Counted from the stretch's first letter, positions 1 through 34,317 are shown. The stretch is 34,317 bases of DNA from an uncultured delta proteobacterium (GCA_903894755.1 CAITRH010000055.1:1-34317), one strand, 5' to 3'. Made by a program: numbers and translations. Notes: a model not told the origin generated them from the sequence alone.

Positions 1-3000
1 TACGTGCGCTGGACGCTTGAAGTTAAAATCAATGTACCCCTTCGGGTTCGCATCGTCGAATACAACGCTCCCCTGATCCAAGTCGTGGAACTTGCCAAAC
101 GCATACAGCTTCCCACGCTGCACCGTCAGCTTCCCTCGCACGTCGCGCCCGCCAGGACGGGTCACTACCCGCAATGCCCCTGACGCCCACAAATCTAGCG
201 GCGCCTGCTGCACATGGACCCCACGCGACAGATCAATCTCAATCTCTGCTCCTCGCGCCTCCTGCACCTCCCCTGCCTTGGGTGGCTCCACAACCTCGGC
301 TCGCTTTGGGACCGGCAGCGATCCCACCCGCACTCCCGGCTCTCCTACGAATGCAACATCCCCCAGCGACGTCGCCTCTGGCTGCAGCGCCCTGGCAAAA
401 CGCTCGGGAACCAACATCTCAAGAGCCCGCACCTCGATACGCACCTTCTTTACCGGTGCTCCTAGATCCGCAACGCGTACCCCAAGATCGGCCGTAAGGG
501 TCCCACGAGGAGCATCGGCGGCTCCAAGGCTTCCACCGAAAAGAAGCCAGTCACTCGAGTTGACGTCCAGTGCCAACGCCCCTGGTTTCAACCCATTCCA
601 AGCCATCTGCCCGCGTATGCCTACGCTCCTTCCGCTCTTCTGACGGTCCGACTCGCGCGCCGTAATCCCCACAATGCGAAGTGCGTCCGCGTCGCTTGCA
701 ATCTTGACCTCCACGTTGTCGTAGACCCGTCCGCTCTCCGGTATCCGCACCTTTCCTTTGCTCACCCCAAGGGTCCCTCGCAGTGCAGCGTTCACAAGCT
801 TCTTGGTCTCGCCCGATACTGCAAGATCGGCCCCGAAGTCCATCTGCCAGTCGAGCCGCCCTTCAATGCCAAGGTCCCGCCCTGCCATCGCAAACGCTGG
901 GACCAGACGACGTAGGTCCACATCGGAAGCTCGCGCGCGTCCTCCTAGACGCACCGTGCCGCTCTTTGCCTTTAGTGTCCCAATCGCCGACGCCACATCG
1001 GGAACCTGCAACACAAGTTGCACCGGCGCAGCCCCCGCAGTGGGAGCCCCCAGGTCTACCCGCACCGCAAGCTCTGAGGAAGCCCCGTCCACATGTACCG
1101 CAACGCGTCCGCGGTCCCCTGCAAGCGTGGCGAAGTCGTCGTACACAATGTCGCCATTGACCACTGGACTCGCGGTCGTTCCTCGCACGCGCCACTCGCC
1201 TGCAAGACGTCCAGGAAGCTTGGCGAGCGCCGGGAACGTTGCACCGAGGTCCGCCATCGTGTGCGACGGTATCTGGATGGTGACCCCCAGTGCCCTTTCC
1301 CCCACTTGCTTGGTCTTCAGAGCCGTGATCAACCCGGTTCCTCCCAGTTCGACCCGTCCGCCCCCATGAAGCAGCTCGCTTCCATTGGCGCGCACTCCTA
1401 GATCGACTTCGGTGTGCTCCGGCTCGACAGCGAATCCAAGGGCTACGTCGAGAGGTCCGACGCGGGGGTTGCCTACGCCAGCAAGGGCGACATTGCCTTT
1501 GCCAAAAAGGTCGCGGCGGTTGCCACGTAGCGCCACATGCGCGGTGACGTTGCCTGTGGGTCCATCGGCCTTGCCCGTGAGCTCCGCAATGCGCTGGGTG
1601 AGCAAGTTGAGGTCCACGTTCCAGTCCGCGTCCCAGCCCGGGCCAAGGATTGGACTTCCCGTGAGTTGAGCGTGCGCTTGAACGGTGGCAGCTTGGTCGG
1701 GACGTCCATCAAGCCAAACGCCCACACCGGCGTCGACTGCGGATCCACGGGCGCCAGGAGTCACGGTGGCGTGGACTTCCAGGCGTCGTTCTCGTCCATC
1801 GGAAACCAACGTGGCGTTTGCGTCGACGTTGCCACTAGGCGAGTGGGCCGAGCCACGGAGGTCGGCGTGCGCTTCGATGCTGCCTGTGGGGAGTTTTTTT
1901 CCAGCGAGCAAGGCTTCGGGGAGAGCCGCTAGGAGCTCGGTGATGTCCTGTCTTGGGATGTCGAGCTTGATGGCGACAGGCTCGCCGTAGGCAAGACGCG
2001 ACTTTGCTTCGGGAGTGGGAATACGCAAGGGAAGATGGATCCCCAACGTTGCGACTGGGGAAGCGCTCTCGCGTGAGGCGCGGACTACGTGAACTCCCAT
2101 GTCGACATGACGTTTGCTGGCGTTGCCACGTGCGTGCACTCGCAGCGCTTGGCCGCCACGTCCCTCAGCCTGCACCTGGAGCTGGTAGTCGATAAGGGGC
2201 TCTTCGGCGCTTCCCCGCACCTTGATCCCGCCACTTGCCCAGCCGCCGATTTTGGGCGGAGGCTTTCCTGCAAGCGCTGCAAGGGCCCCGAGCGAGAGCC
2301 CGTCGAGTTGGACTTCAGCATCCACAGAGCCAACCCGCATGGTCTTGCCATCGGCATCGGGGGCTTGCCTCGCAAGGGCCACGTTGCCTGTCAGTCGTAC
2401 CCGACCTCCAGCTACGCGGAGTGTGCTGGGCTCGACGCGGACCGTAAGTCCCTCGGCAACCTTGCCTTCGACCACGAGGGCAAGGCCTCCTTCGAGTGCA
2501 ATGCCCGAAATGCGCGGAGGGACCTTGACACCTGCGGCACGAAGGCCAGCGAGGGTCTTGGGGACATCGCCCGTGAGGACCGTGCGCAGTTTCAGCTCTT
2601 TGGTTCCGAGGTGGTAGGTGCCACTGAGGGCGAGTGTTTCGGAGAGGGCGCGCAGCTCGAAGGAGTCGATGGTGAGCTGTTCGTTGGCAAGGCGACCTTC
2701 CATGCGGGCGCCGTCGATGGGGATCGCTTTGAACTTGGTGGGGCCAAGGTCGAGGGTGATGCGAGCGTCGGCGTCTTCCTTTTTTGCGCCCGAGCCGGCG
2801 ATACGAAGAGCGAGGCGTTGGACCTCCACGGGAGGGGCCTTGTCGGATAGAAGCAGCCGCGCCACGGAGATGTCACTTGCACCGAGCGTGAGGTCGTAGG
2901 CAGGCCGATCGAGGTGGGACGCGTCCACTGTGCCTGCGAGGGTGACGACTCCGCCCTTGGTCGTGAGGCGCGTATCGACTGCGAGGCGGTCGGTGGGGCC

Positions 3001-4107
3001 GGAGATCTTGGCTTCGAGCTCGGCGTCCGTGGCAAGCAGTGGCTTGCCGGCGAGCGCGTTGATCTTGTCGCCCGACAGGCGCAGCGACATGACACTGAGA
3101 CGTTGATCGCCGACGGGTTTGCCTTCCGCGTGGGACACGTGCACATCGACGGAGGCCAGGACGAGCAGGCCTGCATCAAGCTGCTTGAGGAGGCCGTCGA
3201 GTTTGCCTGGTCCGAGGGCTACGTCGACGCCGCCCAGGGCGAGATCGAGCTCGCGGACGCGGTCCGCTTCGGTGGCTCGCACGTGGGCTTTGGTGTGGCC
3301 GATGGTCACGGTCCCGGCGCCGTCGACGAGCGCAGCGCGAAGCTCCGTGGCGATGTCGGAAATGACCACGGTGGCGGCGGTGGGACGGGTCAACGTGACG
3401 GACGCGATGCTCGGGGTGAGGAGCGCGTCGACGCCTTTGGAGGCGGGGCGCGCGACGACGTTGCCAGACAGCGCAAGGCCTACGATCTCGGTTCTAGCGC
3501 CGTCAGGTTTCTCGAGGGTGACCCGGACCCCGTCGATCGCGATGCTCTTGATCTCGGCGCGTTCGAGCGGCTTTTTCTCCTTGGTCGAGGGGGGCTCGGG
3601 AGGGGCCGGTTTGCGAAGGCGCGAGAGGTTGCTTTTCCCATCTGCACCGGTGCGTACGGTGACCTCGACGTCGTGGAGGCCTAGCTCGTCGACGACCGGG
3701 GACTTGCGGAGAATGCTTCGAGGCTGGAACCGCAGATCGAGGTTGCCGACGCGGACCGCTTCGAGCCCTTCGGGGTCGAAAACGCGAAGTCCCTTCAGAT
3801 GGAGCTGTCCTCCGAAGAGCGAGTAATCGAGGTCAGCGAGCTCGATGCGGCCATCGAGTTTTTCATTGAGGCGCGTCAGGAGCCGTCCCTTGACCGTGGC
3901 GCGTCCGCTGCTCGTGTGGAGCCAGAAGACGAGTCCCGCTAGCAGGACTGCGATCACCCCGACGGTGATGAGGAGTCCGCGAGCGATGCGGCGAGCGACG
4001 CGTCCGACGCGACTTGGTGCTTTGAGCGGAGGGGTGACTGCCGCTTCTGGTTTTGGGGCCACTGGCCCAGTCGATTCAACTTTCGGTGTCGTGGATTCGG
4101 TGGCCAT
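1..4107 (-). CDS. tamB: TamB-like inner-membrane translocation/assembly protein (partial, C-terminus off the left edge)
   Basis: Large envelope-spanning protein of the TamB/AsmA-like family, which bridges the inner membrane and the outer-membrane protein TamA and is linked to autotransporter assembly and phospholipid transfer. The minus frame is open from the ATG at 4107 to the window edge, giving 1369 codons. The N-terminus has a Pro-rich cytosolic tail of about 40 residues. One membrane segment follows (about residues 42-62, LLITVGVIAVLLAGLVFWL), then an AsmA-like start (GRIELADLDYSLFGGQLHLKG). The last visible residues (LTVQRGKLYAFGKF, then GSVVFDDANPKGYIDFNF) match the conserved beta-rich TamB C-terminal domain, so only the extreme end is missing. 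The start overlaps the tamA stop (ATGA), implying translational coupling and supporting a TamA-TamB pair. Family call is firm; substrate is unknown. Confidence 0.9.
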   Translation of the reverse strand, partial: MATESTTPKVESTGPVAPKPEAAVTPPLKAPSRVGRVARRIARGLLITVGVIAVLLAGLVFWLHTSSGRATVKGRLLTRLNEKLDGRIELADLDYSLFGGQLHLKGLRVFDPEGLEAVRVGNLDLRFQPRSILRKSPVVDELGLHDVEVTVRTGADGKSNLSRLRKPAPPEPPSTKEKKPLERAEIKSIAIDGVRVTLEKPDGARTEIVGLALSGNVVARPASKGVDALLTPSIASVTLTRPTAATVVISDIATELRAALVDGAGTVTIGHTKAHVRATEADRVRELDLALGGVDVALGPGKLDGLLKQLDAGLLVLASVDVHVSHAEGKPVGDQRLSVMSLRLSGDKINALAGKPLLATDAELEAKISGPTDRLAVDTRLTTKGGVVTLAGTVDASHLDRPAYDLTLGASDISVARLLLSDKAPPVEVQRLALRIAGSGAKKEDADARITLDLGPTKFKAIPIDGARMEGRLANEQLTIDSFELRALSETLALSGTYHLGTKELKLRTVLTGDVPKTLAGLRAAGVKVPPRISGIALEGGLALVVEGKVAEGLTVRVEPSTLRVAGGRVRLTGNVALARQAPDADGKTMRVGSVDAEVQLDGLSLGALAALAGKPPPKIGGWASGGIKVRGSAEEPLIDYQLQVQAEGRGGQALRVHARGNASKRHVDMGVHVVRASRESASPVATLGIHLPLRIPTPEAKSRLAYGEPVAIKLDIPRQDITELLAALPEALLAGKKLPTGSIEAHADLRGSAHSPSGNVDANATLVSDGRERRLEVHATVTPGARGSAVDAGVGVWLDGRPDQAATVQAHAQLTGSPILGPGWDADWNVDLNLLTQRIAELTGKADGPTGNVTAHVALRGNRRDLFGKGNVALAGVGNPRVGPLDVALGFAVEPEHTEVDLGVRANGSELLHGGGRVELGGTGLITALKTKQVGERALGVTIQIPSHTMADLGATFPALAKLPGRLAGEWRVRGTTASPVVNGDIVYDDFATLAGDRGRVAVHVDGASSELAVRVDLGAPTAGAAPVQLVLQVPDVASAIGTLKAKSGTVRLGGRARASDVDLRRLVPAFAMAGRDLGIEGRLDWQMDFGADLAVSGETKKLVNAALRGTLGVSKGKVRIPESGRVYDNVEVKIASDADALRIVGITARESDRQKSGRSVGIRGQMAWNGLKPGALALDVNSSDWLLFGGSLGAADAPRGTLTADLGVRVADLGAPVKKVRIEVRALEMLVPERFARALQPEATSLGDVAFVGEPGVRVGSLPVPKRAEVVEPPKAGEVQEARGAEIEIDLSRGVHVQQAPLDLWASGALRVVTRPGGRDVRGKLTVQRGKLYAFGKFHDLDQGSVVFDDANPKGYIDFNFKRPAHV

Positions 4108-6140
4108 CAGAATGCCTCCCCGATGCGGAGAAAGACGAGTAACGGGTCGATGGAAGTGGGCGCCTCGAACTTGCCTGCGTCGAGGTATCGGTAGGCAAAG
4201 TCGAGGGCGATGGGGACGAACCAACTGCGGGCGCGGGCGCCTATCCCCACGGCTGCAGAGAGTCCTGACTCGAAGGGATTGGCACGGGCTCCTGCGCCTC
4301 CGAAGTCGTTGAACACGATGAAGCCAAGCTGCTTTTGCGGAGGCAGCAGACGCGCCTCGATGGAGGCTTCGAAGAGGCTAAGTCCCCCCACGGGAATGGT
4401 GCGGCAGGCGGTCCCGTCGCATGCAACGGCTTCGGGCGAAAGACGCTGCCTCGAGTAGCCGCGCATGCCGAAGGCGCCGCCTCCGAAAAGACGAGGACCG
4501 AGCGGTACGCCTTCGTCGCCCTTGAACAGCACCCAGCCGCCAGATACGCGAAACGCGAGGGCTGAAAAGTCGGGCTTCAACGGAATCATCAGGCGCGCTT
4601 CGGGAAGTACCTGGACATACTGATGGGTGGCGATCCCGGGGGGCGAGACGGCGAGGCGGGCGGCGAGGTATTGCCCCGAGAGGGCTTCGATGGTGTCGGG
4701 ACGGGTGTCGTAGACGAGGCCGATGTCGAGCTCACCGCCTCGCGAGGAATTGGAGGTCGGCAAGGCGAAGGCTTGCGTGGCTGCCGGGTCGAAGGCGCCG
4801 AAGTTGACTTGCCAACCGGCTCGAAACAGCGTGTCAAGATCGAAGAAGAGCCCTGGGGCAAGGGTATTGCGGACCCCTGGCCCTGCGGTCACCTCGCGCA
4901 GGTGAAACCCTGGGTAGAGGACATCGCGAAAGCGAGCGCTGAGCCGGAAGTCCCAGGTGCGTCCGAAGAGGCCGGGACGCACGTAACGTGCAGAGGCTTC
5001 GCCGTAGACACCGCTGAAGTCTTCGAAGCTGTCGCGCAGTGGGATGCCATAGCCCGCACGCACGTCGAACTGCAGGTGGTGCATGGGTCCAAAGGCATTG
5101 CGGAGCCAGAGGGACGTGCCAGCTACGGGGTCGATACGTCGCGGGTCGACGTCGACGCCGACGCGGACGCGGAACTGCACGTTGGGGGCTTCGACGACGT
5201 TGACCGTGACGTCGAGGGCAGGATTGAGCTTGCGCGGGACCATGTTGCCTTCGGCGTCGATCTGATCGTCGGTCATGACGCCGCCGGTGTCGGGGACGTC
5301 GCCGATGAAGAGCTCTGTGTCGGCGTTGGTGCTGACGATGGCCGAGGCGTAGGCACCGGAGTCGATGAGGGCGATTTCGGCGCGTTGTTTGATTGCGCCG
5401 CTGTAGGGGGAGCCTTCTTGGAGGCCGGCACGTTCGAGGACCACGTCGGCGGGGACCTTGCGGGCGCCCGTGACGATCAGCTTGCCGATGGTGGTTCGAG
5501 GGCCGGTGTCGACGAAGAAGTGCTGATGGATGCTTTTGTGTTCCCGGTCGACGTAGAAGCGGGTGAAGACGCGGGCGTGTCCGAAGCCTTCACGTTGGAG
5601 GGCCTCGGCCATGTTGTAGCGTCGTCGTCGGCTGACTTCGAGGTCTACGGGCTCGTGGATTTTGGGGAGGATTTTCTGGAGCGCGGCCTCGTGTTCTGGG
5701 GGGGCGTGGCGAAGGGAGACGGCGGCGTTGGTGTAGCGGGGGCCTTCGCGGACGGTCCAAGAGATGGTGGCGCGTTTGGCGGCTTCGTCGATGTCGACTT
5801 TGGGGTCGAGCACTTCGACGTCGAAGTAGCCGGAGATTTCCCAGAACGAGCGGAGTCGTCGTCGGTCTTCGGCGACGCGGAAGGTACTGAAGTAGCGGTC
5901 GCTGTAGATGGCGCTTCCTGGGCGCAATCCGAGCTTGACAAAGAGGGGGCTAGTGTCGAGGGAGAGGCGTTTTCCTCCTTCGCCCTCGATGGATACCTTT
6001 TGGACTTTTATGTCGGTCTCGCCGGGGACGATGGGTTGTCGCACGCGCGGCCGGCAGCCGACGAGCACGAGAAGCAGGACAAAGAGTGCGGTGGAGAAGG
6101 GGTTGTGGCGGGTCCTGGTGGACGCGTCCGGTGGGCGCAT
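4107..6140 (-). CDS. tamA: TamA/BamA-type Omp85 outer-membrane protein with a lipoprotein-like signal
   Basis: Outer-membrane beta-barrel of the Omp85 superfamily, 677 aa from the chosen ATG. About 300 N-terminal residues look like three POTRA domains, for example VQKVSIEG near the start and TIGKLIVTGARKVPADVVLERAGL in the third. A roughly 380-residue barrel follows and carries the conserved loop-6 signature FGGGAFGMRGYSRQR. The chain ends in aromatic F. The signal region is Arg/His, then FSTALFVLLLVLVGC, whose LVGC fits a lipobox; most Omp85 proteins have an ordinary Sec signal. An upstream in-frame start at 6200 would add 20 residues and overlap the preceding gene by 26 bases; ATG 6140 puts the signal peptide in normal position, though its Shine-Dalgarno is poor. 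Adjacency to tamB favours TamA over BamA. Confidence 0.87.
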   Translation of the reverse strand: MRPPDASTRTRHNPFSTALFVLLLVLVGCRPRVRQPIVPGETDIKVQKVSIEGEGGKRLSLDTSPLFVKLGLRPGSAIYSDRYFSTFRVAEDRRRLRSFWEISGYFDVEVLDPKVDIDEAAKRATISWTVREGPRYTNAAVSLRHAPPEHEAALQKILPKIHEPVDLEVSRRRRYNMAEALQREGFGHARVFTRFYVDREHKSIHQHFFVDTGPRTTIGKLIVTGARKVPADVVLERAGLQEGSPYSGAIKQRAEIALIDSGAYASAIVSTNADTELFIGDVPDTGGVMTDDQIDAEGNMVPRKLNPALDVTVNVVEAPNVQFRVRVGVDVDPRRIDPVAGTSLWLRNAFGPMHHLQFDVRAGYGIPLRDSFEDFSGVYGEASARYVRPGLFGRTWDFRLSARFRDVLYPGFHLREVTAGPGVRNTLAPGLFFDLDTLFRAGWQVNFGAFDPAATQAFALPTSNSSRGGELDIGLVYDTRPDTIEALSGQYLAARLAVSPPGIATHQYVQVLPEARLMIPLKPDFSALAFRVSGGWVLFKGDEGVPLGPRLFGGGAFGMRGYSRQRLSPEAVACDGTACRTIPVGGLSLFEASIEARLLPPQKQLGFIVFNDFGGAGARANPFESGLSAAVGIGARARSWFVPIALDFAYRYLDAGKFEAPTSIDPLLVFLRIGEAF

Positions 6141-6174
6141 CCCTTGAACGTATCCTAGAGCTGGAGCAGTGGGG

Positions 6175-6663
6175 CTATGTTGTTTGGTCCCCGAGGACAA
6201 TGGCTACCGCGATGAGCTCCCCGTCCTCGGTGACCAGGCACGTGGCGCAATTGGCGCGGGCAACGACGGTCCCGAGCGAGCAGGGCTCGGCACAACACAG
6301 GGGGACTCCCAGTTTGCCTGCGGGAGAGCCGAGAAACATGGCCTCCATAATCGCGCCTCCTACCATGTTGAGGAGCTCACGCATGGCATCGAGGGCACCG
6401 TCCACAGCGCGCTCATCGGAGTCGTCGATACCCAGGAGATTGGCGGCGAGGGATTGGCCGAAGGTCCTGGAGCCGACGAGTTGAAACTCGCCATGCAAGC
6501 TGGGCATCTCGGCCAATCGGAGCCCCGAAAACGGGAGCTTGACCTGGAGCAGGTGGTCTTGGGGACCAGGCTCGTGGGCGGGTTGCGTAAGCACAAACGC
6601 GGCCTCTTCGAGGATCCGCTCGACAACGCCATGGAGGGTGGAGGACGACAGCTCGGGATTCAC
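6175..6663 (-). CDS. CheX/CheC-like phosphatase-domain protein
   Basis: 162-aa protein resembling CheX/CheC, the phosphatases that dephosphorylate CheY-type receivers. The family's ExxN catalytic motif is visible at E96-x-x-N99 in DAMRELLNMVGG, the usual helix context (E..N followed by a Gly pair). Only one such motif is seen, as in CheX, rather than two as in CheC. The start is GTG at 6663, overlapping the receiver stop by GTGA, with AGAGG six bases upstream. The natural partner is the single-domain receiver encoded immediately before it. The C-terminal third has a Cys cluster (CCAEPC, then NCATC) that is not part of the motif I know; metal binding is possible but unproven. Confidence 0.72.
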   Translation of the reverse strand: MNPELSSSTLHGVVERILEEAAFVLTQPAHEPGPQDHLLQVKLPFSGLRLAEMPSLHGEFQLVGSRTFGQSLAANLLGIDDSDERAVDGALDAMRELLNMVGGAIMEAMFLGSPAGKLGVPLCCAEPCSLGTVVARANCATCLVTEDGELIAVAIVLGDQTT

Positions 6664-7046
6664 GGGTCGCCTCTCAGAAGAACGGTCCGTATGACCTCGC
6701 GAACCCCTTCGGGACGAAACGGTTTCTTCAGATAGGCGCGCACGCCGAGCTTGAGGAGCATCTCGACACGTTCTGGGTTGTGCTCCGCGGAGAACACGAT
6801 GACCGCAATCTTCGACAGCAGGTTGTCTCGCGCCATTTTTTCGACGAGCTCGACGCCGCCCATGCCTGGCATGTTGAGGTCCAGGAACATGACGTCGACG
6901 GAGGTTCGGCTCAGGACCGCGAGCGCCTCGAACCCGTCGACCGCTTCGTGAAAGGACGCGACCTCGAGGTCGGCCATCGTGATGGAGCGCTTGACCATGT
7001 ACCGGATGATCGAGGAGTCATCCACAACGAGCACTGTATAGCTCAC
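6660..7046 (-). CDS. Single-domain CheY-like response regulator
   Basis: A 128-aa stand-alone receiver domain with no output domain. Acidic pair D9-D10 (LVVDDS), phosphoacceptor D56 (VMFLDLNMPGMGG), conserved hydroxyl residue S86 (VIVFSAEH) and Lys108 in KKPF are all present, so it should be phosphorylatable. The start is GTG at 7046, overlapping the HDOD stop (GTGA), with GGAGG six bases upstream; a longer in-frame reading upstream is antisense-style filler lacking receiver features. It sits between an HDOD protein and a CheX-like protein, so a phosphorylation switch read by HDOD and reset by CheX is a plausible inference. No cognate kinase is in the run. Confidence 0.9.
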   Translation of the reverse strand: MSYTVLVVDDSSIIRYMVKRSITMADLEVASFHEAVDGFEALAVLSRTSVDVMFLDLNMPGMGGVELVEKMARDNLLSKIAVIVFSAEHNPERVEMLLKLGVRAYLKKPFRPEGVREVIRTVLLRGDP

Positions 7047-7903
7047 GGCTTGCCTCCATCGGACTGGGAGAACCACTCGGCCATGCCATGGATGGAGTCG
7101 AGGGAGAGGGCGGCGGCTTCTTCGAGCTGATGGACCCGCAGGCCGAGCCTGGCCATCGCCTTGCTGTCCATGGTTCGGGCGAGTCCGCCGCGGTCGGCGC
7201 CAAAGCCGAGTGCGTGGGCAAGGCCGTCGGCGACGTGGACCAGGTCGACCACGGTCTGGTCGGATTCCGCGGTGCTTGGGGCGTGGTGTGAGCGGATGGC
7301 ACAAACGACCGGGGGTGGAAGCTGCCAGCGTGCTGCGACGGCCACTCCAACCTCCGCATGGTCGGTGCCGAGGGCGAGCCGTTCCGCTTCGAGAAACGAG
7401 GTGGCGCCGTGGAGCTGCCGCTGGATCTCTCCCGAGACCTGCATCAGGAAGGTGCCTAACACCAGCTTGCCGATGTCGTGGAGAAGCCCGCAGGTAAACA
7501 CCGCGTCTGGGGCAGCATTGCCAAGGCTGCTCGCGAGCTGCTCGCCTAGAATGGCGACGGCGGCGCAATGGGTCCAGTACCCCTCGGCGGTCATGTCGTA
7601 GCCGGGAAGCACCTTGGGAATAATCCGTCCAAACGACGCGCCTGTGGCCAGCTCGACGACGCGTCGAGTCCCCAGCAGGTTGACCGCCTGTTCGATGGAT
7701 GTGACCGGGTTAGCCACATGAAACAGCGCGGAGTTTGCAACGCGCAGCAGGTTTGCCGCCACGGCCGCGTCGTGCCGAATGACACGCACGAAGTCGGCGG
7801 GCTCGGCCTGATCGTCGCGTGCAAGCTCGGTGAGCCGGGTGAGCGCAACAGGTAGGGTGGGAAGGCTGGTGACGCTCTTCAGGATGGTCTCAACGGAGAA
7901 CAA
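7043..7903 (-). CDS. HDOD-domain signalling protein
   Basis: 286-aa HDOD protein, a relative of HD phosphohydrolases often found beside response regulators and chemotaxis genes; most members have no proven enzyme activity. The HDOD core covers about residues 10-210. Signatures are ILKSVTSLPTLP at the start, RHDAAVAANLLRVANSALF, and CGLLHDIGKLVLG with H142-D143 retained, unlike many HDOD proteins that lose the HD pair. Start chosen is TTG at 7903 because a perfect AAGGAGG lies seven bases upstream; an earlier in-frame start at 7963 would overlap cheD by 85 bases and adds unrelated sequence. The gene begins inside the last codons of cheD and overlaps the next gene by GTGA, so it is tightly coupled in the operon. 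Confidence 0.88.
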   Translation of the reverse strand: MFSVETILKSVTSLPTLPVALTRLTELARDDQAEPADFVRVIRHDAAVAANLLRVANSALFHVANPVTSIEQAVNLLGTRRVVELATGASFGRIIPKVLPGYDMTAEGYWTHCAAVAILGEQLASSLGNAAPDAVFTCGLLHDIGKLVLGTFLMQVSGEIQRQLHGATSFLEAERLALGTDHAEVGVAVAARWQLPPPVVCAIRSHHAPSTAESDQTVVDLVHVADGLAHALGFGADRGGLARTMDSKAMARLGLRVHQLEEAAALSLDSIHGMAEWFSQSDGGKP

Positions 7904-8379
7904 AGGTCCACCTCCTTGCCTTGGGAGCGAATGACCACTCGTCCCGTGGCAATGTAAAGCCAAACGGTCCTAGACACGTCTCCGCCAACGTCTTCGGCGG
8001 TGACCATGACGCCATTTTTCCAGAACAGTTTGCGCAAGATCGTGTAGTTGCGTTTTCCGATATTGAAGACACCGTCTTTGTCTTGGAGCTGCCCTCCGCC
8101 GGCGACGGTCACGACGAGGTTCTCCTTCTTGCAGCCGAGGCGGTACATGGACTCGAAAAGGAGAGGGACCCCGCTGTCGGCGAACATCGCGGGCTTGTCG
8201 CGGGCCTTTTCGGCGTTGAGGCTCGACAGCGGAAGCATGTAATGGATTAGCCCCCCGATGCGCAGGTTCGGCTCGTAGAGCATGACGCCAATGCACGAGC
8301 CGAGCGCGTAGGTCACGAGCGCCGAGTCGGGATCGGAGCTCACTTTGAGGTCCGCGATGTCGACTGCGATCGTTTTCAA
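7879..8379 (-). CDS. cheD: CheD chemoreceptor glutamine deamidase
   Basis: 166-aa CheD homologue. In chemotaxis CheD deamidates glutamines on receptors and can bind CheC. The catalytic triad is visible as T23, C29 (ALGSCIGV) and H46 (GGLIHYMLP), with the same Thr-Cys and Cys-His spacing as in Thermotoga CheD (T21, C27, H44), so activity is likely. The start is TTG at 8379 with AAGGA six bases upstream. It lies 22 bases downstream of cheR. No receptor gene is in the window except the broken Cache remnant near 32.3 kb, so substrates must be encoded elsewhere, or the protein works in a receptor-independent role with the CheX-like partner downstream. Confidence 0.92.
   Translation of the reverse strand: MKTIAVDIADLKVSSDPDSALVTYALGSCIGVMLYEPNLRIGGLIHYMLPLSSLNAEKARDKPAMFADSGVPLLFESMYRLGCKKENLVVTVAGGGQLQDKDGVFNIGKRNYTILRKLFWKNGVMVTAEDVGGDVSRTVWLYIATGRVVIRSQGKEVDLCSPLRPS
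7911..7917 (-). promoter_or_regulatory. Shine-Dalgarno of the HDOD gene, inside cheD
   Basis: AAGGAGG on the minus strand, seven bases before the TTG at 7903. It lies within the cheD codons for Lys-Glu-Val near the C-terminus. It decides the start of the HDOD gene against the longer reading frame beginning at 7963. Confidence 0.8.
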
Positions 8380-8401
8380 CCGCTGTCCTTTTGTCGTCCA
8401 G

Positions 8402-9220
8402 TCACGACGCCCCGCTGCTTGGCTTACGATATACGGACGCGTCGACGCGAACGAGCCCCGAGAGAACCCCGCTCAGCGTTTCCGAGTGCCCGATCATCAG
8501 GTACCCTCCCGGTTTGAGCAAACGTTCGACCTGCACGATCAGGCCCTGGCGGATTGGCTGGTCAAAGTAGATCATAACGTTGCGGCAAAACACCACGTCG
8601 AAAGGTCCCCGCATAGGGTAAGGAGGCATGGCTAAGTTCAACCGGCGAAACAAGATCGCTTCCGTGAGCTTCTCCACGGCCTTGTAAGTCCCGCTCGCTT
8701 TTGCACCTTGACGCACGAAGTAGCTTCCAAGCAGCGCGGGCGGAATCTGGTCGACCGCGGCCGCCTCGTACACTCCGGCGCGCGCCAGCTCCAGCACCCT
8801 TGTGGAAATGTCCGTGGCCAGAAGGCGAAAATCGACCCGATCCTTGCCAAACGCCTCGAACATGGTCATGGCCAACGAGTACGGCTCCTCGCCCGTCGAC
8901 GACGCCGCACACCAGATCCGAAAGCGCCGTTGCCCCTGCGCCAAACAATCGGTGATGACCTCGCTTAACAGCTCGAAGTGATCTGGCTCCCGGAAAAACC
9001 GCGTGTAGTTCGTAGAGATCACGTCGAGAAACTTCACGATCTCTTCGCCCGTGCCATCGTTCTCGAGGTAGTGCAGGTACTCTCTTTCAGTAGCTATCCT
9101 GAGCATCCTTAACCGCTTCGTAATTCGCGACGAGACAAGCGACTCCTTGCCAGGCTTGAGGCTAATGCCCGCCCGCTCGTACGCGATCTCGCAAAATCGA
9201 CGAAAGAGGTCCGAGGTCAT
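8402..9220 (-). CDS. cheR: CheR-type protein-glutamate methyltransferase
   Basis: 272-aa CheR, which transfers methyl from S-adenosylmethionine to receptor glutamates. The N-terminal helical domain covers about residues 5-60. NYTRFFREPDHF precedes the SAM-binding segment IWCAASSTGEEPYSLAM (about 102-118). FDVVFCRNVMIYFD and LLKPGGYLMIGHSE complete the fold. There is no TPR extension. ATG at 9220 is preceded one codon earlier by an in-frame TTG (9223); AAGGTGG sits 6-9 bases upstream of both. First gene of the minus-strand run and divergent from kup. No cheB is adjacent, although methylation and demethylation genes normally pair. Confidence 0.94.
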   Translation of the reverse strand: MTSDLFRRFCEIAYERAGISLKPGKESLVSSRITKRLRMLRIATEREYLHYLENDGTGEEIVKFLDVISTNYTRFFREPDHFELLSEVITDCLAQGQRRFRIWCAASSTGEEPYSLAMTMFEAFGKDRVDFRLLATDISTRVLELARAGVYEAAAVDQIPPALLGSYFVRQGAKASGTYKAVEKLTEAILFRRLNLAMPPYPMRGPFDVVFCRNVMIYFDQPIRQGLIVQVERLLKPGGYLMIGHSETLSGVLSGLVRVDASVYRKPSSGAS

Positions 9221-9344
9221 CAACGACGCCCACCTTGCCCTCCCCCCGTCCCCAACGCAACCCCCTCGCGGGGGGGCAAAACAGGGGCTTCGCCCCTACG
9301 CTCCCGTTGGTCGCTCCCCCTTCCTGCGGGTAGGATGGCCCGCC
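9221..9344. promoter_or_regulatory. Divergent cheR/kup spacer with two GC hairpins
   Basis: 124-bp spacer that must hold promoters for both cheR (leftward) and kup (rightward). It contains two compact inverted repeats: CCCCC-tcgc-GGGGG at 9261-9274 and AGGGGC-ttc-GCCCCT at 9283-9297, followed by a C-rich stretch. Neither is followed by a T run, so they do not read as ordinary terminators. No confident -10/-35 pair could be picked in the GC-rich sequence. Confidence 0.45.
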
Positions 9345-11234
9345 ATGAACCCCCGCCCTCAACACGCCGCAGGATCCCTGCCCCTTACCCTCGGTGCCCT
9401 CGGTGTCGTCTTCGGCGACATTGGAACCTCGCCCCTCTACGCCCTCCGTGAAGCGTTCCGCCCCAACGGCCTCTCGACTTCCCCAGACCACGTCTTCGGT
9501 GTCCTGTCGCTGACCTTCTGGACCCTCATGCTGGTCGTATCCATCAAATACGCCGTCTTCGTCATGCGCGCCGACAACCGCGGCGAAGGAGGGATCCTCG
9601 CCCTCCTTGCCGTCTTGCTCGAAGGCGGAGCCACCGGCAAACGCGCGCGGTTTCTCACGATCCTCGGACTCGTCGGCGCTGCCTTGCTCCTTGCCGATGG
9701 AACCATCACCCCCGCTATCTCCGTCCTTAGCGCCGTGGAAGGACTGACTGTGGCTACCACCGCAGTTACCCCCTGGGTCGTGCCAGTGACCTTGGCTATC
9801 CTCTTCGGGCTCTTTGGCGTGCAGCGCTTCGGAACAGAAAAACTCGCGCGCTTCTTTGGACCCATCATGCTGTTGTGGTTCCTCACCCAGGCTGCCCTCG
9901 GGATCCGCTGGATTGTCCGCGCTCCACAGGTCATCGCCGCTCTCAACCCACTGTATGGCGCTAAACTCCTGATCAACGAGCCCCATGTCACCGTCATTGT
10001 CCTCGGTGCCGTCGTGCTCTGCGTCACTGGCGCTGAAGCGCTCTATGCCGACATGGGACACTTCGGCCGCAGCCCCATTCGCAAAGCTTGGACCATCGTC
10101 GTGCTTCCTGCGTTGGTTCTCAACTACCTCGGTCAAGGCGCCTTTCTCCTTCTGCGACAGCATTCCGTAGGCTCCTCTGAGGAAATCCACCCGTTCTTCG
10201 AAATGGCCCCAGCCCCACTGATCATTCCGCTCGTCGCCCTCGCTACCTTGGCTACAGTGATCGCATCCCAAGCTCTCATCACCGGCGCTTTCTCGCTGGC
10301 GCAGCAGGCCACTGAGCTCGGCTATGTCCCCAGACTCACCATTGTCCACACCTCCAAGGACGTCGAAGGACAGATCTTTGTCCCGTTTGTCAGCCAGCTC
10401 CTTGCCGTGGTCTGTGCCCTGCTCGTTATCGAATTCAAAAGCTCCTCGAACCTCGCGGCCGCCTATGGCATCGCCGTCGTCACCACGATGTTCGTAACCA
10501 CCCTCTTGCTGTTCGATGTCGCCCGAACAACCTGGAACTGGGGCTTGCGAGGGGCCGTTCCACTGGCACTGCTGCTGCTCGCCGTCGATACCCCGCTGCT
10601 CCTCGCTAACCTTGCCAAGATCCCCGCTGGAGGCTGGGTCCCGCTCACCATGGGCGCCGTCTTGCTCGTGCTGTCGCTCACCTGGGTCTGGGGACGAAAT
10701 ACCCTGGCGGACCCCTTTGTCAGTGAGTCCTTTGTCTACCCTGTAGCCCCCTTTGTCGAGGAGATCGTCGAAGCCACTCGGATCGCAGGTGCCGCTGTCG
10801 TGCTCACAGGACGGGCCGATGTGGTCCCTACAAGTTTTCTCTATCACTACCACCGTACCCTGGTTTTGCCACACACCGTCGTGCTGGTCACCATCAAGAC
10901 CCGTCATGTGCCCAGGATTGAAGACGACCAATGGCTCGATGTTCGCTCGTTCGGAAGTGGCATCTGGGGCGTTACGGCCCACCACGGCTTTCTCGAACGC
11001 ATCGACATTGCACACGTGCTGACGTCGTGCCGACCCCACGGCCTCGAGCTCGATCCCGAGGGGGTCGACTACTACCTGTCAGGTCTCACCTTGGTCCCAA
11101 AGGCAAGTGGGATCTTGCGCTCCTGGCGAAAGCGTCTCTTTGCATTCCTGTATCACAACGAGCGTTCTGTTGTGTCGTTCTTCAATATCCCCACCAACCG
11201 GGTGATCGAATTGGGACGTCAGGTGGAGCTATGA
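9345..11234 (+). CDS. kup: Kup-family potassium uptake transporter
   Basis: 629-aa Kup (HAK/KUP) K+/H+ symporter of the inner membrane, close to the usual bacterial length of about 620. The N-terminal signature GALGVVFGDIGTSPLYALRE is intact. About 12 hydrophobic segments follow up to about residue 465, then a roughly 160-residue cytosolic domain typical of the family. ATG at 9345 has AGGA nine bases upstream; the open frame extends back to 9147 but that part overlaps the divergent cheR start region and has no Kup similarity. The stop overlaps the next gene's ATG (ATGA), so the transporter and a hybrid histidine kinase are probably co-translated, an unusual pairing. Confidence 0.95.
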   Translation: MNPRPQHAAGSLPLTLGALGVVFGDIGTSPLYALREAFRPNGLSTSPDHVFGVLSLTFWTLMLVVSIKYAVFVMRADNRGEGGILALLAVLLEGGATGKRARFLTILGLVGAALLLADGTITPAISVLSAVEGLTVATTAVTPWVVPVTLAILFGLFGVQRFGTEKLARFFGPIMLLWFLTQAALGIRWIVRAPQVIAALNPLYGAKLLINEPHVTVIVLGAVVLCVTGAEALYADMGHFGRSPIRKAWTIVVLPALVLNYLGQGAFLLLRQHSVGSSEEIHPFFEMAPAPLIIPLVALATLATVIASQALITGAFSLAQQATELGYVPRLTIVHTSKDVEGQIFVPFVSQLLAVVCALLVIEFKSSSNLAAAYGIAVVTTMFVTTLLLFDVARTTWNWGLRGAVPLALLLLAVDTPLLLANLAKIPAGGWVPLTMGAVLLVLSLTWVWGRNTLADPFVSESFVYPVAPFVEEIVEATRIAGAAVVLTGRADVVPTSFLYHYHRTLVLPHTVVLVTIKTRHVPRIEDDQWLDVRSFGSGIWGVTAHHGFLERIDIAHVLTSCRPHGLELDPEGVDYYLSGLTLVPKASGILRSWRKRLFAFLYHNERSVVSFFNIPTNRVIELGRQVEL

Positions 11235-13255
11235 CTACGCCGTCTGTCAGTCCTGGCCAACGGAGCCACGGCTCCGATTCAGTGGAAACCGACTCCGCTG
11301 GCCGCTTGCGCGCTGAGAAGCAGCTCCAGATCAGCGAAGAGCGCCACCGCCTGCTCGCCGAGAACGCCAACGATGTGATCTGGACCATGTCGCTCGACGG
11401 GCGCATCACCTACGTGAGCCCCGCGGTCGAGAGGCTGCGGGGCTTCACACCGGAGGAGGCGATGAACCAGCCGCTCGACGAGATCCTCACCCCCGACTCG
11501 GCGGCCATCAGTTTGGCCTATTGGCAGGAGCTGGCAGCCAGGCTCCAGGCCGGGCTTCCGCCACCACGGTTTCGCGGGGAGTACGAGTACTATTGCAAGG
11601 ACGGCTCCACTGTTTGGACCGACGTCCAGGTGATCCCGTATGTCGACGCAAACGGTCAGCTTGTCGAGATCCTCGGCGTCACGCGGGACTTCAGCGACCG
11701 CAAACGCCATGAGGAGGAGCTCAAGAAAGCACGAGAAGCTGCGGAGGCTGCCAATCTGGCCAAGAGTGAATTCCTGGCCAACATGAGCCACGAGCTGCGC
11801 ACTCCCATGAACGGTGTGCTGGGAATGACCTCCATCCTTCTTGACACCCCTCTTTCCTCGACCCAACGCCACTACGCCACGACCATCAAGAAAAGCGCCG
11901 AGGCCCTTCTTACCATCCTCAACGACCTCCTCGACTTCTCCAAGATCGAGGCCGGTCGGCTCGAGATCGAGGCGTTCCCCTTCAATGTCCGGACCTTGGT
12001 CGACGATATCCTGCGCCTGCTTGGCTTGCGCGCCGAGGAAAAAGGACTCGCCTTTCGCTGCGTCGTCGACGACCACGTTGCAACGTGGCTGACCGGTGAC
12101 CCTACGCGGCTGCGCCAAGTTCTTACCAATCTCGTAGGCAACGCCATCAAGTTCACAGCTCACGGCGAGGTTGTCCTTCGGGTCCATTGCGAGGATCGGG
12201 ACGGGACGCACCAGACGCTCCGGTTCGAGGTTCAAGACACAGGCATCGGTATAGCTCCCGAGACGCTGGAGACACTGTTTCGCCCCTTTACGCAGGCTGA
12301 CAGTTCGATTGCACGACGCTTTGGAGGAACAGGACTCGGCTTGGCGATTTCCAAGCAGCTCGTGGAGCTCCTCGGAGGGACCTTTCACGTCAAAAGTGAG
12401 CTCAGTGGTGGCTCGGTCTTTTCTTTCACTGTCCGTCTTCCGCAAGTGGTCGAAGAGCACGTGGAGCCCGTGAAGGAGCAGCACGACCAGCAGGGGGCAT
12501 TCCAAGGTGCGCGCATTCTGTTGGCGGAAGACAATGAGACCAACCAGGAGGTCGCGTCGCTCATGCTGGAACACTTGGGGTGCAAGGTTCAAGTCGCGAC
12601 CAATGGCATCGAGGCACTCACCGCGCTTGCGTCGTCGGACTTCGACCTTGTGCTCATGGATGTCCAGATGCCTGAATTGGATGGCTTCGAGGCAACTCGG
12701 CGCCTTCGTGAGCGCGGCGGAACGATGGCTCGCAAGCCGGTGATCGCACTGACTGCGCATGCCATGCGAGGTTTCCGCCAGCAGTGCCTGGAAGCCGGAA
12801 TGGACGACTATCTGTGCAAGCCGGTCGCTCGAGCGGACTTGGCACGATGCCTCGCGCAATGGCTGCATGACGTGCCTGTTCGAGATGAAAAGCAGCCGGA
12901 GACATTGGTTGCCTTCGACAAGGCGGATTTCGTGGACCGAGTAGGAGATCACAAGCAGTACCTCCAGCGGGTTTTGCCTCGCTTCGTCAGGCAAACACGT
13001 CAACAGCTCGAGGCGCTCACGAAGGCCGTGGATTGCAAGGACATGACCGCCATTGCTCACATGGCCCACTCGCTCAAGGGGGCGTCGGCCACGATGGCGG
13101 CCCCGACGATGCGTTCTTGCGCGGTGGGGCTCGAGGTCGCAGTGAAGAAAGGCGATCCGACGGAGGCCGCCGAGGTGCTGGCTGCGCTATGCAGGGCTTT
13201 CGAGGCCTACCAACATGCGGTCGCTCACGTCGCGGACTGCAGCAGTGAGCTTTGA
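11231..13255 (+). CDS. PAS hybrid histidine kinase with receiver and Hpt domains
   Basis: 674-aa cytosolic hybrid kinase with no membrane segment. In order: N-terminal tail, PAS domain (about 37-150, starting [15 protein letters not shown]), a short coiled coil, HisKA with phospho-His H187 ([12 protein letters not shown]), HATPase (NLVGNAIKF, then DTGIGI and [11 protein letters not shown]), receiver with D477 ([18 protein letters not shown]), and a C-terminal Hpt with H613 ([12 protein letters not shown]). It thus carries a full His-Asp-His relay and needs only an external receiver as target. ATG 11231 overlaps the kup stop, with AGGTGGAG just upstream. Co-translation with kup suggests sensing linked to potassium, turgor or membrane energetics, but nothing in the PAS domain identifies a ligand. 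Confidence 0.94.
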
Positions 13256-13714
13256 GCCACTCGCAACGCTTGATGGTCACGCGAGAGGCAAGGACCGGAG
13301 AGCATCGCACGGTGAGATCGTCCGCAGGGAAAGCCACGACGGGACCCGGCGGGACAACTTCTGTCGGCGACGTTGCCGCGGAAGGCCGCGACACGAGAGG
13401 GGCCGTTCAGGAAACCGCTGCCTGAGGGGATGACACGGCGACTGCCGCGCGCGCGATCGCCGTGCAAGCGCTTGCGCGGCGACTTCTGCGGTCGATTTCG
13501 CGGTGCAAGCGCTTGCGGAGCGACTTCTGCGGTCGATTTCGCGGTGCAAGCGCTTGCGCGGCGACTTCTGTGGTCGATTTCGCGGTGCAAGCGCTTGCGC
13601 GGCGACTTCCGCGGTCGATTTCGCGGTGCAAGCGCTTGCGCGGCGACTTCCGCGGCAGATCTCGTGGTTGCGGGCGGTTGCGAGGCGATTTCCGCGGGAA
13701 AGGGGCCAAGTCCC
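13256..13714. other. Convergent intergenic region, 459 bp
   Basis: Spacer between the stop of the hybrid kinase and the stop of the minus-strand AgmX-type lipoprotein gene. The first 200 bp show nothing recognisable. The rest is the 41-bp tandem array described separately. Open frames cross the spacer on both strands because stop codons are rare in this GC-rich sequence. They have no start context, and the 41-bp period forces a frame change at every repeat, so I do not call them genes. Confidence 0.6.
13464..13699. repeat. 41-bp tandem repeat array, about 5.7 units, each with a 12-bp palindrome
   Basis: Units start at 13464, 13505, 13546, 13587 and 13628 at an exact 41-bp period, followed by a decayed unit near 13670. 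Each of the five good units opens with the perfect palindrome GCAAGCGCTTGC, then a conserved part containing GGTCGATTTCGCGGT. Substitutions among units (for example GCG to GGA after the palindrome in unit 2, C to T in unit 3, and several in unit 5) all fall outside the palindrome. Since 41 is not a multiple of 3 it is not a protein repeat. The palindrome has the AAnCGnTT core seen in many LacI-family operators, but its location after two converging genes argues against a simple promoter operator. Confidence 0.9.
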
Positions 13715-14743
13715 TTACTGGGAAGTTGGACGAAGGGCGATGGTCTCAAGGTGCAAGGGATAGATCACGGAGATTTCCCCCTTGGCGACTTTTGCAACCT
13801 TTAGAGAGCGATACGACGTGGCCACGCAGCGCGACACATCCGCGTCCGCAAAGTGAGTGTCGGCCTCGTTGGCTTCGACGATATCGGTCCCTTTCAGACG
13901 GAGCCGCAGCTCGAGCCTTCCTCCGAGGTTTTTGCGTCGTTCGAGCCCGGTCTGGTAACAGGCCTCGACAGCAGCCCACTTGGTACGCAGCGTCTCGCGG
14001 AGCTTGTCGGCGTGGTTGACGGGACGCGGTACACGGACTGGCGCATCCCCAACCGCAAAGGTCACCTGCATGGGGACCGTCGGGGTTCCGGTCTGGGGAC
14101 GGGGCAGGGCGATCAGGGTGGTTTCACGCACCACGCACTGGTTGACGCTTTCGTCGGCAAGTGTGGAGGAGGCTTTGAAGGCGTTTTGTGCGGTCCCTTC
14201 TGCGCCCAAGGTGAACTCCACAGACACGCGGCCAGTCAGTTGCTGGTTTCGTCGCAGCCCCTCTTCGTAGCAGGCGCGAAATGGTGTGTAGCCGCGGGCC
14301 CGCAGCTGTTTTTGCAGCTCCGCCTGGCTTGCTCCCGACACGGTCCCAATGTCGACGATAACCCCTGGGTCGGGATGATTGCCGCGTGAGGTTCGCGTGC
14401 GGCCAGGCTTCGGCGCCTTCTTCGTGGTTTTCGGCGCGGTCTGCGTTCCACTCTGAGGCGCGCCGTGCACTCGACGCTGATTGCGCGAGGCGGTTGCCAA
14501 AAAAGGCAACTCGTCGGCAATGGAGACGACCAACCGAGTGGGAAGGGGCGTTGAGGAAGGGGCGGTCGAAGGGAGAGGCGGAGGCTCGGAGCTAAGAACG
14601 GCGCTCGGCTCAGGAAGCGCGGCGCTCGTGACAGGCGCGCTCGCGACCGGGGAACTTGGAGTGGGACTCGGTGCTTTCGGAGCGGGGGAACTGGTGCATG
14701 CCACGAAGAGCGAGGCCACAAGAGGGGACAGGCGAAGTTTCAT
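13715..14743 (-). CDS. Lipoprotein with two AgmX/PglI-type C-terminal domains
   Basis: 342-aa predicted lipoprotein: short signal with lipobox LFVAC (Cys16), then a Pro/Ser/Ala-rich linker to about residue 70. Two similar modules follow at about 140-235 and 245-340. Each has a Cys-containing helix start (TPFRACYEEGLRRNQQLTG and AAVEACYQTGLERRKNLGG), then a beta-rich part with a second Cys (NQCVVRET and SRCVATSY). This matches the AgmX/PglI C-terminal domain found mainly in myxobacteria and related to TonB/TolA-like C-termini. Function is unproven; AgmX and PglI are linked to gliding motility in Myxococcus. It lies 60 bases after the vWA lipoprotein gene and is probably the last gene of the kinase-PEGA run. 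Confidence 0.75.
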   Translation of the reverse strand: MKLRLSPLVASLFVACTSSPAPKAPSPTPSSPVASAPVTSAALPEPSAVLSSEPPPLPSTAPSSTPLPTRLVVSIADELPFLATASRNQRRVHGAPQSGTQTAPKTTKKAPKPGRTRTSRGNHPDPGVIVDIGTVSGASQAELQKQLRARGYTPFRACYEEGLRRNQQLTGRVSVEFTLGAEGTAQNAFKASSTLADESVNQCVVRETTLIALPRPQTGTPTVPMQVTFAVGDAPVRVPRPVNHADKLRETLRTKWAAVEACYQTGLERRKNLGGRLELRLRLKGTDIVEANEADTHFADADVSRCVATSYRSLKVAKVAKGEISVIYPLHLETIALRPTSQ

Positions 14744-14803
14744 GGCCCCTATATGCTCCGCTATGGCGGGTGGGCCAACGAGTATTTCGGGATCCGTACG
14801 ATC

Positions 14804-16774
14804 TCAGAGGCCGCAGGGTTGGGTGAAGGTGACAGGCACGTTGGGAGCCGCTGGGCGTCCCTCATTCAACGTGAGCGCAGCGGCGGCATTTGCCGAAGAG
14901 CGAAGCGCGTCGCGGAGGCCGGTGCACGCACTGCCGCAGATGCGCACGTGCTGTCCATCGAAGTTCCAGCCGGCACTGGTGTCTTGTGTCGAGGCGCTGC
15001 AGGTGTTGTTGAATGCGATCTCGACGGTCTTGGCCTGGGCGAGGTCGAAGTAACGCAGTGTGGTGACAGCGGGAAGCATTTCGGCAGGACGTTCATACAG
15101 GCAGCTTCCAAGGTCGGCGACCAGACGATTGAAAGCGTCGGCCCCTTCCGCATCGCCGTTGCGGCCGTCCAAGAGCGACGTCCCACCACTTGTGGCGATT
15201 GCGGCTGCTGCGGTTGCATCGGCGGTCTGGTCCTGGTTCTTGAGGAGCACGACATACGTATGGATGCGATCGGTGGAGCTAAACGCCGCTGCGGCTTCGG
15301 TGACTGCGTTTTTTGCGGGAACACAGGTGTCGTCAGCAGCGCGGTTGGTGACGATGAGGAGCGCTACGCGGTTGAAACTGCCGCCGGAGGTTGCCTTGAA
15401 GTCGCGCAAGGCTTTGTATGCGCCGCTACTGTCGAGAGCGCCATCGAGGTACAGCGAAGGGGACGTAGTGAGCACATTGGTGGCGTCCCCCACGATGCCG
15501 GCGATTGCAGGCTGAGCGACCGCAGTGAGGCCGAAGGGGACATCGGTGGTGCTGCTGAACGTGGTGAAGGACGATGGGTTGGTGCAGGTGGCCGGATTGA
15601 GCGGGAGAAGCTTGAAGGCCATGCTCGTGGTGCGGACAGCGGGGTCTTGAAGAGAGAACCCAAGAACCTGTGAGAGTCCGTTGGGACCAAAGGCACTGCG
15701 CATCGAGTTGGCGCGGTCTACGAGGACATAAAGCGCACTCTTGGAAGGGGTGAGGTCGTATTCGACGGTGCAATTGGTCGAACCGGCATCGACGACGGGT
15801 TTGGGCGCTTCGTCCGCACAGATAGGTTGGGCAACGTCTTTGGGAGGACAGACGGTGGCGCTGCGTACCGAATGAATGCGCCTTCCTGGCAAGCCCAAGT
15901 TGTAGTTCTTGACAAAGGTACAGAGTCCCGGAGCAAGGGTAAATTCGGGGCCGTTGGTTGTGCCAGCGTCGACGGAAGCTGCCACGCGCGTGAAGCCTTC
16001 TGCTGCGCCGTAGTCAAGGATTTCCTCCTCACCAGCTTCGTAATACACCTTTACGTTGAGCCCAGAGCGGGACAGCGGAGGCGGGATCAGGTGGCGATAG
16101 GTGCAATTGGTGGAGTCGACGAGCTGCGCTTGGAGCAGGTCGGCAAAGCACGTACTCGGTTTGAAACAGGTATTGCTTCTGCCGTCGAGGATGGCGTCGC
16201 TGTACTCGGCGAGGGTATTGGGATCTACTGTGGGCAGATCGACGCATTTGCCCGCGGTGCAGGTTTGCGAAGTCGAGCACTGTTCGGTGTCCCAGCACGA
16301 GTAGCGGAGCGGCATCGGGAGGAACAAGATGCGCCCGTCGACAAAGGGGGCTCGGGTACGCCTCAGAATTTTGATCCCCTGGGCATACTGCGTCACTCCA
16401 CCGTCCACGGCCTGGGAAATGGGCAAGGTGGTGTCATCCCAGCCAGGAGGGAGCTCGGCGAAGCCGGTGACGGTAATGGTGATGAGTCCGCTGGAAGTGC
16501 CGTGCAAGATGCCGAGGGTGCTGGGCAGTGTTACGAGCGCATAGGCCCCACTGCTTTGCGTTGGATCGACGGCGGCTGCAAATCCGAAGGACTGCTGGCC
16601 CGAGGCCTGGATGTCGATGCGGACTCCCTTGAGGTTCTTGGGGATTTGAATCTGTGTCATCACCCCTGGGACAAGCTGAGTAGTCTTTTTCTCAGCGCAT
16701 CCGGCCCATGTTGCACCGATCAGACCGGCAAACAGAAGAGCGCTGGCGATCCTTCGAAGTAGGTTGGTTGGCAT
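14804..16774 (-). CDS. Large vWA-like lipoprotein
   Basis: 656-aa predicted lipoprotein with signal peptide and lipobox WAGC (Cys26). The N-terminal part is beta-rich. A Cys-rich patch follows at about 160-177 (CWDTEQC and QTCTAGKC), a pattern common in myxobacterial secreted proteins. A vWA-like Rossmann domain spans about residues 345-580, beginning ALYVLVDRANSM. The metal-ion (MIDAS) motif DxSxS reads D353-R-A-N-S357, so the first Ser is Ala and metal binding may be weakened. The C-terminus has several Cys pairs. ATG 16774 has AAGGAG six bases upstream. It starts 12 bases after the PEGA gene. Probably a surface-exposed adhesion or scaffold protein; exact role unknown. Confidence 0.75.
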   Translation of the reverse strand: MPTNLLRRIASALLFAGLIGATWAGCAEKKTTQLVPGVMTQIQIPKNLKGVRIDIQASGQQSFGFAAAVDPTQSSGAYALVTLPSTLGILHGTSSGLITITVTGFAELPPGWDDTTLPISQAVDGGVTQYAQGIKILRRTRAPFVDGRILFLPMPLRYSCWDTEQCSTSQTCTAGKCVDLPTVDPNTLAEYSDAILDGRSNTCFKPSTCFADLLQAQLVDSTNCTYRHLIPPPLSRSGLNVKVYYEAGEEEILDYGAAEGFTRVAASVDAGTTNGPEFTLAPGLCTFVKNYNLGLPGRRIHSVRSATVCPPKDVAQPICADEAPKPVVDAGSTNCTVEYDLTPSKSALYVLVDRANSMRSAFGPNGLSQVLGFSLQDPAVRTTSMAFKLLPLNPATCTNPSSFTTFSSTTDVPFGLTAVAQPAIAGIVGDATNVLTTSPSLYLDGALDSSGAYKALRDFKATSGGSFNRVALLIVTNRAADDTCVPAKNAVTEAAAAFSSTDRIHTYVVLLKNQDQTADATAAAAIATSGGTSLLDGRNGDAEGADAFNRLVADLGSCLYERPAEMLPAVTTLRYFDLAQAKTVEIAFNNTCSASTQDTSAGWNFDGQHVRICGSACTGLRDALRSSANAAAALTLNEGRPAAPNVPVTFTQPCGL

Positions 16775-16786
16775 CGAAAACTCCTT

Positions 16787-17971
16787 CTACCAACGGGCGT
16801 GGGCCGTGGTGACCCCGGGACCAAAGGTTCCTGTGTAAGGCGCTGGGTCGCTCGGCTTGAAAACGATGTAGCTCACAAAGGTGCCTGCGCCGACCACGGC
16901 AACGGCGCCTATGGTCCACCAGATCCAGCTTCTGTTCCGATCCTCGAGCAGCGTGATGCGCACCGTGCGCTCCTGGTCGACCTGAAGTGCCAGTTCCTGC
17001 GTCGAGGCCTCGTACCCAGTTTTCTTCACAATAAGCTGGTGACCTCCTGGTGGAAGCACCCCCTCCCAACTGGTGGCCCCCCGTACTTTGCCGTCGATCT
17101 CGATGAGCGCACCGTCAGGTTGTACCTCGATGCGCACCTTGGCCTCTTTGCGCTCCTTGGACAGGGACAACACCAGACTGAGCGGCTCTCTGTAGACCAC
17201 CTCGCTGGTCTGGGTGGCCGTGACATAACCCTGAGCACGTGCCTCGAAGGTGTGCCGTCCCGCAGGAACGTCGCCGCGGAATGGGGACGGTCCCATGTCG
17301 GTCCCGTCGATGTACACAGTTGCGTTGGGAGCTCCGCGGACCTCGACGCCCACGCGGCTGGCCATCAGCAGCGGCTCGAGACGAAAGTCCGCTCTTGTCA
17401 AGACGCCCTGGGCGATGTCGAGGCGAAGCGTTTGCTCGCGGAACCCCTCTTTTCTGAGCCGAAGTACACGCTGCGCTCCAAGGTCGATGTCGACCGGCGA
17501 GGTGAAAGGAGTCTTGCCGATTTCGTAGTCGTCGATGGTGAGCGTTGCTCCCGTTTCCGTGGAGGCCACCAGGATTTTCCCCACGAAGCGCCGCACGATG
17601 GCGATAGCCTGAACAAAGCGTTCGCGCTCGTCGACGGAGAGTTTCCCCTCGCCTTCGCGCAGTCCCTGCTCGAACTTGGAGGCTGCGCGGGAGAAGTGCT
17701 GGAGCTCCTTTTCGCAGACTCCCACGTTGTAGAGCACCCGTGGGTTCTGCGAGAGGTCGTAGGCACGCTGGAACTCGGTGACGGCCGTCGCCCACAGGTT
17801 GGCGCGCATCGCTTCGGTGGCGCGGTCCCATGAGCGCTGCGCATCGGGAGGAAGCTGCGCTCGTACGGTGGTGGGTTTGGCCGCAACCTGGGCGTGAGCT
17901 TCAGGAACCGTGCCCATCGGGGACACGACGATACAGGCCATGATGAGAGGAAAAGCTTGGCGAAAACGCAT
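16787..17971 (-). CDS. TPR/PEGA-domain envelope protein
   Basis: 394-aa protein with a Sec signal peptide (cleavage near AHA, residue 27). A TPR-like helical segment covers about 45-115 (FQRAYDLSQNPRVLYNVGVCE). Three PEGA modules follow at about 130-200, 205-275 and 280-340: LTIDDYEIGKTPF, VYIDGTDMGPSPFRGDVPAG and IEIDGKVRGATSWEG. One membrane segment sits near the C-terminus (about 350-372), followed by a short tail. PEGA domains are small surface-layer-type beta modules common in myxobacteria, often beside Ser/Thr kinases. It lies three bases after the kinase gene, so the two are almost certainly co-expressed. It may be a structural partner or substrate of the kinase pathway, which is inference from position. 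Confidence 0.82.
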   Translation of the reverse strand: MRFRQAFPLIMACIVVSPMGTVPEAHAQVAAKPTTVRAQLPPDAQRSWDRATEAMRANLWATAVTEFQRAYDLSQNPRVLYNVGVCEKELQHFSRAASKFEQGLREGEGKLSVDERERFVQAIAIVRRFVGKILVASTETGATLTIDDYEIGKTPFTSPVDIDLGAQRVLRLRKEGFREQTLRLDIAQGVLTRADFRLEPLLMASRVGVEVRGAPNATVYIDGTDMGPSPFRGDVPAGRHTFEARAQGYVTATQTSEVVYREPLSLVLSLSKERKEAKVRIEVQPDGALIEIDGKVRGATSWEGVLPPGGHQLIVKKTGYEASTQELALQVDQERTVRITLLEDRNRSWIWWTIGAVAVVGAGTFVSYIVFKPSDPAPYTGTFGPGVTTAHARW

Positions 17972-17974
17972 TGG

Positions 17975-19414
17975 TCATTCCACTGGTCTTAGGCCACCGA
18001 GGTTGCCGGGGCGAACTGCGGTGGGAGTCGGTCCGGGCTGGGGACGGGGTCTCTGGAAAACGGAGGCGGAAACAGAAGGAGTCGCAATGGCCGACGGCGC
18101 CGTCGAAACGATTGCAGAGGGCGTGGGGGTTGGGGTTGGGGAAGGCATCGGGGGGCCCGACGCCGTGGAAGGCGCGCTTAGGACTGTCGGGATAGATGTC
18201 GCAGGAGCGCTGACCGCGGTGGGCACTGTCCGAGATCGTGCACGCACAGCCAACACGCCCGCTCCAAGCATCGCGACACCGAGGACCACAGCCGAGATGG
18301 CAAGTACGAAGCGCCGACGCGAAGGGACCGCCAAAGACGCTGCGGGGGGACCAAACCCGCCGCCAGCGTTGGTGCCGATGGTCCGCGCGAGAGCGTCGCT
18401 CGGAGTCATGGTGCCGCCGCGTGAGATGACGGCGAACGGTCCCGAAGACATGGCGGGTGGGTTGCTGGGGCGTCGTCCGACCGTGCCCCGAAGACGCATC
18501 AGAACCTGATAACTGCGTCCATCGGCCCAAGGGGCAAGCGCCTCGCCCATCTCCGCGGTGCTCGCATAACGTTGCGCGGGCTCGCGAAGCAAGGCGCGAT
18601 GAATGGCCCTTGCCAGACCATCGGGAATGTCGGGGCGAAGCGACTGGACCGGCGGGGGGTCGGCGGTGAAGATCTTGTAAAGTATCTCGGTAAACTCGCC
18701 GCTGTCGGAGTGAAACGGGGTTTGTCCGGTGAGAAGCTCGTAGAGAACTACGCCGACCGCATAAAGGTCACTTCGAAGGTCGACATCGCGTGGAGATCGT
18801 GCTTGCTCGGGCGACATGTAGAGCGGAGTTCCAAGGGCCGAGTTGGTGCGGGTCATGTGAGCGCCGCCCTGCTGGACCTTGCTGATGCCAAAGTCGACCA
18901 GTTTGATGAAGTCGGGCTCCCCCTCTTTTTCGATCACGAAGCAGTTGGCGGGCTTGATGTCGCGATGGATGATGCCCGCGGCATGGGCGGTCTGGAGCCC
19001 TCGAAGCGTCTGCAGCGTGAAGTGCACCGCGCGAGCAATCTCGAGCCCTGGACGACCATCTCGCAGCAGAATGTCCGCGAGGTCGCTCCCGGTCAGAAAC
19101 TCCATGACAAGAAACGGCGCCCCGGTCGGCAGCCGCCCCACGTCATACACCTTGACAACGTGGTCGCTGTCGATCTGCGAGGCCGCGACCCCCTCGTTGA
19201 TAAACCGCTCCACTGCCCCTGGAAGCGACATGACCGCCGGGCTCATGAACTTGAGCGCAACGGGAGCGCGTCGCAGAAGATGGGTGGCCTTGGCGACGGC
19301 TCCCATTCCTCCTTCGCCCAGAATTCGCTCGACTTGGTACTTGCCATCGAGCACCTCCCCTTCGAGGGGGTACGGCGGCGGAGGCTGGTATTCAGACAGG
19401 GACATGGGAGTCAT
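17975..19414 (-). CDS. Membrane-anchored eukaryote-like Ser/Thr protein kinase
   Basis: 479-aa Hanks-type kinase. The kinase domain covers about 26-300 with all key residues: Gly loop GEGGMGAV (33-40), K55 (VALKF), catalytic HRDIKPAN (150-157, D152), DFG (174-176), and GTPLYMSPEQA for the APE-like segment. A linker follows, then a single membrane segment at about 369-390 and a C-terminal Pro/Ser/Thr-rich tail outside the cytosol with a PTPTPT run and no recognised sensor domain. ATG 19414 is chosen because the motif-bearing part begins there; a second ATG three codons on is possible, neither has a clear Shine-Dalgarno, and the frame stays open far upstream without kinase content. First gene of the minus-strand surface run. 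Confidence 0.93.
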   Translation of the reverse strand: MTPMSLSEYQPPPPYPLEGEVLDGKYQVERILGEGGMGAVAKATHLLRRAPVALKFMSPAVMSLPGAVERFINEGVAASQIDSDHVVKVYDVGRLPTGAPFLVMEFLTGSDLADILLRDGRPGLEIARAVHFTLQTLRGLQTAHAAGIIHRDIKPANCFVIEKEGEPDFIKLVDFGISKVQQGGAHMTRTNSALGTPLYMSPEQARSPRDVDLRSDLYAVGVVLYELLTGQTPFHSDSGEFTEILYKIFTADPPPVQSLRPDIPDGLARAIHRALLREPAQRYASTAEMGEALAPWADGRSYQVLMRLRGTVGRRPSNPPAMSSGPFAVISRGGTMTPSDALARTIGTNAGGGFGPPAASLAVPSRRRFVLAISAVVLGVAMLGAGVLAVRARSRTVPTAVSAPATSIPTVLSAPSTASGPPMPSPTPTPTPSAIVSTAPSAIATPSVSASVFQRPRPQPGPTPTAVRPGNLGGLRPVE

Positions 19415-19499
19415 CGTTGGCAAAGCGTCAGCACGCTGGGGAGCTTGCGCCGATGTGCGCACCAACGCAACGCGGAACGCCGCGTGATAGGGTGTCCCC
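19415..19499. promoter_or_regulatory. Divergent spacer between Ser/Thr kinase and lipoprotein genes
   Basis: 85 bp separating the kinase start (minus) from the GTG of the plus-strand lipoprotein. It must hold the 5' signals of both transcription units unless one overlaps the other gene. AGGGTG just before 19500 can serve as a weak Shine-Dalgarno. No promoter could be assigned by eye. Confidence 0.35.
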
Positions 19500-20210
19500 G
19501 TGCTGCGAACCTGTAAGGTCTTGACGCTAGCGATCGGGATGGGATGCGTGACGGGCTGCGGACCGCCGCAATACGGCGCGTCTATCGCCGGCGTGTCCGC
19601 GGCTAGAGGCGACGTCACCGTGCGGGCGACGCTTGCTGTGTCTGCGTCCCCCGATGTCGTGTTCCCCGCCGCTGGAGTCCCCTTCGTGCGCGGCGAGCGG
19701 GTGCCGTTCGACGGAGTCACCGAAGGCTTGCAGTGGCCCGCGCTCATCAAGGCCATCGGTCGGCCCACGTCAGGAGTCGTGACGCTCGAGGTGTCCCGCG
19801 AGGTTGCGCTCCTCCACGTATTGCGTGCCTGCTGGTCGCTCGGCTCCCTCGACCTGCGTGTCCAGAGCCGCGACGAAACGGGGATTCTGCACGCCATCGC
19901 GTTGCCAAAGAAACGGGGGGCCCGAGCCCCGAAAGGATGCCACGCCGCAGTGTTTCGGCGCCCCAACGGCACGTTCCACGTTGTTGCTGCCGGCGGACCG
20001 TACGAGGTAGGAGGGGACCTTCCCACCGAGACGTTGGTGGCGACGCTTGCTGCCGAGTCGGCGACCTGTCCCTTCAGCTATGTCGCGTTTGGCGCGACGT
20101 CGTCGTCCATGCCCTGGGGTCCGATCTTCGACGCGGTGGTGGCGATCGATAGGGCCAAGGCGGTAGGGACTGCGCGTTATGTCCTCGCCGAGCCAGGGCA
20201 TGCGAAGTAA
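19500..20210 (+). CDS. Small predicted lipoprotein of unknown function
   Basis: 236-aa protein with a signal peptide ending in lipobox VTGC (Cys20). The start is GTG at 19500. The mature part is a mix of beta-strand-like stretches with scattered Cys (VLRACWSLGSLDL, PKGCHAAVF, SATCPFSYVAF). I recognise no family. It could be an envelope sensor or a periplasmic biopolymer-binding protein, but nothing in the sequence decides. It is divergent from the Ser/Thr kinase and ends 14 bases before the cobalamin-sensor gene, so it may be co-transcribed with it. Confidence 0.6.
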   Translation: MLRTCKVLTLAIGMGCVTGCGPPQYGASIAGVSAARGDVTVRATLAVSASPDVVFPAAGVPFVRGERVPFDGVTEGLQWPALIKAIGRPTSGVVTLEVSREVALLHVLRACWSLGSLDLRVQSRDETGILHAIALPKKRGARAPKGCHAAVFRRPNGTFHVVAAGGPYEVGGDLPTETLVATLAAESATCPFSYVAFGATSSSMPWGPIFDAVVAIDRAKAVGTARYVLAEPGHAK

Positions 20211-20224
20211 AGGGCAGGGCTTCG

Positions 20225-21301
20225 ATGAACCAGAACGAACTTGGCGGCCGCATCGTCGCACATGCCGATGAATGGGCCAGAGCGATTGTCGACCTGCAAT
20301 ACACCAGGCATCCTGATCTGACCGCTCGCTACGGCGGGACCGGCTACGCCAAGTGCCTCGAGGACACCCGGCACGTGCTCATCTACCTTGGGGAGTCCGT
20401 TGTCGCCGACTCCCCCCAGCTCTTCGAGCACTTCATTGGATGGGTACGTACGGTATTCTTAGCCTATGGGGTGCACGAGGAGGACCTCGTCAGCCTTCTC
20501 GTGATACTGCGCGAGCACCTCGCCAGCGTTTTGCCCTGTGAGGCCCTGCCCGTCGTCGCGGTGCACATCGACGTAGCCGAGGCGATGCTTCGATCGCCGT
20601 TTCAGTCTCCTCCGGTCCAAGTCGACCCGTCGGCCCCCCACGGTGCCCTGGCCACTCAGTACCTCGAGGTTCTCCTCAAGAGCGACCGCTTCGCCGCAAG
20701 CACGCTGATCCGGAGTGCCGTGGCTGACGGTGTCTCGGTCCGCGACGTCTACCTGCACGTGTTACAACCGGTCCAGCGTGAAGTGGGACGTCTCTGGCAG
20801 ACCCGTCGCATCAGCGTGGCCCAGGAACACTACGCAACAGCGGTCACGCAATTGGTGATGTCGCAACTTTATCCGCTTAATTTCTCGTCAAACAAGAACG
20901 GGCTCCGCCTTGTGGCGACCTGCGTGGGCGGCGAGCTCCACGAGCTTGGAATCCGGATGGTCGCCGACATTTTCGAAATGGATGGCTGGGACAGTTGCTA
21001 CCTAGGGGCCAACACACCTTCAGAAAGCGTGGTCCGTACGGTTGTCGAACGCAACGCCGACGTACTGGCGATCAGCGCCACCATGACCTCACATGTGCCT
21101 CGTGTCGCCGCGATCGTCGATGCCGTGCGAAAACAAGGACTCGACCATGTTGTCGTGATGGCTGGCGGCTACCCGTTCAACTTGGTGGGCGATCTCTGGA
21201 AACGCGTGGGGGCCGATGGATATGCGGCCACAGCCGATGTGGCCCCTTCCATCGCGCTCGATCTCGTTCGCCAACGCCGAAGCGCGGTTCACAAGTCTTG
21301 A
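20225..21301 (+). CDS. Cobalamin-binding sensor resembling the CarH light-sensing module
   Basis: 358-aa protein. The C-terminal 200 residues look like the helical cap plus Rossmann-type B12-binding domains of CarH/MerR-type photoreceptors. Visible: W191 and, nine residues on, E201-H202 (LWQTRRISVAQEHY), the W-x9-EH signature of the adenosylcobalamin cap; then E237-L-H239-E-L-G, the ExHxxG motif whose His is the lower cobalt ligand; then a GANTPSE and MAGGYPF-type fold. The N-terminal part (about 1-135) is mostly helical and is not a MerR helix-turn-helix. CarH has a His right after the Trp that ligates cobalt after light exposure; here it is Gln192. So B12 binding is likely, DNA binding unlikely, and the photochemistry may differ. 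Followed 33 bases later by sixA. Confidence 0.82.
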   Translation: MNQNELGGRIVAHADEWARAIVDLQYTRHPDLTARYGGTGYAKCLEDTRHVLIYLGESVVADSPQLFEHFIGWVRTVFLAYGVHEEDLVSLLVILREHLASVLPCEALPVVAVHIDVAEAMLRSPFQSPPVQVDPSAPHGALATQYLEVLLKSDRFAASTLIRSAVADGVSVRDVYLHVLQPVQREVGRLWQTRRISVAQEHYATAVTQLVMSQLYPLNFSSNKNGLRLVATCVGGELHELGIRMVADIFEMDGWDSCYLGANTPSESVVRTVVERNADVLAISATMTSHVPRVAAIVDAVRKQGLDHVVVMAGGYPFNLVGDLWKRVGADGYAATADVAPSIALDLVRQRRSAVHKS

Positions 21302-21334
21302 GCCCGACCGGTTGGCGGGTCTAACCTCAGCATC

Positions 21335-21829
21335 ATGAAGCTCTACGTGATGCGCCACGGGCCTGCCGAAGACACAGCACCTAGCGGAAGGGACGGGGAT
21401 CGCACGCTCACCGTATCGGGACGGAGCCGAACGGACGGCGTGGTGTCGGCGCTGATCGAGAAAGGGGAAGCGCCCCATGCCGTGCTCACAAGCCCCCTGG
21501 TGAGGACGGTTCAGACTGCGGAAATCGTGCTTCTGCGGGCTCGCACGGCCCCCCTCGAGGTGCGACAAGAGCTTGCCCCTGGAGGACGAGCCTCGAGCCT
21601 CGTCACAGAGCTCCTCGAAACCGGGCGCCGCTCTGTCTTGCTCGTGGGACACGAACCGGACATGTCGCTCCTCGTGCAGCGGCTTCTGGGAACGCCGCTG
21701 GGACACCCCATGCAAAAAGCCATGGTCGTCGGAATCCGTGTCGACGCCAGCCGCAGTCGGCATCGGTTCACTCTTGAACCGAAGTCGCTTCGCTGGGAGT
21801 GGCGCGACCTTGCTGCAGGCGACGATTAG
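21335..21829 (+). CDS. sixA: SixA-type phosphohistidine phosphatase
   Basis: 164-aa histidine-phosphatase-superfamily protein. In Escherichia coli SixA removes phosphate from histidines of Hpt domains and of the nitrogen phosphotransfer protein NPr. Visible residues: RHG motif at the start (LYVMRHGPAED, catalytic H8), TSPLVRTVQTAEIV for the second Arg, and LLVGHEPDMS for the second active His. Length matches SixA (about 160), without the extra lobes of phosphoglycerate mutases. It follows the B12 sensor closely. The window also encodes an Hpt domain in the hybrid kinase at 11231, a conceivable substrate. No clear Shine-Dalgarno before ATG 21335. Confidence 0.85.
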   Translation: MKLYVMRHGPAEDTAPSGRDGDRTLTVSGRSRTDGVVSALIEKGEAPHAVLTSPLVRTVQTAEIVLLRARTAPLEVRQELAPGGRASSLVTELLETGRRSVLLVGHEPDMSLLVQRLLGTPLGHPMQKAMVVGIRVDASRSRHRFTLEPKSLRWEWRDLAAGDD

Positions 21830-21845
21830 GAATTAGCAATCGTGC

Positions 21846-21859
21846 CGCCTTTGAAGGCG
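21846..21859. terminator. Weak convergent hairpin after sixA and mlaC
   Basis: Inverted repeat CGCCT-ttga-AGGCG in the 60-bp spacer between the sixA stop and the mlaC stop. It could act on transcripts from both sides. It lacks a T run, so intrinsic termination is doubtful. Confidence 0.3.
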
Positions 21860-21889
21860 TCCATCGAAGCTAAACTTGGAAGGGGGGAC

Positions 21890-22489
21890 TTACAGTTGCG
21901 CGATGCGCTTGCGGAGGGTCGCTACCACGTGGGCATAACCCTTTGTGTCATCGGTGAGCATCGAGTGGAACTGCTCATAATAGACCTTGACCATGCTGGC
22001 GCGTTCAAGGGCTATATCCGTAACCTTCGGACCATTGGGCGTCTGTACGACTAAATACTCAAAGTGCGCGTCCGGGATACGCCTCGACGCCTCCTTTACC
22101 TTCGCGACGGCGCCCACCCGTGTCTCCGCCGCTTCTGCGCCCTTCAGCTTGTAATCGACATTGTAGTCGAGTGTCTGAACCAACTTCTTCCGATAGTTTG
22201 CCTCGATGATCTGCCTCAAAAGATTGCGCAGTTCCACTTTCTGGTCGTCATCGAAGGTGCTCCAATGCGCTCCAAAGGCGCTCGCCGTGAGCCGATCGTA
22301 GTCAACCATCCTGTGGAGTGCCCGGCTCAAGGCCGCGTCGCGCTGTGCTGACTTGGGCTGCTGAAGGAGTCCCGTAATGATCGCGTGTTGCTTCGATACG
22401 AACTCCATGGCGCTTTCCGCCCGCGCCGTCCCCGTCGACCCGAGTGCCGCCGCCAAAACCGCTACCTGAAAAAAACGTCGAACGCTCAT
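21890..22489 (-). CDS. mlaC: MlaC-like periplasmic phospholipid-binding protein
   Basis: 199-aa protein of the MlaC/Ttg2D family, soluble periplasmic carriers that shuttle phospholipids between the MlaFEDB inner-membrane complex and the outer membrane. A Sec signal ends at ARA (about residue 24). The mature part has the family pattern: MVDYDRLTASAFGAHW, DDQKVELRNLLRQIIEANYRK, a beta segment, then VTDIALERASMVKVYYEQF and a C-terminal HVVATLRKRI helix. ATG 22489 is chosen because AGAGG lies seven bases upstream; the frame opens earlier at 22561 without a signal peptide. No mlaA, B, D, E or F is adjacent. It follows pilS by about 190 bases and may have its own promoter. Confidence 0.85.
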   Translation of the reverse strand: MSVRRFFQVAVLAAALGSTGTARAESAMEFVSKQHAIITGLLQQPKSAQRDAALSRALHRMVDYDRLTASAFGAHWSTFDDDQKVELRNLLRQIIEANYRKKLVQTLDYNVDYKLKGAEAAETRVGAVAKVKEASRRIPDAHFEYLVVQTPNGPKVTDIALERASMVKVYYEQFHSMLTDDTKGYAHVVATLRKRIAQL

Positions 22490-22678
22490 GGGATCCTCTT
22501 GTCGCCTTGTGCCTACCACGCCAGAAGTCTCAAGCAACGTCTTTGCCCACTGCAAGTTCATGACCCGAGGCTCGAAGATTGGACGGTGCCAGGGAAGGCC
22601 CCATTCATCGCGGCCGCATGATCCCTGACGTGTGAACAGCGGCTGACAGACACGTAGACATAGGTGTCGGAACGTAGG
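22490..22678 (-). promoter_or_regulatory. Spacer upstream of mlaC
   Basis: 189 bp between the pilS stop and the mlaC start. It is long for this dense strand run, so mlaC probably has its own promoter here. AAGAGGAT close to 22489 is the ribosome site. No terminator hairpin with a T run was found after pilS. Confidence 0.35.
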
Positions 22679-24016
22679 TCAACCTCCGTGACGTGGCGGA
22701 CGGATGCTCGATCCTGCTTCCGACCCACGGAGCGTTACCCGAAAACTCGCCCCGCCTTCCGCAGCGCTCACCACTTCAAGACGTGCCCCCACCGACGCGT
22801 GATCGTCCATGACGCGTCGAACCACAGCCAGGCCGATCCCCGCACCGTGCGACCGTGTCGTAAAAAAAGGATCGAAGATCCGATCGCGCCCCTCAGGCGC
22901 AATGCCAGGCCCGTGATCGTCTACCGCCAACACAACCTCCTTCGCCGTCCGCTCCACCCGCACCTCGACCTGGGCCCCGTGAGGACTCGCCTGAAGCGCA
23001 TTGCGCACAAGGTTCCAGAGCACCTGACGCATTTGAGCCCCGTCGCATCGCGCACGTACCACCCCTTCTGGCCCTTCGTACACCACCGCCACATCACTCC
23101 CACGCTCCGCATGGGTCGCTAGAAGCACCACCTCCCTCGCAAGCGCCCCGACATCGACAGACTCGGGATGAGGAGCCCGTGGCTTGGCCAGGTTCATCAT
23201 GTCGTCCACAAGATGGTTGAGTCGGCTCGCCTCGCGATGGATGATCTCGCAAAGATGCTTGTCTTCGCCGCAAAGCTCCGATGACTCCCGCAAAAGCTCC
23301 GTCGAGCCGCGGATAGACCCCAGCGGATTGCGAATCTCATGAGCCAGTCCCGCCGCAATCCGTCCCAGTACCGCCAGTCGCTCCGCATCGACCGCCCGTC
23401 GTGTCGCAAGCGCAAGTGCGCCCCCCGTGATCCGAAGACGTTCGGCCAAATACCCCGCTAGCAGCGCCACCACCACCACCCCGAGCGAGTTGACAAGAAG
23501 CGAATACACGACGTCCGATACCTCGCTCGCGTACGCCGCGCTCGCCTGATCGTGCGGCTGCCGCAGCCAGCCAAAGTAAAGCGACGCGCACAACGCCGTG
23601 TACAACGCTAGCCCCGTCGCGGACGCGAATATCGCCCCCGGAAGCCCCACCAAGATCGCTCCCACAAGACACGAAAGCCCGTAAAACGACGTCGCTCCGC
23701 TCGTGACTCCGCCCGTAACCCACACCACTACGGTCCACGTGAGCTGGTCGAGGACAATCTGCGTGTAGGCAAGCGTGCTCAGGTTCCTGCCACGCCTCAA
23801 AACCACCGCGTACGCCGCCGCTAGCGCAAAAGCCCCCCCTAGCGTCGCAAACACGATGCGCAAACTGAATGGATACCGCAGCAGCGCTCCGCGAAGATAA
23901 AGCGACCCCACCGCGATAAGTAGCAACACCAGCATCCCAAGGCGAAGCGCCGCCACCCACGCTAGACGTGACGCAAGTCCGCTATCGTCGCCCCGCCCCG
24001 CCACCCCGAGCTGCAT
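22679..24016 (-). CDS. pilS: PilS-type membrane sensor histidine kinase
   Basis: 445-aa sensor kinase with about six N-terminal membrane segments (residues 18-195), including the [21 protein letters not shown] stretch typical of PilS. It has no large periplasmic domain. HisKA has phospho-His H226 ([18 protein letters not shown]); the ATPase has [21 protein letters not shown] and [16 protein letters not shown]. In type IV pilus systems PilS partners with the sigma54 activator PilR to control pilin transcription. It follows pilC by three bases, the order seen in myxobacterial pil clusters. The expected pilR does not follow; the next gene is mlaC. Lacking a PAS domain between membrane and HisKA, it is shorter than Pseudomonas PilS. 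Confidence 0.83.
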
Positions 24017-24019
24017 CGA

Positions 24020-25246
24020 TCAGTCGCCTTTGATATTGCCCGCCAAGCTGAAAATAGGAAGGTACATCGCGATCAGCACCACCCCCACCGTGCCTCCGAT
24101 CCCCACCATCATCGCAGGCTCGATGAGACTCGTCAGCGCCCCCACCGCTACGTCCACCTCTTCTTCATAGAAGTCAGCAATCTTGTTTAGCATCGTGTCG
24201 AGCGCGCCCGTCTGCTCGCCAACCCCCACCATCTGAACCACCATCGGAGGGAACACGTTGGTCGACAAAAGTGGCTCCGCCATGTTCTTGCCTTCGCTGA
24301 TCTTTTGACGCGAATAGAGAATGGCCTCCTCGATGATCACATTGCCCGCGGTCCTCGCGACAATGTCGAGCGCGTCAAGAATCGGTACACCAGACGCCAG
24401 CAGCGTCCCTAGCGTCCGCGTAAAACGTGCCACCGCTATCTTGCGAAGTACCGGCCCCATCACCGGTGCCTTGAGCATCATCCGATGGAAAAACTTTTTT
24501 CCCTTTGGCGTCTTGTAAATGTAAACGACCGATACGCTCGACACGATGCCCGATAGAACGAACCAATGGAAATTCCCCACGAAGAGCTTGGAGACGATCA
24601 CCACCCACTGCGTGAGCACGGGAAGCTCCGCTTTGGAACCGAACTCCTTGAACATCCCTTCGAACGCTGGGATCACAAAGCCCAGCAAAATCGAGAGCAC
24701 AATGATGAACACCACAAGCACGACGCTCGGGTACACCATCGCCCCCTTGATCTGACGTAGCAGCTTCATGTTCTTCTCGATGTACACCGCGAGCCGATTC
24801 AAAATCGTGTCGAGGATACCCCCCACCTCGCCCGCCTGAACTAGGTTCGTGTAGAGCGCATCGAAAACCTTGGGGTGCCGACGAAGCGAGTCGCTAAAGG
24901 TCGAGCCTCCCTCGACGCTTGCTTTGATGTCCTTCAAGATCACCGAAAAATACTTGTTGTCGGTCTGGTTTGCCAAGATGTCGAGGCACTGCACGATCGG
25001 CAGCCCCGCGTCGATCATCGTCGCAAACAGGCGCGTGAAGGTGACGAGATCGGTCATGCCGACCCCTGTCCCAATCTGGAAACTTAACGCTTTGGCTTTT
25101 TTCTTGACTTTCGTTGGGTGGAGCTGCTGCTGCCGAAGACGCGTGTTGACCGCTTCTTCTGACTCGGCCTCCATCACGCCTTTGCGAACCTCACCGGTGC
25201 GCGCCCGTGCTTCGTATGCGAATTCGGCCATGGGGATCGAAGGCAT
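24020..25246 (-). CDS. pilC: PilC type IV pilus inner-membrane platform protein
   Basis: About 408 aa, the normal PilC/GspF length. Two repeated T2SSF domains (about residues 55-180 and 260-385): FTRLFATMIDAGLPIVQCLDIL and FTRTLGTLLASGVPILDALDIV are the matching starts, each ending in a hydrophobic segment; the final YLPIFSLAG is typical. PilC anchors the assembly (PilB) and retraction (PilT) ATPases and feeds pilin into the filament. The N-terminus FAYEARARTGEVRKGVMEAES is diagnostic. Start is uncertain: ATG 25246 or ATG 25231, neither with a strong Shine-Dalgarno; the frame extends to 25285. It lies downstream of tatC rather than pilB/pilT. Confidence 0.92.
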   Translation of the reverse strand: MPSIPMAEFAYEARARTGEVRKGVMEAESEEAVNTRLRQQQLHPTKVKKKAKALSFQIGTGVGMTDLVTFTRLFATMIDAGLPIVQCLDILANQTDNKYFSVILKDIKASVEGGSTFSDSLRRHPKVFDALYTNLVQAGEVGGILDTILNRLAVYIEKNMKLLRQIKGAMVYPSVVLVVFIIVLSILLGFVIPAFEGMFKEFGSKAELPVLTQWVVIVSKLFVGNFHWFVLSGIVSSVSVVYIYKTPKGKKFFHRMMLKAPVMGPVLRKIAVARFTRTLGTLLASGVPILDALDIVARTAGNVIIEEAILYSRQKISEGKNMAEPLLSTNVFPPMVVQMVGVGEQTGALDTMLNKIADFYEEEVDVAVGALTSLIEPAMMVGIGGTVGVVLIAMYLPIFSLAGNIKGD

Positions 25247-25318
25247 CGTACCCCGGTCGGCGCCAACGCGCGCAATCGTCGCCAAAAAAAACCAGACGTT
25301 TGCCCGGCGACGCCCTAG

Positions 25319-26116
25319 TTAGAGCCCTCTTGCCTTTGGCCCGATGACAAACGCGATCCCTAGAGACAGGAAGTACAACGCAATGAGCGCTCCGCTCACC
25401 GCAATCTGACTCGAAATCTCGGGCCCAGGGGTCACAAAAGCCCCCACTATAAATGCAAGCAAAACCGCCCAGCGGCTGAACCGCCAGAGTTGCTGCGGCG
25501 TCACAATCCCTCCTATCACCAAGAAGGCAATGAAAAGAGGAAGCTCAAACACCGCTCCGAACGCCAACAGAAAGCGCGTTGAAAAGTCGAGGTAAAACTC
25601 CAGCGTTGGACGTTGCGTCAGAGCGGTCCCCTTGTCGCTCACTTCTCCTAATAGTGAGAAGAAGTAGCTGAACGTGAAAGGAAACGCTACATAGTACGCA
25701 AAGGCCACTCCCGACAGAAACAGCGTCGTCGAGAAAAATACGAAGGGGAACACCAGCCGCTTCTCGCGTTTGTACAGCCCTGGGCTGATGAACGCCCAAA
25801 GCTGGTAAAAGAGGATGGGAAGCGCCGCCACTAGTCCTGCTACCAACGAAAGTTGCATGTACCCCACGAACGCGTCCGCCGGTGACAGCGTCTGCAACTC
25901 TGGAGGCCCAGGAAACTTCCGCTCGAACCAGGCGCGCTCGTAGGGACGAAGCAACCAGGCAAGAATTTGCACCCGGAATGCCCAGGCCACCATGGTCCCC
26001 AAAAGTAGCGTCAGAAACCCGCGCACCAAACGACGTCGGAGCTCCTCGAGATGCTCCCAAATCGTCATGCGTACGTCCTGCTCGGGCCCCTCACCCGGCG
26101 TCGTAAAGTCGCTCAT
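25319..26116 (-). CDS. tatC: TatC twin-arginine translocase subunit
   Basis: 265-aa TatC, the polytopic receptor of the twin-arginine export pathway that binds RR signal peptides of folded proteins. The cytosolic N-terminus has the invariant TIWEHLEELRRRL. Six membrane segments follow, with FKRE-like PGLYKREKRLV between the second and third and YLDFSTRFLLAFGAVFELP in the middle; these match the family throughout. ATG 26116 overlaps the tatB stop (ATGA). Length is slightly above E. coli TatC because of a longer periplasmic loop 1. Confidence 0.96.
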   Translation of the reverse strand: MSDFTTPGEGPEQDVRMTIWEHLEELRRRLVRGFLTLLLGTMVAWAFRVQILAWLLRPYERAWFERKFPGPPELQTLSPADAFVGYMQLSLVAGLVAALPILFYQLWAFISPGLYKREKRLVFPFVFFSTTLFLSGVAFAYYVAFPFTFSYFFSLLGEVSDKGTALTQRPTLEFYLDFSTRFLLAFGAVFELPLFIAFLVIGGIVTPQQLWRFSRWAVLLAFIVGAFVTPGPEISSQIAVSGALIALYFLSLGIAFVIGPKARGL

Positions 26117-26586
26117 CCCGCCGTAACCTCGTCAAACACCGCGCAATACACCGGATCATTGGCTAGCTCCGAAGGGGGCAGCGCGCTGTCGTCGACAATC
26201 GCCGTGTCGGCAATGGCACCGTAGCTGTCGGCGCCGCTACGAGGATACTCCTGGCCAAACCCTCGCCCAAGGCCCCCTTCGGACGGACTCGTCCCCATCG
26301 CCGGAAGCGCAAGGTCGTCGAAACGCGTCGCCGCTCGTGTGCTCGAAACCACCCCCGCAAGCTCGCCTCGCGCAAGCTTTCGTAGCTCCGACAGCTCCAG
26401 ATCGAGCCCCTCGGCCCGCAACGCGTCGTCAATGCCGCTCTGCGCGCGCATCTCCGCCGCCATCCGCCGAAGCTTGCCCGCCCATTCCCCGGCCTTGCGG
26501 AGAAGCTTTGGAAGCTCCTTCGGCCCCATGACCACCATGGCTACCAAAATCACAACTACGAATTCCCCGAGGCTCAGGCCGAACAC
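26113..26586 (-). CDS. tatB: TatB-like twin-arginine translocase subunit
   Basis: About 157 aa. A single N-terminal membrane helix ends in the GP turn (FGLSLGEFVVVILVAMVVMGP), followed by KELPKLLRKAGEW and a long amphipathic helix, then an acidic, flexible C-terminal tail. The GPKxLP hinge and the length favour TatB over TatA, though one TatA/B-like protein may serve both roles since no other is present here. Start GTG 26586 places the helix at the very N-terminus as in all Tat subunits; the frame extends upstream to 26658 but that would bury the helix. Shine-Dalgarno near 26586 is not obvious. Coupled to tatC by ATGA. Confidence 0.85.
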   Translation of the reverse strand: MFGLSLGEFVVVILVAMVVMGPKELPKLLRKAGEWAGKLRRMAAEMRAQSGIDDALRAEGLDLELSELRKLARGELAGVVSSTRAATRFDDLALPAMGTSPSEGGLGRGFGQEYPRSGADSYGAIADTAIVDDSALPPSELANDPVYCAVFDEVTAG

Positions 26587-26918
26587 GGAGCGGACCGTAC
26601 CACGAGATCCTTCGAAAAGCGCGCCCTTGCCACGACAACTCCTGACGCACGTTTCCACCCGCTCCGGCCCCCAAGGCGAGATTTCACCGCACCCGAGTGT
26701 CCCCCTCGCTCCCTAAGCCTCCGTGCCGTCGCCAAGGACCTTCCCCCTCGCTCCCTAAGCCTCCGTGCCGTCGCCAAGGACCTTCCCCCTCGCTCCCTAA
26801 GCCTCCGTGCCGTCGCCAAGGACCTTCCCCCTCGCTCCCCAAGGCTCCGTGCCTCGTTAGAACTGGTGCGCTAGGCGAAGCAGGACCATAGTGCCACGAT
26901 GGGTCGGAGCCTCCTTGA
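26587..26918. promoter_or_regulatory. Divergent tatB/GGDEF spacer containing a tandem repeat
   Basis: 332 bp between tatB (leftward) and the diguanylate cyclase gene (rightward). It contains the 42-bp repeat array at 26701-26857, flanked by about 110 bp on the tatB side and 60 bp on the cyclase side. Promoters for both genes should lie here; none could be picked by eye. Confidence 0.5.
26701..26857. repeat. 42-bp tandem repeat, 3 perfect copies plus a partial
   Basis: Identical units at 26701-26742, 26743-26784 and 26785-26826, then a diverged partial copy to about 26857 where TAAGCC becomes CAAGGC. Each unit begins CCCCCTCGCTCCCTAAGCC and ends CCAAGGACCTT. Being 14 codons long the unit stays in frame and gives Arg-rich or Pro-rich translations on both strands, but no start site or neighbouring gene uses them. 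Perfect identity of three copies suggests recent expansion, so copy number may vary between strains. Confidence 0.92.
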
Positions 26919-29003
26919 ATGAACCTGGGCCAGTACATCATCGCTCTAAGGAAACCTGCGAAGGAGCCTTTCCCGGCGCCATCGTCGACACGACTCTTCA
27001 ATTCTCTCCTCTATGTCATGCTTGCTCTTTCCCTGGGCACGACGCTGTTTCTATGGCGTTTGTATGATTCCAGCCTAACGACACAAGCCAAGAAAACGTA
27101 TCAGGACAAGACGGAAGCGATCGCCTCCCGGATTGTGAAGAGGATGCATGAAAACGAGCAGGTACTTCGTGGGGCTGCCGGTCTTCTCAACTCCCATCCC
27201 GAGGTCACCCGCGACGAGTGGCGAAGGTACGTCTCGACCCTGGGACTTGGGGAGCACTATCCTGGGATCCAGGGGGTGGGCTTCTCGAAATGGCTGAAGC
27301 CTGAGGAGAAGGAACGGCACATTCAGCAGGTACGTTCGGAAGGTTTCCCGCAATACGCGGTCCACCCGGAATGCCCGTTGGGAGCGGAATGCGCGGCCTT
27401 CACCTCAGTCATGTATCTGGAACCCTTTGATTGGCGCAACCAGAGGGCATTTGGCTACGACATGTTTTCCGAGCCGATTCGGCGCATGGCCATGGGAAAG
27501 GCAAGGGATGATGCAACCACCACCATTGCGGCGAAGATCATTCTTGTGCAGGAGACCGACAAGGACCCGCAGAACGGCATGCTGATGTTCGTTCCTGTCT
27601 ACCGGCTTGGCATGCGGACCGACACGATCGAGAGCCGACGAGATGCACTTTTGGGATATGCGTACAGTCCAATCCGCATCAACGACTTTATCACCGCAAC
27701 TTTTGACAAAATGCCTCGAGACGTCGCGTTCGAGCTCTTTGCCTCGTCCAACCAGGATTCCGACTCCCTTCTTTTCAGCAGCATCCAGTCGGAGCACATC
27801 AAGATACCCGAGCATTATGCCCCAAATTTCCACGGCTCGAAGACTGTGGAAGTCTTTGGACGGAGTTGGCTGATCACATTTGCAACCCTTCCAGCGTTTG
27901 CCGTGGAAGCACACGGCTACTTGTCGTACTCCGCGTTGGCCAGTGGAGTTGTGGTGAGCGTTCTGCTCAGCATGATCGCAGGGATGCTCCGTTCGGCGCG
28001 CGACAGGGCATTCTTGGCAGCGCGCAAACTTGCGGAGAGCGAAGAGAAGTACCGTATTCTGTTCAGGGATTCCCCAGAGCCGTACTTGATCCTCACGAAC
28101 GGAGTCTTTGTCGATTGCAACCGGGCCACCGAGGTCATCTTGCGAGGTGACCGAGCACAGATTCTTGGAAAGCCTCCAGAGCTGCTTTCCCCCGAGTTTC
28201 AGGCTGACGGAAGAAGGTCGTCAGAGGTGGCAGAGGAAAGGCTCGAGGAAGCACTGCGGACCGGCCACAAGACGTTCGAGTGGGTGCATCGACGGTTGGA
28301 TGGGGAAGAGTTCTTTGTCGAGGTAGCTATAGCGTTGATCAGGCTCGATGGCATGCCATCCTTGTTTACGGCATGGCGAGACATCACGGAACGCAAGCGG
28401 GCAGAGAAGGCGCTGGCGGAACTAAACCGCAACCTTGAAGTCCTGACCATCACGGACAGTTTGACAGGCATTGCCAATCGGAGGCATTTTGACGAGGTGC
28501 TGGTCCAAGAGCATGCGCGGCATGCGCGTTCGGGGGCCGAGCTGTCGCTTATCCTGCTGGATGTGGACCACTTCAAGGCGTTCAATGACACCTACGGACA
28601 CGTGAAAGGCGACGACTGTCTGCGACAGGTTGCCCAGGTGATTGCGGACTGCGCAACCCGTGCTGCAGATTTGGCCGCGCGCTATGGGGGGGAGGAATTC
28701 GCCTGTATCCTGCCGGAGACAGACAGCAGCGGTGCGGTGCTCATAGCCGAGAGGATACGTCTGGGCATCATGGCTCTGGCGATTGCTCATACGGCGTCGA
28801 GCACCGCAGCCCACGTGACGGCGAGTCTGGGGGTTGTCACGGTGCAGTGTACTGCGGGGGGCTCGGTGCTGGGTATCCTTGCCCAAGTGGATGAACGGCT
28901 CTATCGCGCCAAGTCCCATGGTCGCAACCGGGTGGAGTTTCTTCCCACTGGCAGCCTTGGCGATCGCGAGCATACGGAGCCAACCTTACACTCCGCTTCA
29001 TGA
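26919..29003 (+). CDS. CHASE-PAS-GGDEF diguanylate cyclase
   Basis: 694-aa membrane sensor that should make cyclic di-GMP. In order: a membrane helix (about 28-48), a periplasmic CHASE domain (about 75-320, with LRGAAGLLNSHPEVTRDEW and YPGIQGVGF), a second membrane helix (about 333-353), a PAS domain (about 370-495, ending ITERKRAEKAL), and GGDEF (about 505-680). The active site is GGEEF at 590-594 in ARYGGEEF, with SLTGIANRRHFDE and LLDVDHFKAFNDTYGH. An intact inhibitory I-site, RxxD (RAAD), lies five residues before GGEEF, so product feedback is expected. ATG 26919 is plausible; Shine-Dalgarno is weak. CHASE domains bind small extracellular ligands; which one is unknown. Confidence 0.93.
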   Translation: MNLGQYIIALRKPAKEPFPAPSSTRLFNSLLYVMLALSLGTTLFLWRLYDSSLTTQAKKTYQDKTEAIASRIVKRMHENEQVLRGAAGLLNSHPEVTRDEWRRYVSTLGLGEHYPGIQGVGFSKWLKPEEKERHIQQVRSEGFPQYAVHPECPLGAECAAFTSVMYLEPFDWRNQRAFGYDMFSEPIRRMAMGKARDDATTTIAAKIILVQETDKDPQNGMLMFVPVYRLGMRTDTIESRRDALLGYAYSPIRINDFITATFDKMPRDVAFELFASSNQDSDSLLFSSIQSEHIKIPEHYAPNFHGSKTVEVFGRSWLITFATLPAFAVEAHGYLSYSALASGVVVSVLLSMIAGMLRSARDRAFLAARKLAESEEKYRILFRDSPEPYLILTNGVFVDCNRATEVILRGDRAQILGKPPELLSPEFQADGRRSSEVAEERLEEALRTGHKTFEWVHRRLDGEEFFVEVAIALIRLDGMPSLFTAWRDITERKRAEKALAELNRNLEVLTITDSLTGIANRRHFDEVLVQEHARHARSGAELSLILLDVDHFKAFNDTYGHVKGDDCLRQVAQVIADCATRAADLAARYGGEEFACILPETDSSGAVLIAERIRLGIMALAIAHTASSTAAHVTASLGVVTVQCTAGGSVLGILAQVDERLYRAKSHGRNRVEFLPTGSLGDREHTEPTLHSAS

Positions 29004-29034
29004 TCCGCTTGGAACGGACTAAAGCTGCCGGAAC

Positions 29035-30141
29035 GTGTTTGACCCAAAGACTCGGTCCGAAGCCCCCGCTCCGCAACTGTCCCCTCTCGAGTCTCCTTGG
29101 CGCAGGGCGCTTGGACGGGGCCGGAGGTTTCTCAAGGTCCACGGTCACAAGCTTTGGTGGCTCCACTCGGCCTACGCACTGACCCTCGGTGCCTTCGTCG
29201 CAAGCTTTGCCCAAAAAGGATTCGACCACGCCCGCTGGCTCGCCGTCACCCTCGGCTCGGCGTGGCTCCTGATGATCCTCTTCTTTCGCGTCTATGGCTC
29301 GGGCGCCGGACAGTCGAACCTCGAACACGCCCCCCCCAAAGCCAAGATCCGTTTCTACGTGATGACCTACGCCCTGAAAAACCTCTACCAGGGCATGCTC
29401 TTCTTCCTTGTCCCGTTCTATTGGAAATCCACGACACCCGACGCGCCCAACGTCTGGTTCGTCATTCTCCTGGCCGTCTGCGCCGTGCTCTCGACCCTTG
29501 ACATCGTGTTCGATCGGGTCCTGATGCGCTGGCGTTCGGTCGCGTCCCTCTTCCACGGCATCATCTTGTTTGGATGCTTGAACCTGGTGTTTCCTGCACT
29601 GCTTGCCGACACGCGGACCCTCTACTCGCTGCTCGGTGCGGGCGCCGTGACGGTGGTTGGCTTCTGGACCCTTCATGTACCTGTCGTCGAGCTTCGCAAT
29701 AAGCTCTACGCAGCTCTTTTCCTAGGCTCTATCGCAGCAGGTACGGGGCTCGTCTACGTTGCACGGACTGCCATTCCACCGGTTCCCATGCATCTGTCGC
29801 GGGGCGCGGTGGGACCGGTGGTCTTAGAGGACGGGCGCTTGGCGATGGAGGTCACGCGTCTTCATTTTTCGGTGATCAAGCAGCTCATGGCGGTGACCGA
29901 CGTGGTCATTCCCGGGGGCAAAGGGGATCGGCTGCTGCACGTGTGGCGTTTGAATGGGGTTCCCATAGCCCGCATGGCCGAGGAGCTCTCGAGGGTCGAG
30001 GGACCGTTTGGTACGGTACGCCTCAAGTCGTCGCTTACGGCGAGCGAGATCCCGGAGCAGCGGACCGGCAGTTGGCACGTCGACGTCGAGACCGAGGATG
30101 GTCAGCTGGTGGGACGCGTTGCCTTTGTGGTGATCGAGTGA
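29035..30141 (+). CDS. DUF5924/DUF2914-type membrane protein
   Basis: 368-aa protein with about seven membrane segments in residues 40-250, then a C-terminal soluble domain (about 265-368). The latter reads RLLHVWRLNGVPIARM, VEGPFGTVRLKSSL and GSWHVDVETEDGQLVGRVAFVV, the pattern of DUF2914: a 'His-Val-Trp...Gly' opening and a 'Gly-x-Trp-x-Val-Asp-Val' closing strand pair. The membrane part resembles the DUF5924 proteins to which this domain is often fused. No biochemical role is known. Start is GTG 29035, 31 bases after the cyclase stop, so possibly co-transcribed with it. It ends one base before the convergent HD gene. Confidence 0.75.
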   Translation: MFDPKTRSEAPAPQLSPLESPWRRALGRGRRFLKVHGHKLWWLHSAYALTLGAFVASFAQKGFDHARWLAVTLGSAWLLMILFFRVYGSGAGQSNLEHAPPKAKIRFYVMTYALKNLYQGMLFFLVPFYWKSTTPDAPNVWFVILLAVCAVLSTLDIVFDRVLMRWRSVASLFHGIILFGCLNLVFPALLADTRTLYSLLGAGAVTVVGFWTLHVPVVELRNKLYAALFLGSIAAGTGLVYVARTAIPPVPMHLSRGAVGPVVLEDGRLAMEVTRLHFSVIKQLMAVTDVVIPGGKGDRLLHVWRLNGVPIARMAEELSRVEGPFGTVRLKSSLTASEIPEQRTGSWHVDVETEDGQLVGRVAFVVIE

Positions 30142-30142
30142 G

Positions 30143-31084
30143 TCAACCGACGCGTTGGGGAATACCAAAGCGCTCGCGGTTTGCGTCGAGGAACGCCACG
30201 TAAGCGTCGCTCGATTGGTGCGAGGCAATTTCGTCGTGTTCGATGGCGTCTTCGAGCGCCCGTTTGATGTCGCCGATCAGACGCGAGGGCTTGAGGGAAA
30301 ACGCGAGCATCATGGCGTCGCCGATGCCGCTTGGAAGCGGAGGGACTTGAGCGTCTTCTGCGGCCAGCGCGGTGATTCGGGTCTGGAGCTCTTCGATCTG
30401 CGACAGCCCTCGACGTTTTTTCTCGGGGCGTTTGGTGGTGATGTCAGCGCTTGCGAGGCAGAGAAGGTCGTCCAGGTGCTCGCCGAGCTCACGGGCGAAG
30501 CGTCGGACGGCGCTGTCGGTCCAGTCGGCCTCGTACTGGTTGGCGCGCAGGTGGTGGAGGATGAGAAACCGCACGGTGCTGTGGAGGGACGGCTCGGGAG
30601 AGAAGAGGGCGAGACGTCGGTCGAGACGGTCGAACATGCGGGTACCGGCCTCGGCGTGTCCGAGGAAGTGGACTTTGCCATCGGCGGTGATCGACCTAGT
30701 TTTTACCTTACCGATGTCGTGAAACAGCGCGGCCCAGCGAACCTCGAGGCGAGGCACGGCCTGGCGGACCACCTGCTTGGTGTGTTTCCAGACGTCCTTG
30801 TGGCGCCACTCGCCGTCGCCGAAGCCGACGAGTGCTTCGACCTCAGGAAAGAGAGCGGCCATAGCGCCGCTAGCGAGGAGCTGGTCGAGACCAAGCTCTG
30901 GGTCGAAGCCCATGACGACGCGGTCGAGACGTTGGCGGACTGCAGCGCCATCGTGTTTTGCGGCGGCGCGAAAGGCTTCCGGGGTGGTTTGCAGAAGGAC
31001 GCCGACGGGGGTTCCGTGTTCGGCGGACAACGCGGCCTGTTCGAGGGCGTCGATGGCGTTGTCGATGGGTTCGGGGGTGAGCAT
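30143..31084 (-). CDS. HD-domain protein related to the C-terminal half of CCA-adding enzymes
   Basis: About 313 aa. The HD signature is present: HKDVWKHTKQVV, then WAALFHDIGKVKTR, a later LGHAEAG, and LILHHLRANQYE. This is the metal-binding phosphohydrolase core as found after the nucleotidyltransferase head in some bacterial tRNA CCA-adding enzymes, and FDPELGLDQLLASGAMAALFPEVEAL before it matches the linker of those enzymes. The catalytic head (GGxVRD and DxD) is missing, so this is not a CCA-adding enzyme by itself. Start taken at ATG 31084; the frame extends into the divergent phosphatase gene, where nothing supports it. Substrate unknown; a phosphodiesterase or phosphatase on nucleotides or RNA ends is plausible. 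Confidence 0.72.
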   Translation of the reverse strand: MLTPEPIDNAIDALEQAALSAEHGTPVGVLLQTTPEAFRAAAKHDGAAVRQRLDRVVMGFDPELGLDQLLASGAMAALFPEVEALVGFGDGEWRHKDVWKHTKQVVRQAVPRLEVRWAALFHDIGKVKTRSITADGKVHFLGHAEAGTRMFDRLDRRLALFSPEPSLHSTVRFLILHHLRANQYEADWTDSAVRRFARELGEHLDDLLCLASADITTKRPEKKRRGLSQIEELQTRITALAAEDAQVPPLPSGIGDAMMLAFSLKPSRLIGDIKRALEDAIEHDEIASHQSSDAYVAFLDANRERFGIPQRVG

Positions 31085-31190
31085 CGCAGGGGACGAGGCT
31101 TCTAGCAGGAGCCTCGCCGCAAAGCTGCTGCGTGCGCGCGACGCTGAATGTTTGGCCGCCTGGTTGAGGGCATGGCAAAGGAGCGTCCCG
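31085..31190. promoter_or_regulatory. Divergent spacer between HD gene and ApaH-like phosphatase
   Basis: 106 bp between two divergently read genes, thus the likely site of both promoters. AAAGGAG at 31177-31183 is a strong Shine-Dalgarno seven bases before the GTG at 31191 and fixes the phosphatase start ahead of a nearby ATG at 31203. Confidence 0.5.
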
Positions 31191-31964
31191 GTGAAACGAA
31201 ACATGGGGCGAACGGTCATCGTGGGCGACGTGCACGGGTGCGCAGACGAGCTCGACGCGCTCCTCGACCGCGTCGCCTTTGCGAGCACCGACCGGCTCGT
31301 GTTGGCCGGGGACCTAGTGGCGCGAGGTCCCGATTCCTCTCGGGTTTGCGAGATCGCGCGCCGGTGCACCGCCGTGGTTGTACGTGGAAACCACGAAGAG
31401 AAGCTCGTGGTGTGGCGGGCCCGGATGCACGCGAACATGAAGGGGCTCGGAAAACGTCCAGAGCCGCTTGGACGGGTTCACGAGCGTGTGGCGTCGAGCC
31501 TTCGTGCGGCCGATTGGGCTCTTCTTGCGGGAGCACCGGTCTCCTGGGACCTGCCCGAACATGGACTTCGCGTGGTTCATGCCGGCGTGGTTCCTGGGAT
31601 TCCGTTCGACGCTCAGGATCGCGAGACGCTTCTTCGGATCCGCACGGTGGGGGGGCCCGGCTTCGAGGGGAACGGACTGCGCGGCAAGAAGGGGGAGGAA
31701 CGGCTCTGGGGCGAGCTCTACGAGGGGGCGCCCCACGTGGTGTTTGGACACAACGCGAGGCGCGATCCACAGCTTCACCCGTGGGCCACGGGGCTCGACA
31801 CGGCGTGCGTGTACGGCGGACGGCTGACGGCGTTGGTGCTTCGGTCCGGGGAACGGATGCCTCGAGGGCTTGCCGCTCGCGCGCTGCTTGTGTCGGTGGT
31901 CGCGCGACGGGTCTACGTGGGCGAATCTCGACGAGCCGACGAGCGCGAACGTCGGGTCGCCTAG
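31191..31964 (+). CDS. ApaH-like PPP-family metallophosphatase
   Basis: 257-aa calcineurin-like phosphoesterase of the PPP family. All core metal motifs are visible: GDVHGC near the N-terminus, GDLVARGPDS (the ApaH variant of GDxVDRG), RGNHEEK, HAGVVPG, and FGHNARRDPQ. A closing LDTACVYGGRLTAL matches the C-terminus of diadenosine tetraphosphatase ApaH. ApaH hydrolyses Ap4A and removes nucleoside caps from RNA; PPP relatives can instead be protein phosphatases, so the substrate is open. Start GTG 31191 has AAAGGAG at ideal spacing; ATG 31203 is the alternative. Divergent from the HD protein gene. Confidence 0.85.
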   Translation: MKRNMGRTVIVGDVHGCADELDALLDRVAFASTDRLVLAGDLVARGPDSSRVCEIARRCTAVVVRGNHEEKLVVWRARMHANMKGLGKRPEPLGRVHERVASSLRAADWALLAGAPVSWDLPEHGLRVVHAGVVPGIPFDAQDRETLLRIRTVGGPGFEGNGLRGKKGEERLWGELYEGAPHVVFGHNARRDPQLHPWATGLDTACVYGGRLTALVLRSGERMPRGLAARALLVSVVARRVYVGESRRADERERRVA

Positions 31965-32816
31965 AACAGCATGAGCATGGGGCTGGCGGTATTCAAGATG
32001 GGGTTGGTTTAGAACCGCAAGACAGCTACGGCACTGCGGACTCCAATTCCGCAATCCGCCCCACGATCGCCGCTTTCCAAGCCCCCTCCAGTTTCCCAAC
32101 ATCCGAGGGACCCAGTCCTGACGGCATCACCATCAGTCCCAACGGGGCTGCCACCACCGGTCCTTTGGTCACCTCCGCTTTCCACCGGAACTGCTCATTC
32201 TGTAGGTGCTTGCACCGAATCGACAATGTCCTGGGTGTAGACGCTGGAGCAGACAATCCAATCCCAGGGCCAGTAATACTTGGCGTAGGCCACCTGAGGC
32301 TCGAACTTGTCTGGACTGTACTTGGTTTGCCAGATCTTTTATAAATCTAGTCTTTGCTTCATCGATGGTGCGCGGCATGCTGGGTTCGGTTTTCCACGCC
32401 TCGGAACGCAGCGCATGTTCGTAATAATTTATTAATGAGACATGGGAATTCACAACCGCCTTGAGACGACCGCAGCGCTCCGCCTGCTTGTCGTCGCTTA
32501 GACGAGGCAGCATCCAGAAAGAGTCCGGCCCGTAGCACGAGCTTACGAAAGAAGCGATAGGGTCTCCTGCAAAGGGCGTGCGTCGAGAAGCCGTCGTGGA
32601 GCTTCGGTGCGCCAAGTGCGATGGTCGGTCGGGGTCGCTCAAAAGATAGGAATATTCCTCGCTCGCCCTCCCTAGCTCATCATGGACGGTCAAGACGTCT
32701 ATTCCCCGGTCACAGCGGCTACTCCTTGCCGGCGGGAGAAGCTCGAAGGACAGTGGATTCCGAACGCGCACTGGCTAGAATGGCGGCGTGGTTACGCGCA
32801 GTTGCAGGATTTGAGC
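31965..32816. other. 852-bp region without an intact gene, locally lower GC
   Basis: Between the ApaH-like gene and the SDR-like gene. It holds the broken Cache-domain remnant described separately. AT-richer patches occur at 32335-32350 and 32420-32460, unlike the flanking genes, hinting at foreign origin or decay. Downstream of the remnant, the minus frame down to 32026 is open and ends GRIAELESAVP; I cannot identify it. Nothing else is recognised. Confidence 0.55.
32195..32570 (-). pseudogene. Broken Cache-domain sensor (receptor-like) remnant
   Basis: Two reading frames on the minus strand each hold part of a small Cache (sCache_2-like) sensor domain. The first frame, ending about 32335, has RLKAVVNSHVSLINYYEHAL and TIDEAKTRFIKD, resembling the first helix of such domains (Lys-x-Val...YY...A, then EAK). 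The second frame, 32335-32195, has YAKYYWPWDWIVCSSVYTQD, matching the domain's closing strand (pattern F/Y-x-PW-x-W-V-x-x-x-x-V-Y-x-x-D). The middle of the domain is missing and the frame shifts at the junction, with TAA just upstream in the second frame. No membrane helices or signalling domain remain. Upstream limits are uncertain. Confidence 0.55.
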
Positions 32817-33818
32817 ATGGACGAAGTGGTGCTTCTTACTGGACTTCCAAGCCTCTACGCGCGTCGTCTCGCCCAGGAGCTGCGACAGACCGGCGCCGAG
32901 GTGGTGGCGCTTGTGCGCAGGTCCGAGCGATACGAGGGGGTTTCAAAGGTCCTGGAGGGGTCGGCATCCGCGTTGGATCTCGGGCTATCGGGTTCGGAGC
33001 TGATGGAGCTTGCCGAGCGGGTGACCCATGTGCATCACGTCGCCGAAGTGTCGCCTGTGGAGGGGAACGAGCCTGCTTCGGTGGCAGCAGCGCGCGAGAT
33101 CCTCGAGTTTGCGTTGCATTGCAAGCGTCTTCGATGCCTGGTGCATCATTCGACGCTGCGGGTGGCGGGAGATCGGACCGGCCTCGTACGCGAGGACGAT
33201 CTCGAGCGAGGCCAACGGTTTCGCAACAAAGACGATGAGGGCCGAGCGCGGGCCGAGAAGCTGCTTCGTGGCGCTAGAACAAGACTTCCCGTGGTCGTCC
33301 TACGTCCCGCTCCCCTTGTCGGCGACTCGGAGACCGGAGAGCTCGACACCACCGATGTAGCGCTGCTGCTTCGTCTGCTGGTCGTTTCGCCGCGGGACCT
33401 CTCCTTGCCGCTCTTGGGGCGAGGGCAATGGCCGCTGCACGTAGTGCCAGTGGACTATGTGGCCCGCGCGGCGTGCCTGTTGGGACGGCACAAGAACGCA
33501 CCTGGGCGCACCTTTCACTTGGTGGACTCGGTTCCGTTGCCCGCCCGTCAGTGGGTAGAGCGGGTGGTGGAGGCTGCCCAACGGGATCGTCCAGTCCTGC
33601 CTGCGTATGGCGTGAAGGCGGTGCTAGACAGCCCTGGGCTCGAGCGGCTGCTGCGAAGCCCGCGCGCCTTCTTTGACGACCTGCTGGCACCGGTGGGGTT
33701 TTCGACTGCGCACGCCGACGAGCTCCTGGCGTCGTCGGGACTGCGTTGTCCCCCCTTCGAGAGTTACGTGGAGCGTCTGGTAGCATGGGTGGTAAAGGAC
33801 CTTCGGGGAGGCAATTGA
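32817..33818 (+). CDS. Extended-SDR-fold protein with degenerate catalytic site
   Basis: 333-aa NAD(P)-binding Rossmann protein resembling the reductase-like extended SDRs (NAD_binding_4/thioester-reductase type). Visible: VVLLTGLPSLYARRLAQELR at the nucleotide site, which lacks the usual TGxxGxxG spacing; VTHVHHVAEVSP; LVHHSTLRVAGDRTG, where Ser is kept; and VVVLRPAPLVGDSETGE with VPVDYVARAACLL. The expected YxxxK before AEKLL reads DxxxR (DDEGRARAEKLL), so the catalytic Tyr and Lys are absent. It may bind a nucleotide without reducing anything. ATG 32817 has AGGA seven bases upstream; the frame extends to 32682 but lacks fold content there. Followed three bases later by a small gene. Confidence 0.75.
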   Translation: MDEVVLLTGLPSLYARRLAQELRQTGAEVVALVRRSERYEGVSKVLEGSASALDLGLSGSELMELAERVTHVHHVAEVSPVEGNEPASVAAAREILEFALHCKRLRCLVHHSTLRVAGDRTGLVREDDLERGQRFRNKDDEGRARAEKLLRGARTRLPVVVLRPAPLVGDSETGELDTTDVALLLRLLVVSPRDLSLPLLGRGQWPLHVVPVDYVARAACLLGRHKNAPGRTFHLVDSVPLPARQWVERVVEAAQRDRPVLPAYGVKAVLDSPGLERLLRSPRAFFDDLLAPVGFSTAHADELLASSGLRCPPFESYVERLVAWVVKDLRGGN

Positions 33819-33821
33819 CCA

Positions 33822-34058
33822 ATGGGACGAAAGGCAGTGCCGCCATGTGTGGGGGACGGGATGGTGACCCGTTGCATCGTGGTGCGAGCGCCCGATGTGG
33901 TGTTCGTGAAGGCAGTGGTGGAGGCTTCCGAGGGGCTCGCGGCACTGTTTGCCGAACGCGGGGGGGAGCTTACGTTGGCTGCGCCGGAAGGTCGTGCAGT
34001 GGAGCTCGACGAGTTGGTGGAATCCCTTGCTTCGGAGCTGTTTCTGATTCGCGTTTGA
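33822..34058 (+). CDS. Small DUF4911-like protein
   Basis: 78-aa protein. The central part (RCIVVRAPDVVFVKAVVEASEGLAAL, then an acidic/hydrophobic strand and a final helix LVESLASEL) follows the layout I associate with DUF4911, small deltaproteobacterial proteins of unknown role. ATG 33822 has GGAGG ten bases upstream; a second ATG at 33861 is possible and would give 65 aa. It starts three bases after the SDR-like gene and ends ten bases before the receptor gene, so the three are likely one transcript. Confidence 0.55.
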   Translation: MGRKAVPPCVGDGMVTRCIVVRAPDVVFVKAVVEASEGLAALFAERGGELTLAAPEGRAVELDELVESLASELFLIRV

Positions 34059-34068
34059 GAGCGTTTGA

Positions 34069-34317
34069 ATGACCTCTTTCTTGTCCCGTCGGTTGTGCCT
34101 TCACTCCGCGGTTAGTTTAGTCTTGCTGGCCGCGACTGCCGGCGCTCAAGAGACCACTGGGCTAGAGCAGTTGCTTGCTGAAAGGGTTGTCACCACGGCC
34201 TCCGTGGCCTCCGAACGCGCCAGCATCGCGCCGGCGCAAACGGTGACCATCACTGCCGAGGACCTGCGTCTTTATGGCATCCGCACGCTTCCAGAGGCAA
34301 TCAACTATCTGTCCCTA
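34069..34317 (+). CDS. TonB-dependent outer-membrane receptor, N-terminal fragment
   Basis: The first 83 codons of a gene that runs off the right edge. A signal peptide ends near AGA-QE (about residue 26). A plug-domain start follows: LLAERVVTTASVASERAS, then PAQTVTITAEDLRLYGIRTLPEAINYL, matching the usual 'T.ed.l..yG.rtl.eaL' opening of TonB-dependent receptor plugs. VVTTAS could be close to a TonB box. Substrate cannot be told from this portion. It begins ten bases after the small upstream gene. Confidence 0.82.
   Translation, partial: MTSFLSRRLCLHSAVSLVLLAATAGAQETTGLEQLLAERVVTTASVASERASIAPAQTVTITAEDLRLYGIRTLPEAINYLSL

Follow-up and report, generated by a model that had tools for sequence, protein, structure and literature searches.

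What does a set of chemotaxis genes signify when it encodes the enzymes that modify receptors and terminate a phosphorylation signal, and neither kinase nor receptor lies nearby? Such a locus is found at positions 9220-6175 of the minus strand of the window, the whole stretch of DNA analyzed here, which is the complete contig C55 (34,317 bases); the draft genome to which it belongs comprises 6.78 Mb on 778 contigs. Five genes form one run in the same direction, namely cheR (8402-9220), encoding a receptor methyltransferase of 272 aa, cheD (7879-8379, TTG start), encoding a receptor glutamine deamidase of 166 aa, an HDOD gene (7043-7903, TTG start at 7903 preceded by a GGAGG site; about 286 aa), a gene for a CheY-like, single-domain receiver of 128 aa (6660-7046, GTG start), and cheX (6175-6663, GTG start), encoding a CheX-type CheY-P phosphatase of 162 aa. 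Their domain content was assigned by Pfam profile search, with matches to PF01739 (189 bits) and PF03705 (51 bits) in CheR, PF03975 (101 bits) in CheD, PF08668 (185 bits) in the HDOD protein, PF00072 (Response_reg, 83 bits) in the receiver, and PF13690 in CheX. The row of five signaling genes described in the sequence-only reading is borne out by these matches, with all catalytic motifs intact. Its stop/start overlaps hold from cheD to cheX, where cheD overlaps the HDOD gene and the next two junctions overlap by 4 bases each, but not between cheR and cheD, which are separated by a gap of 22 bases. On the same strand, the run continues into tamA (4107-6140, ATG start at 6140; Omp85/POTRA, PF01103 and PF07244) and tamB (1-4110; PF04357, truncated by the contig end), as had been stated, although the spacing between cheX and tamA is 34 rather than 35 bases; both are neighbors outside the chemosensory module. 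On the other side, kup lies on the opposite strand from position 9345. The region 5900-9400 yielded neither a promoter-like nor a terminator-like consensus, which is weak evidence in a GC-rich genome.

The signaling proteins retain their catalytic residues. The PF01739 match of CheR spans 181 of the 195 model positions, CheD retains C29 and H46, which are invariant in the alignment with its homologs, and alignment of the receiver shows D9, D10, D56, S86, and K108 all retained. CheX requires closer inspection, as its Pfam score of 22.5 bits falls below the cut-off of 27. However, CheX homologs at the equivalent place in relatives score 49.4 and 32.3 bits, above that cut-off, and a profile built from the homologs matches solved CheX/CheC proteins. 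The active-site motif D92-x3-E96-x2-N99-x21-P121 fits the pattern D-x3-E-x2-N-x(21-22)-P, and E96, N99, and G103 are invariant in 31 homologs. In addition, the AlphaFold model (pLDDT 91.4) has its best PDB fold matches among CheX structures (3h4y, 6vpw, 3hm4, 1squ, and 3hzh, with a probability of 1.00), including the CheX-CheY complex of Borrelia burgdorferi (3hzh). Because syntenic homologs pass the cut-off and both profile and fold agree, the assignment to CheX is secured; the shortfall is a threshold missed through divergence, and no structural or catalytic feature is missing. The gene claimed earlier to encode a CheX-like phosphatase is thus placed in that family by motif, profile, and predicted fold.

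The five-gene order is conserved in relatives, yet it sits within complete che operons and is not free-standing there. Using the CheX protein as the sole query recovered only 6 of 145 relatives, because CheX evolves fast, and CheD proved the better handle, with matches in 30 of the 145, and CheD-based searching of public genomes yielded 80 named loci. These 80 loci were chosen by CheD similarity and their genes were called with profile models built in this analysis; the run counts are minima, as overlapping frames break some runs. CheD-HDOD-receiver-CheX is contiguous in at least 46 of the 80 loci and CheD-receiver-CheX in at least 10 more, while CheA is found on the same examined stretch in 61 and CheB directly after CheX in 45. 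Most frequent are the layout cheA-cheW-(mcp)-cheR-cheD-HDOD-cheY-cheX-cheB and near variants of it, in loci from Myxococcota, Thermodesulfobacteriota, Planctomycetota (mostly Phycisphaerae), Zixiibacteriota, and Acidobacteriota. In four relatives at the family or order level, the block likewise lies inside a che cluster with CheB immediately after CheX. One of them, G043, whose CheD is 64% identical to that of the window, has the exact five-gene order including HDOD, while G023, G093, and G003 show the order without HDOD; the operon of G023, for example, reads cheA-cheW-mcp-cheR-cheD-REC-cheX-cheB. Break-up of the che operon is not unusual. In G145, one contig encodes CheD-HDOD-REC-CheX and a different one CheA-CheW-MCP-CheR-CheB, and in G148, CheA-CheW-MCP is separated from CheR-CheD-HDOD-REC-CheX-CheB.

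The combination of CheR, CheD, CheY, and CheX is characteristic of CheC/CheD/CheX-type chemotaxis, known from Bacillus subtilis and Thermotoga maritima. The window shares CheR, CheD, a CheY-like receiver, and CheX with these systems, all with their active-site motifs preserved, but differs in lacking CheC, in carrying an HDOD gene between cheD and cheY, and in having its kinase, CheW, and receptor on another contig, with no operon-type CheB found. An interaction between CheD and CheC is described in PMC3513319. Stand-alone HD-domain proteins also have a precedent, as the group alpha che clusters of Geobacter, reported only from Geobacteraceae, include such a gene, of unknown role (PMC2577667), a likeness that is drawn here from the published description. 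In Myxococcus xanthus, of the same phylum, many che genes and receptors are likewise orphans located outside operons, but the species is reported to have no CheD or CheX homolog (PMC3945109), whereas the genome studied here has both. Compared with the complete cheA-...-cheB operons, the window shares the gene order, and its CheR, like the CheA discussed below, groups with operon members, but it represents the middle part only, placed beside kup and tamAB. The kind of locus is therefore already known, and its layout is rearranged.

The absence of CheA, CheW, CheB, and a receptor from the locus had been noted. This holds on contig C55, but beyond that contig the MCP domain has 17 matches in the genome and the CheW domain 19, a number that takes in the CheA proteins. 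Among these, contig C329 carries cheA-cheW-mcp, with no cheR, cheD, cheX, or cheB within 19.9 kb, and its receptor consists of PAS, four HAMP_2 stretches, and a signaling domain. Over 855 aa, the C329 CheA shares 57% identity with the CheA encoded in the operon of G023, a relative at the family level, while the next-best CheA of the genome studied here reaches 34% to that protein. In the CheA tree, the C329 protein is sister to that of G023 (support 97) in a 14-row clade of Myxococcota operons (support 100), and the CheR tree places the window CheR in the corresponding 24-row clade with CheRs of complete operons (support 99). Tree distances of the window CheR track those of the C329 CheA across 55 loci (r = 0.80), whereas r is at most 0.08 with the other CheAs of the genome, a contrast aided by the position of those CheAs outside the C329/G023 clade; for reference, same-locus CheA-CheR pairs in other genomes correlate at 0.72. 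Because of this sister grouping and distance tracking, C329 and the window are most likely two halves of one broken operon. We infer the physical split from two contigs of a 778-contig assembly, each cluster being flanked by unrelated genes; a chimeric assembly is conceivable but improbable.

Some further features of C329 and related sequences were observed. The first ~135 codons of the cheA frame (L082 5629-6030) pass through a tandem array, and the true start is probably near 'MALNLFLDEL', downstream of the array. Tandem arrays with units of 41-43 bases occur at L082 5778-6016, directly upstream of this likely start, and in the window at 13436-13697 and 26700-26853, both outside the main genes. 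A second cheD is isolated on contig C279 (6099-6695, L088), with no che neighbors. As to CheB, which is usual, though not universal, in the CheD/CheX class, no operon-type cheB was found on C55 or C329. A 330-aa gene after mcp on C329 was considered and rejected, as its sequence is SAM methyltransferase-like and the CheB model gives no match. The closest CheBs of the genome (50-52%) lie on C589 and C727 within other che clusters, and the tree placement of the C589 protein as an ortholog is weak (support 84).

How then should the proximity to tamAB be read? The sequence-only reading regarded the che block as fused to tamAB, and this did not survive comparison: orthologs of tamA were examined in 15 relatives (43-52% identical), and in none of the 15 do cheR, cheD, HDOD, or cheX lie near the gene, and on this ground a conserved che-tamAB unit was rejected. 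The genes upstream of tamA vary between these genomes, and receiver domains occur near it in two of the 15, in unrelated proteins. The tamA-tamB pairing itself is kept in many relatives, and G023, which has a tamA ortholog as well as the che operon, carries the two on separate contigs. The link between che and tam is therefore confined to the genome studied here, and tamA and tamB most likely lie beside the che block by chance, although co-transcription of cheX and tamA in this genome is possible. A free-standing, CheA-independent phosphorylation switch, co-expressed with tamAB and thereby controlling envelope assembly, would fit the shared strand, the short cheX-tamA gap, and the lack of a consensus terminator or promoter between the two genes. 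Yet the usual neighbors of the block are cheA, cheW, mcp, and cheB rather than tamA, the same genome encodes a CheA that matches, and in all eight tested genomes whose CheD locus had no nearby cheA, CheA is encoded elsewhere, so that a CheA-free system was rejected as a candidate. With the block belonging to complete operons in relatives and the matching cheA-cheW-mcp on C329, the switch proposed earlier is no longer upheld and seems highly improbable.

Two other explanations were weighed. The block could serve one, several, or all of the other che systems of the genome (on C727, C589, C305, C423, and C744) as a shared pool of adaptation enzymes and phosphatase, considering that the many receptors are accompanied by only one other CheD, that on C279, and by one match to the window CheX. 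However, each of these five systems has its own cheR, four also have cheB right beside it, and the window CheR pairs phylogenetically with C329 and not with them, making such a pool unlikely. Alternatively, the block may really adjoin the C329 cluster, and the split may have arisen in assembly or binning, as a draft of 778 contigs might lead one to suspect. But both clusters are internal to their contigs with different coding genes on each side, GC content shows no jump (0.60-0.66), and comparable splits occur in two further genomes, so an artefact is very unlikely. The che block is most likely the receptor-adaptation and signal-termination half of a CheD/CheX-type system whose operon has been broken, with the kinase half on C329.

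For a broken operon of this kind, a signaling scheme can be outlined that rests on the known biochemistry of the protein families and on the pairing with C329; it is the most likely one, and we infer its phosphotransfer, the role of HDOD, and the cellular output. The ancestral operon would have been cheA-cheW-mcp-cheR-cheD-HDOD-cheY-cheX-cheB, later broken up in this genome, with the adjacency to tamAB as a by-product of rearrangement. The C329 receptor, with its PAS domain and repeated HAMP, would together with CheW control the C329 CheA, and CheA-P, judging from the families, would phosphorylate the window receiver at Asp56. CheX would then strip the phosphate from the receiver via Glu96 and Asn99, while CheR would methylate and CheD deamidate the C329 receptor or others, leading to adaptation; indeed, CheR and CheD could serve several of the receptors of the genome. 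Finally, the HDOD protein would work next to the receiver, serving as its output or as a docking partner. Regarding motility genes, fliH and fliG are adjacent on contig C255 (L243 158-1862), and no match to the FliM family was found in the genome, which is said to be 99.8% complete; the missing match may mean that the switch is divergent, that there is a gap, or that the system is flagellum-like. Elsewhere in the window, at 25285-22679, a gene for a membrane histidine kinase with a PilS-like layout comes 3 bases after a T2SS/type IV pilus F-type (PilC-like) gene. At 20225-21301, the window encodes a B12-binding-domain protein with a weak N-terminal match to the Phycobilisome family, below the curated cut-off.

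The HDOD protein, encoded between CheD and CheY across the phyla named above, is the member of the block that most invites further study. Its HD pair, already noted as intact, is confirmed, as are the further histidines of the HD-type set that complete the metal site (residue numbers refer to the 306-aa frame 7963-7043), and such an intact pair is also common among related HDOD proteins. Of 65 HDOD proteins from related loci, all have D163, 64 retain H202 and H226-H227, 49 retain H162, and 47 retain H132, while the H of the HD pair is replaced by K or R in 16. The HDOD and receiver genes are adjacent in most related loci. In G043, the two are fused in one reading frame of 462 aa at the equivalent operon position (L079 6721-8109), which hints at a physical link between HDOD and receiver, although one such fusion, seen in a draft genome, is no more than suggestive. 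The HDOD protein may thus dock to the receiver or serve as its output. More broadly, it could tentatively be speculated that HDOD is a conserved, dedicated CheY partner in a widespread CheD/CheX chemosensory class, either as a metal-dependent hydrolase switched by CheY-P or as a docking output. A non-exhaustive literature search found no published description of an HDOD gene between cheD and cheY.

These results assign a likely kinase and receptor to the orphan che genes of the window, and they illustrate how a locus viewed in isolation can give the impression of a kinase-free switch though it is probably half of a broken-up operon. The wider point is that operons of distant phyla keep an HDOD gene in the position between cheD and cheY. 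If HDOD is indeed a dedicated partner of CheY, it would represent a little-described output arm of chemosensory signaling that several phyla share and that does not depend on the tam genes.
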